DNA from: Fibrobacterota bacterium
GTDB lineage: Bacteria; Fibrobacterota; Fibrobacteria; UBA11236
Length of the DNA stretch: 64,000 bases
Reading direction: 5' to 3'
Assembly: GCA_947482115.1 (NCBI GenBank)
Contig: CANKII010000002.1
Coordinates: forward strand, 186,001-250,000
The notes beneath the pieces were generated by a model. That model was not told the DNA's origin. It ran no database searches and worked only from the letters and a program-made list of their open reading frames with translations. Positions 1-64,000 of the stretch are shown here, one piece after another. The translations under genes were made by a program, and so were the position numbers. Each line of letters opens with the position of its first letter. The stretch's first letter is position 1.

Positions 1-2
1 TC

Positions 3-1460
3 GGTTTTCAAGAGCAGGGCGTGATTGGCATCGCACTGAACCCCAAAACTTTCTCGCAGGATAATCTCCTCTATATCATGTATGCCACGGGGTCGAGCGG
101 CATCCCTTCCGCCACGAACGGCTGGCGTATTTCCAGATTCAAGTTGAATCCGTCCACCAAAATGATCGATCTCGCCTCGGAGAAAATTTTGCTGCACATT
201 CCGGCCGGCACTGCGAATCGCTGGCATACTGCAGGCTCCATGCAGTTCGACAATTTCGGAAACCTGTACGTCGCCGTTGGGGACAATGAATCCGAAGCGA
301 TGGGTCCGGCGAACACGGCGGACTTGCGTGGCGGCATTCTCCGCATCAAACCGGATTCCACGACTACAAGGGGTTACACGATTCCTGCCGGGAATTTCGG
401 CGACTACTGGGCGAACCAGTGGCAGAGCCAGGGGCTTGCCACCAGGGCGGCGGCGTATCGTGACACCGCGATTGTGAAATCGGAGATTTATGTTAAAGGC
501 ACCCGAAATCCTTACGGATCCAGTCTCGACAGGAACCGTCTCGGTTGGGTCGCTTGGGGTGAATGCGGTCCCGATGTTCAACGCTCCGAGGAGTATGATT
601 TCGTCACCCATCCCGTCTTCGGAGGCTGGCCCTTCTGGGCCGGGAATGCGGTCCGACAAGGTGCTCTCGCCGCAAGTTATGATGAAACTCCGGAGCCGAA
701 TACCTCCCCCCTCTGGACGGCCTTCAATCCCACGACCATGAGCACGAGCGTACCCGTAAACAACTGGGCGCAAGCCAAGGGATATGACACCCTGCCACCC
801 ATGCACGTACCAACCTACACCGAGCAGAACGGCTGCGCCACGGGCGCGGCCGTCATCCGTTATGATGGCCGGATCAGCAACCCAGGCAAAATGCCGCCGC
901 ATCTCGACAACACTGTGTTGTATACGAACCAGACAAGCAACGGCCATTTCGCCGTGAAGTTCGATCCCGTCACTGCGGGAAATGTCGGAACAGTGGCAAC
1001 GGTATTCACAAGCGTCGGATTCCGCTCCACGGCACAACCCCTGCTGGGGTCATCCTTGGATCTTCAGCAGGGTCCGGACGGCGCCATTTATTCTGTGAAT
1101 TGGGGAGCGGGATGTTGCGACGGCGATCGGGCGGCATCCGCATATGAAGGGGTTTCACGCGTCACGTATACCGGTACCTGCCAGGATTCCGGTTTGTACC
1201 CTGCCACGACGTCCATATCCAGAAATCATTTTTACCAAGATGTCGACTGGTTCAAAATGGGTGGGAACAATTTCTTTGTGCTTGCGGATGGAATGCACGA
1301 GATTCGGATCCTACAGGTCAATGGCAGCATCCTGTATGCGTTCAAGGGGGAGGGTCGGAAGAAGTACGAGTTCCCCGTCAATCTCTCCAGGAACAACCTG
1401 TACTATTTGGAGGTCAAAACGGAGAGGGGTGTCGCCATCCGCGGATTTCTTCGCCCTTAG
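3..1460 (+). CDS. PQQ-type glucose/sorbosone dehydrogenase-like secreted protein (5' truncated by window)
   Basis: Only the 3' part is present. The frame is open to the window edge, and upstream of the tracked GTG at 21 it reads GFQEQGVIGIALNP, which matches the family block G-x-x-G-L-x-G-I-A, so the real start lies outside the window. Later blocks also fit the soluble aldose (glucose/sorbosone) dehydrogenase beta-propeller: GNLYVAVGDNE, a KGTRNPYG-like segment and DLQQGPDGAIYSVNWG. The last ~85 residues after the propeller form a separate beta-rich tail (VNGSILYAFKGEG to GVAIRGFLRP) like the C-terminal sorting/anchoring tails of secreted proteins in the FCB group. The likely role is periplasmic or extracellular sugar oxidation. 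Family assignment is firm; substrate and cofactor are not known from the sequence. Confidence 0.8.
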   Translation, partial: GFQEQGVIGIALNPKTFSQDNLLYIMYATGSSGIPSATNGWRISRFKLNPSTKMIDLASEKILLHIPAGTANRWHTAGSMQFDNFGNLYVAVGDNESEAMGPANTADLRGGILRIKPDSTTTRGYTIPAGNFGDYWANQWQSQGLATRAAAYRDTAIVKSEIYVKGTRNPYGSSLDRNRLGWVAWGECGPDVQRSEEYDFVTHPVFGGWPFWAGNAVRQGALAASYDETPEPNTSPLWTAFNPTTMSTSVPVNNWAQAKGYDTLPPMHVPTYTEQNGCATGAAVIRYDGRISNPGKMPPHLDNTVLYTNQTSNGHFAVKFDPVTAGNVGTVATVFTSVGFRSTAQPLLGSSLDLQQGPDGAIYSVNWGAGCCDGDRAASAYEGVSRVTYTGTCQDSGLYPATTSISRNHFYQDVDWFKMGGNNFFVLADGMHEIRILQVNGSILYAFKGEGRKKYEFPVNLSRNNLYYLEVKTERGVAIRGFLRP

Positions 1461-1612
1461 ACTCGGTTGACTCGGCGGTTTTCTGTGGGAGTTGATCCTT
1501 TTGAAAACCAGTTCGGGCCGTCCGGTCATTATTTCGAATGGGGTTTTGTGAAGAAAATCCGGGGCCGGAGCGACGGATGTCACCCCTTTGAAGAACTATT
1601 TTTCTCCCCCTC

Positions 1613-1698
1613 GGAGAGTTAGGCTAATTGGTAAGTCAGCGGTCTTGAAAACCGCCGCTCGTAAGGGCTTGGGGGTTCGAGTCCCTCACTCTCCGCCA
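1613..1698 (+). tRNA. tRNA-Ser (anticodon TGA)
   Basis: The acceptor stem GGAGAGT pairs with ACTCTCC, followed by discriminator G and an encoded CCA. The D stem is GGCT/AGTC and the anticodon stem is GCGGT/ACCGC. Loop CTTGAAA gives anticodon TGA. An extended variable arm (GCTC/GGGC stem) is present as expected for serine, and the T arm GGGGG-TTCGAGT-CCCTC is intact. Length 86 nt. Confidence 0.95.
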
Positions 1699-1708
1699 TC
1701 AAAAATCC

Positions 1709-2386
1709 TCAGGCTTTGCTTAATCGCTTTGCCGCCAACACCAAACACAAAGTTGAACCCAGAAGCAGTGCGGACAAAACGCCTGCTTGTGCCATTGCGT
1801 TCCCAATCAAAGCCTGCGAAGAAACCGTTACTAGCGGGAACAGCACCAACAGGGACAACCCCGTCAATTGCGCCGCAGAGCGTACGGTTTCACAGCGCAG
1901 TGAAATGAACGCAGACAGGGAACAGAAGAACAGGGACAGGAATGGTGTGAGCAACAGGGCGAAGATCCAGTCCGACGGCTCGGCGTATTGAAAGCTTCCG
2001 CTCAGCGAAGCCAAAACCAAAGCCATGATTTGACCCGCCCATCCAACAGCGAGAGGAAAGGGAAGAATGCCCAGCACCTTGCCCAGAAACAATTGCCCGC
2101 GCGGAATGGGCAAACACAACAAAGTTTCCCACGTCTGTCTTTCCTTTTCACCCGCGAATGCATCTGCGCCCAAGGGAACTGCCATCGAAGCGCCAATAAG
2201 CGACAGTATGGCCAGAAAAGTTCGAGTCAACAACCAGCGTTGTGAAGGATCATTGGTGAACAGAAAAATCGTGGTCCCATGCAGGAGGATTAACAGCAGG
2301 GGAACGGCCGCGAAGGGGATCAGGAAGCGCGGATCGCGCAGCACCAATCCCCATTCATGACGTGCCAATTGCAAGGAGATTTTCAT
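1709..2386 (-). CDS. ABC-2 type transporter permease
   Basis: This 225-residue integral membrane protein has about six hydrophobic segments. Between the first segments it carries a cytoplasmic GADAFAGEKERQTWETLL block, typical of ABC-2 permeases that carry or act with an ABC-2/gliding-type ATPase (E-R-x-x-x-T-x-E-x-L-L). It overlaps the ATPase gene by 4 bp (2383-2386), so the two are translationally coupled and probably form one exporter. It lies at the 3' end of the tldD-tldE operon and converges on tRNA-Ser. The substrate cannot be told. Confidence 0.8.
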   Translation of the reverse strand: MKISLQLARHEWGLVLRDPRFLIPFAAVPLLLILLHGTTIFLFTNDPSQRWLLTRTFLAILSLIGASMAVPLGADAFAGEKERQTWETLLCLPIPRGQLFLGKVLGILPFPLAVGWAGQIMALVLASLSGSFQYAEPSDWIFALLLTPFLSLFFCSLSAFISLRCETVRSAAQLTGLSLLVLFPLVTVSSQALIGNAMAQAGVLSALLLGSTLCLVLAAKRLSKA

Positions 2387-3366
2387 GGCGCGTCCTCCAC
2401 ATAATGGCGGTACAGATCTTCCAGCGAACGCGAATGCGGTTCGGCACGAAGAATTTTTCCGCCGCTTTGAATCAGGGAGGAAAGGACGTCTGAAAGCGAA
2501 GTGAGGATGGTCTTATCGCGAATGCGAATTCCCCAAGTGCCAAGTCGTAATTGTTGGGGTGGTAAAACCTGAAGGGAATCAAAACGAATCGACAAAGCAT
2601 CCACCACCGAGGCATCCAAGGTTCCCGTGCCTTCGACTTCCGCACTTTCAACATTCTTGGACAAATCCTGCCGCGACAACGCATGCACCATCAAACCGCG
2701 TTTCAAAAATCCATAATCATCAGCAATGTCTTCCATCTGTTCGAGACGATGTGAAGTCACCAGCGCGGCATTGCCTGCGGAGACATAACGGCGGAGATGG
2801 GACAACACCAATCTTTGCGCACGCGGGTCGAGATGTTCGGTGGGTTCATCCCATAACACCAGCGGGGGACGGTGCAACAAGGAACGCATCAGTTGCACCT
2901 TGCGCTTGTTGCCCTGCGACAATTTCCCAATGCGTGTGGAGAGTGATTCCAGTTCAAACGCCGCCGCCAGTTCTTCAATCCGTGCCGCTGGATTATCGAT
3001 GGTATAAAACCCGGCGAGAAAGTTCAGATACTCGTTTGTCGTCATGCGGGCATAAGCATTGGGGCTTTCCATCAGCACACCCACCCGATGGAACAGCTCG
3101 GGAGGAAATTCGTTTAGAAGTTCGTTATCCAGCACTTGTAATGAACCCGATGTGGGGCGCAGCAGTCCTGTGAGGCAACGCAGCAAAGTTGTTTTACCCG
3201 CGCCGTTCGGACCTAGCAGTGCGTAGATGCGTCCGGGTTTCACTTCTAAATCGAGACCGCGAAGAGCTTCGGCCCCCTCAATCCCCCGAAGGGGGAAAGT
3301 GGGGGGCCTCCCCCTTCGGGGGATTGAGGGGGAATACCGCGCATGCAGATTTGAAACCTGAATCAT
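2383..3366 (-). CDS. ABC transporter ATP-binding protein with an in-frame palindromic insert
   Basis: Nucleotide-binding domain with Walker A GPNGAGKTT (residues ~52-60), signature LSQGN (~149-153) and Walker B LVLWDEPT (~169-176). A C-terminal extension of about 100 residues follows, as in ABC-2 exporter ATPases. Between the usual N-terminal strand (MIQVSNLHAR) and EALRGLDLEV lie about 21 proline/arginine-rich residues (SPSIPRRGRPPTFP...). These are encoded by a perfect 24-bp inverted repeat at 3273-3332, so the repeat has been accommodated in frame without breaking the gene. It partners the overlapping permease and starts 6 bp after tldE. Confidence 0.88.
   Translation of the reverse strand: MIQVSNLHARYSPSIPRRGRPPTFPLRGIEGAEALRGLDLEVKPGRIYALLGPNGAGKTTLLRCLTGLLRPTSGSLQVLDNELLNEFPPELFHRVGVLMESPNAYARMTTNEYLNFLAGFYTIDNPAARIEELAAAFELESLSTRIGKLSQGNKRKVQLMRSLLHRPPLVLWDEPTEHLDPRAQRLVLSHLRRYVSAGNAALVTSHRLEQMEDIADDYGFLKRGLMVHALSRQDLSKNVESAEVEGTGTLDASVVDALSIRFDSLQVLPPQQLRLGTWGIRIRDKTILTSLSDVLSSLIQSGGKILRAEPHSRSLEDLYRHYVEDAP
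3273..3332. repeat. Perfect inverted repeat (24-bp arms, 12-bp spacer) inside ABC ATPase gene
   Basis: Left arm 3273-3296 is the exact reverse complement of right arm 3309-3332; each arm itself holds a smaller CCCCC-GAA-GGGGG hairpin. The unit is 60 bp, a multiple of three, and is read through as protein by the ATPase gene. It looks like a REP/palindromic element. Confidence 0.9.
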
Positions 3367-3372
3367 CCGCGA

Positions 3373-4767
3373 CTATCCCGATACGTGGATGTTGTCCACC
3401 AGCACGTCGGGAACTTTTACGGAAGAGAAAGAATCCGAGTAACTGTCGGAAAAACCGCGAATGAGATTGAGGAGATCAAAGAAGTTGGTGTTCAAGGTCA
3501 CCCGATCCACAGCGTGAATGCGTTTTCCACCTTCGTAGAAAAATCCCTGCGCCCCAATGGAGATTTCACCGGACACCGCAGAGCAACCCGAACCGCCTTC
3601 GAGTTTGACCACGTAAAAGCAGCGGGGATTGGCAGTGAGAAGTTCATCCAAAGTTTGGTTTCCCTTGCGAACCATGTAATTCGCAAAACCCGTTCCCGCC
3701 TTTCCGGAATAGCCGCGGGATGCCGTTCCAGTGGGAGCGACTCCGTCTTTTTTCGCGGATTCGAGATTGTAAAGAAAGGTTTGCAAGACGCCGTCGCGTA
3801 CGATATCCAGTTTGCGGGCAGCAACACCTTCACCGTCGAAGAGATAGGAGCCGGGCATCAATGGAATGAACGGATCACTGACCAGATTGAATTCGGGAAC
3901 GGCGATGGACTGTCCGAGTTTTCCCGATAGCCGTGACTGTCCCTTTTGCACGGCCTCGGCGAAAAACGGCGAAGAGAACATGGAAAAGATTTGCGGGCTG
4001 ACGCGGTTGGAAAACACCACGGGATAGGTTCCCGACTCCAGCGGTGAAGCGTTGAGCAATTCCACGGCGCGTTCCACGGCCTTGTGCGCGATGAACTCGG
4101 CATCGAACTCAAAAGAGCGTCCGGCCTTGCTGTACACACCCATTTTTTTGTTCTCGCCATCCTTGGCCACTGCGCCCAATCCGGCGGAAACGGAACTCTG
4201 GCGCGATTGGTAAAACACGCCGTTGGAATTGCGCAGCATGGAAAATCCACTACCGCGCGAAACGCCGAGATAGGGAACATTCTCAATACGGCTATCGGTT
4301 TTTAGTGCAATCTCTTCCAGCTTGAGGCCAAAGTTTTTCATGTCCTCAAAGGACACCGATTCCAAATCCGGATTGAAAAGCCGTAGATCGATTTCAGGCA
4401 ATGGCGCGGGATGGGGGAGATCGATTTCCACTTCATCGGTCAATGAAGCATGACTCCACGCATCGGCTACAGTGCGGGCCAGCGCTTCGCGCGTCATGCG
4501 TTCGGTGAATGCGAAGCCGGGACGTTTGCCGCGAAAGAGTCGGACGCCAATGCCGCGCGAATTGGAAAGCTCGGTGCTTTTCACCTTGCCTTCAAACAAT
4601 TCCAGTCCCATGCTTTCGGATTCTCCGGCGACAATGTCGAAGCGATCCGCGCCCTGCCGACGGCTTTCTTCACTGACGAAATCTACCGCGTCGGCAGGTG
4701 ATAAAGTTTGATTGATAGGATGCCCAGAGTCCGGACCCTGAGCCTGTCGAAGGGTCGAGGAGATCAT
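3373..4767 (-). CDS. tldE: Metalloprotease TldE/PmbA
   Basis: Second subunit of the TldD/TldE heterodimeric protease, which in other bacteria processes peptides such as microcin B17 and CcdA. The protein matches the PmbA/TldE family along its length: FDIVAGESESMGLELFEGKVKSTE near the N-terminus, then AKDGENKKMGVYSKAGRS, and ESGTYPVVFSNRVS in the middle. It lacks the HExxxH motif, as expected for TldE. Start chosen at ATG 4767, which overlaps the tldD stop as ATGA; the longer tracked start is not needed. Codons right after the start (STLRQAQGPDSG) come from a REP-like palindrome at 4735-4755, so the first ~14 residues are probably not conserved. Confidence 0.9.
   Translation of the reverse strand: MISSTLRQAQGPDSGHPINQTLSPADAVDFVSEESRRQGADRFDIVAGESESMGLELFEGKVKSTELSNSRGIGVRLFRGKRPGFAFTERMTREALARTVADAWSHASLTDEVEIDLPHPAPLPEIDLRLFNPDLESVSFEDMKNFGLKLEEIALKTDSRIENVPYLGVSRGSGFSMLRNSNGVFYQSRQSSVSAGLGAVAKDGENKKMGVYSKAGRSFEFDAEFIAHKAVERAVELLNASPLESGTYPVVFSNRVSPQIFSMFSSPFFAEAVQKGQSRLSGKLGQSIAVPEFNLVSDPFIPLMPGSYLFDGEGVAARKLDIVRDGVLQTFLYNLESAKKDGVAPTGTASRGYSGKAGTGFANYMVRKGNQTLDELLTANPRCFYVVKLEGGSGCSAVSGEISIGAQGFFYEGGKRIHAVDRVTLNTNFFDLLNLIRGFSDSYSDSFSSVKVPDVLVDNIHVSG
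4735..4755. repeat. REP-like palindrome, copy 1 (inside tldE 5' coding region)
   Basis: Contains the 19-mer CCCTGAGCCTGTCGAAGGG (4736-4754), identical to the copy at 5877-5895. It lies just inside the tldE start and is translated. Confidence 0.8.
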
Positions 4768-6173
4768 CTTCCACCTACCAAGATGCTGTCCACGCGTAAA
4801 GTGGGCTGCCCCACATTGACCGGAATGCTTCCACTCGATGCACCGCACATGCCGGCAGCCAGTTCGAGATCATTGCCCACCATGGAAATGAGCGGAAGGA
4901 TTTCAGGGCCTTTGCCGATCAAGGTCGCACCACGAACGGCTTCCGCGATTTGTCCATGCCGGATGACATAACCTTCCTCCACGGCGAAGTTGAATTCACC
5001 CGTGGCGGGATTCACGGAACCGCCGCCCAGTTTTTTGGCGTACAATCCGTCTTCCACGCTGGCGAGAACTTCGGCGGGAGTGTGCTTGCCTGCTGCGATA
5101 TAGGTATTGCGCATACGGGACACAGGAGCATATTGATAGCTCTCACGGCGCGCGCTGCCGGAAAGCACTACGCCCGTTTCTTCCGCGCCGACACGATCGC
5201 TCATGTAGGTTTTGAGCACACCGTTTTCGATCAGAGTTGTCTTTTCGGATGGCCGTCCTTCGTCATCCATTTGAATGGAACCCCACGAACCTTCGATGAG
5301 TCCATCATCAATGGCGGTAACTTCGGAGTGCGCAATCTGTTCACCGATCTTTCCCGTAAACACGGAGGCTTTGTGCCGCACACCTTCGGTTTCCAAAAGA
5401 TGTCCGCAGGCTTCGTGGAAAATGACTCCGCCGAACCCGTTGCCCATCACCACTGGCATTTTTCCGCCCTTGACATATCCGGCGGAAAGCATGCGCACGG
5501 CGCGCTCGGCGGCATCATGTGCATAACGCTCGGCATCGAGTCCCTCGAAAAATTCAAATCCGCGTTGAACACCCGGTGCTTCGCCAGCTACAAAAATTTC
5601 CCCGCCTTCTTCAGCGGTGACGCTGATGTGGAAGCGGCAGCGCGTGCGTGTGTCCGTGACCCAAAGTCCGTCGCTGTTGCAAATCAATATTTCCGAAACG
5701 ACATCACCCGCACGGGCGTTCACCTGCGAGATTTTTTTCGAGAAGGATCGTGCGGCTTGATCGGCGCGCAGCAACAGATCCAGTTTTCGTTCCTGACCGA
5801 TGGTGCGTGGATCCAAAACGATGCGCTGGCGGTTTTCCAGTTGAACACCAACGATTGGTTTGGACACAGGCATGGTCCCTGAGCCTGTCGAAGGGTGCCG
5901 TGCCCCCACAACCGGGCCACGCGATTGCGCCAACGCATCGATCAATTTCAACAGATGTTCTTCGTCATCCTTGCTGGTATGGGCATAGAGAACTTCCGTC
6001 CCGAACAAAAGGCGTATGCCGATGCCGTAGTCCGTGCCCGCCGTGGCGGACTCGACCTTCTTGTCCTTGTAGGACACCGAGGCATGGCGGGTTTCCTCCT
6101 CGAAAAGTTCTGTAAAATCCGCGCCGCGGTCGCGGCCGGCCTGCAATAATCGTTGGGCTTTTTCTTGTTCCAT
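4764..6173 (-). CDS. tldD: Metalloprotease TldD
   Basis: Catalytic subunit of the TldD/TldE protease. The zinc motif HEACGH (residues ~253-258, context GGVIFHEACGHLLE) is the HExxxH signature of TldD. The C-terminal region NTYIAAGKHTPAEVLASVEDG and GVYSK-type blocks fit the family, and length (~469 aa) is normal. Start ATG 6173 (MEQEKAQRLL) is preferred over the tracked GTG at 6209; neither has a strong ribosome-binding site. Residues ~92-101 (RHPSTGSGTM) are encoded by a REP-like palindrome at 5877-5895. First gene of the minus-strand operon tldD-tldE-ABC ATPase-permease, divergent from the ATP-grasp operon. Confidence 0.92.
   Translation of the reverse strand: MEQEKAQRLLQAGRDRGADFTELFEEETRHASVSYKDKKVESATAGTDYGIGIRLLFGTEVLYAHTSKDDEEHLLKLIDALAQSRGPVVGARHPSTGSGTMPVSKPIVGVQLENRQRIVLDPRTIGQERKLDLLLRADQAARSFSKKISQVNARAGDVVSEILICNSDGLWVTDTRTRCRFHISVTAEEGGEIFVAGEAPGVQRGFEFFEGLDAERYAHDAAERAVRMLSAGYVKGGKMPVVMGNGFGGVIFHEACGHLLETEGVRHKASVFTGKIGEQIAHSEVTAIDDGLIEGSWGSIQMDDEGRPSEKTTLIENGVLKTYMSDRVGAEETGVVLSGSARRESYQYAPVSRMRNTYIAAGKHTPAEVLASVEDGLYAKKLGGGSVNPATGEFNFAVEEGYVIRHGQIAEAVRGATLIGKGPEILPLISMVGNDLELAAGMCGASSGSIPVNVGQPTLRVDSILVGGR
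5877..5895. repeat. REP-like palindrome, copy 2 (inside tldD)
   Basis: The same 19-mer CCCTGAGCCTGTCGAAGGG as copy 1, here within the tldD reading frame, in a different frame of translation from the tldE copy. Confidence 0.8.
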
Positions 6174-6409
6174 GAAAGGCAAAATACCTAACCCAAGGGA
6201 ATCCTCCACTCAAAAGGTTCCGAAAGCGTCGTCCAATCAAAGACAATTTCGAACAAAAAAGTTCAAAGTCTGTATGGATGGGAGTTTTGGCACCCAGGCT
6301 GTGGCAATTTGGAGCGATAAATGCTCTTTGGTTCCCTTAGATTGTGTGGATTGGGAATTGCTAATCCTAACCGCATGGTTGATCGGGAAACCATGAAGCA
6401 GGAGCAAGC

Positions 6410-7855
6410 ATGAAACTGGGCACCTATAATCCCGAGGTTTTTTACGACGAGTTATTCGAGTCGGTGGGGAAGCCGCGTCCGCTCGCCAGCGTTCTGGTTC
6501 GCAATCTCGAGTCCATGCCGGACGGGGAATTGATCCGGAGGCAGCAGGCGGCGGAGAAAGCCCTTTTCGATTTGGGCATCACCTTCAACGTCTACAACAA
6601 CCAAAGCGGTTTGGAACGGATTTTCCCTTTCGATGTGTTGCCGCGAATGATTGAGGCCATGGAATGGGATTTCATTGAACGGGGATTGAAGCAACGCATT
6701 CGCGCGCTGAATCTTTTCCTCGACGATATTTATCACGATCAGCGAATCGTCAAAGACGGAATTGTTCCGAAGGAACTCATCCTGTCTGCCACCGGTTATC
6801 GCAAAGCTTGTCGTGGACTCAATCCTCCCTGGGGCATCTGGTGCCATATCACGGGAACGGATTTGGTCAAGGATGGAGATGGCAAACTGTTTGTGCTGGA
6901 AGACAATATTCGCTGCCCCTCCGGTGTGTCTTATGTGATCGGAAATCGTCAGGTGATGAAGCGAGCTTTTCCGCAAATCTTCGGAGCCATGAATCCGAGG
7001 CCGGTGGAGGATTACCCTAGTCGTTTGCTCGACATGCTGCAATTCTTGGGACCGCGAAGCGACAATCCACCTTCCGTGGCTTTGCTGACTCCCGGTATTC
7101 ACAACTCCGCTTATTTTGAACATTCGTTTCTCGCGCAGCAAATGGGAATCGAATTGGTGACAGGCAATGATCTTGCGGTGCGCGACGGCTATCTCTACAT
7201 GCGCACGACGCGTGGATTCAAGCGTGTGGATGTGCTGTATCGCCGCATCGATGACGATTTTCTGGACCCGGAAGTGTTTCGCCCGGATTCGATGCTCGGT
7301 GTTCCCGGCCTGATGGATGTGTATCGCAATGGCCGCGTCGCGATTGCCAATGCGCCTGGAACCGGTGTGGCAGATGACAAAGTGGTTTACGCCTATGTAC
7401 CCAAGATCATCGAGTATTATCTGGGTGAAGAGATTTTACTTCCGAATGTGGATACCTACATGTGCTGGGTTCCGGAAGAACGGGATTATGTGCTCAAGCA
7501 CATGGAAGAGTTGGTGATCAAGACAGCCAATGATTCCGGCGGTTACGGAGTTTTGATCGGTCCTCACTCCACCCAAGCCGTTCTCAAGCAATGGGCGGAA
7601 CGCATTCAGGATAATCCACGAAACTTCATCGCGCAAAAAACGTTGTCGCTCTCACGTGCTCCGGTGATTGTAGGAAATAGCTGTGAAGGTCGTCACGTGG
7701 ACTTGCGACCTTTCGCGTTGTACGGCAAGGATATTTATGTCATGCCCGGAGGTCTGACACGTGTGGCTTTGAAAAAAGGATCGCTCGTTGTGAATTCTTC
7801 GCAAGGTGGAGGCAGCAAGGATACCTGGGTGCTATCCGGGGGATTAGTTACCTAA
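6410..7855 (+). CDS. Circularly permuted ATP-grasp protein (predicted peptide/amide ligase)
   Basis: The 481-residue protein matches the circularly permuted type 2 ATP-grasp family (DUF404/DUF407). Recognisable blocks are GITFNVYNNQSGLERIFPFD and FVLEDNIRCPSGVSYVIGNR, with IDDDFLDPEVFRPDSMLGVPG-type and VIKTANDSGGYGVLIG-type blocks later. The family is predicted to form peptide or amide bonds using ATP and is normally encoded with alpha-E, transglutaminase and proteasome-like proteins, as here. A ribosome-binding site (CAGGAGC) precedes ATG 6410. The stop overlaps the next start as TAATG, so translation is coupled. First gene of a four-gene operon. The substrate is unknown. Confidence 0.88.
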   Translation: MKLGTYNPEVFYDELFESVGKPRPLASVLVRNLESMPDGELIRRQQAAEKALFDLGITFNVYNNQSGLERIFPFDVLPRMIEAMEWDFIERGLKQRIRALNLFLDDIYHDQRIVKDGIVPKELILSATGYRKACRGLNPPWGIWCHITGTDLVKDGDGKLFVLEDNIRCPSGVSYVIGNRQVMKRAFPQIFGAMNPRPVEDYPSRLLDMLQFLGPRSDNPPSVALLTPGIHNSAYFEHSFLAQQMGIELVTGNDLAVRDGYLYMRTTRGFKRVDVLYRRIDDDFLDPEVFRPDSMLGVPGLMDVYRNGRVAIANAPGTGVADDKVVYAYVPKIIEYYLGEEILLPNVDTYMCWVPEERDYVLKHMEELVIKTANDSGGYGVLIGPHSTQAVLKQWAERIQDNPRNFIAQKTLSLSRAPVIVGNSCEGRHVDLRPFALYGKDIYVMPGGLTRVALKKGSLVVNSSQGGGSKDTWVLSGGLVT

Positions 7856-8847
7856 TGCTGAGTCGTGTTGCGGATTCCGTTTACTGGATGGCGCGTTATA
7901 TCGAGCGGGCTGAAAATGTCGCGCGTTATGTGGACGTCAGCCTGCAAATGGCGCTGGATACTCCCGGTGGAATTCGCCAGCAATGGCATTCGCTCGTGGC
8001 TGCCGCCGGAGATGAAAAACTCTTCGTTGAAAAATACGGTGAAGTCGCTCCGGTCGAACAGGAGGCACGCGATGCCATCCTGCATTTTTTGACTTTCGAT
8101 TCCAGCTATCCCAATTCCATTTTTTCCTGCGTGACCAAGGCGCGTGAAAATGCGCGGGCCGTGCGGGGAAATCTTCCGCTGGAAGCCTGGGAGCATCTCA
8201 ACAAGTTTTATCACCTGCTCACTTCCGTGGATGCGCGCAAGCGTGCGGCGGAATCCGCGCATGTTTTTTTCAGCGAGATCCGGCAGGCGAGTTACCTCTT
8301 CGAGGGCATCGTGGAATCCACCATGTCGCGCGGGGAGGAATGGCATTTTCTGAAACTCGGAAGATATTTGGAGCGGGCCAACCAAACTTCACGCATTCTC
8401 GATGTGAAATATTTCGTACTGCTTCCCGATCCGGCGGATGTGGGTTCGGTGGTGGATGATTTACTCTGGGCGGCACTGTTGCATTCCGTCAGCGGATACG
8501 AAATGTTTCGCCGCCGTCATGGCCGCATTCTGCCGGAGTCCGTGGTGGATTTTCTGGTGCTGGACCGCGAGTTCCCCCGCGCCATCCTGTTCTGCCTGCT
8601 CCGCGCCGAGGAATCCCTGCTGGCCATTTCAGGCACACCGCTGGGCTCCTTCCGCAACCCGGCCGAGAAACGACTCAGCCGCTTGCGCGCCACCCTTGCG
8701 TATTCCAATGTGGAGGATATCGTGGCCAAGGGCCTGCATGAATATCTGGATCATTTGCAAAACGGTTTGAACCAGATTGGAGAAGGTATTTTTGAATCCT
8801 TCTTCACGCTGGACGCGGCGGCCATGGGCCAATCCCAACAGCAATAA
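7855..8847 (+). CDS. Alpha-E domain protein (DUF403)
   Basis: An all-helical 330-residue protein with the family opening MLSRVADSVYWMARYIERAENVARYVDV and later RADEW/LKLGRYLERANQTSRILDVKYF blocks characteristic of alpha-E proteins. These accompany circularly permuted ATP-grasp ligases and transglutaminases in a predicted peptide-modifying system. The ATG overlaps the preceding stop (TAATG). The stop at 8845-8847 is followed 3 bp later by a strong AAGGAGG for the next gene. Confidence 0.88.
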   Translation: MLSRVADSVYWMARYIERAENVARYVDVSLQMALDTPGGIRQQWHSLVAAAGDEKLFVEKYGEVAPVEQEARDAILHFLTFDSSYPNSIFSCVTKARENARAVRGNLPLEAWEHLNKFYHLLTSVDARKRAAESAHVFFSEIRQASYLFEGIVESTMSRGEEWHFLKLGRYLERANQTSRILDVKYFVLLPDPADVGSVVDDLLWAALLHSVSGYEMFRRRHGRILPESVVDFLVLDREFPRAILFCLLRAEESLLAISGTPLGSFRNPAEKRLSRLRATLAYSNVEDIVAKGLHEYLDHLQNGLNQIGEGIFESFFTLDAAAMGQSQQQ

Positions 8848-8862
8848 AACAAGGAGGATGCC

Positions 8863-9618
8863 ATTACTTTCTGTCTCGGTATCAAGGTGGCCGAAGGCCT
8901 GGTCGGGATCGCGGATACGCGCATCACCTCAGGCAGCGAATGCATCACCGCAAAAAAAGTCATGGTCTATCAGGGCCGTAAATATTCGTACTTCCTAATG
9001 GCGTCCGGGTTGCGCTCCCTGCGCGACAAATCGCTCACGTATTTCGAAGAGGCGATGGAGAAAAAAGGGAAAGGCTTCGACAAGCTGTTCAAGGCGGTGA
9101 ACTGTTATTCGGCACAGATCCGCAAGGTGGCTGCTGAGGATAAGGAAGCCTTGACGGAAAGCGGCCTCCACTTCAACATCCATTTGCTCATGGGCGGACA
9201 ATTCGCAGGCGACAAGGAGCAAAAACTGTACATGCTCTATCCCGAAGGAAACTGGGTGGAAATTGGAGAAGGAACTCCGTATCAAATCATCGGTTCCCCG
9301 CCTTATGGAAAGCCCGTATTGGATCGGACTTTGAAGTATCAGGATTCCATTTCTTTCGCCTTGAAAGTGGGGAGTCTCGCGTTTGATTCCACCCGCATCA
9401 GCGCGGCGGATGTGGATTTCCCCGTGGATGTCGTGGTGTACAAAAAAGGCTCCTTTCAAATGTTGGAGAAGCGCTTCACCAAGGATGAATTGAAAGGCAA
9501 TGCAGATTGGTGGCAGGAGCGTTTGCGTGACTCCGTGAACCGGCTTCCGTCCTTCTGGTCTGATGCTTTTTTCAAGGAACCTGAAAAGACCCAACGCAAG
9601 GCCGGGTCCAAACCCTGA
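8863..9618 (+). CDS. Anbu-type proteasome-like peptidase, predicted ATT start
   Basis: Protein of the proteasome beta superfamily, best matching the bacterial Anbu branch: ITFCLGIKVAEGLVGIADTRITSG at the N-terminus and IGEGTPYQIIGSPPYGKPVLDR in the middle. The track starts at GTG 8887, which would delete the first conserved strand. The same frame upstream is AAG GAG GAT GCC ATT ACT TTC TGT, and the only canonical ATG nearby (8858) is in another frame. AAGGAGG at 8851-8857 sits 5 nt before ATT 8863, so initiation at ATT giving Met-Thr-Phe-Cys is the best reading. Thr then lies at position 2, as in the Ntn-hydrolase superfamily. The neighbours (ATP-grasp, alpha-E, transglutaminase) match the known Anbu context. 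A sequencing error is the alternative. Confidence 0.8.
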   Translation: MTFCLGIKVAEGLVGIADTRITSGSECITAKKVMVYQGRKYSYFLMASGLRSLRDKSLTYFEEAMEKKGKGFDKLFKAVNCYSAQIRKVAAEDKEALTESGLHFNIHLLMGGQFAGDKEQKLYMLYPEGNWVEIGEGTPYQIIGSPPYGKPVLDRTLKYQDSISFALKVGSLAFDSTRISAADVDFPVDVVVYKKGSFQMLEKRFTKDELKGNADWWQERLRDSVNRLPSFWSDAFFKEPEKTQRKAGSKP

Positions 9619-9621
9619 GCC

Positions 9622-10455
9622 ATGCGCTTCCGCATTCGTCACGTCACCACTTACCGTTATGATCGCCCCATCACCTTGGGTCGTCATGTGATTCGTTTGC
9701 GCCCCCGCGAAGATGGTTTGCTCACTCTTGATTCCTTCGCCCTTTCCATCCACCCGCCTCCCGCCGGGCTTTCGCCTGTGCTGGACTTGGAGGGAAATGC
9801 CACCTACGTGGCGTGGTTCGACAGTGATGTTCAGGAGCTTCGTGTTTCCGTGCGCAGCGAAGGGCGAACGCTTCCGCGTCCTTCGCTTCTTCTGGAGCCC
9901 GATGCAGTTCAGTTGCCGGTGGATTATGGGATGACTCAATCCGGTGTTTTCGCTTATTTGCGTTTGGATCCCATGGAACGGAGCGTGACCGATTTCGCTC
10001 ACAACATTGCCCGTGAATCGGAAGCGGACACATTGACTTTTCTAAACCAGCTCAATCAACGATTGCATGAGCAGCTTCAGACCATTCAGCGATTGACGGG
10101 CGAGCCTCTGGCGCCGGAACAAACGTTGCGAGACGGCAAAGGTTCCTGTCGGGATTTGGCCGTGCTATTTGTCGCCTGCTGCCGTTCGCAGGGCATCGCC
10201 GCGCGATTTGTCAGCGGGTATTTTCCGGCGCATCCCGGCGACAAGCAACACATGCATGCCTGGGCGGAAGCGTATCTTCCCGGAGCGGGCTGGCGTGCTT
10301 ATGATCCTACGCAGGGTGGGGAAGTCGGCGAACGGCATGTGGCCGTTGCTGCTGCTGCGGAATCCTTGATGGCAACACCCATCTTCGGATTTTACAACGG
10401 AGACGCCCGTTCCGGAATGGATATCGAGCTGTCAGTGGATATTCTGGAAGATTGA
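9622..10455 (+). CDS. Transglutaminase-like cysteine protease
   Basis: Has the N-terminal beta domain of bacterial transglutaminases (MRFRIRHVTTYRYDRPITLG) and a complete papain-like triad: Cys in GSCRDLA (~176), His in HMHAWAEAYLP (~212) and Asp in AYDPTQG (~228). Length (277 aa) is normal. It starts 3 bp after the Anbu stop, as the last gene of the ATP-grasp/alpha-E/Anbu operon. In this context it is expected to hydrolyse or transfer a peptide or isopeptide bond, opposite to or together with the ligase; the substrate is unknown. Confidence 0.9.
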   Translation: MRFRIRHVTTYRYDRPITLGRHVIRLRPREDGLLTLDSFALSIHPPPAGLSPVLDLEGNATYVAWFDSDVQELRVSVRSEGRTLPRPSLLLEPDAVQLPVDYGMTQSGVFAYLRLDPMERSVTDFAHNIARESEADTLTFLNQLNQRLHEQLQTIQRLTGEPLAPEQTLRDGKGSCRDLAVLFVACCRSQGIAARFVSGYFPAHPGDKQHMHAWAEAYLPGAGWRAYDPTQGGEVGERHVAVAAAAESLMATPIFGFYNGDARSGMDIELSVDILED

Positions 10456-10475
10456 TTTGGATGAGTCCGGAGCGG

Positions 10476-11666
10476 TTAGAAATACCGTTCCAATACTTTC
10501 TTATTCGCCACGAAATAATCGATGCCTGACAGCAAGGTCACCACAGTGACAATAGACATCAGGGTATAAGGAGTGTAATTCCAGATGGTCGTCCAATAAG
10601 GCGTATCCGGCCAATAGCGTTGAATAATGGTGTCTGCGATTTCCAGCGCCAATATGGTAATGACCGCCGTGCCTTGCAGGGCGGTTTTCCATTTGCCGCT
10701 ACGGCGCGCATCAATGGTGACTCCGGCCGCCGCTCCTAGTGTCCGTAGCGTTTCGATGGTGGATTCACGAAAGAAAATCACCGCCACCATCCACACGGCT
10801 GCATAGCCTGAGGCCATAAAGCACAGAAAGATCATCATGTTGGAGATTTTGTCGGAATACGGGTCGAGATATTTTCCGAGTTGCGTCACCTCTCCGCGTT
10901 TGCGCGCCAGATAACCGTCGAGTCCATCGCTGGCGACAAAGAAAATGGCCAGCAAGGCGGCGAGAATTTTAAACACCAGATGGTTGTCCTGATAGACCAG
11001 ATTGTTGTCGTAAAAGAACACCCAGATGAACACCGGGGACAGCAGGATGCGGCTGAAGGTGATTTGGGAGGCCACGGAGAGGGGTTTGCGCGAGGCCACG
11101 TCGCGGTAGTAGAAGTACAGGTATCCGATGCCAGTGGCGAACATGAACAGGATGCTGGCCACCATGGTGATGTGAGCTGCGTGCCCCGTGTTCCACATGT
11201 AGAGCACGGCGGTGGTGATCAGGCTGAGGTTGGTGGCTTTGCTCCAGAAGGTGTTGAGTGGCAACGTCCGCCGCTCATTGAGAAGACTGATGGAGAAGAT
11301 GAGGTAGAAGATGTTGCGCAAGGTGAGGATGACCAGCCCGGTGCATAGAACGGTGGGGAAGGGCTCGAGAGGAGCAAAGAGCAGGCGCAGAAAAAGAACC
11401 AGAAAAATGATGTTGACCAGCAACTTGTCCCCGAGCTTGAGCCAGAACAATGCAAAGGGTCTTTCAATGTCGTCGTAGTGAATTTTGAAGGAAGCCCAGG
11501 CTCCCATCAGCAACGAGCCCAGCAAAAACATCGTGGCCAGCAGCTTGTGATCGAAAAAAAGCCAGGCCACCGCGCCCAGAAATAAAATCAACCGCGTGAT
11601 GAGAAACGCACGGCCTACAATGCGCCGGGGTTCCAGAGGATCAGGTGGAAGATGGGCTTGGGTCAT
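10476..11666 (-). CDS. CDP-alcohol phosphatidyltransferase with an extra N-terminal half
   Basis: Residues ~200-396 form a standard CDP-alcohol phosphatidyltransferase, opening with ITFSRILLSPVFIWVFF. It carries the full catalytic motif DGLDGYLARKRGEV...GKYLDPYSDK (~247-273), so it should make a phospholipid headgroup bond (PgsA-like). The first ~200 residues are additional membrane segments. Their second part (LGDKLLVNIIFLVLF ... SKATNLSLITTAVLYM) looks like the C-terminal half of the same fold but lacks the DxxDG...AR motif. This suggests an internal duplication with one degenerate copy. It lies downstream of cpoB on the same strand. Exact headgroup unknown. Confidence 0.75.
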   Translation of the reverse strand: MTQAHLPPDPLEPRRIVGRAFLITRLILFLGAVAWLFFDHKLLATMFLLGSLLMGAWASFKIHYDDIERPFALFWLKLGDKLLVNIIFLVLFLRLLFAPLEPFPTVLCTGLVILTLRNIFYLIFSISLLNERRTLPLNTFWSKATNLSLITTAVLYMWNTGHAAHITMVASILFMFATGIGYLYFYYRDVASRKPLSVASQITFSRILLSPVFIWVFFYDNNLVYQDNHLVFKILAALLAIFFVASDGLDGYLARKRGEVTQLGKYLDPYSDKISNMMIFLCFMASGYAAVWMVAVIFFRESTIETLRTLGAAAGVTIDARRSGKWKTALQGTAVITILALEIADTIIQRYWPDTPYWTTIWNYTPYTLMSIVTVVTLLSGIDYFVANKKVLERYF

Positions 11667-11738
11667 GACTTCGCGGCCTTGCGTACCGCATGATGAAAAA
11701 TGCTTTCCGTTCCCGGTTCCGGGAAGGATCCTGCGATT

Positions 11739-12548
11739 TTAATGCTTCATCATTTCCCGAACCCGGTCGGCTTCATTGCTTTGCGGGCAGGCGGATAGCA
11801 AATCCTTCCAGATCTGGTTGCGCCGGGCTTCGTCCTGCTTTTCATTGTAGATCAGGCCAATTTTAAAGCGCGCCGGGCATGACTTGTCCCCTGAAGGAAA
11901 CTCCTGCAAAACCCGTTGGTAAAGGCCGAGTGCTTCATCGGCCCGATCGCTCTTCCACAGGCATTCGCCCATCCAATACAGGGATTGTTCTTTAAAAGAG
12001 CCTGCTGTGGTGTCGCTTTCATAAACACCTTTGAAACCCTGATAGGCAAGGTCGTACTTGGCCTTGATGTAATCTTCACGGGCCTGATTGAAAAGATGGT
12101 CAAGGTCCAAACCATCCACCACCTTGACCGTAGTAGGCACATACGGCGGAGCAACTCCCACGGGTCCTCCGCTGCCCGGAAATCCCCCTCCAGAGATGAC
12201 CACCTTGCGCTGTTCCAGGCGATCGAGTTTCTGGCTCAAGTCACTGAGGCGGCGCTGGGTTTGGTCTATATCGGCGTGCAAACGGCCGATTTGGGACTGC
12301 AGATCCGTAAGCATGGTGGTCAAATCCGCCCGCATCTGGCTGGACGTACCCCCCTGTTTAAGGCTCAGGGCATCTATGGATTTCTGGATTTCCGCGATTT
12401 GCGTGCGCGAAGAATCAACCTTGGAACCAATTTCCCGGAGTTCCTGCGTTCGAAGCAATGTGATTTGAGAGCAACCCACCAACAGTCCGCTGAGAAGGAC
12501 TGCTGGTGGGAGCAACGAAGAGATGCGCTTTAAGCGCATGAGGCGCAT
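11739..12548 (-). CDS. cpoB: Tol-Pal system protein CpoB/YbgF-like lipoprotein
   Basis: A lipoprotein-type signal (SSLLPPAVLLSGLLVGC) is followed by a coiled-coil region (~residues 30-105, heptad-rich, with repeated LQSQIGRLHADID-like segments). The C-terminal TPR region (YIKAKYDLAYQGFKGVYE, SLYWMGECLWKSDRADEALGLYQRVLQEFP) has the YbgF/CpoB architecture. It follows pal by a few bases. Start ATG 12548 is chosen; the tracked TTG 12554 or ATG 12539 are also possible. In the cell it should act in the periplasm with Tol-Pal during envelope constriction. The lipobox is unusual, since Escherichia coli CpoB is soluble. Confidence 0.8.
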   Translation of the reverse strand: MRLMRLKRISSLLPPAVLLSGLLVGCSQITLLRTQELREIGSKVDSSRTQIAEIQKSIDALSLKQGGTSSQMRADLTTMLTDLQSQIGRLHADIDQTQRRLSDLSQKLDRLEQRKVVISGGGFPGSGGPVGVAPPYVPTTVKVVDGLDLDHLFNQAREDYIKAKYDLAYQGFKGVYESDTTAGSFKEQSLYWMGECLWKSDRADEALGLYQRVLQEFPSGDKSCPARFKIGLIYNEKQDEARRNQIWKDLLSACPQSNEADRVREMMKH

Positions 12549-12557
12549 CAGCAATTT

Positions 12558-13079
12558 TTAGAAACTGGGGCTGAAATCGTCCCGGCGGTTTTTGGACCAA
12601 GCTGCATCATCCTGACCCTCTGCGGCCGGTTTTTCCTCACCGTAGCTGATCGTGGACAAACGCGAGGCTGCGATGCCATAAGTCGTGAGATAGGACTGCA
12701 CGGCCTTGGCCCGACGATCTCCGAGGGCTAGATTGTACTCGTTGGTGCCGCGATCATCCGCATTACCCTGAATCTGCACCGTGAGGGAAGGTACTTCCTT
12801 CATGAGGGCGCCGATGCCTTCGCAAATCGACTGGCCTTCAGAAGTCAGTGCACTCTTGTCATAGTCGAAGTAAACCGTCTTGAAGGTTTCCGTGACACGA
12901 GCCTGCAAACGACGGCGACCTTCACCCATGGTATCGGGTGGCGGCGGTGGCGCTGGCGGGGTTTCTACAACAACTTTGGGTGGTGTCGGCTCAGGTGGCG
13001 GAACTACCGGGGGTTTTTTAGAACATGCAAAAAACAGGGTGCTTGCAAAGCCAAGTGAAGCCCAATACTTCAGTTTCAT
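12558..13079 (-). CDS. pal: Peptidoglycan-associated lipoprotein Pal
   Basis: Start ATG 13079 is set by AAGGAGAT just upstream and gives a lipoprotein signal ending TLFFACS. A proline-rich linker (PPPEPTPPKVVVETPPAPPP) leads to an OmpA-type peptidoglycan-binding domain: VYFDYDKSALTSEG, then QIQGNADDRGTNEYNLALGDRRA with the conserved Asp and Arg. It sits between tolB and cpoB, as in classical Tol-Pal operons. Length of 173 aa is normal. Confidence 0.93.
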   Translation of the reverse strand: MKLKYWASLGFASTLFFACSKKPPVVPPPEPTPPKVVVETPPAPPPPPDTMGEGRRRLQARVTETFKTVYFDYDKSALTSEGQSICEGIGALMKEVPSLTVQIQGNADDRGTNEYNLALGDRRAKAVQSYLTTYGIAASRLSTISYGEEKPAAEGQDDAAWSKNRRDDFSPSF

Positions 13080-13171
13080 GAGATATCTCCTTATTTGTAC
13101 GAAGGCTAACCAATTCAAGAATCAAACTACACAAATCCCGCGGTGTTTTCAAAAAAATCCCGGCATTTCCA

Positions 13172-14455
13172 TCAATAATCCGACCAGGAAGGCATGGAAT
13201 TTCCTCCGGAAAATGTGAGACGCCGGGGTTCGGTGCCATCCGCCCCCATCACAAATATTTCCGGTGATCCCGTTCGGGTCGACATGAAGATGAGATGTCG
13301 CCCATCGGGACTCCAGGAGGGGCTTTCATTGCTTCCCGCATCCGAGGTGAGTTTGACCGGATCCTTACCGTCCGGGGTGACGGTGTAAATGTTGAAGTTG
13401 TTGCCGCCATCCAAGGCCACAAAGGCGATTCGATCCCCCTTGGGAGACCAGGCAGGGGAACCGTAATAGTCCAAATCGAAGCTGATACGGCGGAGATTGG
13501 AACCGTCCCGATCCATCACGTAAAGCATGGGTTTGCCATTACGATCCGAAACAAAGACGATTTCATATCCGTTGGGAGACCAGCTGGGTGAGGTATCTAT
13601 GCCTTCGAAAAAGGTGAGCCGGTCGGATTTTCCGCCCGCCACAGGCCGCCGGTAAATCTCACTGTTCCCGTCCATGGTCGAGGCATAGATGATTTCGCCG
13701 TCCGTCTTGTTGTAATTGGCCGCGCTGTTCATTCCGGCAGAGTTGAACATTTGCCGGGTCGTAGTCGCGGTCATGTCCGCTTGAAAAAATTGCGGGGAAC
13801 CGGCGGCATAGCTCGTGTAGAGGATTTTGTCCTTTGCGCCCATGAAAATGGGAGTCAGATTGATGGACTTGTTGGATGTGACCTGATGAGCATTGGCTCC
13901 ATCGTAATCCATGACCGAGATTTCTTTTCCGCCGGGCCTTTTGTTAACATACGCGATGCGGGTTTGCGCGATTCCTTTTTCACCGAACAATTGAAAAACC
14001 AGTTCATCGGCGAATTGATGGGCCGCCAGTCTCAATTGCTCCTTCGGACCTGAGTAGGATTTTTTCAGGATGGCCGTTCCCGAGTCGATGTCGATCAGTT
14101 CGCAATTCAAAGTGTATTTACCGTTCTCAAGGGAATAGTCGCCGCGGAGATAGGCGAGCGCACCGTCGTCCTTGAAACGGGCTTTGGACACGGCATCGAA
14201 AGCAGGGGCGAATTGCACCCGGAACCGGCCGCTGAAATGCAGATCGTTCACAAGCACGGTTCCCGGCGGATTGGGCACGGACTTAGGGTCGCCCTTCAGG
14301 CATTGAAACTCCACATAGCCCAAGGAGAGAACTTCGGCTCCCTTCTGCTCTGAAGTAATCACGACGTCAGCAGCGAAAGCCACGTCGATTCCCATGACCA
14401 GCAGGGAAAGCGCAAGAAGACGAAGAATGTTACTGGCCTTGATAATAGAGTTCAC
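13172..14455 (-). CDS. tolB: Tol-Pal system beta-propeller protein TolB
   Basis: Sec signal peptide (LRLLALSLLVMGIDVAFA) and an N-terminal domain that binds TolA-type partners. Six propeller blades follow with repeated PSWSPNGYEIVFVSDRNGKPMLYVMD-like units ending in RRLTFSGGNSMPSWSDY. It should be periplasmic and bind Pal. The GTG start overlaps the 3' end of the preceding tolA/tonB-like gene by 26 bp; starting later would remove the signal peptide. Confidence 0.93.
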   Translation of the reverse strand: MNSIIKASNILRLLALSLLVMGIDVAFAADVVITSEQKGAEVLSLGYVEFQCLKGDPKSVPNPPGTVLVNDLHFSGRFRVQFAPAFDAVSKARFKDDGALAYLRGDYSLENGKYTLNCELIDIDSGTAILKKSYSGPKEQLRLAAHQFADELVFQLFGEKGIAQTRIAYVNKRPGGKEISVMDYDGANAHQVTSNKSINLTPIFMGAKDKILYTSYAAGSPQFFQADMTATTTRQMFNSAGMNSAANYNKTDGEIIYASTMDGNSEIYRRPVAGGKSDRLTFFEGIDTSPSWSPNGYEIVFVSDRNGKPMLYVMDRDGSNLRRISFDLDYYGSPAWSPKGDRIAFVALDGGNNFNIYTVTPDGKDPVKLTSDAGSNESPSWSPDGRHLIFMSTRTGSPEIFVMGADGTEPRRLTFSGGNSMPSWSDY

Positions 14456-15137
14456 AATTTACCTGCAGGAGATCTTTGGGAAAATTTTCAGGGATGGGGG
14501 GCACATGTTCCAGTCGCAGAATGGTGCGTTCTGCGAGCTGGTTCAAAGTGACGCTTCCGGAGCTGCCCGTTACAGACACGGAGGAAATGCTTCCGTCACG
14601 GGCCACGTCAAAACTCACAACGACTTTGACCCGTCCTTCGATTTCAATTCCGGCGGGAGGGGACCACAACCGGTCCACCATTTTTTTTACCCGGCTGGCC
14701 CAGAAAGACAGACGTGGATCGGAAGGGACGATCAAATTGGCCGTCAGTTGTTGCGTTTCTTGCGGCACGTCTTTCACGGGACTCGATGTGTCGAGCGTGG
14801 GCCTTGTTCTTTTGGGCTCCGGCTTGGAAACGGCGACGGGATTTTTGGGCTTGGCTGTGAGCTTCGGTGCATCGGGTTCGCGCGTCTCGATTTTCTCGGG
14901 CGGCGGTGGAGGTTCCGGTGATTTGGGTGCCAAAGGACGCAGCTTCGGTTCCACGTTCACCATTTCAAAAATGGGTACGGGAGCAGCCGGTTTTTTTTCA
15001 AAGGAGTTGTACAGGACAAAACCCATCAATGCAACCGCATGCAGGCCTCCCGAAAGTACAACGGCCAGACGCGGTTTTTCCTTGTCCGCGCGTTGTGAAC
15101 GGGACGTTTGCTTTTCCGCGGAAAGAGGGACGGACAT
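14430..15137 (-). CDS. TonB/TolA-type energy-transducing protein
   Basis: A short cytoplasmic N-terminus and one membrane anchor (LAVVLSGGLHAVALMGFVLY, ~23-42) are followed by a proline/lysine-rich periplasm-spanning region (~60-130). The C-terminal domain is of the TonB/TolA type (VKVVVSFDVARDGSISSVSVTGSSG). Its position between tolR and tolB indicates the TolA role, although the C-terminus resembles TonB-family domains. It works with TolQ/TolR to transmit proton-motive force to the outer membrane. Confidence 0.85.
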   Translation of the reverse strand: MSVPLSAEKQTSRSQRADKEKPRLAVVLSGGLHAVALMGFVLYNSFEKKPAAPVPIFEMVNVEPKLRPLAPKSPEPPPPPEKIETREPDAPKLTAKPKNPVAVSKPEPKRTRPTLDTSSPVKDVPQETQQLTANLIVPSDPRLSFWASRVKKMVDRLWSPPAGIEIEGRVKVVVSFDVARDGSISSVSVTGSSGSVTLNQLAERTILRLEHVPPIPENFPKDLLQVNCELYYQGQ

Positions 15138-15143
15138 GCGCCC

Positions 15144-15551
15144 TCAACGCCCCTGTATTGTGGGGTCGGTCAGAAAGCCGAGCCGTTTTCCGCCCTGTCT
15201 TTGCACGGCGGAAACCACTTCCATCACGAAGCCGTAGGGAACGCTTTGATCGCTGTTGACGATGACGGCTGTTTCTGGATCGCCGGTGAACACGGCGCGA
15301 AAATCCTTTTCGAAATCCTGAAGATCCGAGGCTGTTTCATTGATTAGAATTTCGCGTTCCTTGGTGATGGTCACCTCGATGGCTTTTTTTTCCTCAAGAC
15401 TTGCAGCCTGCGTTTTGGGCAGTTCCACCTTGACTCCCTGACTCATCAACGGTGCCGTGATCATGAACACCACCAGAATGGCGAAGATCACATCGATCAA
15501 ATTGATCAGATTCAGATCGGCATTGACCCGGAGGGATTCGCGACGTCGCAT
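15144..15551 (-). CDS. tolR: Biopolymer transport protein TolR/ExbD
   Basis: A single N-terminal membrane helix with the catalytic Asp (LNLINLIDVIFAILVVFMITAP) is followed by a small periplasmic domain (VELPKTQAASLEEKKAIEVTI ... SVPYGFVMEVVSAVQ). The D in NLIDV is the proton-channel aspartate of ExbD/TolR. Length 135 aa. It lies 6 bp downstream of tolQ. Confidence 0.92.
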   Translation of the reverse strand: MRRRESLRVNADLNLINLIDVIFAILVVFMITAPLMSQGVKVELPKTQAASLEEKKAIEVTITKEREILINETASDLQDFEKDFRAVFTGDPETAVIVNSDQSVPYGFVMEVVSAVQRQGGKRLGFLTDPTIQGR

Positions 15552-15557
15552 GAAACC

Positions 15558-16259
15558 CTATGCCTGCGGCGCGCGCGGGGCGCGTTCCAAAGCCAGAAGA
15601 TCGCCGCGCTTGAAGGCACTGACCACTTCGGAACCGAAGTTGTACAATGCGGATTCGGCACGGCGGTTGAATCCCACCGAGGCATTGTATTCCAGTGAAG
15701 CCGGGATGGCGACGATGAGTCCTGAGAACACGGCCATCAACGCCTGGGCAACACCCGGAGCCACTACCGTGATATTGGCCGATCCCATTTTTCCGATTTG
15801 GAAGAAGGTGTCCATGATGCCCCACACCGTTCCCAAAAGTCCGATAAGCGGGCCGGTGGCGGTGCAAAAAGCGAGATAGGTCAGGCCGCGCTCATTCAGA
15901 TCTTTTTCCGCATCCACGGCGCGATCGATGGATTCCTGAACGAGTTGGCCGCGCGCCTCCAGCGAGTCGTAGGACACGAACTGCGAAAGCCCTTCGATTT
16001 CCTGCAGGGCACTTTGAACGACGCGTCCCTGTGCCGTGTTCGGCATGCTCTTCGCGGCCCGTGCAATATCCTGCAAAGTCGGCCGCAAACCCATGGCGAC
16101 TTCCCAATCCGCGATGGATTTGCGCTTGCGCCGGTTGCCAAAGGATTTTTGAATCAACAGAGCCCATACCCCGATGGAGAGCAAAAACATGATGCCCACC
16201 GTGACCCAGGTGGAAAGTCCCGCATGGCTCAGGATGTCAAGTACGGCGGAATCATGCAT
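15558..16259 (-). CDS. tolQ: MotA/TolQ/ExbB proton channel protein
   Basis: The 233-residue protein has three membrane helices: ~15-35, ~130-155 (FCTATGPLIGLLGTVWGIMDTF) and ~165-190 (VAPGVAQALMAVFSGLIVAIPA). The conserved ExbB/TolQ blocks GLLGTVWG and APGVAQAL are present. It is the first gene of the tol set, 80 bp after dnaA on the same strand. Confidence 0.92.
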   Translation of the reverse strand: MHDSAVLDILSHAGLSTWVTVGIMFLLSIGVWALLIQKSFGNRRKRKSIADWEVAMGLRPTLQDIARAAKSMPNTAQGRVVQSALQEIEGLSQFVSYDSLEARGQLVQESIDRAVDAEKDLNERGLTYLAFCTATGPLIGLLGTVWGIMDTFFQIGKMGSANITVVAPGVAQALMAVFSGLIVAIPASLEYNASVGFNRRAESALYNFGSEVVSAFKRGDLLALERAPRAPQA

Positions 16260-16338
16260 GGGCGGGCTTCCTTTTGAACTCGGTTAAGTTCAAAATTTAC
16301 TGGAAAAAAAACAATTCGGGAGCGAATGACGAAAAAGA

Positions 16339-17718
16339 TTACGCCAGAGTGGCGCGAAGCTTTTCGATTTGGGCGCGGTAGGCGGTGTCGCTTTCCATGA
16401 ATTGTTCCACGCGCTTGATGCTGTGAATGGCGGTGGAGTAATCGCGATTGAAGGCTAAGCCAATGGTATACAGGGAATTATCGGTAAGCTGCCGCGCGAG
16501 GTACATGGCCACGTGGCGCGGCTCGGCGATGTTTTTCTTGCGGGTCTGGGAGGTAAGCAGTGCCGGAGACAATTTAAACTCCGCCGCCACCGTGTCGATG
16601 ATACGTTTGAGCGTCAGCCCCTTTTGATGGTTGCGAACAGTGTCGCCGAGGATTTCCTTGGCGATGGCGATCGTGATGGGAGCGTGGGTGAAATCGGCAT
16701 AGGCCGAAAGCTTGATGAGTGTTCCTTCAAGTTCACGGACGTTGGAGGTCACATGGCTTGCCACATAAGCCAGCACATCTTCGTTTATGCAAGAGTCCGC
16801 ATCCATTTCAGATTTCTTGTGCAGAATGGCGAGACGGGTCTCGAGATTCGGAGGTTGCAAGTCGGCGAGAAAACCGGTGTCAAAACGGGAAAGCAGACGC
16901 GAATGCAATCCCTGAATTTGGGAAGGCGGGCGATCCGAAGTAATGACGATTTGGCGGTTAAAGGAATGCAGCGCACTGAAGATGTTGAAGAATTCATCCT
17001 GCGTGCCGGGTTTGCCCGCGAGGAACTGAATGTCATCGATGAGCAGGATGTCGGCATCCTTATAGGACTTGTAAAAGGCGCGCGAATCCTTGTTCTTCTG
17101 GACGAACTCGATGTATTCGCGTGTGAATTCCTCGGAGGTGCGGTACACGATCTTCTGGACGGTTTCATTTTCCCGGCAGAAGTGGGCGATACCCTGCAAC
17201 AAATGTGTTTTGCCCATGCCCGTTCCCCCGTAGAGGATCAGCGGGTTGAATTTGTTGCGGCCCGGCGCTTCGGCAACGGCCATGCAGGCGGCATGAGCCA
17301 GTTGATTGCAGTCTCCGACCACGAAGTTGTCAAAGTTATAGGGGGAATACAGGGGTACAGTGGCATCTACGGTGACAACCGGTTTGCTTTGCCCGTGTCC
17401 GGCTTCGGGTTCTTCTACGGAGCCGGGATGAAACAACTCCAACGCTGGAGTTTGGGTCACCGTAAAGAATACCGGCAGGAAAAATCCCAGATGTTCGTGC
17501 GCGGCGTTTTCAAGAATGGACTTGTAATGATGCTCCACATATTCGAGCACGAACGTGTTGGGAACACCCACCACAAGTTTGTCCCGGGAATGTTCGGTGA
17601 GGCTGAGATGTGAGAACCAGGTATTGAACGCGGTTTCCGGAATGCGTGTTCTCAAGAGATCCAAAAGACGGTTCCAGAGGAACTGCGCCGAAGCTGTGGG
17701 AGGAATTCCGGATTCCAT
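16339..17718 (-). CDS. dnaA: Chromosomal replication initiator DnaA
   Basis: Domain I (FLWNRLLDLLRTRIPETAFNTWFSHL) is followed by the AAA+ domain with FDNFVVGDCNQLAHAA, Walker A GGTGMGKTH and Walker B ILLIDDIQFLAGK, then a C-terminal helix-turn-helix domain. Start ATG 17718 (MESGIPPT) is chosen over the tracked start 24 codons upstream because it fits the family length (~459 aa); the ribosome-binding site is weak. The DNA-reading loop, normally GRDHTTV, is NRDYSTAIHS here, so the central His is Tyr. It heads a co-directional run into tolQ and possibly lies near the origin. Confidence 0.95.
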   Translation of the reverse strand: MESGIPPTASAQFLWNRLLDLLRTRIPETAFNTWFSHLSLTEHSRDKLVVGVPNTFVLEYVEHHYKSILENAAHEHLGFFLPVFFTVTQTPALELFHPGSVEEPEAGHGQSKPVVTVDATVPLYSPYNFDNFVVGDCNQLAHAACMAVAEAPGRNKFNPLILYGGTGMGKTHLLQGIAHFCRENETVQKIVYRTSEEFTREYIEFVQKNKDSRAFYKSYKDADILLIDDIQFLAGKPGTQDEFFNIFSALHSFNRQIVITSDRPPSQIQGLHSRLLSRFDTGFLADLQPPNLETRLAILHKKSEMDADSCINEDVLAYVASHVTSNVRELEGTLIKLSAYADFTHAPITIAIAKEILGDTVRNHQKGLTLKRIIDTVAAEFKLSPALLTSQTRKKNIAEPRHVAMYLARQLTDNSLYTIGLAFNRDYSTAIHSIKRVEQFMESDTAYRAQIEKLRATLA

Positions 17719-17846
17719 GTGCTCTGAAGTTTTCAAGGAACCGGATAAGATAGTTTCGATCCGGCAGGACCCAAGTCTTTTTTCAAACAATGCAAGTCGT
17801 TTTCAGTAAAGAAAATAGCCCGAAATTTGGAGTGGAAACTTTTCCC

Positions 17847-17895
17847 CTCTCATTCACACTTTATCCCCTTGTTGCAAACGATATGTGGGGATAAC
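17847..17895. promoter_or_regulatory. Cluster of DnaA-box-like motifs upstream of dnaA
   Basis: The dnaA-manA intergenic region holds TTTTCCCCT, TTTATCCCC and, on the other strand, TTATCCCCAC (plus strand GTGGGGATAA). These resemble the DnaA box TTATCCACA but have CC where the box has CA. They may be variant DnaA boxes controlling dnaA or forming part of an origin. No AT-rich unwinding element is obvious, so an origin is not claimed. Confidence 0.35.
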
Positions 17896-17906
17896 TTTCC
17901 AAAAGT

Positions 17907-18974
17907 ATGACCGGTTCACCCTTGCCACCCTTAAAATTTAAACCCGTACTTTTGCCGAAGCCTTGGGGCGGAAATGCCTTATGGAAAGTGTTGGGCAAAG
18001 GCGAAGTTGGCGACAAGAATATGGGCGAATCTTGGGAATTGTCAGATAGAGACGAAGCTTCCACTGTGGTAAAAGGTGGAGCCTTCGACGGAACGAGTTT
18101 CAGTGCCATTTTGTCCGGACATTCACGTGAATTGTCTGGAAAACTCCTGTCCGCATTTCCCCTTTTGTACAAGTTTATTTGCGCCCGGGAAAAACTCTCC
18201 GTTCAGGTTCATCCCGGAGCGAATTCACCTTTGGGAGAGGCCAAGACCGAGTGTTGGTATGTGGTCGACGCGGAACCCGGTGCCGAATTGATTGTGGGCG
18301 TTGCTCCGCAAGGGCGGAATCGGGAGGAAACTCTGGCTTTGCTCAAATCCTCCCGCTGCGAAGAAGTATTGCGGCGTTGGCCGGCGCGCAAAGGCGACGT
18401 GTTTTTTATTCCAGCGGGCACGGTGCATGCTATTACCGAAGGACTTTTGCTTTACGAGGTTCAACAAAATTCCGACACGACTTTCCGGCTTTACGATTGG
18501 GGACGCGTTGATTCGCAAGGCAAATCACGGACGCTGCATTTGGAAGAAGCCTCAGAAGTGGCGGATATTGAGCAGCGCGAAGGTTACAACATCCAGTCCG
18601 TACAGGTAAACCGGGAATCGCACACAGAAGATTATTTGGTCGCCTGCCCTTATTTTGCGTTGGTAAAATGGCATGATTTCCAGAGCCGTGCAAGTTTGGT
18701 GACACGAGGAAAATTCCGGGTGCTTAGCGTTGTGGTCGGTTCGTTTAAACTGATGTGGGATAGCGGAGAATCCATGTCGTTGAATTTGGGGGATACCGTT
18801 TTGATTCCCGCCTCCTTGGAATCCGTTCAATTGGAATCTCATTCTCCGGATTCGGAATTCATCCTGAGTTGGGTGCCGGATATGGAGGATGAGATTCGCG
18901 TACCGTTGAAGCAGGCAGGGTTCGAAGATGTTGCAATAAAGGCGTTATCCGGACCGGTCGGAATCCGGCTTTAG
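17907..18974 (+). CDS. manA: Class I mannose-6-phosphate isomerase
   Basis: Interconverts mannose-6-phosphate and fructose-6-phosphate. It has the type I phosphomannose isomerase blocks: LLPKPWGG near the N-terminus, the zinc-ligand segment LSVQVHPG, KTECWYVVDAEPGA, then GDVFFIPAGTVHAI and EVQQNSDTTFRLYDWGR. Length (355 aa) matches the shorter bacterial form. It is transcribed divergently from dnaA and ends at a strong terminator. Confidence 0.92.
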   Translation: MTGSPLPPLKFKPVLLPKPWGGNALWKVLGKGEVGDKNMGESWELSDRDEASTVVKGGAFDGTSFSAILSGHSRELSGKLLSAFPLLYKFICAREKLSVQVHPGANSPLGEAKTECWYVVDAEPGAELIVGVAPQGRNREETLALLKSSRCEEVLRRWPARKGDVFFIPAGTVHAITEGLLLYEVQQNSDTTFRLYDWGRVDSQGKSRTLHLEEASEVADIEQREGYNIQSVQVNRESHTEDYLVACPYFALVKWHDFQSRASLVTRGKFRVLSVVVGSFKLMWDSGESMSLNLGDTVLIPASLESVQLESHSPDSEFILSWVPDMEDEIRVPLKQAGFEDVAIKALSGPVGIRL

Positions 18975-18989
18975 GCTTTTTTCGAAGCA

Positions 18990-19023
18990 ACAAAAAACCC
19001 GCCTTTTCAGGCGGGTTTTTTGT
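18990..19023. terminator. Bidirectional rho-independent terminator
   Basis: ACAAAAAACCCGCC pairs with GGCGGGTTTTTTGT around loop TTTTCA; T runs are present in both directions, serving manA (+) and the barrel gene at 19045 (-). Confidence 0.92.
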
Positions 19024-19044
19024 TCAATCAAACTTCTGGAAAGA

Positions 19045-19518
19045 TTACCAGAGAATTTTGAAGCTGGCACCGCCTACGATGCTGATGCCGGAACCCACGG
19101 TGTTAATCTGAAAATCGGGAGCCAGGGGAATGTTCAAACCAAAGCGTGTGGACAGCAGGATCCGATCCAGCAAAGTTACTTCGGGTTGCAAACCGCCAAA
19201 CAATGCGAATCCGACGTTTTTGGTCTTTTGCGGCAGTTTGGTGAAAATAACGCCAGCGGCGAAATTATTGTCCACGGGACCCCAGTGCTGGAGCTTGCCG
19301 AGATAGAATCCCGAAACGCCCAAAGCAAGTTTGGTGTCGGGAGCTGCTGCGTCATTGTACATGATGGCGCCGCCGACATCGAGAGCGGCGTTTTGGTTGA
19401 GACCAATGCGCGCCACAATGTGGTTCAGATTGGCATCATAGCCCACGCCTTTAAGGCCTTGGGCATTGGCACTTACTGCCAATCCTAATGCGGCGGCGAA
19501 CAGTGTGAGTTTTTTCAT
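19045..19518 (-). CDS. Small secreted beta-barrel-like protein, hypothetical
   Basis: Start ATG 19518 is set by AAAGGAG and gives signal peptide MKKLTLFAAALGLAVSANA. The mature ~138 residues are a run of short amphipathic strands (ALDVGGAIMY, LALGVSGFYLG, NFAAGVIFT, NVGFALFGGL) ending in an aromatic residue (FKILW), as in small outer-membrane barrels of the OmpW/OmpX type. Function unknown. Confidence 0.7.
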   Translation of the reverse strand: MKKLTLFAAALGLAVSANAQGLKGVGYDANLNHIVARIGLNQNAALDVGGAIMYNDAAAPDTKLALGVSGFYLGKLQHWGPVDNNFAAGVIFTKLPQKTKNVGFALFGGLQPEVTLLDRILLSTRFGLNIPLAPDFQINTVGSGISIVGGASFKILW

Positions 19519-19582
19519 GAATACTCCTTTGAGGGGGTGTGGTGTGTGAGACAAGGTTTTTTACAGGGTTTGCACGTTGCTA

Positions 19583-20470
19583 TCAGGGATTAAAGTGGCT
19601 TTCCGCGACATTGGACGAGGCCGCATTGAAAGTTCCCTCTGCGGGGGTGGACGAGGCCGCATTGAAAGTTTCCTCCGCGGTATGGGACGAAGATGCGCTA
19701 AAGCTGCCGCCGGCGGTATGGGACGAAGATGCGTTGAAAGTTGTTTGGAAAGTAGTTTGAAGAAGGTTGCCCAAGAGGGTGCCGCCACCAGCTCCGCAAA
19801 TGCATGTGTTTAGATCCGAGTTGGTGAATAAATTGAGGGGATCCTGTTCTTCGCTTATATCAATACCACTGCCTACCGCGCAGGTTGTCAATTTCGCAAC
19901 CGAAGCTGGGGGATTGGCATCACAGTCATGGCATGACATCAGATCCGTTAAAATGCTTATGAAACCCGGGCATATTCCAAGCGCCTGAAAACAGGGGGTC
20001 AAAGCCGAAATGTCCTCCGCATGGTCAAGGGATGCGCAAGCAGCGGGCAGCCCTGTAACGGACGATCCACCAGTCGTTCCACCGCCCGTGGTGCCACCCG
20101 TTCCGGATCCTAGGCAAGAGGTGTATTGTGCATTACAAGTTTGTGCTTGGGTTGCATAGGTGGTCCCACAGGCAGCCGACGCCGTACCATTACCTGCGTT
20201 GGCGGTAAGGCAACTGGTGTATGTTGTCGCTGCAGCCGAGCTACAGGAGGTAAGGGTAGTAGCGCAATCCTGAGTTTTTGCAACGGACGCAGCTTTTGCA
20301 AGCACAACAGATTTTTGCGCCGCTGTAATTTTATTCACGAAGGAAGTCGATGCATTGAAACTGCTGCTATTACGTGCCGCGTTTTCAGAGTTGTTATCCA
20401 CCTGAAAACATCCCCAGACCAACAAACAGGCTGCGGCCGGAAGGAGTTTAAGTCCGATGCTCTTTTTCAT
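19583..20470 (-). CDS. Cys-rich lipoprotein with C-terminal 12-residue repeats
   Basis: Start ATG 20470 gives lipoprotein signal KLLPAAACLLVWGCFQ. The middle is rich in Cys/Ala/Thr with recurring C-x(6)-C-like spacing (DCATTLTSCSS, TYTSCLTAN, TCNAQYTSCLG) and a Gly/Thr linker. The C-terminus carries four 12-residue repeats of the form FNASSSHTAxGS, encoded by 36-bp tandem repeats at 19595-19738. No family recognised. It is probably surface-exposed or periplasmic. Confidence 0.65.
   Translation of the reverse strand: MKKSIGLKLLPAAACLLVWGCFQVDNNSENAARNSSSFNASTSFVNKITAAQKSVVLAKAASVAKTQDCATTLTSCSSAAATTYTSCLTANAGNGTASAACGTTYATQAQTCNAQYTSCLGSGTGGTTGGGTTGGSSVTGLPAACASLDHAEDISALTPCFQALGICPGFISILTDLMSCHDCDANPPASVAKLTTCAVGSGIDISEEQDPLNLFTNSDLNTCICGAGGGTLLGNLLQTTFQTTFNASSSHTAGGSFSASSSHTAEETFNAASSTPAEGTFNAASSNVAESHFNP
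19595..19738. repeat. Four 36-bp in-frame tandem repeats
   Basis: Each unit encodes F-[NS]-A-[SA]-S-S-x-x-A-[EG]-x-x at the C-terminus of the lipoprotein gene. The units are similar but not identical and could change number by slippage. Confidence 0.8.
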
Positions 20471-20629
20471 GGGTAAAGTCCCTTTCTTTTCGTTTTTACG
20501 CTCGAAATATTTCAGAAACAACAAGACAGCAAAAATGTCGTATCAAGAAAGATAACGCAATTGGAAAAAAATGGAAGGACAAAGTTTTTGTTTTCATAAC
20601 CTGTTTTCAATAAAAGAGATAGCCGGATT

Positions 20630-21880
20630 TTATGCGGCCGCCCATTCATCCGAAGTGAACTGTAATTCGATTGGAGGTCCGGCCTGTTCGATTCTGGGCA
20701 AGGCACGAATCGCATCCACATAATTTTCCGAGACAAAAAATTCCTCGAGTTTCAGGGTATTTCGAATGCGAAGCACTGAAGCGTTGCCCAAGGATTCTGA
20801 CCGGCCTCGGCGGGCATAACGCAAGGCTTCTTCCAGTGCTTCCCTCGGGTTGGCACATACGATGGGAATACGCCCGCGTTCGATGTTTCCCGTTGTCAGG
20901 ACATTGCGTCCGGTCTTTTCAAAATCAATTGCCGCCAATGCTTCTTTGGTGGTGAAATCCGCAAGGCCTATCCCCAGCGCATTACCGTGGGTGGCAGCGG
21001 TGAGTCGCAATACCGCCAATGATTTTATGCGCGGAGATTCCAGTTCCGGTTCTCCGCGAATCCGCATGCGGCCAATTACATGGGTGTCCATGCCGGTTCC
21101 GCTGATGTCCTTGCCCATTTCATCGACGATTACCACATCCCAATCCGGAAGCGGCAGGGAAGGCATCAAGCCCCGCGCCAAAGCGAGCAATTCTTTTTCA
21201 CCCGCTTCCATATCTGTCTTGTCCAAACCGCGTATGGCCACGGGATTTTGCAAGGCATCTTCGACAATACCAAAGCCCGCGAGGAAGTTGGATTTCTCCA
21301 GCAAGTAGCGTGCGACCTTGGGCATATTTTCACGCAAACTGCGCGGGCCTCCGGCGTGCAACAACGAGGCGGCCTTTTCCTTGCCCAAGCCGATGGCCAG
21401 CATTTTATGCAAACCACTTTCCAATTCACCGGTAAAACTGGTATGCGGCTTAATCCGGTTCAGAAGAATGACGCCATCCGCGCCTGCGGCAAATTCATCC
21501 TGATAGGCGGGAAGGTTTTCAGATGTGTTTCCAATCAACACCGTATTCATGGTGGCTCGAATGGGGCACCCGGCACTGGAGTCTGTGATTCCCAAATCCC
21601 GCAGTACTTCAACCTGTCCCTCGGCCGTTGCATTTCCATGACTTCCCATGGCGGGAACGATGAAGGGATGGGCGCCGCTTTCGTGGAGGAGGGCCGCTAC
21701 AGTTTTCACCATTAGGGGAAGATGGCGGATTCCACGACTGCCGATACCCAGCGCAATATTTTTTCCTGCCACGTTGTTTGCAAGATTCAGCTTTTGCCAT
21801 TCAGTGCGCAAGGTGTTTTCCACATCCACCGGAGGGAGGGATTGCAGGCTGCGCCGGAAATGAACAAAGCGGGGGAGCAT
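20630..21880 (-). CDS. LarA-like (DUF2088) nickel-pincer-type isomerase family protein
   Basis: The protein resembles the lactate racemase LarA/DUF2088 superfamily: GIGSRGIRHLPLMVKTVAA near the N-terminus, FIVPAMGSHGNATAEGQ, and RIKPHTSFTGELESGLHKMLAIGLGK, whose His and Lys residues correspond to LarA catalytic and cofactor positions. Start ATG 21880 (MLPRFVHF) is preferred over the tracked upstream start. No larB, larC or larE pincer-cofactor genes are in the window. Probably a 2-hydroxyacid or sugar-acid epimerase or racemase; substrate unknown. Confidence 0.7.
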   Translation of the reverse strand: MLPRFVHFRRSLQSLPPVDVENTLRTEWQKLNLANNVAGKNIALGIGSRGIRHLPLMVKTVAALLHESGAHPFIVPAMGSHGNATAEGQVEVLRDLGITDSSAGCPIRATMNTVLIGNTSENLPAYQDEFAAGADGVILLNRIKPHTSFTGELESGLHKMLAIGLGKEKAASLLHAGGPRSLRENMPKVARYLLEKSNFLAGFGIVEDALQNPVAIRGLDKTDMEAGEKELLALARGLMPSLPLPDWDVVIVDEMGKDISGTGMDTHVIGRMRIRGEPELESPRIKSLAVLRLTAATHGNALGIGLADFTTKEALAAIDFEKTGRNVLTTGNIERGRIPIVCANPREALEEALRYARRGRSESLGNASVLRIRNTLKLEEFFVSENYVDAIRALPRIEQAGPPIELQFTSDEWAAA

Positions 21881-21921
21881 GGGTGGAATTCTACTTTTTC
21901 CACATCCAAAGGAAATCATTC

Positions 21922-22236
21922 ATGCAAAACTTTGAAAATCGATTGTGGGCGACCTCCGTGCAACTTGCAGGGGAAGCGGGCATGGAGTTTACCGTCCCTT
22001 GTTCCCGGAATGTGCAGGACCTATTGGCAGCGGGTGTGAAAGACATGTTGCGTGAGAAGCGGGTTTCCGAGGAAGATCTGGAACAGGCGGATGCGAGTCT
22101 TTCCCGGTTGGTTGGAGAGATGGTACGCGTCACACGGCAGCTGGGTTCGAACGCCTTGTCGGGTGAAAAAATCAAAATTCGGGAAGGCGCTTTGGTGCAG
22201 GCCAAGGAACTCTGTCCCCTTTGGCCATTCGGATAA
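21922..22236 (+). CDS. Hypothetical small protein
   Basis: 104 residues from ATG 21922, preceded by AAAGGAAA. Predicted mixed alpha/beta N-terminus and a helical middle rich in charged residues (DMLREKRVSEEDLEQADASLSRLVGEMVRV). No signal peptide or membrane segment and no family recognised. Divergent from the LarA-like gene; ends 2 bp from the convergent glgB stop. Confidence 0.6.
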   Translation: MQNFENRLWATSVQLAGEAGMEFTVPCSRNVQDLLAAGVKDMLREKRVSEEDLEQADASLSRLVGEMVRVTRQLGSNALSGEKIKIREGALVQAKELCPLWPFG

Positions 22237-22238
22237 GA

Positions 22239-24467
22239 TTATTCCGGTGTCAGCCGCATATACAATGCGGCTAAAGGCGGTAAAGACAATTCCAGTGAAT
22301 GCGGAAAGCGGTGCATGGGAACGGGCTCGGCATTCCGCCCGCCAAGATTTCCCACATTACCGCCGCCATAAGTTTCCGAATCGGTGTTAAGAATTTCCTC
22401 GTAATGTCCCGGTGAGGGAACGCCGATGCGATATCCGTGTTGCGGGACCGCGCTGAAATTGAACACGCAAACCACAATTTCGCGTCGTGAATCTTTTCCA
22501 TTTGTCTTTGAACGCCGCAAAAATGAGATGATGTTTTTGTCGCGATCCCGGAAATCAATCCACTGGAACCCCTCATAGGCCGAATCCAGTTCATGCAAGG
22601 CGCGTTCATTGCGGTAGAGATGATTCAAGTCGCGCATCATGGCCTGCAAGCCTCGATGCATTTCGCCGCCGGAAGATTCCAGCAAATGCCAGTCGAGTTG
22701 GCCTTTCACATTCCACTCGGATAACTGCCCAAATTCCAAGCCCATGAAGTGCAATTTTTTTCCGGGATGGGCGTACATGTATGCGAATGTGGTGCGGACA
22801 TTCGCGAACTTCTGCCAGAAGTCCCCGGGCATTTTATTGGGCAATGATCCTTTTCCATGCACGACTTCGTCGTGGGAAAGGACCAACATGAAACGTTCGC
22901 TAAACGCATAGGACATTTCAAAGGTGAGCAAGTCCTGATGATAATGCCGGAACAACGGATCCTTGGCGAGATAGGAAAGGAAGTCGTGCATCCAACCCAG
23001 ATTCCACTTGTATTGGAAACCTAGGCCATTCTTGTCCAGGGGATGGGTCACACCGGGAAAGGAGGAACTCTCCTCGGCGAGGATCAGACGATTAGGGCAG
23101 CGCTCAGCTACGACCGCATTGAGATGTTTGAGAAATTCCACCGCTGCACGATTGACGTTGCTGCCATCGGCCTCCGGTTCCCATTCCCCATGACGCCGTG
23201 CATAATCGAGGTACAACATGGAAGCCACGGCATCGACGCGCAAACCGTCGGCATGAAATTCCTCCAGCCAATACAGGGCGTTGGCGATGAGAAAGCCCGA
23301 CACTTCGTTGCGGCCATAATTGAAAATGCGTGTGCCCCATTCCGGGTGCTGGCCTTTGCGGGGATCCTGATGCGCATAAAGCTGGGTGCCATCGAAAGCA
23401 TCCAGACCATGAAGATCGGATGGGAAATGCGCAGGGACCCAGTCGAGGATGACGCCGATTCCGGCGTTGTGGCAGGTTTCGATGAATGTCTTGAGTGCTT
23501 CGGGGGTTCCATAGCGCCGTGTGGGTGAATAATATCCCGTAACCTGATAACCCCACGATTCATCCAAAGGGTGTTCCTGGATGGGCATTAATTCGAGGTG
23601 TGTATAGCCCATGTCGCGGACATAGGGAACCAACTCGGCGGCCAATTCGACATAGGTTGGGAAATCATTTCCGTTGTCCCTGTGCTTCCACGATCCCGGA
23701 TGGACTTCGTATACACAGACCGGGGCCGAATCCGATTGGACTTGATGTCTTGTGGATTCCCACGCTTGATCTTTCCACACATGGGGCGTCGGATCGGTAA
23801 TGACGCCCGCGGTTCGGGGTCTTAATTCAGTTTCTCGCGCTACGGGATCCATTTTTTCAATAGACTCCCCATTCGATGTCTGAATCAGGAACTTGTAACT
23901 CGCATGGGGATGCACGTTCGGTGCGAAGATCTCCCAGACGCCGGAGACGCCCGACTTTCGCATCATGTGGCTGCGGTTATTCCAGGCGTTGAAGTCCCCA
24001 ATGACGGCAACACCCTGTGCATTGGGCGCCCACACGGCGAAGTGTACGCCGGTAATCCCGCAATGCTCAATGAAATTCGCTCCCAATTTTTCCCACAGGC
24101 GATAATGCAGGCCGCGATTGAAAAGATGAAGATCATAATCTCCGAGTACTGGAGGGAACGCATAAGGATCGCGGTAATCCACGCTCTCACCGGAATACAG
24201 ATTCGCGTGCACACGATAGACCAGATTCTCCTGGGGATTTGGAAGCAGCGCTTCGAAACAACCCGTTCCGGAGTTGTTGATGCAAGGCGTAACTCCTCCA
24301 TCATGCTCGATTTCGACGGAGCGAAAACTTGGATTAAATATGCGGACGAGTCCCGAGGTTTTGCCCTGATCTACTGTGCGGTGATAGCCAAGCTTTTCAA
24401 AAGGATCGGCGAGCCTGCCGCTTTCCAGAGAGCTGAGTTCGTGAGGAGGGATAAGGCAGTCGGACAT
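22239..24467 (-). CDS. glgB: 1,4-alpha-glucan branching enzyme GlgB
   Basis: Full-length 742-residue GH13 enzyme that introduces alpha-1,6 branches into glycogen. An N-terminal CBM48-type region (GVHFAVWAPNAQGVAVIGDFNAW) precedes the catalytic barrel. Conserved regions are GVILDWVPAHFP, nucleophile Asp in LRVDAVASMLYLDY, general acid Glu in LILAEESSSFPG, and LVLSHDEVVHGKGSL. A C-terminal beta domain follows. No other glycogen genes are adjacent. Confidence 0.95.
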   Translation of the reverse strand: MSDCLIPPHELSSLESGRLADPFEKLGYHRTVDQGKTSGLVRIFNPSFRSVEIEHDGGVTPCINNSGTGCFEALLPNPQENLVYRVHANLYSGESVDYRDPYAFPPVLGDYDLHLFNRGLHYRLWEKLGANFIEHCGITGVHFAVWAPNAQGVAVIGDFNAWNNRSHMMRKSGVSGVWEIFAPNVHPHASYKFLIQTSNGESIEKMDPVARETELRPRTAGVITDPTPHVWKDQAWESTRHQVQSDSAPVCVYEVHPGSWKHRDNGNDFPTYVELAAELVPYVRDMGYTHLELMPIQEHPLDESWGYQVTGYYSPTRRYGTPEALKTFIETCHNAGIGVILDWVPAHFPSDLHGLDAFDGTQLYAHQDPRKGQHPEWGTRIFNYGRNEVSGFLIANALYWLEEFHADGLRVDAVASMLYLDYARRHGEWEPEADGSNVNRAAVEFLKHLNAVVAERCPNRLILAEESSSFPGVTHPLDKNGLGFQYKWNLGWMHDFLSYLAKDPLFRHYHQDLLTFEMSYAFSERFMLVLSHDEVVHGKGSLPNKMPGDFWQKFANVRTTFAYMYAHPGKKLHFMGLEFGQLSEWNVKGQLDWHLLESSGGEMHRGLQAMMRDLNHLYRNERALHELDSAYEGFQWIDFRDRDKNIISFLRRSKTNGKDSRREIVVCVFNFSAVPQHGYRIGVPSPGHYEEILNTDSETYGGGNVGNLGGRNAEPVPMHRFPHSLELSLPPLAALYMRLTPE

Positions 24468-24528
24468 GGATGACTACAAGGTATTTGCGTACGGGGATAA
24501 AATCATGGAATAAATGGGTTATAAAACA

Positions 24529-24576
24529 GGAAACCCCGCCGGGAGGCGGGGTTTCCATACGCCCAAGGCGTTTTTT
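24529..24576. terminator. Terminator hairpins downstream of tRNA-Asp
   Basis: A 12-bp GC-rich stem GGAAACCCCGCC / GGCGGGGTTTCC (24529-24556) is followed on the minus strand by TGTTTTAT, fitting termination of the minus-strand tRNA unit. A second small hairpin CGCC-CAA-GGCG with TTTTTT lies on the plus strand at 24560-24576. Confidence 0.75.
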
Positions 24577-24578
24577 AA

Positions 24579-24655
24579 TGGCGGAATGGACGGGACTTGA
24601 ACCCGCAACCCCTAGCGTGACAGGCTAGTACTCTAACCAATTGAGCTACCACTCC
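24579..24655 (-). tRNA. tRNA-Asp (anticodon GTC)
   Basis: On the minus strand GGAGTGG pairs with CCATTCC, then discriminator G and encoded CCA. Anticodon stem CTAGC/GCTAG has loop CTGTCAC, giving GTC. The T arm GCGGG-TTCAAGT-CCCGT is intact. 77 nt. Confidence 0.95.
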
Positions 24656-24662
24656 GGAAAAT

Positions 24663-24739
24663 TGGTGGGCGTTGTAAGATTTGAACTTACGGCCTCCTGC
24701 ATGTAAAGCAGATGCTCTAACCAACTGAGCTAAACGCCC
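24663..24739 (-). tRNA. tRNA-Val (anticodon TAC)
   Basis: Acceptor GGGCGTT/AACGCCC with discriminator A and encoded CCA. The anticodon loop TTTACAT gives TAC. It lies 7 bp upstream of tRNA-Asp on the same strand, probably one transcript. Confidence 0.95.
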
Positions 24740-24754
24740 TTTTGTGTGATTCCG

Positions 24755-24949
24755 CTATTCCTTGTCCTTGCCCTTCCAGAGGCTCCACGGGAGAACCACC
24801 AGATAGGCAAAGAGCAGGACGAACGGGGCCACGTTCAGGGCCAGCTTGTTATTGGCCGGCTTGGCCCCCAAAAGAAAAAATCCCACAACAAGAAGAAGGA
24901 CGGCAAGTCCGACTCCCCAATAGTTCTTTTTGCTAAAGAAAGGTTGCAT
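24755..24949 (-). CDS. Small two-helix membrane protein
   Basis: 64 residues: MQPFFSKKNYWGVGL, then hydrophobic segment VGLAVLLLVVGFFLLGA, a short loop, a second segment APFVLLFAYLVVLPW, and basic tail KGKDKE. The layout resembles DUF3098-type proteins common in the FCB group (an F-x-K-K-N-Y start before two helices), but that match is tentative. It is immediately upstream of tRNA-Val on the same strand. Confidence 0.65.
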   Translation of the reverse strand: MQPFFSKKNYWGVGLAVLLLVVGFFLLGAKPANNKLALNVAPFVLLFAYLVVLPWSLWKGKDKE

Positions 24950-25099
24950 ACCGTGACCGTTTTTCGAGATACCCGCCTTCCCTTTATTGGGATGACGGAA
25001 CGCCCAAAACAGGGGAGAAGATACGTTCTAGTCGAAAAGGGATCAAGGAAATTCGCGAGATTAGATGCGAAAAATCGAACTATTCAAGGAAATAACGGC

Positions 25100-26113
25100 T
25101 TAGCCCTTTACTCCGTCGCGTTCGTAGGCTTGAATAACCTCACGAACAAGTCTGTGCCGCACGATATCCTCCAAACCCAGCTCGATTTGCCCAATGCCTT
25201 CAATGCCAGCAAGGATGCTGCGGGCGTGGGTAAATCCGGATTTTTGACGGTCTAGGAGATCCACCTGACTTTCATCACCCGTGAGGACGGTTTTACTTCC
25301 CACACCGATGCGCGTGAGGAACATTTTCATTTGAGCCACGGTCGTATTCTGGGCCTCGTCGAGAATGATGAAGCTGCGTCCCAAGGTGCGGCCGCGCATG
25401 TAGGCCAGCGGGGCGATTTCCACAACATTCTCTTCGGAATATTCGCGCAATTTATCAGCGGAAATCATCACGCTAAGGGCGTCATATAAAGGTCGCATAT
25501 ACGGGGCGATCTTTTCACTGATCATGCCGGGCAAAAACCCCAGACTTTCACCGGATTCCACCGCCGGACGGCAGAGGATAATACGATCTACCAGCCTTTT
25601 TTCCAGAGCTTGCACGGCCATGGCAACAGCCAAAAATGTTTTTCCCGTCCCCGCAGGACCGGCAGCGAAGATCATGTCGTATTTCCGAACTACCTTAACA
25701 AATTGGGCCTGTCCCCGGGTTTTGGCCTGGATGGGATTTCCATACCGATCCATGAGAATAGGCTTTTCCAAGGCAGGAGCAGCACCACTTCCACTAGGAT
25801 CGGATCCGTTGGCGGGTTTGGAACTGTTCAACAAGTCTTCCAAGTAGAACTCCGGAATTTGCTGACCGGTTTTAATGGCCTGAGTCATGTGTTCCAAGGC
25901 AATACGGGCGCGGTGGGCGGTGGCTTCATCTTCGGCCTGGATGGTGATTCCAGGATTGCGGGTCAGGAGTTTGACCCCTAATGTCTGTTCGAGGCGGATG
26001 AAATTCTGTTCAGACTCCCCGCCAAGCCGCGTCTTTTCTTCGTCCGTAGCCGGAAGCGTCAGGGTAATCAAAGGCGCCAAGATTGTGAAAGGGGGGGAGA
26101 GTTCCTGCTCCAT
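25100..26113 (-). CDS. PhoH-family ATPase
   Basis: N-terminal KH-like region (~20-80), a linker, then the PhoH P-loop domain with Walker A GPAGTGKT (~152-159), LCRPAVESGESLGFLPG and Walker B SFIILDEAQNTT. Also present are TGDESQVDLL and the C-terminal RHRLVREVIQAYE. Length 337 aa matches PhoH-like proteins (YbeZ type), which act with YbeY in RNA metabolism; ybeY is not in the window. Confidence 0.93.
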   Translation of the reverse strand: MEQELSPPFTILAPLITLTLPATDEEKTRLGGESEQNFIRLEQTLGVKLLTRNPGITIQAEDEATAHRARIALEHMTQAIKTGQQIPEFYLEDLLNSSKPANGSDPSGSGAAPALEKPILMDRYGNPIQAKTRGQAQFVKVVRKYDMIFAAGPAGTGKTFLAVAMAVQALEKRLVDRIILCRPAVESGESLGFLPGMISEKIAPYMRPLYDALSVMISADKLREYSEENVVEIAPLAYMRGRTLGRSFIILDEAQNTTVAQMKMFLTRIGVGSKTVLTGDESQVDLLDRQKSGFTHARSILAGIEGIGQIELGLEDIVRHRLVREVIQAYERDGVKG

Positions 26114-26162
26114 GATTAAGAAGTATAAAAGATTTTTATCTTTTTCCCGTCTTTAAGCCATT

Positions 26163-26531
26163 ATGCAAGCGGATCTACGTTCCATCATCGATACAGTCAA
26201 AGGGGCTCTTGCAGGTCCTGAGCTTGTCCACGGATTCGTGGACTTGGCTTTTGTCGGTTCCGATCCCAACGAGGTGACCGACGACCTGAGCAATGTACTC
26301 CTTGTAACCAACCTGGTTCATACCCGGCTCATGGCTGTGGCCGAGGAAGTGGACATTGTGGCCATGCTGTTTACGAACAATCATAAGCCGACACAGAAGG
26401 TGATTGACCGTGCCCGCGAGTTGGAAATTGATTTGATTACGACCCACCTGTCGTTGGAAGAAGTCCACCGGTTGTTGAAGGCCGAATTCGGCTCCACACT
26501 GGAAATCAAGGCGCGTTTACAACCGCATTGA
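26163..26531 (+). CDS. DRTGG-like domain protein
   Basis: 122 residues, all in one small alpha/beta domain. The pattern VLLVTNLVHTRLMAVAEEVDIVAMLFTNNHKPTQKVIDRARELEIDLITT resembles the DRTGG ligand-binding-like domain found alone or in HPr kinase-type and CBS/phosphotransacetylase proteins. Function unknown. Divergent from phoH, convergent with yicC; an inverted-repeat element fills the gap downstream. Confidence 0.55.
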   Translation: MQADLRSIIDTVKGALAGPELVHGFVDLAFVGSDPNEVTDDLSNVLLVTNLVHTRLMAVAEEVDIVAMLFTNNHKPTQKVIDRARELEIDLITTHLSLEEVHRLLKAEFGSTLEIKARLQPH

Positions 26532-26600
26532 CCCTCACCCCATAATCCATTGTCTGTGAATTCGCCCCTCTCCCATTTTAAAGAATGGGAGAGGGGAATG
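26531..26600. repeat. Dispersed CCCTCACCCC element, copy 1
   Basis: Begins CCCTCACCCCATAATCC and ends in a hairpin CCCCTCTCCCAT / ATGGGAGAGGGG (26565-26596). The same ~65-bp sequence recurs at 41155-41222 with few changes. It lies between two convergent stops, so it may also terminate transcription. Confidence 0.8.
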
Positions 26601-26602
26601 TG

Positions 26603-27484
26603 CTACTCTACGTTGGCCAATTGTTCGCGAATGATTTCCAAATCCTCTTTCCACCCAATGCAAATCTGCTGAATATCGAAATACTGGCTCTTGTTGCTGA
26701 GTGTATTCACTTCGCGATGCATTTCTTGTTGAAGGAATCCCAACTTCTTTCCCGGTGATGCATGTTCTCGCAACGTTTCCAGAAAGTGTCCGAGATGAGC
26801 GCGCAAGCGAACCAGTTCCTCCGCCACATCCAGCCGTTCCGCCATGATGCCGATTTCGGTGAGGACCCGATCTTCTGCCACAGGTTGGCCGTCGAGTAAT
26901 TCCTTGATGCGTTCCCGCATCTTTGCCACATATTCCGATTGACGTTGGGGTGCCAGCGTTTGGACTCGATCCAATGCAGGGTAGAAGGCTTCGACACGCT
27001 TTTCCAATTCACGGGAAAGATCCGAACCTTCGCGTTCCCGCATTTTGACCAGCTCGGCACAGGCTTGGCGAAACACCGGCAGAATTTTTTCCGTGACCAC
27101 TTCAGAGGGTTCGGTGGATTGGCTTTGAACCACCATCTCGGGAATTTTGAGCAGGTCAGCCACATTGGCTTGTCCTAGACTTCCGAGTTCACGACCCATG
27201 CGCTGAAGCAATTGCGCATAAGCATGAAAGAGTGGTTCGTTCAAGGTGACTTGTGCCGCATTCGCGCCATAAACTTCATAATGCACGTGGCAGTTCACCG
27301 AGCCGCGACCAATGAAGGTTCCCAGCTCACGCCGCAACAGTGGTTCCAGATGGAGCAAGTCGCGAGAGACGCGGCATTGAAAATCCAGAAAACGGTTGTT
27401 GACCGACTTGAGTTCCACGCTGACAAAATGCGTCGTGCCGGATTCTTCCGCGCGTCCGTAACCCGTCATGCTTTGCAAGGCCAT
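26603..27484 (-). CDS. yicC: YicC-family endoribonuclease
   Basis: Start ATG 27484 (MALQSMTGYGRAEE) follows GGAGGAAAG. The MTGYGR start, the SVELKSVNNRFLDFQCRV block and the C-terminal HASPGKKLGFLQQEMHREVNTL ... LQIKEDLE-type ending identify YicC (DUF1732). YicC proteins are stress-linked endoribonucleases. Length 293 aa is normal. Neighbouring gmk is absent. Confidence 0.92.
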   Translation of the reverse strand: MALQSMTGYGRAEESGTTHFVSVELKSVNNRFLDFQCRVSRDLLHLEPLLRRELGTFIGRGSVNCHVHYEVYGANAAQVTLNEPLFHAYAQLLQRMGRELGSLGQANVADLLKIPEMVVQSQSTEPSEVVTEKILPVFRQACAELVKMREREGSDLSRELEKRVEAFYPALDRVQTLAPQRQSEYVAKMRERIKELLDGQPVAEDRVLTEIGIMAERLDVAEELVRLRAHLGHFLETLREHASPGKKLGFLQQEMHREVNTLSNKSQYFDIQQICIGWKEDLEIIREQLANVE

Positions 27485-27582
27485 ATTCTTTCCTCCCGCC
27501 AATACCCGATCCAATGTAGAACCCCGAAACCCCTCGTTGTGATTCCTCGCGCGGAGTAGATTTGAAGTCCAGAGGGTTTATC

Positions 27583-28524
27583 GTGTCTTCCAAACCTGAA
27601 AATAGCGTTCCCGAACGCGCTGTCAGCATTCCTTTCGAGGAGGAATATCAGGCGCATCTGCTGTTGGAAAAACGGCTGTCGGAAAACACGGCGAACTCCT
27701 ATCTGAGCGATTTGCGTTTGTGTTTCGGACATTTGGAAGTTGGAGCAGATGCTCAGTCCTCCCTGAAACCGGATCGCTTGCGGGAATTCTTCGCCGCTTT
27801 GATCGAGCTGGGTTTTAGTCCCTCGACTTTGGCCCGGTTTCTGGCGTCGTTGCGGAGTTATTGCGTTTATTTGATGGACACAAATCGGCTGACGGTGGAT
27901 CCCTGCCGTGGCATTCGCATCCCCAAACAGCAGCGTTATCGTCCCCGCAGCCTGACTCATCAGGAGATGCAGGAACTTTATGCTTCGTTGGAAGGAAGGA
28001 TTCAGGCAGGGACAAAAAATGCACGGCGCGATTTGGTTTTGGTGGAACTTCTCTACGGAATGGGCTTGCGTATTTCGGAGGCTATTCAACTGCCGTTGGA
28101 TGCCGTGCATTTTGACGAGGAAGTGGCGATGATCTTGGGCAAGGGCAACAAGCAGCGCATTGTTCCCTTGGGCGGGAAAATCATTTCGTCTTTGCGCGAT
28201 TATCTGGATTCGGAACGCGCGGCTTTGGCGAAGCCCCGCTGTGAAACGGTAATTGTGAACAACAGGGGATTGCCTATTTCCCGCATGGGGGCGTGGCAAA
28301 TCGTTCGCAAACTTTGTCTGTTGGCCGGGCTGGATGCCATGGTGATTTCCCCTCACACGTTTCGGCATACCTTCGCCACGCATTTGATTGAAGCGGGCGC
28401 GGACTTGCGGGCGGTTCAGGAATTACTGGGTCATGCGGACATCAGCACAACGCAGATTTACACGCATCTGGATCAGGATTATTTACGCGAGGTTCATCAG
28501 AGCTTTCATCCACGCAACAAATAG
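27583..28524 (+). CDS. xerD: Tyrosine recombinase XerD/XerC
   Basis: The N-terminal SAM-like core-binding domain (YQAHLLLEKRLSENTANSYLSDL) is followed by the catalytic domain. Arg is in YGMGLRISEA, Lys in GKGNKQRIVPLG, and H-x-x-R in SPHTFRHTFATHLIEAGADLRAVQELLGH, with Tyr in ISTTQIYTHL. All catalytic residues are present. GTG 27583 with AGAGGG upstream is preferred to the tracked TTG 27562. The typical role is chromosome dimer resolution. It overlaps the purQ 3' end by 19 bp (convergent). Confidence 0.92.
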   Translation: MSSKPENSVPERAVSIPFEEEYQAHLLLEKRLSENTANSYLSDLRLCFGHLEVGADAQSSLKPDRLREFFAALIELGFSPSTLARFLASLRSYCVYLMDTNRLTVDPCRGIRIPKQQRYRPRSLTHQEMQELYASLEGRIQAGTKNARRDLVLVELLYGMGLRISEAIQLPLDAVHFDEEVAMILGKGNKQRIVPLGGKIISSLRDYLDSERAALAKPRCETVIVNNRGLPISRMGAWQIVRKLCLLAGLDAMVISPHTFRHTFATHLIEAGADLRAVQELLGHADISTTQIYTHLDQDYLREVHQSFHPRNK

Positions 28525-29306
28525 TTCACAGCATTGCGGAATATTTGCAGGCCATCCCCTTCAATTTTCAACCCATCGCGATGCCATCGCGGATGCTGTG
28601 TAGCCAACACGTGTGCTTCGGGATGCGGCATCAAACCGAATACCAAACCATCGCTGCTGCACAATCCAGCCACATGAGCCGTTGAGCCATTGGGATTGGC
28701 GGGAAATCCATCCGGTCCTTCCGGCGGAAGAGAACCATCTTCGAGATAATATCGCAAACAGGTTTGTTTGGATGCTTCCAGCGATTTCAAAAGCTCTGCG
28801 CTTCCGGGAATGAATTTTCCTTCACCGTGCCGCACCGGTAAATACAGCCGCTCGATTCCCTTCAACCAAATCGAAGGCGTTCCCGTTTCCGTTCGCAGGT
28901 AACACCAGCGATCTTCATAGCGGCTGGAGTCGTTATAAGTCAATGTGCAGGTTTGCGTGAACGATGCCGGTTCGGTTCCGGGCAATAATCCCAATTTCAC
29001 CAACACCTGAAAGCCGTTGCAGATTCCAATGATGGGGATTTTCTTCTCGCGCAATCGCAACAACTGATCGCCCAACTTATAGCGCAAACGATTCGCGAAA
29101 ACTTTTCCACTGGCGATATGATCGCCAAAAGAGAATCCGCCGGGAACAGCGAGGATGTCGAAATCCTCCAACCGAACATGACCGTCGATGCAATCGTGTA
29201 AATGCACACGCTCGGCTTTGCCGCCCGCCAGATTAAAACTGTGCGCGAGTTCGGCATCCGAGTTGATGCCGTATCCGGTCAATACTGCGATACGTGGTGC
29301 CGTCAT
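28506..29306 (-). CDS. purQ: Phosphoribosylformylglycinamidine synthase glutaminase subunit PurQ
   Basis: Class I glutamine amidotransferase that supplies ammonia for step 4 of purine synthesis. It has IAVLTGYGINSDAELAHSF, LAVPGGFSFGDHIASG, nucleophile Cys in GICNGFQVLVKLG, and His/Glu in LMPHPEAH. It lies 7 bp downstream of purL. Confidence 0.93.
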   Translation of the reverse strand: MTAPRIAVLTGYGINSDAELAHSFNLAGGKAERVHLHDCIDGHVRLEDFDILAVPGGFSFGDHIASGKVFANRLRYKLGDQLLRLREKKIPIIGICNGFQVLVKLGLLPGTEPASFTQTCTLTYNDSSRYEDRWCYLRTETGTPSIWLKGIERLYLPVRHGEGKFIPGSAELLKSLEASKQTCLRYYLEDGSLPPEGPDGFPANPNGSTAHVAGLCSSDGLVFGLMPHPEAHVLATQHPRWHRDGLKIEGDGLQIFRNAVNYLLRG

Positions 29307-29313
29307 ACCATGC

Positions 29314-32286
29314 TCACAGGTTTAAAGGAGGCTGCCATTTTTCCAGCACTTCTTCCACGGTGGTTTGAATCAAAACTTTGTCAGCGCGATTGACTTGAAT
29401 CGTGTTTTCAGAAATCACGTCACCGATGCAGGCCATTGCAGAACCTTGCAAAGCGGATTCAAATGCTTTTGCGTTTTGCGGGCTGACGCTGACTACGAAG
29501 CGTCCCTGACTTTCACTGAAAAGCAAAGCGATGTCGGAAAGCCCGCCGTCCTGAATCATTTTGGATAAATCGACTTCACAGCCCAGTCGACCCGCGAGTG
29601 AGGACTCGGCTAGAGAAACCCACAGTCCGCCATCGGAGCAATCGTGAACCGAGCGGAGCAGATTTTTCTGAATGGCTTCGAAAAGTTTGCGGTACAAATT
29701 CAGATTCGCTGCAGCATCCACTTTCGGAACAGTATTCCCGATGGCTTCAAGCATATGATAATACTCTGAAGCGCCGAGTTCATCGCACGTCAAACCCAGC
29801 ACATAAATTTTGTCGCCGGGATTTTTGAAATCCATGGTGACGGACTTGGTGGAGTCCGCAACGGGACCGATGATGGTCACGAGCAAGGTGGGCGGAACGC
29901 TGATGCGATTCTTGCCCCGGCCATAGTCGTTCTTCATCGAGTCTTTGCCGGAAATCAAAGGCAGATCATAAGCGAGACACAAATCGTACAAGGCCTGATT
30001 GGCCCGCACCAATTGCGCCATCTTGTATTGGCCATCCGGAGTGGAAGGCGATTCAACAGGATCCGGCCAGCAGAAGTTGTCGAGCGCCGCCAATTTTCCC
30101 GGCTCTGCGCCCACAGCCACGGCATTGCGCATGGCCTCATCCACAGCACAGGCAGCCATGTGATACGCGTCGATGTCACTGTATCTCGGCACCAATCCGT
30201 GTGATACGACCACGCCGTCTTTGCGATCGTACAACGGGCGAACCACGGCGGCATCGCTGGGGCCGTCATTGCGCGCTCCGGTAAACGGTTTGACCACGCT
30301 TTGGCCCTGCACTTCATGATCGTATTGCCGCACCCAGCTCTCTTTGGAACAGATGTTGAGCGACGAGAGAAGAGTCAACGCATCCGTCTTGAGATCGCGT
30401 CCGGCCAAAATGGAAGCGGGCGGTTCGAGATGACGCGTAGCCGTCCATTGTGCCTTGATATACAACTTCGGATTTCCATCATGGAGGAAATTCATATCCA
30501 TGCTGCAAACAGGGCGCTCTTGATAGAAACATTCGAACAAGCCGGTGTTGGTGAATGTGCCGAGATCGGAAATTTCCACGTCACGACGCGCAGCCAAATC
30601 CTTGAAGGCCTCCCAATCTTGGGGCGGCACGGCGAAAGACATGCGTTCCTGAGCTTCGGAAACCAGAATTTCCCACGGATCCAAACCTGCGTACTTTAAC
30701 GGAGCGCGATCCAGATGCAGTTTGCAACCACCGGATTCACGCGCCATTTCGCCCAGACTGCTGGACAAGCCTCCTGCACCGTTGTCGGTGACAAAGCGAT
30801 AAAGTCCCTGTTCCCGTGCTTCCAGCATGAAGTCGAGCATTTTCTTTTGTGTAATCGGATCGCCGATTTGCACGGCGGAGACGGGGGAGGCTTCCGTGAG
30901 CGCCGCCGAGGAAAATGTCGCGCCGTGAATGCCGTCCTTGCCGATACGGCCTCCGGCCATGACAATGCGGTCACCGGATTCAATGCTTTTTTCCCACGAA
31001 GGTTTGCCATTGATTTCGGAAGGAATCAATCCGCCCGTGCCGCAAAACACCAAAGGTTTTCCCAAATAGCGGTCATCAAAAACGATGCTGCCATTCACGG
31101 TGGGAATGCCGGATTCGTTACCACCATCCTTAACGCCGCGATGGACTTCCTTGAAGAGGCGTTTGGGATGATGGAGTTTTTCCGGCACGGGCTTGTCATA
31201 AAACGGCGAAGCGAAACAGAAAACATCGGTGTTAAAGATGGGTTTGCAGCCCATGCCGCAGCCGAGAATGTCGCGGTTCACCCCCACAATGCCGGTCATC
31301 GCGCCGCCATACGGATCGAGCGCGGAAGGGCTGTTATGTGTCTCCGCTTTCATCGCGATGTCCCAGCCGTCGCAAAAAGCAATGATGCCGGCATTGTCGG
31401 TGAACACGGATTTCAACCACGGCGCTTTGGGGCGCACCGCATCAGTGACGGCCTTGATGAATGTTTTGAACAGCGAATGAATGATGCGGGTTTCACCTTT
31501 TTCATCGGTGTATTCGACATCAGCGGCGAAAATTTTGTGTTTGCAATGTTCGCTCCAGGTCTGGGCGATCATTTCCAGTTCCACGTCGGTGGGGAAGGGG
31601 GGTAGTCCCAATTTTTGACGATCCGCTCGGCGCACTGGTTCCGCGAAATGCGCGCGAATGGCTTGCATTTCCTCAAGCGTCAGCGAAAGCAACATTTCAT
31701 CGGAAAGCTTTTGCAGCGCTTCCGGATTTTCCGGCAAAACGATTTCACGAACTTCGGGTTTATGCGGTACCACCACCTTGCGAGATACCGCCGGAATCCC
31801 AGGTGATTTTTCCCATTCTTCGCGGGAAATCACCTGCCATGTTTCGATGAGATCATTGGCCAAAAGGGTTGTGGCAATGCGAATGGCTTGTTCACGATTT
31901 AGCGAACCGCGCAACAGGACTTGGCGGCTGGTGTAAACCTGATCCCCATCGCTCAGTTTTTTCCCGAGGCAATCCGCCACGCCTTCACGCGCCGAGCGGC
32001 CCACATTGTCCGTCACACCGGGTTTATATCCGGCCTCAATCAACCAGTCAAAGTTGGAGGCAAGTGGTTTGTTTAAGGAATAAGTTTCAGTGATGGGATC
32101 GTGGAACAGTTCTTTCCCGGCGCGGTCGAGTTCGTTCGAACTCAAATCCATTTCCAGCGTATAGACCCGGATTAATGTGGCGTCTTCTGCGGGCAGGCGT
32201 AAATCCTCCCGAATCGCCTTGAGAATGCGATGGGCCGGGGAATCCGTGGACGGGCTTTTTTGGGCGACTTCGATGCGGTTTAACAC
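29314..32286 (-). CDS. purL: Phosphoribosylformylglycinamidine synthase PurL (large, with N-terminal PurS-like part)
   Basis: ATP-dependent FGAM synthase, 990 residues. Residues 1-~170 form a PurS-like region (HRILKAIREDLRL, duplicated ferredoxin-like pattern). The AIRS-like halves follow with the TWSEHCKHK motif, AETHNSPSALDPYGGAMTGIVGVNRD, and DNGAGGLSSSLGEMA. Later blocks are LISGKDSMKNDY and VHDCSDGGLWVSLAESS. The glutaminase is separate (purQ next door), so the enzyme is an intermediate layout between the small PurL+PurS and the single-chain type. The start is GTG. Confidence 0.93.
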   Translation of the reverse strand: MLNRIEVAQKSPSTDSPAHRILKAIREDLRLPAEDATLIRVYTLEMDLSSNELDRAGKELFHDPITETYSLNKPLASNFDWLIEAGYKPGVTDNVGRSAREGVADCLGKKLSDGDQVYTSRQVLLRGSLNREQAIRIATTLLANDLIETWQVISREEWEKSPGIPAVSRKVVVPHKPEVREIVLPENPEALQKLSDEMLLSLTLEEMQAIRAHFAEPVRRADRQKLGLPPFPTDVELEMIAQTWSEHCKHKIFAADVEYTDEKGETRIIHSLFKTFIKAVTDAVRPKAPWLKSVFTDNAGIIAFCDGWDIAMKAETHNSPSALDPYGGAMTGIVGVNRDILGCGMGCKPIFNTDVFCFASPFYDKPVPEKLHHPKRLFKEVHRGVKDGGNESGIPTVNGSIVFDDRYLGKPLVFCGTGGLIPSEINGKPSWEKSIESGDRIVMAGGRIGKDGIHGATFSSAALTEASPVSAVQIGDPITQKKMLDFMLEAREQGLYRFVTDNGAGGLSSSLGEMARESGGCKLHLDRAPLKYAGLDPWEILVSEAQERMSFAVPPQDWEAFKDLAARRDVEISDLGTFTNTGLFECFYQERPVCSMDMNFLHDGNPKLYIKAQWTATRHLEPPASILAGRDLKTDALTLLSSLNICSKESWVRQYDHEVQGQSVVKPFTGARNDGPSDAAVVRPLYDRKDGVVVSHGLVPRYSDIDAYHMAACAVDEAMRNAVAVGAEPGKLAALDNFCWPDPVESPSTPDGQYKMAQLVRANQALYDLCLAYDLPLISGKDSMKNDYGRGKNRISVPPTLLVTIIGPVADSTKSVTMDFKNPGDKIYVLGLTCDELGASEYYHMLEAIGNTVPKVDAAANLNLYRKLFEAIQKNLLRSVHDCSDGGLWVSLAESSLAGRLGCEVDLSKMIQDGGLSDIALLFSESQGRFVVSVSPQNAKAFESALQGSAMACIGDVISENTIQVNRADKVLIQTTVEEVLEKWQPPLNL

Positions 32287-32384
32287 GGTGGATAAATGTA
32301 GCCACGTGTCCTTCCAGGGCGGGTGGGATTTGGTAACTTTGCCGCTCCCGATTTTGAACGGTGTTGAAATCGGATTAGTGTTGC

Positions 32385-32460
32385 GTCCTTGTAGTTCAAC
32401 AGGATAGAACGGTGGTTTCCTAAACCGCTAATCCCCGTTCGAGTCGGGGCGAGGACACCA
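32385..32460 (+). tRNA. tRNA-Arg (anticodon CCT)
   Basis: Acceptor GTCCTTG/CGAGGAC, discriminator A, encoded CCA. The anticodon stem GTGGT/ACCGC encloses TTCCTAA, giving CCT. The T arm CCCGT-TCGAGTC-GGGGC closes with one wobble. 76 nt. Confidence 0.92.
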
Positions 32461-32617
32461 CACGCAGAAAAAAGGCGATTGAGAAGATGCCCCATCTCAA
32501 GAGCTCCTTGATCCGGAAATCATCGAAGATTATAGGCCATTTATTAATGGCGGTGTTATGCCTTTCAATCGCTCTCGATTTACGCACTGGCGAAATTGTC
32601 TACGTTTGTGATTACAA

Positions 32618-34168
32618 GTGCTGCACCGTAGCAAGTTTTTTTCCTATTCCGTATTGACAGCCGGCGCGATTCTCCTGATGATGTCGGTGTTTTATTCCTG
32701 CGCTTTTGACACCGGTTTGGTGGATGTGCCGCGACCTCTGGGAAGCTTCACCGGCGTCATTCATGGCGATAGCATACCTCAAACTGCCAATCTTAGGCTT
32801 GCAGTGATTTGGCAGTCCACCAACGGGGGGATCAGCACATGGGATCTGGGAAACCCAAGCTTGGATGCAGGTGGCACATCCTTTACAGGCAGTATTACTC
32901 GGCTTCCCGAGACGGAAATTTCGAATTCGGATGAATTTATTCTGGGAAAATTGTGTCTTTACAACGACACCAATGGAAATCACAAGCTGGATTTTGCCTC
33001 TCAAGAATACGAACGTATTCGAGCAGAAATTCATGATGTCAAGCTCCAACTTCAAACATCATTTGCAACGCTTATGAGCTACGGAGACACCATTCAGTCC
33101 AAGTCTGGAGTTTCAGACTCTTTTTGGGTAGGCAATGGACGGATTTATCACGGAAGCAGTACTAATTCCCCAGTCATTAAGAACCAAGAAGGAGCTGGAG
33201 GTCGTGAATGGGATTGGCGTTCTTTACTCAAGGCCAGGTTTCGAGTCTTGTTCCATCCTGACAAGTGGGAAGATTTCTTTAATCATGACGGGTCTTTTTC
33301 AACAGACGACCTTGACATAACTGGACTGGGAGTGGACACGGCTGTAACCTCGTGTCAACTGGAACGTTTGCGTCCTCACAAGGGGCGTGAGGCGGAATTC
33401 GAACAAACTTTGCAAGCCACCACCCTGAAACAAGCCATACTGGATTCTCTGACAAATGCCGCAAAATCGGAAATTAACCGGGTTTGGCATCAGGAAGCAC
33501 CTAACTTGGGGTTTGAAAGAGTCTTGGCAAGTTCGGATTCAGACTACATTGTTTACTTTTCTGGACAGAATTCAAGAAATGCAATGCTTGAAGCGGAAAA
33601 AGCCAGTGCTTTCTCCGTAGCTCAAAAGGGGAACCTTAGAGTGGGCTTTAATTTGATGGAATGTGATACAGTTGGCGCTTGCGTTGCCAAAGATCTACGC
33701 CTTGATCCGCGCACTTTGAAGAGTATCGATCCGGTTTCGCTGAGTTCGGGTGTTCTTTCAATTCCGGTTTTCGAGTTCCCCACAATTTCCTCGAACCTTT
33801 TTTATCCTGACAGCATCACACCTACAGATGTTAGTCCAGCATTGGATCAATTTATTGGAGAATATCAGTGTTCCTGTGGCAAATCTTTGGAAATAGTTCT
33901 CTCAGAACGAGATGGCTTATCGCTCATGACTCAAAATTTTGGGACTCGGAACCTCATTCAAGCTAAAGCGGATAGCAGCGTATTTTTTTATAAGGACAGC
34001 ACTCTTAATTTGCAGGTTCGGTTTATCCAGAACGAGTCTGGGGAACAAACCGGTGGCTATAAATTGTTGATGAGCTTTTTGGATCGCAGGACAACGTCCT
34101 ACAGTTCATCACGGCTATTTGCATACTATGTGGGGGCTTCTTCTCAGGATTCGGTGGATTCAAGATGA
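32618..34168 (+). CDS. Hypothetical lipoprotein upstream of and coupled to an ECF sigma factor
   Basis: 516 residues from GTG 32618; the only in-frame ATG upstream (32558) is cut off by a stop. Lipoprotein signal SVLTAGAILLMMSVFYSC is followed by a beta-rich region and a Ca-loop-like motif YNDTNGNHKLDF (~115-125). A further beta-rich domain has a CSC motif (GEYQCSCGKSLEIVLSERDG, ~405-425). No family recognised. The stop overlaps the next start as ATGA, so it is translationally coupled to the sigma-factor gene. Probably an envelope protein belonging to the same system. Confidence 0.7.
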   Translation: MLHRSKFFSYSVLTAGAILLMMSVFYSCAFDTGLVDVPRPLGSFTGVIHGDSIPQTANLRLAVIWQSTNGGISTWDLGNPSLDAGGTSFTGSITRLPETEISNSDEFILGKLCLYNDTNGNHKLDFASQEYERIRAEIHDVKLQLQTSFATLMSYGDTIQSKSGVSDSFWVGNGRIYHGSSTNSPVIKNQEGAGGREWDWRSLLKARFRVLFHPDKWEDFFNHDGSFSTDDLDITGLGVDTAVTSCQLERLRPHKGREAEFEQTLQATTLKQAILDSLTNAAKSEINRVWHQEAPNLGFERVLASSDSDYIVYFSGQNSRNAMLEAEKASAFSVAQKGNLRVGFNLMECDTVGACVAKDLRLDPRTLKSIDPVSLSSGVLSIPVFEFPTISSNLFYPDSITPTDVSPALDQFIGEYQCSCGKSLEIVLSERDGLSLMTQNFGTRNLIQAKADSSVFFYKDSTLNLQVRFIQNESGEQTGGYKLLMSFLDRRTTSYSSSRLFAYYVGASSQDSVDSR

Positions 34169-34776
34169 AACCCGAACTAATGATGTCCGTTAAAATTTCG
34201 CCATCTTCTTTTGAGAAGGTCGAACTTGCGACGATCGCTCCGGGTGCTGATGGGCTGGAGGAACTTTTCCGTCGCTATTCCAATATGGTGTTTCGCATAT
34301 GTCTGCGCTATACCAAGAACCGCGAAGATGCTGAGGACATGGTATCCGAAGTTTTTATGAAGGTGAACAAAGGGAAAGATGATTATCGCGGTGATGCCAA
34401 ACCCATGGTTTGGATTTATCGAATAGCTGTAAATCATTGCTTGGATCATCTCCGTTCCAGAAAATCAAGAAACGAGCTGGATTTGGAGGATTTGGACACC
34501 CAGGCGTTAAGGACGCTTGAAGGACATGGAGATCGTTGTCTGGCAAAAATCACTTTGGAGCGAATTTTAGGCAAAATCAACCCTACAACTCGTAAAATCC
34601 TCTTTTTATGCCATGTAGAAGGCTTGACGCATGGTGAAATAGCCAAAATTCTTGGGGTTACGCGGGAGGCAGTTACGAAAAAACTGCACCGTTTTTCAGA
34701 AGAAATGAAGCGCAAGGAAAAAAATTGGTCTGAGGTGTCCCCAGAATCGGATAATAATCGTCTTATGGGGGTGTAA
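34165..34776 (+). CDS. ECF-type RNA polymerase sigma factor
   Basis: Sigma-70 region 2 (LEELFRRYSNMVFRICLRYTKNREDAEDMVSEVFMKV ... VWIYRIAVNHCLDHLRSR) and region 4 (TRKILFLCHVEGLTHGEIAKILGVTREAVTKKLHRF) are present with no region 3, as in ECF factors. 203 residues. It is coupled to the upstream lipoprotein by an ATGA overlap and lies 2 bp before the anti-sigma gene. Confidence 0.92.
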   Translation: MKPELMMSVKISPSSFEKVELATIAPGADGLEELFRRYSNMVFRICLRYTKNREDAEDMVSEVFMKVNKGKDDYRGDAKPMVWIYRIAVNHCLDHLRSRKSRNELDLEDLDTQALRTLEGHGDRCLAKITLERILGKINPTTRKILFLCHVEGLTHGEIAKILGVTREAVTKKLHRFSEEMKRKEKNWSEVSPESDNNRLMGV

Positions 34777-34778
34777 CC

Positions 34779-35558
34779 ATGATCTCCCAATACCTCAAAG
34801 ATATGGGTAAAAAAATGAAACCTTCCCTTTTTAGGGTTGAACAGTACCTGAACGGCGAACTAAATACCGCGGAATCCCGGGATTTTGAGTCGCTTATGGC
34901 ATCAGATCCTGATTTGAAAAGCTTTGTCCAATCCCAAAGCAGGATTCGGTACGAAGGCTTTATTCCTGCATTTCAGTCGGCAAAAATCCAAGCCGCTCGT
35001 TTCAGCCAACCTTCCGTCTTTTCGGAATGGCGTAGAAAAATGGGCGAGCGTTTTTCTCCTGTCTTTCCACCCCAAGTGGCATGGGCCATGGGACTTTGTC
35101 TTCTTGCCGGTGCAGTTTTGGTGCTTTTCCGCCCTGAGCGGTTGGAATATCCGGTACAGGATTTTACCGCCAAGGGTAGTAGTGCTCCTTTCCATTTGCG
35201 GGTTGGGGCAAAGGATTTTCAACCGGAGCAATCCGGGTTTGTCAAAGCTGGTGACACCATGTCCTTTGTATATCGCAGCTTGACGGGTGCACACGTGCAG
35301 ATTTGGTATCAGGATGATGGTGGAGAAATCAAGCCTTACTTGGCCCCCACTTCCGGTGCGTCCTCTTGGGCGGGCACCTCGACTTGGCGTCAAGCCGATT
35401 ACAAGGTTGTTCTTTTTTCGGATTGGAATAAGGAATCAATCTGGGTTCTGTGGTCCGATCAGGATTTTGGAAATCAAGAGGCCCGAAAGGTTCTTGAAGG
35501 TGGTCGAGGCGGAGAAGCCATCCAAAAGGTTGCTTTCCATCTCGTCCGGACACCGTAG
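34779..35558 (+). CDS. Membrane-anchored anti-sigma factor-like protein with DUF4384-like domain
   Basis: The cytoplasmic N-terminus (~13-50, VEQYLNGELNTAESRDFESLMASDPDL) has the Y-L-x-G-E-L pattern of anti-sigma domains. One membrane helix follows (QVAWAMGLCLLAGAVLVLF, ~99-117). The periplasmic domain (~135-255, GDTMSFVYRSLTGAHVQIWYQDDGGEIKPYL) resembles the DUF4384 domains that accompany caspase-like proteins in other bacteria. Likely holds the upstream ECF factor inactive. Start 34779 is supported by a GGGGGTG-type site. Confidence 0.7.
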   Translation: MISQYLKDMGKKMKPSLFRVEQYLNGELNTAESRDFESLMASDPDLKSFVQSQSRIRYEGFIPAFQSAKIQAARFSQPSVFSEWRRKMGERFSPVFPPQVAWAMGLCLLAGAVLVLFRPERLEYPVQDFTAKGSSAPFHLRVGAKDFQPEQSGFVKAGDTMSFVYRSLTGAHVQIWYQDDGGEIKPYLAPTSGASSWAGTSTWRQADYKVVLFSDWNKESIWVLWSDQDFGNQEARKVLEGGRGGEAIQKVAFHLVRTP

Positions 35559-35566
35559 AGGAACTG

Positions 35567-37177
35567 ATGAAATCGATTTGGCGCGTCGCTTTGGTTTTGG
35601 CGATGATGCAATGCATCACCCTAGGTTGGTCCGGGGTGCAGAGGCTGGCCCTCCTGGTCGGAAGCGACAGGGGTTTGCGCAATGAAACTCCCTTAAAATA
35701 TGCCGACAGGGATGCCCGCCAAATGGCGGATGTTCTTGCAAATTCCGGAACTTTTGACAAGGATGGGATTTACATCCTTCCCAATCCCACACTTAGCGAA
35801 GTGCGCGCAACGCTCCAGGAAATTCGAGCCCGCGTCAAACAGATTGCCAAATCCGGAAAAGAGAGCATGGTCTGGGTTTATTTCTCGGGTCACGGGGGTT
35901 CCGGTGCAGTTCATATCTCCGGACAGCGTTTGACTATTGAGGAAATTCGTGATTACTTGGGTTCGCTCGAATCCGGTTTAAAAATTCTTGTTGTGGATGC
36001 CTGTGAGTCGGGAGACATGCTCCGTCAAAAGGGCGGCCAGGTTGTTGAGGATCGCCAGATTCAGGCCGATGATCGACTCGAGGCACATGGGACGGTTGTT
36101 CTCAGTTCCAGTGCGCAGGGAGAGGAAGCCCAAGAATCCGAAAAGTATCAGGGTTCGGTTTTTACGCATCATCTCATCAATGGTTTGCAGGGCATGGCAG
36201 ACAATAACGGCGACAAGGAAATATCCCTCTGGGAAATGTTCTATTACGCCCGTGCCAGCACCCAGGCTGAGAAGATATTGGGTCAGCAAGGTCGTCAAAA
36301 CCCGAGTTTTGATTTCGACGTGGTCGGCCGTGCGGATATTCCCATTGCCTATCTGGAAAAAAGCCGTTCGCGTTTGGTGTTGCGCGGCTTTCCCACTGTT
36401 CCTTTGGAAATATATTCCGCCGGTGGCATGGAGCTGAAAAATCGCTTGTGGCTTACCGGACGCAAGGAAGTGACCATTCAACTTCCCTCCAACGATTACA
36501 TCCTCGCGTATGACGATGGGGATCAAGTTCGTTTGGCTGAAGCGGATTTGTCACATGGAGTGGAAAAAATATTGAGTCCCAAATCCTTCCAGTCCAAGCC
36601 GAGGTCTCTGGTTTATTCCAAAGGCGGTCGTGCCATCAGTGATCACGGATTTCAGGCGTCGATTGGAGACAACAATCCTGCGGGGGATGGCCTGTCCATG
36701 TTCGGAGGACTGGACTACGTATATCGCACCGGCCATTACAAACATGAGGCCGGGATTGGATTTGGAACCGGGGCTTATTCGGATCCGGTTCAGCAAATTC
36801 ACCGCACTTACTACTCTGGCTCTTATGGAGTTGAGCGTTCCATCTACCGCAAGATTCGCTGGCAGCTAATGTTGGGCCCTCAATTCAAGTATTTCGTCGT
36901 AAAACAGGATGCATTGAATAAACAACTGCAGGCAAGTCCGGAAGTCTCAAAAGAATTGGGAGTTTCTCCGAACAGGACTTCCTATTCCCAAATTATGCAG
37001 TTGTCCATGCCGTTGGAATTTGAGACGGAAGTCGGCGGTCCTTTCCCTGCATGGCTGTCCTTGTCTATTTCGCCGCTACACGAAGTCTGGTATCGCGATG
37101 TCAATCTGAACTGGCAAACCCGTTTGCGTTTCCAGCCGGTGGTAGGCTTTTCAATCGGCCGTCATCTCGGTTTTTAA
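35567..37177 (+). CDS. Exported caspase-family (C14) protease with C-terminal barrel-like domain
   Basis: A signal peptide (~1-23) is followed by a caspase p20-like domain with both catalytic residues: His in YFSGHGGSG (~109) and Cys in VVDACESGD (~146). A linker and PEGA-like beta segment (~275-320) lead to a ~200-residue strand-rich C-terminal part (MFGGLDYVYRTGHYKHEAGIGFGTG ... PVVGFSIGRHLGF). This ends in Phe and is consistent with an outer-membrane barrel. The protease domain would therefore sit in the periplasm or at the surface. It follows the anti-sigma gene by 8 bp; the operon order is lipoprotein-sigma-anti-sigma-caspase. Confidence 0.85.
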   Translation: MKSIWRVALVLAMMQCITLGWSGVQRLALLVGSDRGLRNETPLKYADRDARQMADVLANSGTFDKDGIYILPNPTLSEVRATLQEIRARVKQIAKSGKESMVWVYFSGHGGSGAVHISGQRLTIEEIRDYLGSLESGLKILVVDACESGDMLRQKGGQVVEDRQIQADDRLEAHGTVVLSSSAQGEEAQESEKYQGSVFTHHLINGLQGMADNNGDKEISLWEMFYYARASTQAEKILGQQGRQNPSFDFDVVGRADIPIAYLEKSRSRLVLRGFPTVPLEIYSAGGMELKNRLWLTGRKEVTIQLPSNDYILAYDDGDQVRLAEADLSHGVEKILSPKSFQSKPRSLVYSKGGRAISDHGFQASIGDNNPAGDGLSMFGGLDYVYRTGHYKHEAGIGFGTGAYSDPVQQIHRTYYSGSYGVERSIYRKIRWQLMLGPQFKYFVVKQDALNKQLQASPEVSKELGVSPNRTSYSQIMQLSMPLEFETEVGGPFPAWLSLSISPLHEVWYRDVNLNWQTRLRFQPVVGFSIGRHLGF

Positions 37178-37383
37178 AGCCTCCTTCTTAATCCTCATTT
37201 CAGGCCGTTCACTTTTTCAAATCCGGATGAACCGGTCTGTTTTTTCGCATTCTTTCCCGCCAAAAACCCGCAGTAGTTGAAAGTCACGGCATTGGAAGCT
37301 ATGCCCTGATGACCCTGGGTCCGGGACGTCCCCGTGCTTAAATTTCACGGAGCGGCGGCTGACAATCGCTACATTAGCCCTCC
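37178..37383. other. Intergenic region with no recognised element
   Basis: 206 bp between the caspase gene and hemE. No tRNA, obvious terminator with T run, or repeat seen; presumably carries the hemE promoter. Confidence 0.5.
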
Positions 37384-38457
37384 ATGAACTCTTCAACACC
37401 CCCCCAATCCCGCCAGCCCCGTTCCGAAAGCTTTGTTCATCCTTTTCTGGAAGCCGCTCATGGCCGTGCTCCGGCGCGTCCACCCGTTTGGATTATGCGG
37501 CAGGCGGGACGGTATTTGCCGGATTATCGCCGTGTCCGTAAACTGTTTCCCAGCTTTCTCGACTTTTGCCGTTCCCCCGAGCATGTGGCGGAAGTAACCG
37601 TACAGCCGGTGGATCAAATCGGCGTGGATGCGGCGATCCTTTTCTCCGACATTCTGGTGTTGTTGCCACCCATGGGATTGAATCTCGAGTTTGTTGAAGG
37701 GGAAGGACCCGTGGTGCATAATCCCATCCGAGATGCCGCTGCAATTGAAGCCTTACCGGGCGGTGATGTGAATGTGGATTTGAACTATGTGTTTCAGGGT
37801 ATTCAATTGACCTTGCGCGATTTGGCCGGATATGTTCCGCTCATTGGTTTTGCTGGCGGGCCATTCACCGTAGCTTCCTATATGGTGGAAGGCGGTTCTT
37901 CTAAGGAACTGGCAAAGCTGAAAGGATTGATGTTCTCAAATCCCAAAGCTTATCACATGCTTTTGGAAAAGCTGGCAACGATCACCGGAGCCTATCTGTG
38001 CGAACAGATTCGGCAGGGAGTGGATGCGGTTACCATCATGGATTCCTGGGCCGGATATTTAAGTCCCAGTGATTATCGCGAATTTGTTTTCCCGCATACC
38101 CGTTCCGTCATTGCCCATGTCCGTTCCCAGTTCCCCAAAACGCCGTTGATCCATTATGCCAATGGTGCGCCCACCTTGTTGGGTGATTTCGTCAATCTTG
38201 GCGCGGACGTGGTGGGTTTGGATTGGCGTGTAGAATTGCCTCAAGCCTTCAAGGAACATCCCGCCCAGACTTTTCAGGGAAATCTGGATCCGTGCTACCT
38301 GTTTGCACCTCCGGAAAAAATTGTTGCGAAGGTGCATGAGATGAAAGCTATTGCGGGTAATCGTCCGCATATCTGGAATTTGGGCCACGGGATTTTGCCC
38401 ACGACTCCTGTGGAAAATGCCCGGGCTTTTGTTCAAGCGGTTCACGGTGAAATCTGA
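37384..38457 (+). CDS. hemE: Uroporphyrinogen decarboxylase
   Basis: Converts uroporphyrinogen III to coproporphyrinogen III in heme synthesis. Characteristic blocks are PVWIMRQAGRYLPDYR near the N-terminus, VDQIGVDAAILFSDILV, PLIGFAGGPFTVASYMVEGG, and IHYANGAPTLLGDFVNLGADVVGLDWR. Length 357 aa is normal. No other heme genes are adjacent. Confidence 0.95.
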   Translation: MNSSTPPQSRQPRSESFVHPFLEAAHGRAPARPPVWIMRQAGRYLPDYRRVRKLFPSFLDFCRSPEHVAEVTVQPVDQIGVDAAILFSDILVLLPPMGLNLEFVEGEGPVVHNPIRDAAAIEALPGGDVNVDLNYVFQGIQLTLRDLAGYVPLIGFAGGPFTVASYMVEGGSSKELAKLKGLMFSNPKAYHMLLEKLATITGAYLCEQIRQGVDAVTIMDSWAGYLSPSDYREFVFPHTRSVIAHVRSQFPKTPLIHYANGAPTLLGDFVNLGADVVGLDWRVELPQAFKEHPAQTFQGNLDPCYLFAPPEKIVAKVHEMKAIAGNRPHIWNLGHGILPTTPVENARAFVQAVHGEI

Positions 38458-38479
38458 TTTTCTGATTCCGCTTTTTCGT

Positions 38480-39553
38480 TTATAAAATCAGCATCGCATC
38501 GCCGTAGCTGAATAGACGGAATTCCCGTCGAATGGCTTCGGTGTAAGCTGCTTTGGCTCGTTCCGTACCGATCATCCCACACACCAGCATGAATAGCGTT
38601 GAGCGGGGCCAATGAAAATTGGTGAGTAGAGCATCGACCGTTTTCCACGCGTAGCCGGGATAGACAAACAGGCGGGTTTCTCCGCTTTGCGGGTGAAGTA
38701 TGCCGGATGCATCGGCACAGGTTTCCAAAACACGGGAAGCGGTTGTTCCCACCGCCAAAATTCGCCCGCCGTTTTTATGGGTTGCATTCAAAACATCTGC
38801 GGAAGATTGTGAAAGTGAAAAGGTTTCGGAATGCATGGGATGCTCTTCGGCTGTTTCTGTTTGCACGGGACGAAATGTTCCCGCTCCCACATGCAAAGTC
38901 AGCTTGGCGGTGTGAATTCCTTTTTGTACGGCAGCATTCAATAGTTCCTGCGAGAAATGCAGAGATGCGGTGGGCGCGGCTACGGAGCCGAGATGTTCTG
39001 CGAAAACACTTTGATAGGTTTGTGCGTCGATGGCTTCGGGGGCGCGACGGATGTAGGGCGGCAGGGGAATTTCACCGGTCTGTTCCAGTTTCTGAAAAAA
39101 GGCTTCGCCTCCGAGATTGAAACGCAAGACCCGTTCACCTTCCGGCAGCACATTCGTCACTTCGGCAGAAAAATCTGATGTGAAGTCAACCCGTTTTCCC
39201 TGAGTCAGTTTTTTTCCGGGTTTTGCGAGGCATTCCCAAATGGCCGGGCCACTGGAATCCGTGCAGGATTTAATCAGCAGGACTTCGCAAATGGATCCGT
39301 TTTCCATTCGACCATGTAAACGTGCCCGCAACACCTTGGTGTCATTCAAAGCCAATGCATCGCCGGGTTTCAGGATATGGATCAAATCTTCCGTTTTTCC
39401 AAAAGCCCAGCCTTCGGATTCAACGGGTAGGGGAAAATCTGCCGGTAACTTTCCGTTTTTGGGAACAACCATCAACCTTGCCGTGCCTCTTGGGAGAGGA
39501 TGCAAAGCAATCTGGCTTTCCGGAAAGGAAAAATCGAAGTCAGAGGTGAGCAT
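38480..39553 (-). CDS. queA: S-adenosylmethionine:tRNA ribosyltransferase-isomerase
   Basis: Queuosine synthesis enzyme that transfers and isomerises the ribosyl group of SAM onto 7-aminomethyl-deazaguanine in tRNA. Family blocks: DFDFSFPESQIALHPLPRGTARLM at the start, VAAPTASLHFSQELL, TLHVGAGTFRPV and LLTNFHWPRSTLFMLVCGMIG. Length 357 aa is normal. Convergent with hemE. Confidence 0.94.
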   Translation of the reverse strand: MLTSDFDFSFPESQIALHPLPRGTARLMVVPKNGKLPADFPLPVESEGWAFGKTEDLIHILKPGDALALNDTKVLRARLHGRMENGSICEVLLIKSCTDSSGPAIWECLAKPGKKLTQGKRVDFTSDFSAEVTNVLPEGERVLRFNLGGEAFFQKLEQTGEIPLPPYIRRAPEAIDAQTYQSVFAEHLGSVAAPTASLHFSQELLNAAVQKGIHTAKLTLHVGAGTFRPVQTETAEEHPMHSETFSLSQSSADVLNATHKNGGRILAVGTTASRVLETCADASGILHPQSGETRLFVYPGYAWKTVDALLTNFHWPRSTLFMLVCGMIGTERAKAAYTEAIRREFRLFSYGDAMLIL

Positions 39554-39604
39554 GGGTAGGGAAAATTAGCTTGACCGGATAGATTTTAACCGGAGGAAAT
39601 TGCC

Positions 39605-40171
39605 ATGGCCCTGCCCAAAATCTCCGTTTTCATTGCCACCAGTTTAGATGGCTTTATCGCCCGATCCGATGGTTCCATTAATTGGTTGTCCATGGTGGAG
39701 AGTCCCGGGGAGGATTATGGTTATGGAGAATTCTTTGCCTCGGTGGATACTCTCGTTTTGGGCAGGAAGACTTATGAAACAGCTTTGAGTTTTCCTGATT
39801 GGCCCTATGCCGGGAAACGTGTTGTTGTCATAACCCATCAATCTTTTGAATCCCGACATGGCGAGGATTTTTTTTCGGGTTCTCCTGCAGAACTTGTTAT
39901 CAAGCTGGAAGCCGAAGGTGCGAAACATCTTTATGTGGATGGTGGCGCAACCATTCGCAGATTTTTAGCGGAAAATCTGGTGGATGAGATGACACTGTCG
40001 GTGATTCCCGTTTTGTTGGGAGAGGGGATTTCCCTCTTCGGGGCCAAGGTACCCGAGACTCAACTGGTACTGCAATCCAGTCGATCTTACCCGAAAGGAC
40101 TGGTTCAGCTTAGATATCTAGCGGGTAACGTTTTTTCCAGCAAGGATAAAGCCCCATACCGCAAAGGTTAG
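39605..40171 (+). CDS. Dihydrofolate reductase/RibD C-terminal-like reductase
   Basis: 188 residues with the NADPH-binding reductase blocks ISVFIATSLDGFIARSDGSINWL, TLVLGRKTYETALSF and HLYVDGGATIRRFLAENLVDEMTLSVIPVLLGEGISLF of the YwjB/RibD-C family. It may reduce a pterin or a ribityl-pyrimidine-like substrate; not a classical FolA. Ribosome-binding site GGAGGAA before ATG 39605. Its 3' end overlaps the convergent membrane-protein gene by 54 bp. Confidence 0.85.
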   Translation: MALPKISVFIATSLDGFIARSDGSINWLSMVESPGEDYGYGEFFASVDTLVLGRKTYETALSFPDWPYAGKRVVVITHQSFESRHGEDFFSGSPAELVIKLEAEGAKHLYVDGGATIRRFLAENLVDEMTLSVIPVLLGEGISLFGAKVPETQLVLQSSRSYPKGLVQLRYLAGNVFSSKDKAPYRKG

Positions 40172-40513
40172 AGTTCCCAAACCTGCGCCCAGAAACAGGG
40201 GGTTCCAGAAAGGAGTGGCAATCAGGGAGTATCCAATGGCAATGGTGGGCATCAATGCAGCCAACGCAGCAGCCCTCAACATTCCGGAGCTTACGGACGA
40301 TTCACGGGCCAAAGCGAGAAGAAGCACAACCAAGGCAAGGATGTCCCATCCGCCGTGAAACCAGACATGGTTTGAGAACGGTGTTTTTGCGTTAATGCCG
40401 GCGTCAGTTTGAAACAGGTCCATCAACTTCGGATAAAGGATCGTGATCAGCCCGAAGACGAGCCAGTAAACCGCCATCAGTCTCAAATAAAGTCTGGAAT
40501 GCTTGGGGTTCAT
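40118..40513 (-). CDS. Hypothetical four-helix membrane protein
   Basis: 131 residues from ATG 40513 (MNPKHSRL, AGGA upstream). Four hydrophobic segments: LRLMAVYWLVFGLITILYP, WDILALVVLLLAL, LRAAALAALMPTIAIGYSL and PLFLGAGLGTLTFAVWGFILA. No family recognised. Lies downstream of a tRNA-Glu on the same strand. Confidence 0.65.
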   Translation of the reverse strand: MNPKHSRLYLRLMAVYWLVFGLITILYPKLMDLFQTDAGINAKTPFSNHVWFHGGWDILALVVLLLALARESSVSSGMLRAAALAALMPTIAIGYSLIATPFWNPLFLGAGLGTLTFAVWGFILAGKNVTR

Positions 40514-40549
40514 AAATCGCATCCTACCAAAATTGGATTCTACCAAAAA

Positions 40550-40625
40550 TGGCGTTCCCAAGGAGATTCGAACTCCTGTCGCCGCCGTGAAAGGGCAGTG
40601 TCCTAGGCCTCTAGACGATGGGAAC
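40550..40625 (-). tRNA. tRNA-Glu (anticodon TTC)
   Basis: On the minus strand GTTCCCA/TGGGAAC acceptor with discriminator G and encoded CCA. Anticodon stem CTGCC/GGCGG with loop CTTTCAC gives TTC. 76 nt. Confidence 0.95.
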
Positions 40626-40679
40626 GTGTCTTCACGGAGGTCCGCGAAGGGCCGAAAAAGCTAGTAAGATTCTCTCCTT

Positions 40680-41153
40680 ATGAAAATCCGTTTGATATGC
40701 ATCGGAAAGATGAAAAATGCCCATTTACAGGCCTTGGTCGGGGACTACACCGAACGCATCGGCCATTTCGCGAATTTGGAAGTCGTGGAACTGCGTGATG
40801 GCAAGGCCACGGATGCCAAAGTAAGGCTCACAGAGGAGGCAAAGGCCATTCGCCAGACTTTGGAAACTAAAGGCAATGCGGGGTTCTCAGGGGCTGTTTT
40901 GTGGGATGAAAAAGGGAAGGCATTGGACACGGCTGAGTTCTCTGAGTTTTTGGAACGCGAAGCGCGGCGCGGTGGCGTTTTAACTTTCATCATCGGGTCT
41001 TCCCATGGAGTCGATGCGGCTTTGAAAAAGGAAATACCGAAGCATTTGCGCCTCAGTGCTTTTACCTTGACTCATGAATGGGCCCGGGCTTTGACCTTGG
41101 AACAGATTTACCGCGCCTTTTGCCTGCAACGGGGATTTCCTTATCATCATTAA
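40680..41153 (+). CDS. rlmH: 23S rRNA (pseudouridine1915-N3) methyltransferase
   Basis: SPOUT methyltransferase that modifies helix 69 of 23S rRNA. It starts MKIRLICIGKMKNAHLQALVGDYTERI. The SAM-knot residues are in TFIIGSSHGVDAALKKE and the C-terminus is LTHEWARALTLEQIYRAFCLQRGFPYHH, closely matching RlmH and its exact length (157 aa). Confidence 0.95.
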   Translation: MKIRLICIGKMKNAHLQALVGDYTERIGHFANLEVVELRDGKATDAKVRLTEEAKAIRQTLETKGNAGFSGAVLWDEKGKALDTAEFSEFLEREARRGGVLTFIIGSSHGVDAALKKEIPKHLRLSAFTLTHEWARALTLEQIYRAFCLQRGFPYHH

Positions 41154-41154
41154 C

Positions 41155-41300
41155 TCCCTCACCCCATAATCCGTAGTCTATGAACTCGCCCCTCTCCCAT
41201 CTTAAAGGATGAGAGAGGGGAGTAACACAAAATTTTAAACAGGTTTGGACCTTCCCCTCTCCATCTCTTTGACAGATGGAGAGGGGTTAGGGGTGAGGAC
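41155..41300. repeat. MITE/REP-like composite element, copy 2 of CCCTCACCCC family
   Basis: Left part (41155-41222) repeats the 26531-26600 element: CCCTCACCCCATAATCC, then CCCCTCTCCCAT ... GAGAGAGGGG. The right part adds a second hairpin CCCCTCTCCATCT / AGATGGAGAGGGG (41254-41286) and ends TTAGGGGTGAGGAC, the inverse of the left end. The whole ~146 bp thus has imperfect terminal inverted repeats and no coding capacity. Confidence 0.8.
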
Positions 41301-41320
41301 ATGTACCTTTTCCTTTCGTT

Positions 41321-42925
41321 ATGACTCTTTCTCCTAACACTCGCTACGTTGTGCGGGAAATCGCGCTGCCATTGGAAGCTTCCGAGGCAAAGGAATTGCC
41401 CAAGGCTGTTGCCGGGTATTTACGGATTTCGGAGAAAACCATTTCCGGTGTGCGTATACTGCGAAAGTCTCTCGATGCGCGTGCGCGTAATCGGCCCGTA
41501 TGGCGCTATGCAGTAGAGTTTACTTGTTCCACGGAGTTGAAGCACCCGCGAGTATCTCCTTCGCAAAAAGAACCCCCGAGTGAACCGGAACAAATTCGGA
41601 AACCGCTGCCAGGATATACGGTGGCGATTGTCGGCAGTGGTCCGGCGGGAATGGCCGCAGCGATGGGATTGGCGCGCAAGGGGTATGCGGTCACGGTGTT
41701 TGAACAGGGAAAACCCGTGGGCCCGCGGTTTCGCGACATCCGTTTGTTCATCAAGCAGAATCGCTTTGACGCCAAGTCGAACATTCTCTTCGGCGAAGGT
41801 GGAGCGGGGACTTTCAGCGATGGGAAACTTACAGCCCGGACCCGGAATCAATACACGGATGAGTTTTTGCGCGAGCTCGTGGTTGCGGGAGCGAATGAAT
41901 CTATTACCTATCTCCATCACCCGCATATCGGAACAGATCGGTTGCAAATGATCATTGCCGCCTTTCGGAAACATTGCGAGGAAGCGGGTGCGACCTTTCG
42001 TTTTGAAACCGAAGTTACCGACGTAATACTGGACAACGGGATTTGTCGTGGTGTGGTGGTGGCAGGGAAAGAAATTCCTTTTGACGCCGTTGTGGTGGCA
42101 CCGGGTTTGTCGGCAGATCGCTTATATGCAGCGTTGGCTGAACGCGGAGTGACCTTGCAGCGCAAGGAATTTTCTGTCGGAGTGCGCGTCGAGCATCCAC
42201 AGGAATTGATCAACAAGCGCCAGCTGGGCGACAAGGTGGATGCAAAGCTTGCCGGTGCGGCGGAATATTTTCTGACCTGGCAAAATGAATCGGTGGGCAG
42301 TGCGTATTCCTTTTGCATGTGCCCTGGCGGTGTCATCATTCCCTGTGCCGATCAACCGGACGCATTATTCACCAACGGCATGAGCTATTCCAATCGCGCC
42401 ACCAAATTTGCGAATTCCGCTGTCGTGGTGCCGGTGAATATCGAAGTCTTGCCCGGCGGTGTATTGGCCGGTGTGGAATATCAGCGCAAGCTGGAGAAGG
42501 ATGCATTTCGTATGGGAAGCGCGGGAGGCGTAGATTTTACCTACCCGGCGCAAAGCATTGCGGCATTTGTGGAAAATCGCATCGACGTAGAACCTTACCC
42601 GCGTACTTCGTTTCTGAAACCCTTGCACTGGGTCAATCTCTGGGATTTATTCGAGCCTGCAGTATCGAAAGCCATGGCCGAGTCTTTTCAAGCCTTTGAT
42701 AAAAAAATTCCGGGATTCATCCGCACCGGTGTGATGATCGCTCCAGAGTCCCGTACGTCTTCACCTGTTCGCATTCTCCGCAATCCCGAAACTTTGGAAT
42801 CGGTGAACACGGTGGGATTATATCCCATCGGCGAAGGCGCAGGTTATGCCGGAGGAATTGTGTCTTCCGGAGCGGATGGATTCCGACTCGCGGATATAGT
42901 CGCTCCCTGCAAAGTTTCTCGTTGA
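41321..42925 (+). CDS. FAD-dependent dehydrogenase of the COG2509 type
   Basis: An N-terminal ~95-residue domain with a ferredoxin-like pattern (SGVRILRKSLDARARN, typical of this family) is followed by the Rossmann FAD fold. The fold shows VAIVGSGPAGMAAAMGLARKGYAVTVFEQG, the family hallmark NILFGEGGAGTFSDGKLTAR, and at the end PIGEGAGYAGGIVSSGADG. Predicted soluble flavoprotein of unknown substrate. 534 aa, normal. Confidence 0.88.
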   Translation: MTLSPNTRYVVREIALPLEASEAKELPKAVAGYLRISEKTISGVRILRKSLDARARNRPVWRYAVEFTCSTELKHPRVSPSQKEPPSEPEQIRKPLPGYTVAIVGSGPAGMAAAMGLARKGYAVTVFEQGKPVGPRFRDIRLFIKQNRFDAKSNILFGEGGAGTFSDGKLTARTRNQYTDEFLRELVVAGANESITYLHHPHIGTDRLQMIIAAFRKHCEEAGATFRFETEVTDVILDNGICRGVVVAGKEIPFDAVVVAPGLSADRLYAALAERGVTLQRKEFSVGVRVEHPQELINKRQLGDKVDAKLAGAAEYFLTWQNESVGSAYSFCMCPGGVIIPCADQPDALFTNGMSYSNRATKFANSAVVVPVNIEVLPGGVLAGVEYQRKLEKDAFRMGSAGGVDFTYPAQSIAAFVENRIDVEPYPRTSFLKPLHWVNLWDLFEPAVSKAMAESFQAFDKKIPGFIRTGVMIAPESRTSSPVRILRNPETLESVNTVGLYPIGEGAGYAGGIVSSGADGFRLADIVAPCKVSR

Positions 42926-42932
42926 CCCGATC

Positions 42933-43886
42933 ATGTTACTCGAAATTCCCATAGGACCCAATGACGCGGGGCAGCGTGCCGAACGGTTTCTCCGCCGCTA
43001 CTTTCCGCATGTGGGGCTCAGCCGTTTGCAATCGCTGTTTCGCCGCAAGGAGATCAAGATCGCCAAGCGCTCCGTGGAGCGAGGGCATTTGCTCCAGCCG
43101 GGAGATGTGCTTCAGGTTTATGGACTAAAACCTGAGGAAGCAACGCGGCCGGATTCTTTTCATCCGGATGTGGTGGCGGGAGATCCGGTCCCCTCAGTGT
43201 ATGAAGATGATGAATTGTTGGTAGTCAACAAACCCGCAGGCGTGGCTTCGCATCCGGGGACGGGCATTGCTCCCGGCGCATCGTTGATCGAACGGGTGCA
43301 GGCACAGTTAGGCTCGCAAGCGCAATGGTCGGGTGAACTTTTTTCTCCGTCTCTAGTCCATCGTTTGGACAAGGAAACATCAGGTGTTTTGTTGATCGCG
43401 AAAACCGGTCCGCGTCTGCGCAGTCTCGTGGCAGCTTTGCGCGAAGGGCAGATCCGTAAACGGTATCTCGCCTTGGTGGTGGGGCATCCCAAACCAGCGT
43501 CGGGCACCATTGATGCGCCGTTGGAACGGGAAGACAGCGCTTCCGGTGCGAAGTCGTTAGTGGCTGAAGACGGTGGTAGCCGCGCTGTGACACATTATAA
43601 AACGATTCAAAAACTCGGCGATTATTCTCTGCTTCAAGTTGTGATTGAAACCGGACGCATGCATCAAATCCGCGCGCACCTAAGTCATCTCGGGCATCCG
43701 TTGGTGGGGGATACGCGGTATGACAAGCCTGCGATTGCGCGGGAACACATGCGCGAGTTGGGAATCAAACGGTTGTTCCTCCATGCGGAGGAAGTGTCGT
43801 GGGAAGAAGGCGGAAAAACCCGCATCTTCAACGCGCCGATGCCGGAGGAATTACAGGAAGTTATTTCTCCGTCCCCGTTGCATTAA
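42933..43886 (+). CDS. RluD-family pseudouridine synthase
   Basis: An N-terminal S4 RNA-binding domain (RAERFLRRYFPHVGLSRLQSLFRRKEIKIAKRSV) precedes the catalytic domain, with nucleophile Asp in LVHRLDKETSGVLLIAKT and the ending IHQIRAHLSHLGHPLVGDTRY. It modifies rRNA or tRNA; whether it is RluC or RluD cannot be decided. It follows the flavoprotein gene by 7 bp; its 3' end overlaps the convergent SPFH gene by 26 bp. Confidence 0.92.
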   Translation: MLLEIPIGPNDAGQRAERFLRRYFPHVGLSRLQSLFRRKEIKIAKRSVERGHLLQPGDVLQVYGLKPEEATRPDSFHPDVVAGDPVPSVYEDDELLVVNKPAGVASHPGTGIAPGASLIERVQAQLGSQAQWSGELFSPSLVHRLDKETSGVLLIAKTGPRLRSLVAALREGQIRKRYLALVVGHPKPASGTIDAPLEREDSASGAKSLVAEDGGSRAVTHYKTIQKLGDYSLLQVVIETGRMHQIRAHLSHLGHPLVGDTRYDKPAIAREHMRELGIKRLFLHAEEVSWEEGGKTRIFNAPMPEELQEVISPSPLH

Positions 43887-44775
43887 ACAGTTCTTTCATT
43901 CCCCCAAGTGATGCCATGACCCCACTGGCTTCGAAGGGAAGGAAGACAATTTTTTGTGCGTCCTTCGCAATCAAATTCAGCGACTCCAGATATTTCTGTG
44001 CGATGAGATATTGAGCCGGGCTTCCCGTAGTTCCAAGTGCTTCGGCAACCATTTTAATGGCCTGACTCTCGGCTTGCGCCACGCGCAAACGGGCCTCAGC
44101 CTGGCCTTCCGCCGCCAGAATCGCGGATTGTTTTTCGCCTTCCGCGCTGACGATCTTGGACTGTTTCGAACCTTCCGCCTTGAGAATGGCCGAGGACTTT
44201 TCACCTTCGGCCTGTGTGACTGTGGCGCGGCGGGTGCGCTCGGCGGTCATCTGCTTTTCCATGGTTAGTTTGATTTCTTCCGGAGGTGTGATGGTCTTGA
44301 GCTCCACGCGCATGATCTTGACGCCCCATTGCTGGGTGGCGGAATCAAGTGTTGCGCGGAGTTGTCCGTTGATCATATCGCGCGAAGTGAGGGTATGATC
44401 GAGATCCAGCGCGCCGATGACATTGCGCAAAGCCGAAAGGGTGAGCTGTTCAATGCCCCACGTCAGGTTTTGAATTTCGTAGGTGGCGCGGACGGGATCC
44501 ACCACGACGTAATAAATCACCGCATCCACTTCCATGGTGACATTGTCCCGCGTGATGACCGGCTGGGGTTCGATTTGGGTGATGCGTTCCCTCACGTCTA
44601 TGGTGGCTCGTACGGTGTCCAGGAACGGAAAAATGGTGTTCATTCCGGCTTCTGCGGTCTTGTGAAACTTGCCGAGCCGCTCAATGATCTTGACCTGTTT
44701 TTGGGGGACGATTTTGATGGCCGTGGCGACAATGATGAGCGCGAATAAAACCAGAATGGAAAGAATGAGCATCAT
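43861..44775 (-). CDS. SPFH/stomatin-family membrane protein
   Basis: An N-terminal membrane hairpin (MMLILSILVLFALIIVATAIKIVPQ) is followed by the SPFH domain (ERLGKFHKTAEAGMNTIFPFLDTV, VITRDNVTMEVDAVIYYVVVDPV). A long coiled coil rich in Ala/Glu/Lys follows (AEGEKSSAILKAEGSKQSKIVSAEGEKQSA, with repeated AEGxKQ units). Expected to oligomerise in membrane microdomains. Its partner NfeD is immediately upstream. Confidence 0.92.
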   Translation of the reverse strand: MMLILSILVLFALIIVATAIKIVPQKQVKIIERLGKFHKTAEAGMNTIFPFLDTVRATIDVRERITQIEPQPVITRDNVTMEVDAVIYYVVVDPVRATYEIQNLTWGIEQLTLSALRNVIGALDLDHTLTSRDMINGQLRATLDSATQQWGVKIMRVELKTITPPEEIKLTMEKQMTAERTRRATVTQAEGEKSSAILKAEGSKQSKIVSAEGEKQSAILAAEGQAEARLRVAQAESQAIKMVAEALGTTGSPAQYLIAQKYLESLNLIAKDAQKIVFLPFEASGVMASLGGMKELFNATGTEK

Positions 44776-44788
44776 ATCATGAACTCCT

Positions 44789-45226
44789 TTAGGATATTAT
44801 GTCGTTCGCTGACGGCGAAACGTTCAGTGTGATTCCGTCCGCACCGTCCACACGGACAGGCGTACCTATGGAAAGAATCGAGGAACTTTGCGCGGCCCAA
44901 TCTTCGCCTGCAATGGTAACCCGGCCTGTTCCGGCCGAATCCACCGTTTGGGTGACAACTCCCGTTTTCCCAAGCAGAGCTTCGGTTCGGGATGGAATTC
45001 CGCGTGCGCCAAGTTTGGCGAGCAATCGGGGTCTTAAAAGCAACAGGGAGACTGGCAGAATTACCACAAACAGGATGATCTGGATGACGAGAGGGAAACC
45101 GGCACTTGATGCAGCAGCGGCGACCAGTGCGGCGAGTGTCACGAAAATGTACCCGAATAGAGGGGAAAGAACTTCGACGATGGCCGCAAGGACAGCGAGT
45201 GCCAGCCAACCCATTGTTATTGTCAT
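44789..45226 (-). CDS. NfeD-family membrane protein
   Basis: Start ATG 45226 (MTITMGWLAL) is chosen; the 47 tracked residues before it are not NfeD-like. Two to three membrane helices (LALAVLAAIVEVLSPLFGYIFVTLAALVAAAASS, IQIILFVVILPVSLLLL) precede a C-terminal OB-fold (LLGKTGVVTQTVDSAGTGRVTIAGEDWAAQ). Standard NfeD short form, next to its SPFH partner (13 bp gap), acting with it in membrane quality control. Confidence 0.88.
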   Translation of the reverse strand: MTITMGWLALAVLAAIVEVLSPLFGYIFVTLAALVAAAASSAGFPLVIQIILFVVILPVSLLLLRPRLLAKLGARGIPSRTEALLGKTGVVTQTVDSAGTGRVTIAGEDWAAQSSSILSIGTPVRVDGADGITLNVSPSANDIIS

Positions 45227-45402
45227 AGATGCATCGTCCTGCTTAAGGACACAGTATACAATTCGATTCCCATGGCCATGATCCCAATCGTAAAAAAAGG
45301 CCGTGAATAGGCGGCTTTTCCAGTTCCTGAAACCCCAATATCGCTCTATATTTGGCCCGCTGGCCAATCACTAAATAAATCGGTCAAAAGCTGGGGAATC
45401 CT

Positions 45403-46245
45403 GTGTCGCTTGCGGTGGAAAAATGTCTGACAACGCTTCGGGCAGAGCCGTTGAAATTTCCAAGGGGCACTCCTTCGCTGAATGTTGAAGTCGATGCCAT
45501 TTCTGCGTGGATGGATCCGAGACACACTTCACTGTTGCAAACCTTGCTGGAAAACTCGGGCGAGGATGTTCAATTACCCGGTTCCCCGGACATGCTCCAG
45601 AAGGTGGGCGGTACCACGGAGAATTTACGGCGCGACACACGCCTGAAGTTTCTCGAGTTTCGGGAAAAATGGGTGACGCGACTTGAAGTCAAAGCCCTGC
45701 TTCCTTTTCTGCAACGCAATCAATGGTTTGTTCCCCATTCCGAAGGCGGATTCACCTTGGCAGGCAAAGGCACGGTCAAGGAAGCCCGTATGTTGTATTT
45801 GCAAACCTTGCACGATATGGCTTCGGATTGCGCGCGTCAATGGGCGTCCGTCGCCGGGCGATTGCAGGCTTTGCAGGAAAAATTTTCCGAGGAATGGCTC
45901 CGGGAATTGCCGCCGGAAAACGGGTTTCGCATGCCGCCGGTTCTGGAAGCCACTTTGCGTGCCGCCGAGTTTCAGGCTTGGAAGTCCGTGCGTCTTTCCC
46001 TCGGAAACATCGCCGAAGAAACCTTCGTGCATTCCGTTGCGCGCTGGGAGGAACTGCACGCTTCTACACCCGAAGCGTTGATGCGGGAGATTGCGAAGAC
46101 TTGGCGCAAGCTGGATCCTTCGGGGAACGGGTTCATCGGATTCATGCGCGCCATGTCCTCCCTGACGGAACAATTGACTTTGGCCATGCTGGATCATTAC
46201 GATCGCAAATGGGAACTTTTTTTACGCGGTTTTTCGGAAGTTTAA
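45403..46245 (+). CDS. DUF3348-like protein
   Basis: 280 residues from GTG 45403, helical, with no signal peptide or membrane segment. It opens with VDAISAWMDPRHTSLLQTLLE and has a region rich in EFREKW/LQALQEKFSEEWLREL helices. Gene order (soluble helical protein, membrane coiled-coil protein, short basic protein) matches the DUF3348-DUF802-DUF2894 set seen in some beta- and gammaproteobacteria. The assignment rests mainly on that context and a weak sequence resemblance. Confidence 0.5.
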   Translation: MSLAVEKCLTTLRAEPLKFPRGTPSLNVEVDAISAWMDPRHTSLLQTLLENSGEDVQLPGSPDMLQKVGGTTENLRRDTRLKFLEFREKWVTRLEVKALLPFLQRNQWFVPHSEGGFTLAGKGTVKEARMLYLQTLHDMASDCARQWASVAGRLQALQEKFSEEWLRELPPENGFRMPPVLEATLRAAEFQAWKSVRLSLGNIAEETFVHSVARWEELHASTPEALMREIAKTWRKLDPSGNGFIGFMRAMSSLTEQLTLAMLDHYDRKWELFLRGFSEV

Positions 46246-46285
46246 AGACAGTCACAATGCAAGAAAGGCAAAAGAACAGGATCCC

Positions 46286-47620
46286 ATGAAAGAGAAAAAA
46301 TCGAGTCCTTACAGTGTGTTCATGTGGGGCGCGTTGCTGACCGCCGTGGTATGTTTCGGCCTTGCGGCTCAACGCATGAGTGCGAAAAGACCGGCGCGGG
46401 CCGATGCCTATGTCATCGCAGGCATTCTGGGATTGTTAAGCGCGGCTGCCGCATGGAGCTCGGGTTCCGCCCATGAGCGTTCGCGACGCAGCCAGGAAAG
46501 TTTGCAGGGGTCGCTCGAAAAATTGCAGGAGCGCATGCAGGATTTGCCCCGCGCCTTGATGGAAGACAGCGTCAAGGTCGCCGAGAAGGAAAGGCAGGAA
46601 CGCCGCATCGATCAGGAGCGCCATGCCGGTGAATTGCGCCAATCCTTGCAGGATGGATTGAATTCAGGCTTTGCGCCCATCGCACCAGCCTTGTCTGAAC
46701 GCATCGGGGCTTCGCTGAATGCCCTGTCCGATTCGCTGCGAGTCGATCGCGAAGAGAGAGCCAAAAACCTGCGCGACATGGGAGAGACAGTTTCGGGTTT
46801 GCAAACCTTCCAAAAGGAATGGGCGCAAACTTCCTCCGCATTATTGACGAAGCTGGGTGAACAGGGAGCAGTTCTTCACAAGGAGCTTTCCGAGCGCGAT
46901 ACCGGATGGCGCACGAGTCTCGAGAAATTGTCGACCGAATTATCCTCGGCAAACAGCGCGCGGTTTCAATCCGTGTCTGAATCTCAATTGGCCAAGGCAC
47001 AGGAAATTTTGGGAAGCCTTGCGAAAACTTGGGATGAGACGGCACAGGCCAATCTCGCAAAGATGGAAGCCTCGGTCGCCAAACTTTCCGAATCCTTCGC
47101 AGCCGGTTGGAAAGACACTCAGTCGGAATCGAAAGAACATTTTGAAAAGACATCCGGGGCATTGCTACAAGGTTTGAACAGTGTTAAGGACTCACTGGCA
47201 CAGGGTTTAGGCTTGGCAAAAGAAACGGTGTCTTCACTCAGTGCCGAAGCTTCCCAACATATTCGCAGCAGTACCGAACAAGCTGAAGGATGGCTGGAAG
47301 GCTTGTCCCGTGCGGCCATCACTTTGCAGGAGGCTGCGCAGGGTGCGCAGCGCATGGGCGAGGAAAGCTCCGCCAATCAGGCTGGTATGAAAGCCGTGGT
47401 GGAAATGCTCAATCAAAACCTGACGGGCGTGCTGGATCGGCTGCAGTCCTTTGCCGCTGTCTCGCAGACTCAGGAAGCCTTGCTCGAGAAGATGGAAGTC
47501 ACCGTCCGTCGTTTCGAAGAGCGCTCCGCCGAATTGCTGGAAGAAAACGCCCTGAAAATTCAGGAATCCTTTTTGGACGCACTCGAACGTGCTGAAAGCA
47601 GTGAAGCACGGAATGCCTAA
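46286..47620 (+). CDS. DUF802-like membrane protein with long coiled coil
   Basis: 444 residues. Two N-terminal membrane helices (SVFMWGALLTAVVCFGLAAQ and AYVIAGILGLLSAAAAW) are followed by ~370 residues of predicted coiled coil rich in Glu/Ala/Ser/Leu with repeated QSLQDGL / ALSERIGASLNALSDSL patterns. The layout of a MotA/ZorA-like anchor followed by a long cytoplasmic tail is typical of DUF802 proteins. Middle gene of the three-gene set. Confidence 0.6.
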   Translation: MKEKKSSPYSVFMWGALLTAVVCFGLAAQRMSAKRPARADAYVIAGILGLLSAAAAWSSGSAHERSRRSQESLQGSLEKLQERMQDLPRALMEDSVKVAEKERQERRIDQERHAGELRQSLQDGLNSGFAPIAPALSERIGASLNALSDSLRVDREERAKNLRDMGETVSGLQTFQKEWAQTSSALLTKLGEQGAVLHKELSERDTGWRTSLEKLSTELSSANSARFQSVSESQLAKAQEILGSLAKTWDETAQANLAKMEASVAKLSESFAAGWKDTQSESKEHFEKTSGALLQGLNSVKDSLAQGLGLAKETVSSLSAEASQHIRSSTEQAEGWLEGLSRAAITLQEAAQGAQRMGEESSANQAGMKAVVEMLNQNLTGVLDRLQSFAAVSQTQEALLEKMEVTVRRFEERSAELLEENALKIQESFLDALERAESSEARNA

Positions 47621-47622
47621 TC

Positions 47623-48060
47623 ATGTCTGAGAAGTCCGAAAAAACACTGTCTCCTTTGGAGTCTTTGGGCGAACGCTTCGAGCAATCGACGCGTTCGCGG
47701 ATTTCGGATTTGCTCCGGCGTTATGCACATCGACTGGCTCCCGCCGAACGCTCCGCCTATGAGGCCTGGTTAAAGGCCGCACCCCAGGGAGCCTTGATTT
47801 CGTTGCGGCGCAGACTGCTCGATCGACTGTTGCGCGGTGCCGTCCAGCGGCGCCGCTCCAAACACAGTTGGGAAGGTCTCGCCACTTTGGAAACCAAACC
47901 GCGCGGTCCGTACAATGCCCGCGCCGTGTTGGAAGAAACTTTGCGCCGTGTGGCGTCCGTGGATTCAGGATGGACCCGGGAATATCTGGATCTCTATGCC
48001 GGGATGGATAAAATCCGCGTCGCCTGTCAGACTCTTCTGCCGCAGGCCGGAAGAAAATAA
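47623..48060 (+). CDS. DUF2894-like protein
   Basis: 145-residue basic protein, 2 bp after the DUF802-like gene. It contains an Arg-rich helical segment (ALISLRRRLLDRLLRGAVQRRRSK) and a C-terminal GPYNARAVLEETLRRVASVDSGWTREYLDLYAGMDKIRVAC that resembles the end of DUF2894 proteins. In proteobacteria an OmpA/MotB-like gene usually lies between DUF802 and DUF2894; it is missing here. Assignment moderate. Confidence 0.55.
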   Translation: MSEKSEKTLSPLESLGERFEQSTRSRISDLLRRYAHRLAPAERSAYEAWLKAAPQGALISLRRRLLDRLLRGAVQRRRSKHSWEGLATLETKPRGPYNARAVLEETLRRVASVDSGWTREYLDLYAGMDKIRVACQTLLPQAGRK

Positions 48061-48068
48061 CTTCCGCT

Positions 48069-48091
48069 ACCCTTCGACTCCGCTCAGGGTA
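48069..48091. repeat. REP-like palindrome (CCCTTCGACTCCGCTCAGGG type)
   Basis: ACCCT...AGGGT arms around a core related to, but not identical with, the 19-mer repeats in tldD/tldE. It sits between two convergent stops and could help terminate both. Confidence 0.7.
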
Positions 48092-48093
48092 CG

Positions 48094-49062
48094 CTAAGCC
48101 AAAGCCAGACTGACGAGCGCCATTTCCACTTCAAAGCGGTGGGAATAACGGCCCTGTTTTAATTCCCATTCCAGACTCGCCAACCGCGTCAGAATCTTTT
48201 TCCAGCGTGCCAGCGAACGCGAACGCGCCTGATCCAGATAGCGTTCCTTTTCGATGTGCAGGAATCGGTTGAGTTTGAAAGCCTCGGCGATTTCGTGTTC
48301 ATTCGCTCCGTCATCCAGCATGGCCCGTATGCGGGACAGTTTCAGGAAATGACTGAACAACATCATGGTGGCTCCAATGCCACTGTTTTCGCTGCTGTTG
48401 TCGAGCAAGTTGCGCAGCGCGGGCAAAAAGTCGGAAGGCTTCTGTAAACCTGCAGCCTTCTGGTATTCGAAAATGGTGTGCACCTTGAGCGGACTGACAA
48501 TGTCGCGGATGGCCTCGGTGGTGATGGCTTGACCTTTGGGAAGAAAGGTGTCGATTTTTTCCAGCTCGTGATCCAGTTCGGCCGGTTCATTCCCGACAAT
48601 ATCCTGCAGCAGTTGGGCATCGGATGGCGACAGTTTACGGCTGTAACGTTGCTTGGCTCTATCCATCAACCACGCGGGGATTTTATTGTCGTAAGGAAGT
48701 TTGAAATCGAACAATCGTCCGGCCTTGTCCAATGCCTTTGCAAAGGCCGATCGGCCATCCAGTTTTTCTACCGAGAGGAATACTGCGGTCTGCGGATTGT
48801 CGGATTGAAAGGCGCGCTCCAACAGTTCACGTCCGGCGGCGTTCACCTTGTCGTAATTGCGGAGGATTAAAGCTTTGCGGGGTGCGAAAAGATCCGGCGT
48901 TTGATAGGACTCCGCTACGGAACCAGCGTTCAGTTCTTCGCCGAAGTGGGTTTCACGAACGGGAGCCGGGCCGGATTCCGAAGCTTCCCATTTCGCCAGT
49001 TCGGCATCGAGAGCTTCGTGTTTGCGCAAATCATCGCTGCCGGAAAAGGCATAAACAGGCAC
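48094..49062 (-). CDS. holA: DNA polymerase III subunit delta
   Basis: Clamp-loader subunit. The N-terminal AAA-like domain starts VYAFSGSDDLRKHEALDAELAKWE. It is followed by VFLSVEKLDGRSAFAKALDKAG, LQDIVGNEPAELDHELEKIDTFL and the C-terminal helical collar LARWKKILTRLASLEWELKQGR. Length 322 aa is usual for HolA. Followed in the upstream direction by greA. Confidence 0.88.
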   Translation of the reverse strand: MPVYAFSGSDDLRKHEALDAELAKWEASESGPAPVRETHFGEELNAGSVAESYQTPDLFAPRKALILRNYDKVNAAGRELLERAFQSDNPQTAVFLSVEKLDGRSAFAKALDKAGRLFDFKLPYDNKIPAWLMDRAKQRYSRKLSPSDAQLLQDIVGNEPAELDHELEKIDTFLPKGQAITTEAIRDIVSPLKVHTIFEYQKAAGLQKPSDFLPALRNLLDNSSENSGIGATMMLFSHFLKLSRIRAMLDDGANEHEIAEAFKLNRFLHIEKERYLDQARSRSLARWKKILTRLASLEWELKQGRYSHRFEVEMALVSLALA

Positions 49063-49074
49063 GTTAAACGGCTC

Positions 49075-49548
49075 CTAGCGGTATTTGAGAATCTCCAGCT
49101 TCAAAGCGCCCTTCGGAATCTGCACTTCGATGACGTCTCCGACTTTGCGGCCCATCAATCCTTTGCCGATGGGGGAGGCGGAGGAAATTTTTCCTGCGAC
49201 CACATCGACTTCATCCGAACCGACCAGGGTGTATTCCAGCACTTTGTTGGTGTTCAGGTTCTTGACGGAAACCACGGCCCCGAAAATCACGTGACTGCTT
49301 TCAGAGGCGTCGACGGTGAATATTTCAGCGCGGGCGATTTTGTCATCCAGCATTTGAATCTTGTCTTCGATATGTCCCTGTTTTTCCTTTGCCGCATGAT
49401 ATTCGGCGTTCTCGGAAAGATCACCCTGTGCGCGCGCCACAGCGATCTCGGAAATGATATGGGGCCGGTCCACTTTTTTCAAATGGTCGAGTTCAAGCAC
49501 CAGCTTGTCATAAGCTTGTTGGCTCATCGGAATACTGTTATTGGCCAT
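49075..49548 (-). CDS. greA: Transcription elongation factor GreA
   Basis: Start ATG 49548 (MANNSIPMSQQAYDKLVLELDHL) with GAAGGTG upstream; the tracked 26-residue extension is discarded. Coiled-coil with the catalytic tip acidic residues in RAQGDLSENAEYHAAKEKQGHIE, and a C-terminal FKBP-like domain (ISSASPIGKGLMGRKVGDVIEVQIP). 157 aa, normal. Transcript-cleavage factor for stalled RNA polymerase. Confidence 0.93.
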   Translation of the reverse strand: MANNSIPMSQQAYDKLVLELDHLKKVDRPHIISEIAVARAQGDLSENAEYHAAKEKQGHIEDKIQMLDDKIARAEIFTVDASESSHVIFGAVVSVKNLNTNKVLEYTLVGSDEVDVVAGKISSASPIGKGLMGRKVGDVIEVQIPKGALKLEILKYR

Positions 49549-49703
49549 AAAAACACCTTCAGGAAACGTTTGCAGACAAAAAACCCAAACAAAAAACGCG
49601 GGCCGTTGCAGCCCACGTCTTCGCACGGATTTCTCCCTCGCTCTGTTTAGAAGATAATGCGGATCGGGTTAAATTTCTATCTATTCCTCACAAAATTAAG
49701 GAC

Positions 49704-49729
49704 TTATCCGGGTATTTTATCCGGGTATT
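49704..49729. promoter_or_regulatory. Perfect tandem 13-bp repeats TTATCCGGGTATT x2 upstream of argJ
   Basis: Two exact copies, 49704-49716 and 49717-49729, head to tail, 25 bp before the preferred argJ ATG. Could be a regulator binding site or an RBS-associated element; no known ARG-box resemblance. Confidence 0.45.
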
Positions 49730-49754
49730 GAACAGCCAAAAACCCGGGAATTCA

Positions 49755-50936
49755 ATGAAAAACGTGGTTTTTCCAAAAGGTTTTCAAGCCGGAGGCGTCG
49801 CCTGCGGCATCAAGAAAAACGGGAACCCCGATCTTGGCTTCTTGCAGAGCCATCCGCCTGCAACCGCCTTTGGAGCGTTTACCCGGAACACGGCGGCTGC
49901 GGCTCCGGTCAAGTACTGCCGGGAAGTGCTGGCTTCCGGTTCCAAAGTTTCTCATATCCTCGTCAACAGCGGCAACGCCAATGCTGCCACGGGTCCCAAA
50001 GGTTATGAAGATGTCCTCACTACGGTGTCCCATTTGAAAAATGCGATGCGGATTGAAGGCGGAGTGTTGATTTGTTCCACGGGCGTGATTGGCGAACCCT
50101 TGCCCATGGACACTTTGAAAAAAGGCATCGATTTACTGTGTGGCAAACCGGGCCCGACTTCGGATTTTTCGTCCGCCATCATGACCACGGATACCTTTGC
50201 GAAAATTGCCGAGGTGACTTTGAATCTGGCGGGCCACGAAGTGCGATTGGGTGGAGCGGCCAAAGGTGCAGGGATGATCTGTCCCAACATGGCGACCATG
50301 CTGGCGTTCATGACCACCGACATTGGATTGGAATCCGGTTATCAATCCCGGTTTCAGGATTCCGTGGAACGCAGCTTTAATTCCATCACCGTGGATGGAG
50401 ATATGAGCACGAATGATACGGCATTGTTACTTGCCAATGGTGCAAGCGACGTGCAATACTCTTCGTTATCCTCCGCCGATCAAAGATTGTTTGATGCCGC
50501 CTTGATGGATTTGATGCGGCAACTGGCGCAGTCCATTGTGCGCGATGGGGAAGGAGCCACCAAGCTCATCACGGTGGAAGCGGTGGGAGCGGTTTCCGAA
50601 GCGGATGCAAAAGCTGTGGTGCGGGCTGTGTCGAATTCTCCTTTGGTAAAGACGGCTTTTTTCGGTGGTGATGCGAACTGGGGACGCGTGCTTGCCGCAG
50701 CGGGATATTCCGGCGCGGCTTTGGAAATGGAAAAACTTTCCCTGGAATTCTGCGATGTCAAAGTGTTTGAGAACGGTGTGCCATTGCCGCGAGACGAAGA
50801 GGATTTGGCGCAACGGATGAAGGCGAAAGACGTTTCCGTGAAATTGAATTTGGGTTTGGGCAAGTTCGCATGGACTTACTGGACTTGCGACCTCAGCTAT
50901 GACTACGTGAAGATCAACGGAAGCTATCGGAGTTGA
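49755..50936 (+). CDS. argJ: Glutamate N-acetyltransferase / ornithine acetyltransferase ArgJ
   Basis: Arginine biosynthesis enzyme that recycles acetyl groups from N-acetylornithine to glutamate. It is self-cleaved before the Thr in the NMATMLAFMTTD motif, within KGAGMICPNMATML. PKGFQAGGVACGIKKNG starts the fold and FFGGDANWGRVLAAAGYSGA lies in the beta chain. Start ATG 49755 is preferred; the tracked TTG 49728 lies inside the tandem repeat upstream. No clear ribosome-binding site at either. Other arg genes are not adjacent. Confidence 0.92.
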   Translation: MKNVVFPKGFQAGGVACGIKKNGNPDLGFLQSHPPATAFGAFTRNTAAAAPVKYCREVLASGSKVSHILVNSGNANAATGPKGYEDVLTTVSHLKNAMRIEGGVLICSTGVIGEPLPMDTLKKGIDLLCGKPGPTSDFSSAIMTTDTFAKIAEVTLNLAGHEVRLGGAAKGAGMICPNMATMLAFMTTDIGLESGYQSRFQDSVERSFNSITVDGDMSTNDTALLLANGASDVQYSSLSSADQRLFDAALMDLMRQLAQSIVRDGEGATKLITVEAVGAVSEADAKAVVRAVSNSPLVKTAFFGGDANWGRVLAAAGYSGAALEMEKLSLEFCDVKVFENGVPLPRDEEDLAQRMKAKDVSVKLNLGLGKFAWTYWTCDLSYDYVKINGSYRS

Positions 50937-50953
50937 AAAGGAAATTTGGTTTT

Positions 50954-51925
50954 ATGAGTCCCGCCCGTATTTTTACCGCGTTTATTACCGCAACGATTCT
51001 GCTTGCGTCCCAATCGCTTGCCGGAGGTTATCCCGACAGACCCGTCCGCGTAATTGTTCCTTTCGGTGCAGGCGGTGGTGCGGATTTGATCGCACGCTCT
51101 TTGAGTGCGAAGCTGTCGGAGATGTGGAAACAATCCGTTATTGTGGAAAATCGCGTGGGCGCGGGAGGCTCCATCGGTGCGGATTTGGTGGCCAAGTCTG
51201 TTGCCGATGGCTACACGCTTCTGGTGCATTCCTCCGCGTATGCCTCCAGCGCCGCCTTCTATGCAAAACTGCCCTATGATCCCCTGAAGGATTTGGTGTC
51301 GGTCGCTCCACTCGGCAGCGCGGGAAATGTATTGGTCACCGGCAAAGTTTCTGGACTGAAATCGGTTGCGGAACTGATTGCAGCGGCAAAGAAGAAACAC
51401 AGAAAGATGAAGTTTGGATCGGCCGGTGCCGGAAGTGGAACCCATTTAAATGCGGTAAAGTTTAATCTCGCCGCAGGATTACGATCCGTGCACGTTTCCG
51501 ATGATCTCGGCGCCATGGCCGTCAACGAGGATGTCATGGCCGGGCGAATCGATTACTGGTTCGCACCCATCGCCAGCGTATTGCCGTTACTGGATAACGA
51601 CAGCCTCGTCATATTGGGAGTGAGCTCAAAGGAACGCACGAAATCGTTGCCGAACGTGCCGACGCTTTCTGAATTGGGTTTGAAGGGCTTCGATTACAAA
51701 TTGTGGTACGGGGTGTGGGCGCCAGCCGGTATTTCCGACGAGGTGCACAAGAAACTTGCCGAGGATGTGGTCATTGCGCTGGCTTCCCCCGAAGTGAGCG
51801 ACCAACTCGAAAGAAACGGGGTCAGTCCGATGGATATGACACCCGCCAAATTTGCGCGTTTTATTGAAGGTGAAATCAGGGAATCCACCCGCATCATCAA
51901 GGCGGCGGGCATCAAGCAGCAATAA
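50954..51925 (+). CDS. Tripartite tricarboxylate transporter substrate-binding protein (TctC/Bug type)
   Basis: ATG 50954, with AAAGGAAA upstream, gives signal peptide FTAFITATILLASQSLAGG. The mature protein has the Bug-family pattern YPDRPVRVIVPFGAGGGADLIARSL near the N-terminus and TVEVAPLGSAGN-like, GSAGAGSGTHL and KSLPNVPTLSELGLKGFDY segments. It binds a small organic acid in the periplasm. No TctA/TctB membrane subunits are nearby, so it is a stand-alone binding protein. It nearly overlaps argJ. Confidence 0.9.
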   Translation: MSPARIFTAFITATILLASQSLAGGYPDRPVRVIVPFGAGGGADLIARSLSAKLSEMWKQSVIVENRVGAGGSIGADLVAKSVADGYTLLVHSSAYASSAAFYAKLPYDPLKDLVSVAPLGSAGNVLVTGKVSGLKSVAELIAAAKKKHRKMKFGSAGAGSGTHLNAVKFNLAAGLRSVHVSDDLGAMAVNEDVMAGRIDYWFAPIASVLPLLDNDSLVILGVSSKERTKSLPNVPTLSELGLKGFDYKLWYGVWAPAGISDEVHKKLAEDVVIALASPEVSDQLERNGVSPMDMTPAKFARFIEGEIRESTRIIKAAGIKQQ

Positions 51926-51964
51926 ATCTTCTAATTTTCTGCTTCCAAACCCGGAGAAAAAACC

Positions 51965-53212
51965 ATGAAGTCCCTGACCCAGCCGCTGTCCCAAGTCGAT
52001 CCGGACATCGCGGGCCTTATCGCCAAAGAAGCCCATCGCCAGGAAGAGGGCATCGAACTCATCGCATCGGAAAACACCGTCAGTCAAGCCGTGCTCGAAG
52101 CCATGGGCTCGGTGTTCACCAACAAATATTCCGAAGGTTATTCCGGGAAACGTTATTACGGCGGCAACGAAGTCGTGGATGAAATGGAATCCCTCGCGGT
52201 AAATCGCGCCAAGGCTTTGTTCGGCGCGGAGCATGTCAACGTGCAGCCGCTTTCCGGTTCGCCCGCCAATCTTGCCGTGTATATGGCCGTGGCCAAACCT
52301 GGCGACAAAGTCTTGGGTCTCAAGCTCGATCACGGTGGACATCTTTCGCACGGACACCCGGTCAATTTTTCCGGTCTCATGTACAACTTCGTGCAATATG
52401 AAGTGGACGAAAAAACCTGCCGCATCGACATGAACCGCGTTCGCGAAGTGGCGCTCAAGGAACGTCCCCGCATGATCATTGCGGGCTTCTCTGCCTACTC
52501 GCGCGACATCGACTGGAAGGCTTTCAAAAGCATCGCCGATGAAGTTGGCGCAGTCACTTTCGGCGACATCGCGCATATCGCCGGTCTCATCGCTGGCAAG
52601 GCGTTGGAGAACCCGGTTCCCATTTTCGACATTGTCACCACTACGACCCACAAGACTTTGCGCGGCCCGCGCGGGGCTATCATCATGTGCAAAAGCCAGT
52701 TCCAAAAGGACATTGACCGCACGGTGTTCCCAGGCATTCAAGGCGGCCCGCATGACCATGTCAATGCCGCCAAGGCCGTGTGTTTTCAGGAGGCGTTGCA
52801 GCCTTCGTTTCAGGAATATGCCAGGCAGGTGATTCGCAATGCGCAGGCCTTGTCCGCAGAATTGATGTCGCGCGGCTATCGCGTTTTGACCGACGGCACG
52901 GACAACCATCTTCTTGTCGTGGATTTGCGCAGCAAAGATCTCGCAGGCAAAGCCGCTGAAGTTGCGCTGGACAAAATCGGAATCTCCTGCAGCCGCAGCA
53001 CCATTCCTTTCGACACACGCAAGGCAATGGATCCTTCCGGTATTCGTCTGGGCTCGCCTGCCATGACCACACGTGGCATGGGTGAAGCCGAAGCCCGTTT
53101 GATCGGCGGATTCATCGATAAAGCCATTATGAAATCCGGCGATGAAGCTGTGCTGGCCCGCATTCACGGCGATGTGAAGGAACTGTGCAAACGGTTTCCG
53201 CTATACCTGTAA
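51965..53212 (+). CDS. glyA: Serine hydroxymethyltransferase
   Basis: PLP enzyme making glycine and methylene-THF from serine. Blocks: ELIASENTVSQAVLEAMGS, EGYSGKRYYGGNEVVDEME, and the PLP lysine in TTTHKTLRGPRGA. A typical C-terminal domain ends RIHGDVKELCKRFPLY. Length 415 aa is normal. The 3' end overlaps the dus start by 28 bp. Confidence 0.95.
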   Translation: MKSLTQPLSQVDPDIAGLIAKEAHRQEEGIELIASENTVSQAVLEAMGSVFTNKYSEGYSGKRYYGGNEVVDEMESLAVNRAKALFGAEHVNVQPLSGSPANLAVYMAVAKPGDKVLGLKLDHGGHLSHGHPVNFSGLMYNFVQYEVDEKTCRIDMNRVREVALKERPRMIIAGFSAYSRDIDWKAFKSIADEVGAVTFGDIAHIAGLIAGKALENPVPIFDIVTTTTHKTLRGPRGAIIMCKSQFQKDIDRTVFPGIQGGPHDHVNAAKAVCFQEALQPSFQEYARQVIRNAQALSAELMSRGYRVLTDGTDNHLLVVDLRSKDLAGKAAEVALDKIGISCSRSTIPFDTRKAMDPSGIRLGSPAMTTRGMGEAEARLIGGFIDKAIMKSGDEAVLARIHGDVKELCKRFPLYL

Positions 53213-54312
53213 ATTCCGGTGTGGTGGAATCCGCCGCCGGAGTGCAGCGGGAATTTTTCATCGGCCCCAAACGGATTTACCCGAACGTTTATCTCGCGCC
53301 CATGTCGGGCGTCACTGATATTTGTTTCCGCCAGCTCGTTTCCCGTCTGGCCCGAGGCCGCACGGGATTATTGGTTTCCGAATTTGTTTCCGTCGAAGGT
53401 CTGACGCGCGACAATCCCAAGTCGATGAAACAAATGGCTTTTGCCGAAGAGGAACGTCCGTTCTCCGTGCAAATCTTTGGTGGAGAACCGGGTCGCATGG
53501 GTTGGGGCGCAAAAATCGTCGAAGAAACCGGCGCGGATTTTGTGGAGATCAATTGCGGCTGTCCTGCTCCGAAAGTGGTGGGCAAAGGCGGCGGTTCGGG
53601 TTTGTTGAAAGACCTTCCCAATCTCGCAGCCATCGTGCGCTCAGTCAAAGCTGCGGTGTCCATTCCCGTTACGGTGAAAGTGCGCATTGGCTGGAGCGAC
53701 GAACTCATTACGCTGTTTGAAACGCAGAAGATCATCGAAGGCGAAGGCGCTTCGGCGATGGTGATTCACGGGCGCACGCGCGCACAAGGCTACAAGGGTT
53801 TGGCGAATTGGGATTTGATCGGCGAGGCGAAAGCACGGGCGACCATTCCTGTGGTCGGCAACGGAGATGTACTGCGCGTCGAACACGTTGTGGATCGTTT
53901 AAAAAAATATGGAGTTGACGGCGTGGCCGTGGGACGAGGCGCGATGCACAATCCGTGGATCTTCGCGCAAATCGCCGATGTGTATGAAGGAAAGGAACCT
54001 TCGCAGCCGACACGGGAGGATTACCTCCAATTGTTTGAGGAGTATCATCATTTGTTGCGTGGAGAGATGGACATTGAATTGCGGGCTTTGGGAAAACTCA
54101 AGCAGATGGCTGCGCGGGCGATGAAAGGCCTGCCGAGCAGCGGTCTGGCCCGTCTGTCCTTACTGCGTTCGCAATCCGTTTCGGAATTCTTCGATCATCT
54201 TCGGGCTTACTTCGAGCAGATTCCGTCGATGGAACGGGATATGGAAATGCTGGAGGATTTGAACGGGAAGGAAGACACGGAAGTGGTGTTTGGGAATGCC
54301 TACAAGAATTGA
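53185..54312 (+). CDS. dus: tRNA-dihydrouridine synthase (Dus)
   Basis: Flavoenzyme that reduces uridine in tRNA. It has VYLAPMSGVTD at the start of the barrel, the catalytic Cys in EINCGCPAPKV (NxGCP motif, ~124-126), GGGSGLLKDL, and RTRAQGYKGLANWDLIG, with GNGDVL and GRGAMHNPWIF near the flavin phosphate. A C-terminal helical domain follows. The tracked start GTG 53185 overlaps glyA; GTG 53221 is another option. The last 19 codons (EDLNGKEDTEVVFGNAYKN) recur three times downstream as non-coding copies, making the gene's 3' end the apparent insertion point of the accessory region. Confidence 0.93.
   Translation: MQTVSAIPVNSGVVESAAGVQREFFIGPKRIYPNVYLAPMSGVTDICFRQLVSRLARGRTGLLVSEFVSVEGLTRDNPKSMKQMAFAEEERPFSVQIFGGEPGRMGWGAKIVEETGADFVEINCGCPAPKVVGKGGGSGLLKDLPNLAAIVRSVKAAVSIPVTVKVRIGWSDELITLFETQKIIEGEGASAMVIHGRTRAQGYKGLANWDLIGEAKARATIPVVGNGDVLRVEHVVDRLKKYGVDGVAVGRGAMHNPWIFAQIADVYEGKEPSQPTREDYLQLFEEYHHLLRGEMDIELRALGKLKQMAARAMKGLPSSGLARLSLLRSQSVSEFFDHLRAYFEQIPSMERDMEMLEDLNGKEDTEVVFGNAYKN
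54283..54310 (+). repeat. dus-tail repeat A (the gene's own 3' end)
   Basis: Encodes VVFGNAYKN at the end of dus. Reference copy for repeats B, C and D; the segment GTGGTGTTTGGGAAT is identical in A, B and C, and all copies end TA[CT]AAGAATT. Confidence 0.9.
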
Positions 54313-54438
54313 TTTTCCCATGCGTTGTTTTTTTGCGGAATAGCCGCGGCGGGTGACAAAAAGGCCATAAAATCCTTTCGTGCGCGTTCCCCTCCATTCT
54401 ATCTTCCTTCACATCAGAACCTATTCCAGGGAGAAACG

Positions 54439-54858
54439 ATGAAAACCATTCCCACCAAATTCGGATTCCTGCTCCTTTTCGGGGCCATTGCCGCAATCGT
54501 GGCCTGCAATAAAAAAGAGCCGAGAGTCTATTTCGGAAACCTGAAAAGCGGCCAGCAAGTTGAAAGCCCGTTCAAAGTCGAGATGAAATGCGAGAACCTT
54601 GTGGTGGAACCCGCCTCAAAAGGCGTCAACGAGGGCCACGGGCATTTCCACATCATCATCAACAGTCCGATGCCGCCGGCAAACTCGCCGATCCCGGTTG
54701 ACCCCATGCACATCCATTACGGACAGGGACAGAATGAAACGGAGCTGAATCTCCCCCCGGGAGAATACGATCTTCTCCTGCAATTTGCGTATGGAAATCA
54801 CGTGCCTTATGACCCGCAAATCACGAGCGACATCCTCCACGTCACGGTCACCAAGTAG
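54439..54858 (+). CDS. DUF4399 lipoprotein
   Basis: Start ATG 54439 is set by CAGGGAGAAA; the signal ends FGAIAAIVACNKKE (lipoprotein). The 115-residue domain has RVYFGNLKSGQQVESPFKVEMKC, a His-rich EGHGHFHIIINSP, and PMHIHYGQGQNETELNLPPGEYDLLLQFAYGNHVPYDP, matching DUF4399. Function unknown; the His clusters could bind metal. First gene after the dus tail. Confidence 0.85.
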   Translation: MKTIPTKFGFLLLFGAIAAIVACNKKEPRVYFGNLKSGQQVESPFKVEMKCENLVVEPASKGVNEGHGHFHIIINSPMPPANSPIPVDPMHIHYGQGQNETELNLPPGEYDLLLQFAYGNHVPYDPQITSDILHVTVTK

Positions 54859-54881
54859 GTTCTAAAGTTCAAGGAGGAACC

Positions 54882-56153
54882 ATGAAACCCATTTGGACAC
54901 TGGCAGGCTTTTTGACATTGGGAATTGCCGCGGCAATTCACGCTGAGGTGTTGATCAAACCCAATGATCCGAACATCAATTATTACGGGCGTTTTGATTT
55001 TTCCAATTCCGCGACCACGGTGCCGTTCAACTGGCCGGGCAGTGTCATCGAGGCCGGTTTCCCCGGACCTTCAATCGGCGTCGAGCTGAACGACGGGAAC
55101 GGCAGCTATTTCAATGTGGAAATCGACGGCGCGCTGGTGGATTCCCTTTTGCCCACGACCACCACTCACCGGACAATCCGCACCAACCTCTCCGCCGGTA
55201 ATCACACAATCCGGATCACCTTGCGTTCCAATGGTCTGAACTGTTCCTTCAGCGGTTTTTATCTCGCCAATGGGATGTCCTTGGTCGCGCCGCCCGCCAA
55301 GCCGCTCCATAAGATCGAATTCATCGGCGACTCATGGACTGCGGGCGATGTCATCGGCCAGACCACCGGAACCCCCAACCTGAAATATTTCAACGCGTCC
55401 CTGACCTACGCACGGCGTTCCACCATTGCCTTCCATGCGCAGGATATTCTTGTCGCACGCGGCGGAGCCGGCTTGATCAAAAGTCAGGGCAACGCCGCGA
55501 CAATGCCCACGCGGTATCCGAAGACGCTATGCGACGGCACGGCCAACTGGGATTTCAACTCGTGGACTCCCGATTTGGCGGTCATTTTCTTGGGCATCAA
55601 CGATTACACCATCGGCGGCGTCACGGACACAAACTTCCGGGCGACTTACCGGACGTTCATTAACACGGTGCGCGGGCATTATCCGAACGTGCCGCTTATT
55701 TTGGTGGGCTTGGCGGGAAGCACCCTGACCAACGTGCAGGCTGTGGCGACATCATTCACCGGTACTACGGTTTTTTCCAGCCCCATCACTCTGGCCAATG
55801 CGAAGGCGCTTTACCAGCATCCCAATCAGGCGCAGCACCAGCAGATTGCCGATTCGCTGGTTGCGGTGATCAAGCGGGTGATGGGTTGGGATACCGCGGC
55901 GACTGTCGGAATCCAGGCTTCACAGACGGGACATGAAGCGCGAACTCACGGAGATACGTTTATTAAAACGTCCTTGGATAAAATTGTTTTTCCTGCGGAT
56001 CTCACGGGGGTGAACAAGGAGATCATCGCGTTTGATTATTCCGGGAGATCGATCCGGAAATGGGTTACGGAAAAGCAGACGGTTTTTCTCACGGGGGATA
56101 TGAATCTTCCTGCGGGGTTGTATTTCCTCAAAACGAGGGCAGTGGGGAAATAG
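54882..56153 (+). CDS. CE2-like secreted carbohydrate esterase with C-terminal sorting-type tail
   Basis: Signal peptide (LAGFLTLGIAAAIHA) and an N-terminal jelly-roll (~30-125, YGRFDFSNSATTVPFNWPG, GNGSYFNVEIDGALV) as in carbohydrate esterase family 2. The SGNH hydrolase domain carries nucleophile Ser in IEFIGDSWTAGD, Asn in LGINDYTIGG and catalytic His in YQHPNQAQHQQIADSL. The last ~75 residues form a beta-rich tail (VFPADLTGVNKEIIAFDYSGRS ... LPAGLYFLKTRAVGK). It resembles the FCB-group C-terminal sorting domains and the tail of the protein at 3-1460. Predicted to deacetylate plant polysaccharides. Confidence 0.82.
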   Translation: MKPIWTLAGFLTLGIAAAIHAEVLIKPNDPNINYYGRFDFSNSATTVPFNWPGSVIEAGFPGPSIGVELNDGNGSYFNVEIDGALVDSLLPTTTTHRTIRTNLSAGNHTIRITLRSNGLNCSFSGFYLANGMSLVAPPAKPLHKIEFIGDSWTAGDVIGQTTGTPNLKYFNASLTYARRSTIAFHAQDILVARGGAGLIKSQGNAATMPTRYPKTLCDGTANWDFNSWTPDLAVIFLGINDYTIGGVTDTNFRATYRTFINTVRGHYPNVPLILVGLAGSTLTNVQAVATSFTGTTVFSSPITLANAKALYQHPNQAQHQQIADSLVAVIKRVMGWDTAATVGIQASQTGHEARTHGDTFIKTSLDKIVFPADLTGVNKEIIAFDYSGRSIRKWVTEKQTVFLTGDMNLPAGLYFLKTRAVGK

Positions 56154-56245
56154 CTCCAGGAATTGATGCTTCATCCATTTAGTTCCTACCCTTTAGGGAG
56201 TAATGCCCCTAACCCCCATGCGCGTCAAACCGATGAACGGATGAA

Positions 56246-57391
56246 TTGAGCGAATCCAACCTGTTATCCGCACCGGAGGTCCCCTCGGTTCTTCCAGCGA
56301 ACCCAGGTTTAGAAGAAGAAGCCGGCAAAAGACTGAAATTCGGAAAATCCAACGATTTTCAAACCGAACTCCGGCGGCGCGTCGAGGAGTTCTTCCAGAC
56401 CACAGGGCGAGCGCAGCGCGATTGCCCGAGCATGTATTTCAAGACGGGAATTATTCTGGTCGCATTCGCGGCCTCCTACGCGGGACTGACGTTCTTCGCT
56501 TCCACATGGTGGCAGGCCTTGCCCTTCGCCATTCTCCTCGGCATCACCATGGCCGAGATCGGTTTCAACGTCCAGCATGACGGCGCACACCAGGGCTATT
56601 CAAGCCGCCCCTGGATCAACAAGCTGATGGCGATGACGTTGGACGTGATCGGCGGCAGCTCCTATATCTGGCATTGGAAGCATGACATCTTTCACCATAC
56701 CTACGTCAACATCGCGGGCCACGATGCCGATATCAACTTGGGCGTTTTCGGGCGGCTGAGCCCCCAACAGAAACGGCACGCATATCACCGCTGGCAGCAT
56801 TTCTACCTGTGGCCCTTATACGGTTTCCTCGCCTTCAAGTGGCTGTTCTATGACGATTTTCGCGATGCCCTCACCGGCCGGATCGGGGCATTCCGGATTC
56901 CGCGGCCCAAGGGCTGGGAAATGGTGCTTTTCCTCGGGGGCAAGGCGGTCTTTTTCACCTTGGCGTTCGCGATTCCCATGCGGATCCATCCGGTTTGGGT
57001 GGTGCTGCTTTGCTACGGGGTGGTGGCGGGAGTGTTGGGCCTCGCGCTCAGCATGGTGTTTCAGGTGGTGCATGTCGTGGAACAGGCGGAATTCCCCATG
57101 CCGCGATCCGACACCGGCCGCATCGAAAAAGCGTGGGCCGTCCATCAGGTGGAGACCACGGTCAACTATGCCCGCGACAACCGGACGGTGACATGGCTGG
57201 TGGGAGCCCTCAATTTCCAAATCGAACATCACCTGTTCCCCCGGATCTGCCACATCAATTACCCGGCCATTTCCAAGCTGGTGGAAAGCACCTGCTGCGA
57301 ATACGGAGTGCAATACTCCCAACATGCGTCATATGGCGCCGGTTTGGCGTCGCATTTCCGCTGGTTGCGCAAGATGGGGTTGGCCGCGTAA
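56246..57391 (+). CDS. Membrane fatty-acid desaturase
   Basis: Di-iron acyl-lipid desaturase with all three His boxes: HDGAHQG (HxxxH), HDIFHHTYVN (HxxHH) and FQIEHHLFP (QxxHH). Several membrane helices are present (LVAFAASYAGLTFFAS, ALPFAILLGITMAEIG, PLYGFLAFKWLFY, WVVLLCYGVVAGVLGLALSMVF). 381 aa. Starts at TTG 56246; no in-frame ATG fits. Most similar in layout to front-end/linoleoyl-CoA-type desaturases, although no cytochrome b5 domain is present. Confidence 0.9.
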   Translation: MSESNLLSAPEVPSVLPANPGLEEEAGKRLKFGKSNDFQTELRRRVEEFFQTTGRAQRDCPSMYFKTGIILVAFAASYAGLTFFASTWWQALPFAILLGITMAEIGFNVQHDGAHQGYSSRPWINKLMAMTLDVIGGSSYIWHWKHDIFHHTYVNIAGHDADINLGVFGRLSPQQKRHAYHRWQHFYLWPLYGFLAFKWLFYDDFRDALTGRIGAFRIPRPKGWEMVLFLGGKAVFFTLAFAIPMRIHPVWVVLLCYGVVAGVLGLALSMVFQVVHVVEQAEFPMPRSDTGRIEKAWAVHQVETTVNYARDNRTVTWLVGALNFQIEHHLFPRICHINYPAISKLVESTCCEYGVQYSQHASYGAGLASHFRWLRKMGLAA

Positions 57392-57393
57392 AA

Positions 57394-57426
57394 TTTCACA
57401 ATGGCGCCCTCGGCTCCATTGTGAAA
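57394..57426. terminator. Perfect inverted repeat between convergent genes
   Basis: 11-bp arms TTTCACAATGG / CCATTGTGAAA with an 11-nt loop, 3 bp after the desaturase stop and shortly before the lipoprotein stop at 57464. No T run follows on the plus strand, so a terminator is likely but not certain. Confidence 0.5.
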
Positions 57427-57463
57427 CATGTCGTCAAATAGTTTCATTTTTAACAGTGGGAAG

Positions 57464-57952
57464 TCAGTTCGTTTCACACGAAGAGGCGGCGGCAAAGCAC
57501 TTGGTTCCCGAAAAACGAACCCTGTTTCCGGTTTTCTTTCCCTGCTCGTAGAGCTGGTAGTATCCCTCGACGGACGAAGAATCAATGCGCGTGATTTGGA
57601 CGTTTGCGCTGAGGGTCCGGCAAGGTAGGCCGACATGCCAAGGATCGGGATAGCATTCCCAGGCGTCGAGATTTTCGCTACTCCCCACTTCGAGGCTGTC
57701 CAGGTTCGGGTTGCGGATCCGGAATGATTCGCCTTCCTGCACAATCGAAGTCAGATCGATATGCTTGTGGTCATCCAAAAGGTTTTCGCTTCCGGGGCAG
57801 CCTTGTGGAAGGATGTTGAGACGCACGGTTTGGGGCGGATTCCAAGGGGTGCCACGGCAATAGTTGCCTATGAAAACTGTTTGGTACTCGACCTTCGATT
57901 CCGTACAACCGAAAAAGAGGACGGCGAGAAGCAGGGGGCCGTGCGTTTTCAT
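57464..57952 (-). CDS. Hypothetical lipoprotein sharing its leader with the gene at 59128
   Basis: Start ATG 57952 with AGAGGTG. Signal MKTHGPLLLAVLFFGC ends in a lipobox. The mature ~145 residues are Cys-rich (five to six Cys), beta-type, with no family recognised. Its promoter, ribosome-binding site and first ~9 codons are nearly the same as those of the barrel gene 59128-60633, although the mature proteins are unrelated. Confidence 0.7.
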   Translation of the reverse strand: MKTHGPLLLAVLFFGCTESKVEYQTVFIGNYCRGTPWNPPQTVRLNILPQGCPGSENLLDDHKHIDLTSIVQEGESFRIRNPNLDSLEVGSSENLDAWECYPDPWHVGLPCRTLSANVQITRIDSSSVEGYYQLYEQGKKTGNRVRFSGTKCFAAASSCETN

Positions 57953-58013
57953 GGGCACCTCTGGGTGATAGTGAAACAAGTGTACATCAAATCCCGGTCA
58001 TAAAAATTTTCGG
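57923..58013 (-). promoter_or_regulatory. Shared leader module 1 (promoter, RBS and signal-peptide start)
   Basis: On the minus strand: ACCGGGATTTGATGTACACT, then CTATCACCCAGAGGTGCCC, then ATGAAAACGCACGGCCCCCT. Parallels leader module 2 at 60605-60698 with the same order of blocks and only scattered differences. Confidence 0.6.
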
Positions 58014-58126
58014 GCATTTCCGACCGCTTTGGGCAAGAACGAGACGATCACACTGCGTCAATTATCCGTTCGAACGACCTTTATTTTCGTAGTTTAAAAT
58101 CTCCATCCTAAACCAGGAGTCGACTC

Positions 58127-59077
58127 ATGTCTGACCAGAAAATCATCGTGGTGTTGGGCGCAACCGGGGCGCAGGGCGGCGGGCTCGCGCGCGCCATCCT
58201 CAATGATCCCTCAAAGACATTTTCCCTTCGCGCCGTGACGCGCAAGCCGGACTCGGATAAGGCGAAAGCCTTGAAAGCTGCCGGCGCGGAGGTCGTGACT
58301 GCCGACCTCGACGATGTGGAAAGCCTCACAAAGGCCTTCTCGGGTGCTTACGGGGTTTACGGCCTCACCAACTTTTGGGAACACTTTTCGCCGGAGAAGG
58401 AAACGGCTCAGGCGAAAAACATCGCCGAGGCCGCCAAGGCTGCCGGAGTGCGGCATGCGATCTGGTCCACCTTCGAGGACGTTCGCGACAAGGTTCCGCT
58501 CGCGGACACCCGCATGCCCACCTTGCTCGGGAAGTACAAGGTTCCGCATTTCGACGCCAAGGCGGAGGCGAATGCGTTCTTCCGCAATGCCGGAGTGCCG
58601 ACCACTTTCCTGTTGACTTCGTTCTACTGGGACAACCTGATTTATTTCGGTCTTGGTCCCAAGAAAGGCCCGGACGGCGTACTGGCCATCACCTTTCCCA
58701 TGGGCGACAAGAAGCTGCCCGGCATCGCCGCAGAGGATATCGGCAAGTGCGCTTTGGGTGTTTTCAAGGCCGGAGACAAGTACATCGGTAAAACGGTTGG
58801 CGTTGCCGGCGGGCACCAGACCGGGGCGCAGATGGCGGCCTCGCTGTCCAAGTCTCTGGGTCAGGAAGTGCGTTACAACGCTGTGCCGGCTGACATGTAT
58901 CGCGGTTTCGGTTTTCCGGGCGCGGACGAGATGGGCAATATGTTTCAGTACAAGGCCGACTTCGAGGAAGCCTACTGCGGCGTGCGCAACCTCGACGAAT
59001 CGAAGGCCCTTAATCCCTCGATCCAGAGTTTCGATCAGTGGCTGGCGGTCAATAAGGACAAGATTCCGCTGGAGTGA
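58127..59077 (+). CDS. NmrA-family NAD(P)-binding protein
   Basis: Atypical short-chain dehydrogenase of the NmrA type. The N-terminal Rossmann motif VVLGATGAQGGGLARAIL is followed by AGAEVVTADLDDVESLTKAFSGAYGVYGLTNFWE and PTTFLLTSFYWDNL. 316 aa. Probably a redox-sensing or isoflavone-reductase-like protein without known substrate. AGGAGTCGACTC precedes ATG 58127. It lies in the accessory region just before dus-tail copy B. Confidence 0.85.
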   Translation: MSDQKIIVVLGATGAQGGGLARAILNDPSKTFSLRAVTRKPDSDKAKALKAAGAEVVTADLDDVESLTKAFSGAYGVYGLTNFWEHFSPEKETAQAKNIAEAAKAAGVRHAIWSTFEDVRDKVPLADTRMPTLLGKYKVPHFDAKAEANAFFRNAGVPTTFLLTSFYWDNLIYFGLGPKKGPDGVLAITFPMGDKKLPGIAAEDIGKCALGVFKAGDKYIGKTVGVAGGHQTGAQMAASLSKSLGQEVRYNAVPADMYRGFGFPGADEMGNMFQYKADFEEAYCGVRNLDESKALNPSIQSFDQWLAVNKDKIPLE

Positions 59078-59101
59078 TCTCAACATCGACGGTTAGACGC
59101 C

Positions 59102-59129
59102 GTGGTGTTTGGGAATACATACAAGAATT
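59102..59129 (+). repeat. dus-tail repeat B
   Basis: Differs from copy A only at the three bases of one codon. Reads VVFGNTYKN then TAA, in the dus frame. The TTA at its right end is also the stop (TAA) of the minus-strand barrel gene. Confidence 0.88.
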
Positions 59130-60633
59130 AAAGTACGCGATAGCACACGGTGATGCCGAATTCTGTTCCCGAGGCATCCTGCGTGCGGGTGGCTCCGAAT
59201 CGCTCCAACTGCGAGGGAAAGGACAACAGGCCCTCGATCCCCAAAGCCTCCTTTAGCAGGCCCAGCCCGAAGCCTAGGGAAAAGGCGCTGTAAGCGGCCG
59301 GATCGTCGGGCTTTGGATTGAGCTGGACGCTGCGTGTGGGCACGCGCGGCGAAGGCAAGAATGGATCGAAATGGAACTCGCGATACCCAGGAACGCTCTT
59401 GGCATCCTGTCGCCAAGTCCAGCCGGCCCGCAGGGCCAGGCTCATGTTGTCCGGGAAACGGAACCAGGGCAGACGTTCGACCTGCTGTTCCACGCCCAGA
59501 GAAAACCGGTGGTAGCGTTCGTCTTGGATACTGTCGACGTCGTAGGAGTGTCCGGAGGTTTCCCACTCCAGCAGCAGGGTACTCATCTCCCTGAAGCTGA
59601 AACTTCCACCCAGCCCAAAGGCATTGATGTCGCGCGTTTCATGCATGGCATTGATCTTGTTGCCCTTTTTGAACGGGTTCTGATTGCCTTTGATTGCGGC
59701 ATATCCCTGGGCATCTTCGGAACGGTGGGCAAAGCGTAGGGCCGGTGCCAGCTTGAACTCCCGCACCTTGAGGGTGTACATCCATTGCGTTTGCAACGTC
59801 CAATAATCGGTCCAGACGATCGGATATTCCGCGCTCGCGCCGCCTGCTTGACGATACGCGCCGAAGAATCGCTCCGTTCCCAATTCCAGTACCACGTCAC
59901 TGATTAAGGGCAGTGACTGGGTGCCTCCGAAGTCGGCCAATAAACCGTAACGCGGAAGCGTGAGGGTGGCGACCCGTTCCAAGCGTCCCGACGGAGTCTG
60001 CAAGCTGTCAAAGCGGCCTCCGAATCCGGCGAAGGCGTCCACCTCCAAGTACGGAAGCAACTGGCTGCCGATGTCGAAACGCAATGCGGGGATTGCGAGG
60101 ATCACACGGTTCATGTCTCCGGAATAATCCATGTTCCCGATGGCGACATGGACTGCAAGCCCCACCCTCAACAGGCCTGAGGCGGGACCCGCGACCAGAT
60201 CGACGCCAAACAGCGAGGTTCCCGTTTCCACACTGTCGCCGCCTTTGGCCTGGTAGGTCTCCGCCTGCCGCTGGTAGTAGAGGGTGGCACCGACTATGCC
60301 GGGTTTAAAGAAACCCAGTTGCGGGATGGCATAGTCTGTGTGGTCAATGGCCAGAGAGTCCCCATCCGTAGAACGGCTGGTGCCGAGAATTTCAAATCCG
60401 GCCGAAACACGTTCCGGGTGGGTTTCCAGAAGACCCAAGGGTGATCCACCTTGGTCATAGAGATTGTAAAGCTGGGCATTGGTGAATCGGGGTTCGCCCA
60501 GAGCCAGGTTACGCAGGGAATTGCTGCCGGAGGCGCTGCGGTTGGCTGGCGGCGCTTCCGGAAATATCTGGGTCAGTCCCGGCATGGAGGCTAGGGAAAT
60601 AGCGGCGAAGAACAGGGGGCCGGGCATTTTCAT
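59128..60633 (-). CDS. Predicted outer-membrane beta-barrel protein
   Basis: 501 residues with signal peptide MKMPGPLFFAAISLASMPGLTQ. The mature chain is made of many alternating 8-12-residue strands separated by Gly/Asp/Pro turns (SAGFEILGTSR, GLAVHVAIGN, LSLALRAGWTWR, SLGFGLGLL, TEFGITVCYRVL). It ends in a hydrophobic residue, consistent with a FadL/PorV-size barrel. No closer family recognised. Its stop codon lies in dus-tail repeat B and its leader matches that of the gene at 57464. Confidence 0.7.
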   Translation of the reverse strand: MKMPGPLFFAAISLASMPGLTQIFPEAPPANRSASGSNSLRNLALGEPRFTNAQLYNLYDQGGSPLGLLETHPERVSAGFEILGTSRSTDGDSLAIDHTDYAIPQLGFFKPGIVGATLYYQRQAETYQAKGGDSVETGTSLFGVDLVAGPASGLLRVGLAVHVAIGNMDYSGDMNRVILAIPALRFDIGSQLLPYLEVDAFAGFGGRFDSLQTPSGRLERVATLTLPRYGLLADFGGTQSLPLISDVVLELGTERFFGAYRQAGGASAEYPIVWTDYWTLQTQWMYTLKVREFKLAPALRFAHRSEDAQGYAAIKGNQNPFKKGNKINAMHETRDINAFGLGGSFSFREMSTLLLEWETSGHSYDVDSIQDERYHRFSLGVEQQVERLPWFRFPDNMSLALRAGWTWRQDAKSVPGYREFHFDPFLPSPRVPTRSVQLNPKPDDPAAYSAFSLGFGLGLLKEALGIEGLLSFPSQLERFGATRTQDASGTEFGITVCYRVL

Positions 60634-60698
60634 CGGGCGCCTCGGGGTGAGAGTACGTATAGTGTATACTCAAATCCCGGTTATGGATATTTGTGCGT
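60605..60698 (-). promoter_or_regulatory. Shared leader module 2
   Basis: On the minus strand: ACCGGGATTTGAGTATACAC, TACTCTCACCCCGAGGCGCC, then ATGAAAATGCCCGGCCCCCT. TATACACT-like -10 and GAGG ribosome-binding site. Same block order as module 1. Confidence 0.6.
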
Positions 60699-60758
60699 GT
60701 TTCCAATCACCTTTTGAAAATGAGGGTGTCCCTTTTTGGAAGATGGGAATAAAACCTA

Positions 60759-60819
60759 GAGGATTTGATCGGTAAGGAAGAGTCGGAAGTGGTGTTTGGG
60801 AATACGTATAAGAATTGAA
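60759..60819 (+). repeat. dus-tail repeat C (long copy)
   Basis: About 60 bp matching the dus 3' end beyond the 28-bp core. It reads EDLIGKEESEVVFGNTYKN and TGA against EDLNGKEDTEVVFGNAYKN in dus. Not attached to any gene upstream. The next minus-strand gene stops 2 bp to its right. Confidence 0.9.
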
Positions 60820-60820
60820 G

Positions 60821-61405
60821 TTATTGTCTGAAGACGAGTTTTGGACCGGACTTGTCTTGTTGGAATTCAATGATTCTGTATAGGAATCGGTTCGCCCTTA
60901 ATCCGGATCGAATTTGACGGCCGATTACCAGATCCCCACTGGCAAGCTGTGAAATAAAGTCGTTCGTGTAAATCCCTTTTCTTGTGTTGAAGGGCGGGCT
61001 AGATTTTTCGAATACATCAGATACGGATTTGTTGAATTCGATGTAGCCATCCCACCTGCCATCATCACGATCCAAACGTTTTCCTACGGCACCCGCAATA
61101 TTCTGGGAATTCGGTAATCCATCCTTTGAACCACGAAGGGATAAAGCGGCTTTATCCTGTTTAAGTGCTAATTCCAATTCTGGTTTTGAAATCCATCCGT
61201 CACTATCGTGGTCGCAGATTTTCAAAACATCTTTGCTTGCCTTCATGCTGTCAGAGCGGACATTTTGATATACCGCACTCGCGATACTGTAGATCAAGTT
61301 GTTTCTGATGGCTGCCAAAGTATCTGGAGTTTGCGCCGAATAAACAATGGAGAATCCTGAAATTGAAATGAGCATGACAAGCTTAAAAAACGGAGCTTTT
61401 CTCAT
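60821..61405 (-). CDS. Secreted EF-hand-like hypothetical protein
   Basis: 194 residues; AAGGAGTAAAG precedes the ATG. Signal peptide KLVMLISISGFSIVYSA. A canonical EF-hand calcium loop ICDHDSDGWISKPELELAL lies near residue 70-85, and a second weaker loop LDRDDGRWDGYIEF near 112-125. The C-terminus is basic, with no other family. The gene looks more AT-rich than the housekeeping genes, which fits the accessory setting. Confidence 0.7.
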   Translation of the reverse strand: MRKAPFFKLVMLISISGFSIVYSAQTPDTLAAIRNNLIYSIASAVYQNVRSDSMKASKDVLKICDHDSDGWISKPELELALKQDKAALSLRGSKDGLPNSQNIAGAVGKRLDRDDGRWDGYIEFNKSVSDVFEKSSPPFNTRKGIYTNDFISQLASGDLVIGRQIRSGLRANRFLYRIIEFQQDKSGPKLVFRQ

Positions 61406-61446
61406 TCTTTACTCCTTACGGTCCATTCGGTCGAAGTTGTTTGAAT

Positions 61447-62028
61447 TTACGAACCCTGCAGTAGCCGCATGGCATAGTCACGAACATCTTTCGGCCATTC
61501 CTTCGTCAGCTCTTCGAGTTTATTGACATCTCCGGCATACAAGGCTCTGGAAGCCTCTTCGAATCCCGGAAGATTTCCCGACATGGCCCACATGAAATTC
61601 CCCGCAGCGTCGCGCGCCTTTCGCGCATGCTCCTTGTCGGGATCGCGCCGCTTCGCTTCTTCCACTAGTTTGCGCAATGTTCCCGAGGCTCCCTGCGGTT
61701 GCTGTTCCAGCCATTCCCAATGGCGGGGGAGAAGTGAAATCTCACGGCAGACAATCCCGAGCTTCGGACGTCCCGGTCCGGTTCGCGGAGTTGTGGCCTC
61801 CTCTTTGGGTGTGAAGAGCGGATGTGCAGGAAGTTTACGCAGAACATCTTCTGGCGTGCCGCGAAGATCGAAATCCACCTGCTTGCCGGTGCGATCATCG
61901 AAGATTAAAAGCGCAGCGTTGTCGCCGCTGTCCAAGTGCTTTTTGGACTCGAGGACAATTGATTTGATATCGCCGGAAAGCAGAAGTTTGGTTCCGGAGA
62001 AGGCTGTGTAGGTGTTGTTGGTTTCCAT
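61447..62028 (-). CDS. DUF2239 family protein
   Basis: 193 residues matching DUF2239 over its length: YTAFSGTKLLLSGDIKSIV, ALLIFDDRTGKQVDFDLRG and CREISLLPRHWEWLEQQPQGASGTLRKLVEEAKRRD. Members of the family are cytosolic and of unknown function. The gene is preceded by two TTACCCGGGTAA-type palindromes (62070-62100). Confidence 0.88.
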   Translation of the reverse strand: METNNTYTAFSGTKLLLSGDIKSIVLESKKHLDSGDNAALLIFDDRTGKQVDFDLRGTPEDVLRKLPAHPLFTPKEEATTPRTGPGRPKLGIVCREISLLPRHWEWLEQQPQGASGTLRKLVEEAKRRDPDKEHARKARDAAGNFMWAMSGNLPGFEEASRALYAGDVNKLEELTKEWPKDVRDYAMRLLQGS

Positions 62029-62069
62029 AAATCCCTCTTTTTATCCCGTTTTAAGGGAGGATAAATATT

Positions 62070-62100
62070 ATTACCCGGGTAATTTATATATACCCGGGTA
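62070..62100. promoter_or_regulatory. Two spaced palindromes (operator candidate) upstream of the DUF2239 gene
   Basis: ATTACCCGGGTAAT (62070-62083) and TACCCGGGTA (62091-62100), centres 19 bp apart, separated by TTATATA. They lie ~40-70 bp upstream of the DUF2239 start. Confidence 0.5.
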
Positions 62101-62154
62101 AAATTCAAGGGGTAATTTGAGGATTCACATAAGAATTAGAAATCGCGGTTAATT

Positions 62155-62175
62155 GTATGTACAAAGAACATACAT
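62155..62175. promoter_or_regulatory. Inverted repeat upstream of CopG-type gene (operator candidate)
   Basis: TGTATGT / ACATACA arms of 7 bp with a 7-bp spacer, ~70 bp upstream of ATG 62244. Suits a ribbon-helix-helix repressor acting on its own gene. Confidence 0.4.
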
Positions 62176-62243
62176 TAAACGCATTCTGTTTCAGGAGAAT
62201 AAGGCGCCGATTTATCTGTTCACGATTTTCGAGGAGGGTTGAA

Positions 62244-62510
62244 ATGAAGCTGACGAAATTTGAGAAGGAGCTGCAAGCGGCGATGAAGAAGGGAAGCTAT
62301 GAGATCGTCAAGCTTTCAAAAGTGGAGCGGGAAAAATACCGCGCTGCTGCGCGGACAGCGCTGGGGAAGAACGAGACGATTACGCTTCGTGTCAATGGCG
62401 GAGATCTGCGGGCATTGAAGGAGATTGCGTTGAAGGCTGGGAAACGGTATCAGACGTATATCGGGGAATTGTTGCATGAGCATGCGGTGAAGAAGGTGAA
62501 GCTGGCGTGA
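62244..62510 (+). CDS. CopG/ribbon-helix-helix family antitoxin-like protein
   Basis: 88 residues from ATG 62244, with GAGGAGGG upstream; the tracked longer start is rejected. MKLTKFEKELQAAMKKGSYEIVKL is followed by NETITLRVNGGDLRALKEIALKAGKRYQTYIGELLHEHAV, the usual pattern of CopG-type antitoxins (beta-strand, then two helices). No toxin gene of recognised type lies on either side. Confidence 0.75.
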   Translation: MKLTKFEKELQAAMKKGSYEIVKLSKVEREKYRAAARTALGKNETITLRVNGGDLRALKEIALKAGKRYQTYIGELLHEHAVKKVKLA

Positions 62511-62546
62511 AAGCTGTCAGTGCTGAGTTCAACAGTTTGTTTAGAA

Positions 62547-62574
62547 GCGGTGTTTGGGAATATGTATAAGAATT
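62547..62574 (+). repeat. dus-tail repeat D
   Basis: Reads AVFGNMYKN then TAG in the dus frame, with third-base differences from copies A-C. It lies 15 bp before the stop of the minus-strand PIN-like gene. Confidence 0.85.
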
Positions 62575-62589
62575 AGTTCGCAAGACTCA

Positions 62590-63834
62590 TCACGCTATAA
62601 TCCCCTCCTCTAACTCGCCGACTCCAGCATCGGTTATTGAGCCTAAGCTTCTACGTGCCTGATTGAGATAGTCACGAACTTTCCGTCTTATTACATGTTC
62701 CGGCATATCTTGCAAATCTGCTCTTATTTTTTCGGCCTCAGTCAATATGTCTGCCGTTAGGTAAGGGGCAGAGCTTAACTCCAACATTAATGGAAGATGA
62801 AATTCAGTTCCTTTCCCAATCCGTCCTCTCACTGGACCAAAGGCTAGATAGTTCACCATAAAATCAGCGCTTAGTATTGGAGAGTCTGGAGGGTCCATGA
62901 TCATTACTTCACGCAATCGGGATTTTAAATCAAATGTCTTTCGGTCTATAGTTAACCACCAAGCACTATAACCGAACGGAGATGATGTTTCTTTTTTCCT
63001 TAGTTGTACTACACCGCAATAACATTCTATGTCATGTTCAATGAGGCGGGTAACAACTATTTCGTCAAAAGGTTTGTTATAACGTTCACATTGACGTTGA
63101 TGCGCTTCGTACCAAAGGGTCTGAAGCGCAGTGCGAAGCTCAGTTGGTGCTGCAGCGAGTTCTGTGGAAAGGCTAAGTGTTTGAATTCCAAACTGGGCCA
63201 GTAGATAGTCGGAAATATCTTGGTGTGGTTGCTCGCGGCCTCGAAAATTCTCAAGCCATTTAGAAAAACTTGCTACAGATCTTCCACTAACTATATACCG
63301 TTCAAATAAATACGGAACACTTCCTTCCCATCGATATCCTATTTGAGCACAGGTTTGTGCGCGATTTATATGGCGTTCAATTTCTTCAATAATTGCAGGT
63401 GTGATAAAGAGATTTAATCCTGCTTCCTGAGCGGCATTAATCATCCTTGTGAACCTGCCAGGGGAAGGCTCGCTGAGAGTCTCAACTAACAAAGGTAAAG
63501 TGACCGATGCATCAAGCCATATTTTCCCATGGGCAAACATTTTTTCGACTGCACCTTGCACATCAGGAGTTTGTCGAAGGAAGGCGAGTAGGGTGTAGGC
63601 GTCAGCAAGTTGTTTTAAATGTGTTTGGATAGAAGGGTCTTCGCTCATGAGCGCTTCACGAACGCCGTTTTTTAAGATATCCAACCAGTCAGTTCCTGCA
63701 AGTTTCGGGAATGGACTTGTTGTCAATTGGGCGATTAATATGTCTGTAAAATCTCCAACCGCGAAAGCCGAGAGTTTTCCAGTTTGGACAGCAAGAGCGA
63801 ATGTCTGGCTGCGATCTAAAAGTACCTCATCCAT
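62590..63834 (-). CDS. PIN-like domain hypothetical protein (5' end uncertain)
   Basis: 414 residues as tracked. Residues ~100-150 look like the start of a PIN-type nuclease fold: GKIWLDASVTLPLLVETLSEPSPGRFTRMINAAQEAGLNLFITPAIIEEIERHI, with an Asp after a beta strand and a Glu in a helix. The remainder has no recognised domain. The open frame continues upstream of ATG 63834 to the stop at 63958-63960 with coding-like sequence but no ATG/GTG/TTG start, so the true 5' end may be non-canonical or lost by frameshift. Codon use is AT-richer than neighbours. Confidence 0.5.
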   Translation of the reverse strand: MDEVLLDRSQTFALAVQTGKLSAFAVGDFTDILIAQLTTSPFPKLAGTDWLDILKNGVREALMSEDPSIQTHLKQLADAYTLLAFLRQTPDVQGAVEKMFAHGKIWLDASVTLPLLVETLSEPSPGRFTRMINAAQEAGLNLFITPAIIEEIERHINRAQTCAQIGYRWEGSVPYLFERYIVSGRSVASFSKWLENFRGREQPHQDISDYLLAQFGIQTLSLSTELAAAPTELRTALQTLWYEAHQRQCERYNKPFDEIVVTRLIEHDIECYCGVVQLRKKETSSPFGYSAWWLTIDRKTFDLKSRLREVMIMDPPDSPILSADFMVNYLAFGPVRGRIGKGTEFHLPLMLELSSAPYLTADILTEAEKIRADLQDMPEHVIRRKVRDYLNQARRSLGSITDAGVGELEEGIIA

Positions 63835-64000
63835 TGAGGCTCGGATAAGTTTTGTAAGTGCCGCTTCTTGTCCAGTTATATGGTGAGCTCCGAGTAGAGA
63901 GTCGCTAATTTTTCTTATAGATATAAGCAGTGTCGATTCGACAAGGCGGCATTTGTCTTAAAACTTTCCAGGTTCCTTTTCTCTTCATGAGTGAGGCAGA

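Follow-up and report, generated by a model that had tools for sequence, protein, structure and literature searches.

The operon at positions 32618-37177 of the window (the whole stretch of Fibrobacterota DNA analysed, 64,000 nucleotides) is a real unit, in which genes for an ECF sigma factor, a one-pass membrane anti-sigma factor and an exported caspase follow one another. It is best explained as a trans-envelope sigma-factor switch, and we consider it probable, though well short of certain, that the caspase acts in it as site-1 protease. A Lys/Arg-Gly cut-site signature is common to the protease and the inhibitor and suggests that self-cleavage of the protease is followed by cleavage of the inhibitor, which would switch genes on. 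These results support the overall interpretation of the initial annotation, which had proposed a proteolytic signalling circuit across the envelope.

Gene order and protein architecture

The four open reading frames and the ATGA overlap that couples the lipoprotein gene to the sigma gene were all confirmed (Table 1); the following intergenic gaps comprise 2 nt and 8 nt. The order sigma, anti-sigma, caspase is non-random, because it recurs at nearly every related locus. The three genes are consecutive at no fewer than 80 loci, which come from Fibrobacteria, from Myxococcus-type MAGs and from a third genome set, and in the phylum of genome G063 the best 30 anti-sigma matches each adjoin sigma and caspase genes. 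Linkage in relatives, on which the initial annotation had made its proposal depend, is thus conserved in the class, in the Myxococcus-type MAGs and in the G063 phylum. Among 61 Fibrobacteria genomes, 51 contain both caspase and anti-sigma factor, nine neither, one the caspase only and none the anti-sigma factor only, so that presence is concordant in 60 of 61; in the exception, G057, no anti-sigma factor was detected. Relatives borne on plasmids were looked for and none were found. In Fibrobacteraceae, the caspase gene lies on one contig and the sigma/anti-sigma pair on another.

Table 1. Features of the operon, with positions in the window
Feature	Position	Strand	Basis
Putative outer-membrane-type lipoprotein, 516 aa, GTG start, subgroup accessory gene	32618..34168	+	homologues 5' of sigma, 7 loci
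ECF sigma factor, 203 aa, ATGA overlap with ORF1	34165..34776	+	TIGR02937 1.8e-28, PF04542 2.1e-17, PF08281 9.8e-11
Putative one-pass membrane anti-sigma factor, 259 aa	34779..35558	+	iterated-profile family; zf-HC2 in orthologues; AlphaFold2
Anti-sigma transmembrane helix, residues 98-116	35070..35126	+	AlphaFold2 model and hydropathy
Lys132-Gly133, predicted anti-sigma site-1 cleavage site, disordered periplasmic linker	35172..35177	+	conservation, low-confidence segment
Periplasmic Ig-like beta-sandwich, residues 138-257, DUF4384-like in orthologues	35190..35549	+	AlphaFold2, Foldseek, orthologue matches
Exported caspase fused to OmpA-like beta-barrel, 536 aa	35567..37177	+	PF00656 1.6e-18; AlphaFold2, Foldseek
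Catalytic His109 (SGH)	35891..35893	+	89/89 aligned caspases
Catalytic Cys146 (DAC)	36002..36004	+	89/89 aligned caspases
Lys155-Gly156, predicted caspase self-processing site, loop after catalytic strand	36029..36034	+	conservation; low-confidence loop
Small beta-domain, caspase-barrel interval, residues 259-345	36341..36601	+	model secondary structure
Lys352-Gly353, predicted caspase release site, linker before barrel	36620..36625	+	conservation; low-confidence segment 347-357
OmpA-like beta-barrel, residues 359-533, terminal Phe	36641..37165	+	AlphaFold2; Foldseek

The sigma protein is short and contains only sigma-70 regions 2 and 4, as is typical of the ECF type to which it had been assigned. 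The anti-sigma family, defined by iterated profile search, is highly diverse (93 sequences, median identity 22%). The window protein has no significant Pfam match and has lost the HxxxCxxC residues of the zinc motif, yet it belongs to the same family as two orthologues, L039 and L044, that match zf-HC2 above the cut-off (6.9e-7, 2.6e-5). These matches support its reading as an anti-sigma factor, a function that we infer from the predicted fold, the operon position and the orthologues' zf-HC2 domain. AlphaFold2 predicts a helical N-domain, followed by the transmembrane helix and the beta-sandwich, for which Foldseek returned weak Ig-like matches only. The assignment to DUF4384 (PF14326) was rejected for the window protein, which has no significant match; of the proposed DUF4384-like character there remains a resemblance among orthologues, all of which stay below the Pfam cut-off (best 5.5e-5, at most 23.6 bits versus 27).

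For the caspase, the intact catalytic residues, the N-terminal signal-like helix and the terminal Phe described before were all found again. With its His-Cys dyad in a p20-like domain that matches PF00656, the protein belongs to the C14B (metacaspase/orthocaspase) type; it matches only C14/C13 models and misses the cut-off of NCBIfam caspase_w_EACC1 (NF047832; 66.5 bits versus 140). Residues D49, S107 and D144, conserved in 89, 86 and 89 of 89 caspases, are the equivalents of D95, S156 and D211 in the S1 pocket of TbMCA2 (PMC4357240); the position of D49 comes from a profile alignment with metacaspases of plants and fungi, those of S107 and D144 from the SGH and DxC motifs. The S1 pocket is accordingly predicted to be of the acidic type that selects Lys or Arg. 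In the AlphaFold2 model (medium confidence, pLDDT 77.8, built from 11 sequences), the C-terminus is predicted to form an OmpA-like barrel and not a soluble non-barrel fold: eight strands are predicted in a protein with a signal sequence and a C-terminal aromatic residue, and Foldseek matched OmpA (9fzd, TM-score by target 0.64) and NspA (1p4t, 0.58). The caspase is therefore modelled as a putative outer-membrane-anchored protein whose protease domain would face the periplasm. The fusion had been considered uncommon, but it is the standard form in the class Fibrobacteria.

A Lys-Gly motif in protease and inhibitor

Across the 93 anti-sigma factors, the sole near-invariant positions are a [K/R]-G pair in the linker just past the membrane helix. 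The first position is K in 91 sequences and R in two (K/R in 93/93), the second G in 91, A in one and S in one. In the window protein, the pair (within VQDFTAKGSSAPF) lies inside the lowest-confidence segment of the model, residues 121-133. When the linkers were searched without alignment, 89 contained KG versus 24 expected from shuffles, and only 10 contained a second KG.

The caspases carry the same pair at two positions, both in loops that are disordered in the model. At the loop site, KG is found in 84 of 89 and RG in two, with three lacking the pair, and the Lys follows the catalytic Cys by 9 residues in 83. At the linker site before the barrel, KG is present in 42 and RG in 38 of the 89 aligned caspases, and the alignment-free count gives 84 of 87 windows positive versus 34.7 expected; a few caspases (L033, L061, L066 and L068) are without a clear linker site. 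An alignment artefact is ruled out, as the motif persists at fixed distances without alignment. An RxKG context is recurrent, with R at P3 in 62/93 anti-sigma factors and 67/89 caspase loops. The earlier idea of the anti-sigma factor as the target of the caspase thus gains specific support from the common motif, the Lys/Arg-type pocket and a promoter shared when the genes are unlinked; its placement of the target in the sensor part is not supported, the predicted cut falling in the juxtamembrane linker.

Proposed mechanism and competing explanations

From the genes, their order and co-occurrence, the conservation of the motif, the predicted folds and the promoter shared in Fibrobacteraceae, we infer each cleavage, the signal and which way causation runs as follows. 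The one-pass anti-sigma factor would keep the ECF sigma factor at the inner membrane, as family and operon indicate. The exported caspase would be fixed to the outer membrane through its C-terminal barrel, its protease domain facing the periplasm. A caspase tethered in this way must first be released, or else span the periplasm. In response to an envelope signal, which the barrel, the beta-domains or the lipoprotein might sense, the caspase would cut itself after Lys155 for maturation and after Lys352 for release from the barrel. The freed, Lys/Arg-specific enzyme would then cleave the anti-sigma factor C-terminally of Lys132, on the periplasmic side close to the inner membrane, and a site-2 protease, for which an M50 homologue gene is present, may remove the stub and free the sigma factor. 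Transcription of its own operon and of the caspase would create positive feedback, and in Fibrobacteraceae nearby envelope genes would be transcribed as well. We give about even chances to the broader proposition that Fibrobacterota and Myxococcus relatives share a widespread self-amplifying trans-envelope circuit, in which an outer-membrane caspase zymogen matures and frees itself by two self-cuts at Lys/Arg-Gly and then provides a site-1 activity dedicated to an inner-membrane anti-sigma factor with the same motif, the sigma factor in turn producing more caspase.

The direction could also be reversed, with the caspase as output: the sigma/anti-sigma pair would sense stress via another site-1 protease and induce a caspase that kills or remodels the cell, K-G being trimmed by a general periplasmic protease or by caspase feedback. 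The caspase gene is last in the operon and, when unlinked, has its own sigma promoter as a regulon member would, and caspase homologues are discussed in connection with cell death in PMC3501461. We nonetheless consider this reading unlikely, since the anti-sigma site and the two self-sites of the caspase vary together, RG being found at all three sites in two divergent systems (L167 and L168). In addition, both caspase sites are missing in three Myxococcus-type caspases (L164-L166) for which sigma and anti-sigma factors are absent, a partner-linked loss that a general protease would not explain.

The anti-sigma K-G motif could alternatively be a docking site or the site of another protease. 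A pseudo-substrate would explain why P1 is strictly Lys and P1' strictly Gly and why the two genes co-occur. Its K-G segment would stay uncut during signalling and, by occupying the active site of the caspase, would inhibit the protease, or else the complex would keep the sigma factor off. This is improbable, because the pair is also present twice in the caspase, for which self-cleavage is a simpler explanation, and because the disordered linker has free flanks and lacks other conserved inhibitor features. Even less probable is that K-G is only a structural element opening the periplasmic beta-sandwich, unrelated to the caspase. The pair does precede the first strand, and its Lys keeps a near-constant distance from the periplasmic domain (28-30 residues to the conserved Asp159 in most), but it lies in a disordered segment, it is lacking from eight DUF4384-like paralogues unlinked to a caspase, and two unrelated loops of the caspase conserve this dipeptide as well.

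Known systems, promoters and the lipoprotein

In TonB-dependent transducer systems (FecA/FecR/FecI), signalling runs from a barrel protein of the outer membrane to an anti-sigma factor of the inner membrane and an ECF sigma factor. The caspase switch would follow the same path from barrel to anti-sigma to ECF sigma factor (compare the available part of PMC11637429); unlike FecA, the caspase has no TonB plug, and signal transfer is predicted to be proteolytic and performed by the barrel protein itself. The regulated proteolysis of sigma-E by RseA-DegS-RseP (PMC8103513) shares the one-pass inner-membrane anti-sigma factor, a site-1 cut near the helix, here predicted in the periplasm, an available site-2 protease and the ECF sigma output; instead of a DegS-type serine protease, the candidate here is a cysteine protease of the caspase family that carries a predicted outer-membrane barrel, and K-G sites are common to protease and predicted substrate. 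Judged from sequence and model, the candidate features of regulated intramembrane proteolysis are a putative periplasmic site and the M50 gene.

In Craspase (Cas7-11/Csx29-Csx30-CASP-sigma), the caspase-family protease TPR-CHAT cuts an ECF sigma inhibitor and relieves inhibition (PMC10028731), as is predicted here. Craspase is RNA-activated, CRISPR-linked and cytoplasmic, whereas the present protease is exported, of PF00656 type and barrel-anchored by prediction; membership in type III-E CRISPR was rejected, the caspase matching C14/C13 models only and neither the gene order nor the Pfam matches of the operon showing any CRISPR protein. Control of an ECF sigma factor by a caspase-fold protease is likewise proposed for ECF54, which has CHAT-protease neighbours and is described as lacking an anti-sigma factor (PMC8999054); here, in contrast, the anti-sigma factor is the predicted substrate. 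Metacaspase/sigma-70 operons were reported in 2012 for Myxococcus, Anaeromyxobacter, Haliangium, Sorangium, Ralstonia and Fibrobacter (PMC3501461), and the present arrangement is very probably identical to theirs; both Fibrobacter and Myxococcus are on that list. The accessible part of that paper gives the sigma/metacaspase operon only, with no anti-sigma factor, cleavage motif, barrel or promoter, and no mechanism for these operons was found in the searchable literature.

The substrates of most bacterial caspase homologues are unknown; the present analysis names, as predictions, a substrate, the exact bond and two self-processing bonds. If they are right, a caspase stands in for DegS-like proteases in triggering an envelope stress sigma factor, and transcriptional signalling, not cell death, would become the first physiological role for an entire branch of bacterial caspases.

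In Fibrobacteraceae with unlinked genes, one ECF-type promoter (TRACACTTTT-N11-GTGTTWMA) precedes the caspase and the sigma/anti-sigma pair alike; it was found at both units in G045 and at the caspase in G057, and the regulon includes a TonB-plug protein. A search of the window for this motif, tolerating up to 3 mismatches, gave 0 matches, and in the seven lipoprotein-type loci no bipartite motif rose clearly above shuffles (best 3/7 versus a null maximum of 3). The check for an ECF promoter upstream of 32618, suggested in the initial annotation, thus identified none, and a scan for sigma-70-type promoters gave fewer sites than in shuffles.

A core role of the lipoprotein in the circuit was rejected: its coupling to the sigma gene stands, but homologues upstream of sigma are present in only seven loci of close relatives (the window locus, L032 and L034-L038), which makes it a subgroup accessory. 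Pfam and NCBIfam searches with the protein gave no match. Its lipobox, FYSC, is weak and those of homologues are better (LASC, ISSC), and S27-C28 is invariant in 7/7.

Linkage of sigma factor, anti-sigma factor and caspase

The four tightly packed, co-directional genes of the initial annotation were confirmed between purL (minus strand) and hemE (see table). The sigma factor and the only caspase of the source genome are strong assignments. For the third gene, no Pfam match of its own was found. An iterated profile seeded with this gene recovers the middle gene between sigma factor and caspase in essentially all relatives, and some of these contain zf-HC2, the zinc finger of anti-sigma factors, or weakly resemble DUF4384. 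Because of this position and these members, we assign the third gene product as a membrane anti-sigma factor that has lost its zinc ligands and would bind the sigma factor.

Coordinates of the operon and of related features
Feature	Location	Description
tRNA-Arg(CCT) gene	window 32385-32460	immediately 5' of the operon; a tRNA-like sequence also lies 5' of the lipoprotein gene in L032
Operon	window 32618-37177	putative lipoprotein, ECF sigma factor, one-pass membrane protein, exported caspase
Split sigma gene, closest relative (G002, isolate AM_1606)	L032:4378-5090	two overlapping frames, 4378-4761 and 4737-5090; either gene disruption or misassembly
Caspase-unlinked membrane protein, source genome	L117:6033-6740 (G000:C1:350299-350733)	anti-sigma-like N-domain, DUF4384-like outer part; not flanked by a sigma or caspase gene; every large-genome relative examined has an orthologue
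Longer Fibrobacteraceae caspase (example)	L059:5295-7706	
Predicted sigma regulon in Fibrobacter	L057:8908-13970; promoter loci L208-L232	

Caspase homologues are present in 52 of the 61 genomes of the class Fibrobacteria, and nearly every locus retrieved keeps the order sigma factor, anti-sigma factor, caspase; one genus has several such paralogous copies per genome. The lipoprotein gene lies 5' of the sigma gene in only 7 loci (the window's genus, one large-genome genus and one further family). The same trio occurs in six loci from GTDB genomes labelled Archangiaceae, Myxococcus, Myxococcales, Myxococcaceae and uncultured proteobacterium. When the anti-sigma profile alone was searched against the phylum of one of these genomes, the best 30 loci all contained a sigma gene beside the anti-sigma gene, and also a caspase gene, except for one locus truncated by the contig end. 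Caspase and anti-sigma factor co-occur in 51 genomes and are both absent from nine; one genome has the caspase alone and none the anti-sigma factor alone. G001, a near-complete genome of the window's genus, lacks both, which indicates that the module is dispensable and was lost as a unit. A sigma factor/metacaspase operon was recorded in 2012 in Myxococcus, Fibrobacter and others (PMC3501461); the accessible part of that account gives neither a mechanism nor an anti-sigma factor.

Architecture and predicted specificity of the caspase

The AlphaFold2 model of the caspase (11 homologues, mean pLDDT 77.8) comprises the caspase domain, a small β-domain (residues 259-345) and a β-barrel (359-533), the latter two connected by a disordered joint (347-357). 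This agrees with the barrel-like C-terminus suspected initially. The Foldseek matches are OmpA and NspA for the barrel and legumain for the protease part. An outer-membrane barrel with an even number of strands has its N- and C-terminus in the periplasm, so the modelled protease domain should face this compartment. Longer Fibrobacteraceae caspases contain repeated GxQxxxxxNxAxx segments, with a weak LA_2272 surface-repeat match, between the predicted release site and the final barrel-like end.

The S1 pocket of TbMCA2 contains Cys92, Asp95, Ser156 and Asp211 (PMC4357240; also PMC6426788). The counterparts in the window's caspase are Asp49 (conserved in 89/89 caspases), placed by alignment of 'YAerDArr' to 'GCVNDVRR' of plant and fungal metacaspases, and Ser107 (86/89) and Asp144 (89/89), placed by the SGH and DxC motifs. 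Lys or Arg is therefore expected at P1.

Lys-Gly pairs and the predicted cleavage steps

In the model of the anti-sigma factor, a helical N-domain is followed by the membrane helix (98-116) and then by a β-sandwich (138-257). The stretch between the last two is disordered, and model confidence is lowest at 121-133. Lys132-Gly133 within this stretch were the only fully invariant columns among the first 47 sequences. In the extended set of 93 sequences, whose median pairwise identity is 22%, 91 have Lys at position 132 and two have Arg; Gly at position 133 is likewise kept in 91, with one Ala and one Ser. Without aligning the motif, KG was found in 89 of 93 linkers, compared to 24 expected from shuffled linkers, and the Lys is mostly located 28-30 residues ahead of the domain's conserved Asp.

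The caspase contains the same pair at two places. In 83 proteins, Lys155-Gly156 follows the catalytic Cys by nine residues. The loop that holds it is modelled with low confidence and is close to the position where true caspases are processed, about 14 residues after β4 (PMC4357240). The second, [K/R]352-Gly353, lies in the disordered joint ahead of the barrel (84/87 windows versus 34.7 expected), in most caspases 41 ± 1 residues from Tyr311. An Arg two residues ahead of the Lys is shared by 62 of 93 anti-sigma factors and 67 of 89 caspase loops.

Natural controls are few and partly dependent, as L164-L166, L167-L168 and L117-L124 each represent one orthologous set. Three Myxococcus-type caspases without sigma or anti-sigma factor (L164-L166) lack both caspase sites, and two divergent Myxococcus-type systems (L167, L168) have Arg-Gly instead of Lys-Gly at all three predicted sites. 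Eight membrane proteins lack the juxtamembrane motif; they share a related N-domain and a DUF4384-like outer part, but are not linked to a caspase. L117 of the source genome is one of them. In G045, the anti-sigma gene is on a different contig from the caspase gene and RIKG is still kept.

These patterns are consistent with an outer-membrane-anchored, Lys/Arg-specific protease that would mature by cleavage at K155|G156 and come free through a second cut, at K352|G353. It would then cleave the anti-sigma factor close to the outer face of the inner membrane, at K132|G133. The genome also encodes an M50 protease, which could complete sigma factor release. All cleavage steps are deduced from conservation. 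Alternatively, the caspase might be an output only, the anti-sigma linker a pseudo-substrate, or its Lys-Gly pair structural. A self-processing caspase that cuts the anti-sigma factor is the economical reading; the trans-envelope circuit suggested initially is thus supported and narrowed to a specific predicted bond. RseA/DegS/RseP is the archetype of such envelope systems (PMC8103513). Craspase, a caspase-family protease, also cuts an ECF sigma factor inhibitor, but acts in the cytoplasm (PMC10028731). The open-licence literature yielded no description of an envelope anti-sigma factor whose site-1 protease is a caspase, although subscription papers may have been missed.

Promoter and predicted regulon

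A bipartite element, TRACACTTTT-N11-GTGTTWMA, is conserved 5' of the sigma gene in Fibrobacteraceae; the identical word pair occurs in 6 of 9 sequences, which are related to each other, versus at most 3 in shuffles. It has zero matches within the window. Genome searches, in which matches with two mismatches were disregarded because the backward control reached the same level, detected it outside the training sites directly 5' of unlinked caspase genes in G057 (no mismatch) and G045 (one mismatch), and at the unlinked sigma/anti-sigma pair of G045 (no mismatch). The shared promoter thus shows that caspase and sigma factor form one regulatory unit even where their genes lie apart. It also indicates that the circuit probably induces itself. 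The element also precedes genes downstream of the caspase gene, encoding among others a TonB-plug outer-membrane protein, a DUF3450 protein and a DUF4249-like protein (sub-threshold, E 0.0095). In Fibrobacter, the predicted regulon also includes a flavin-reductase-like protein.
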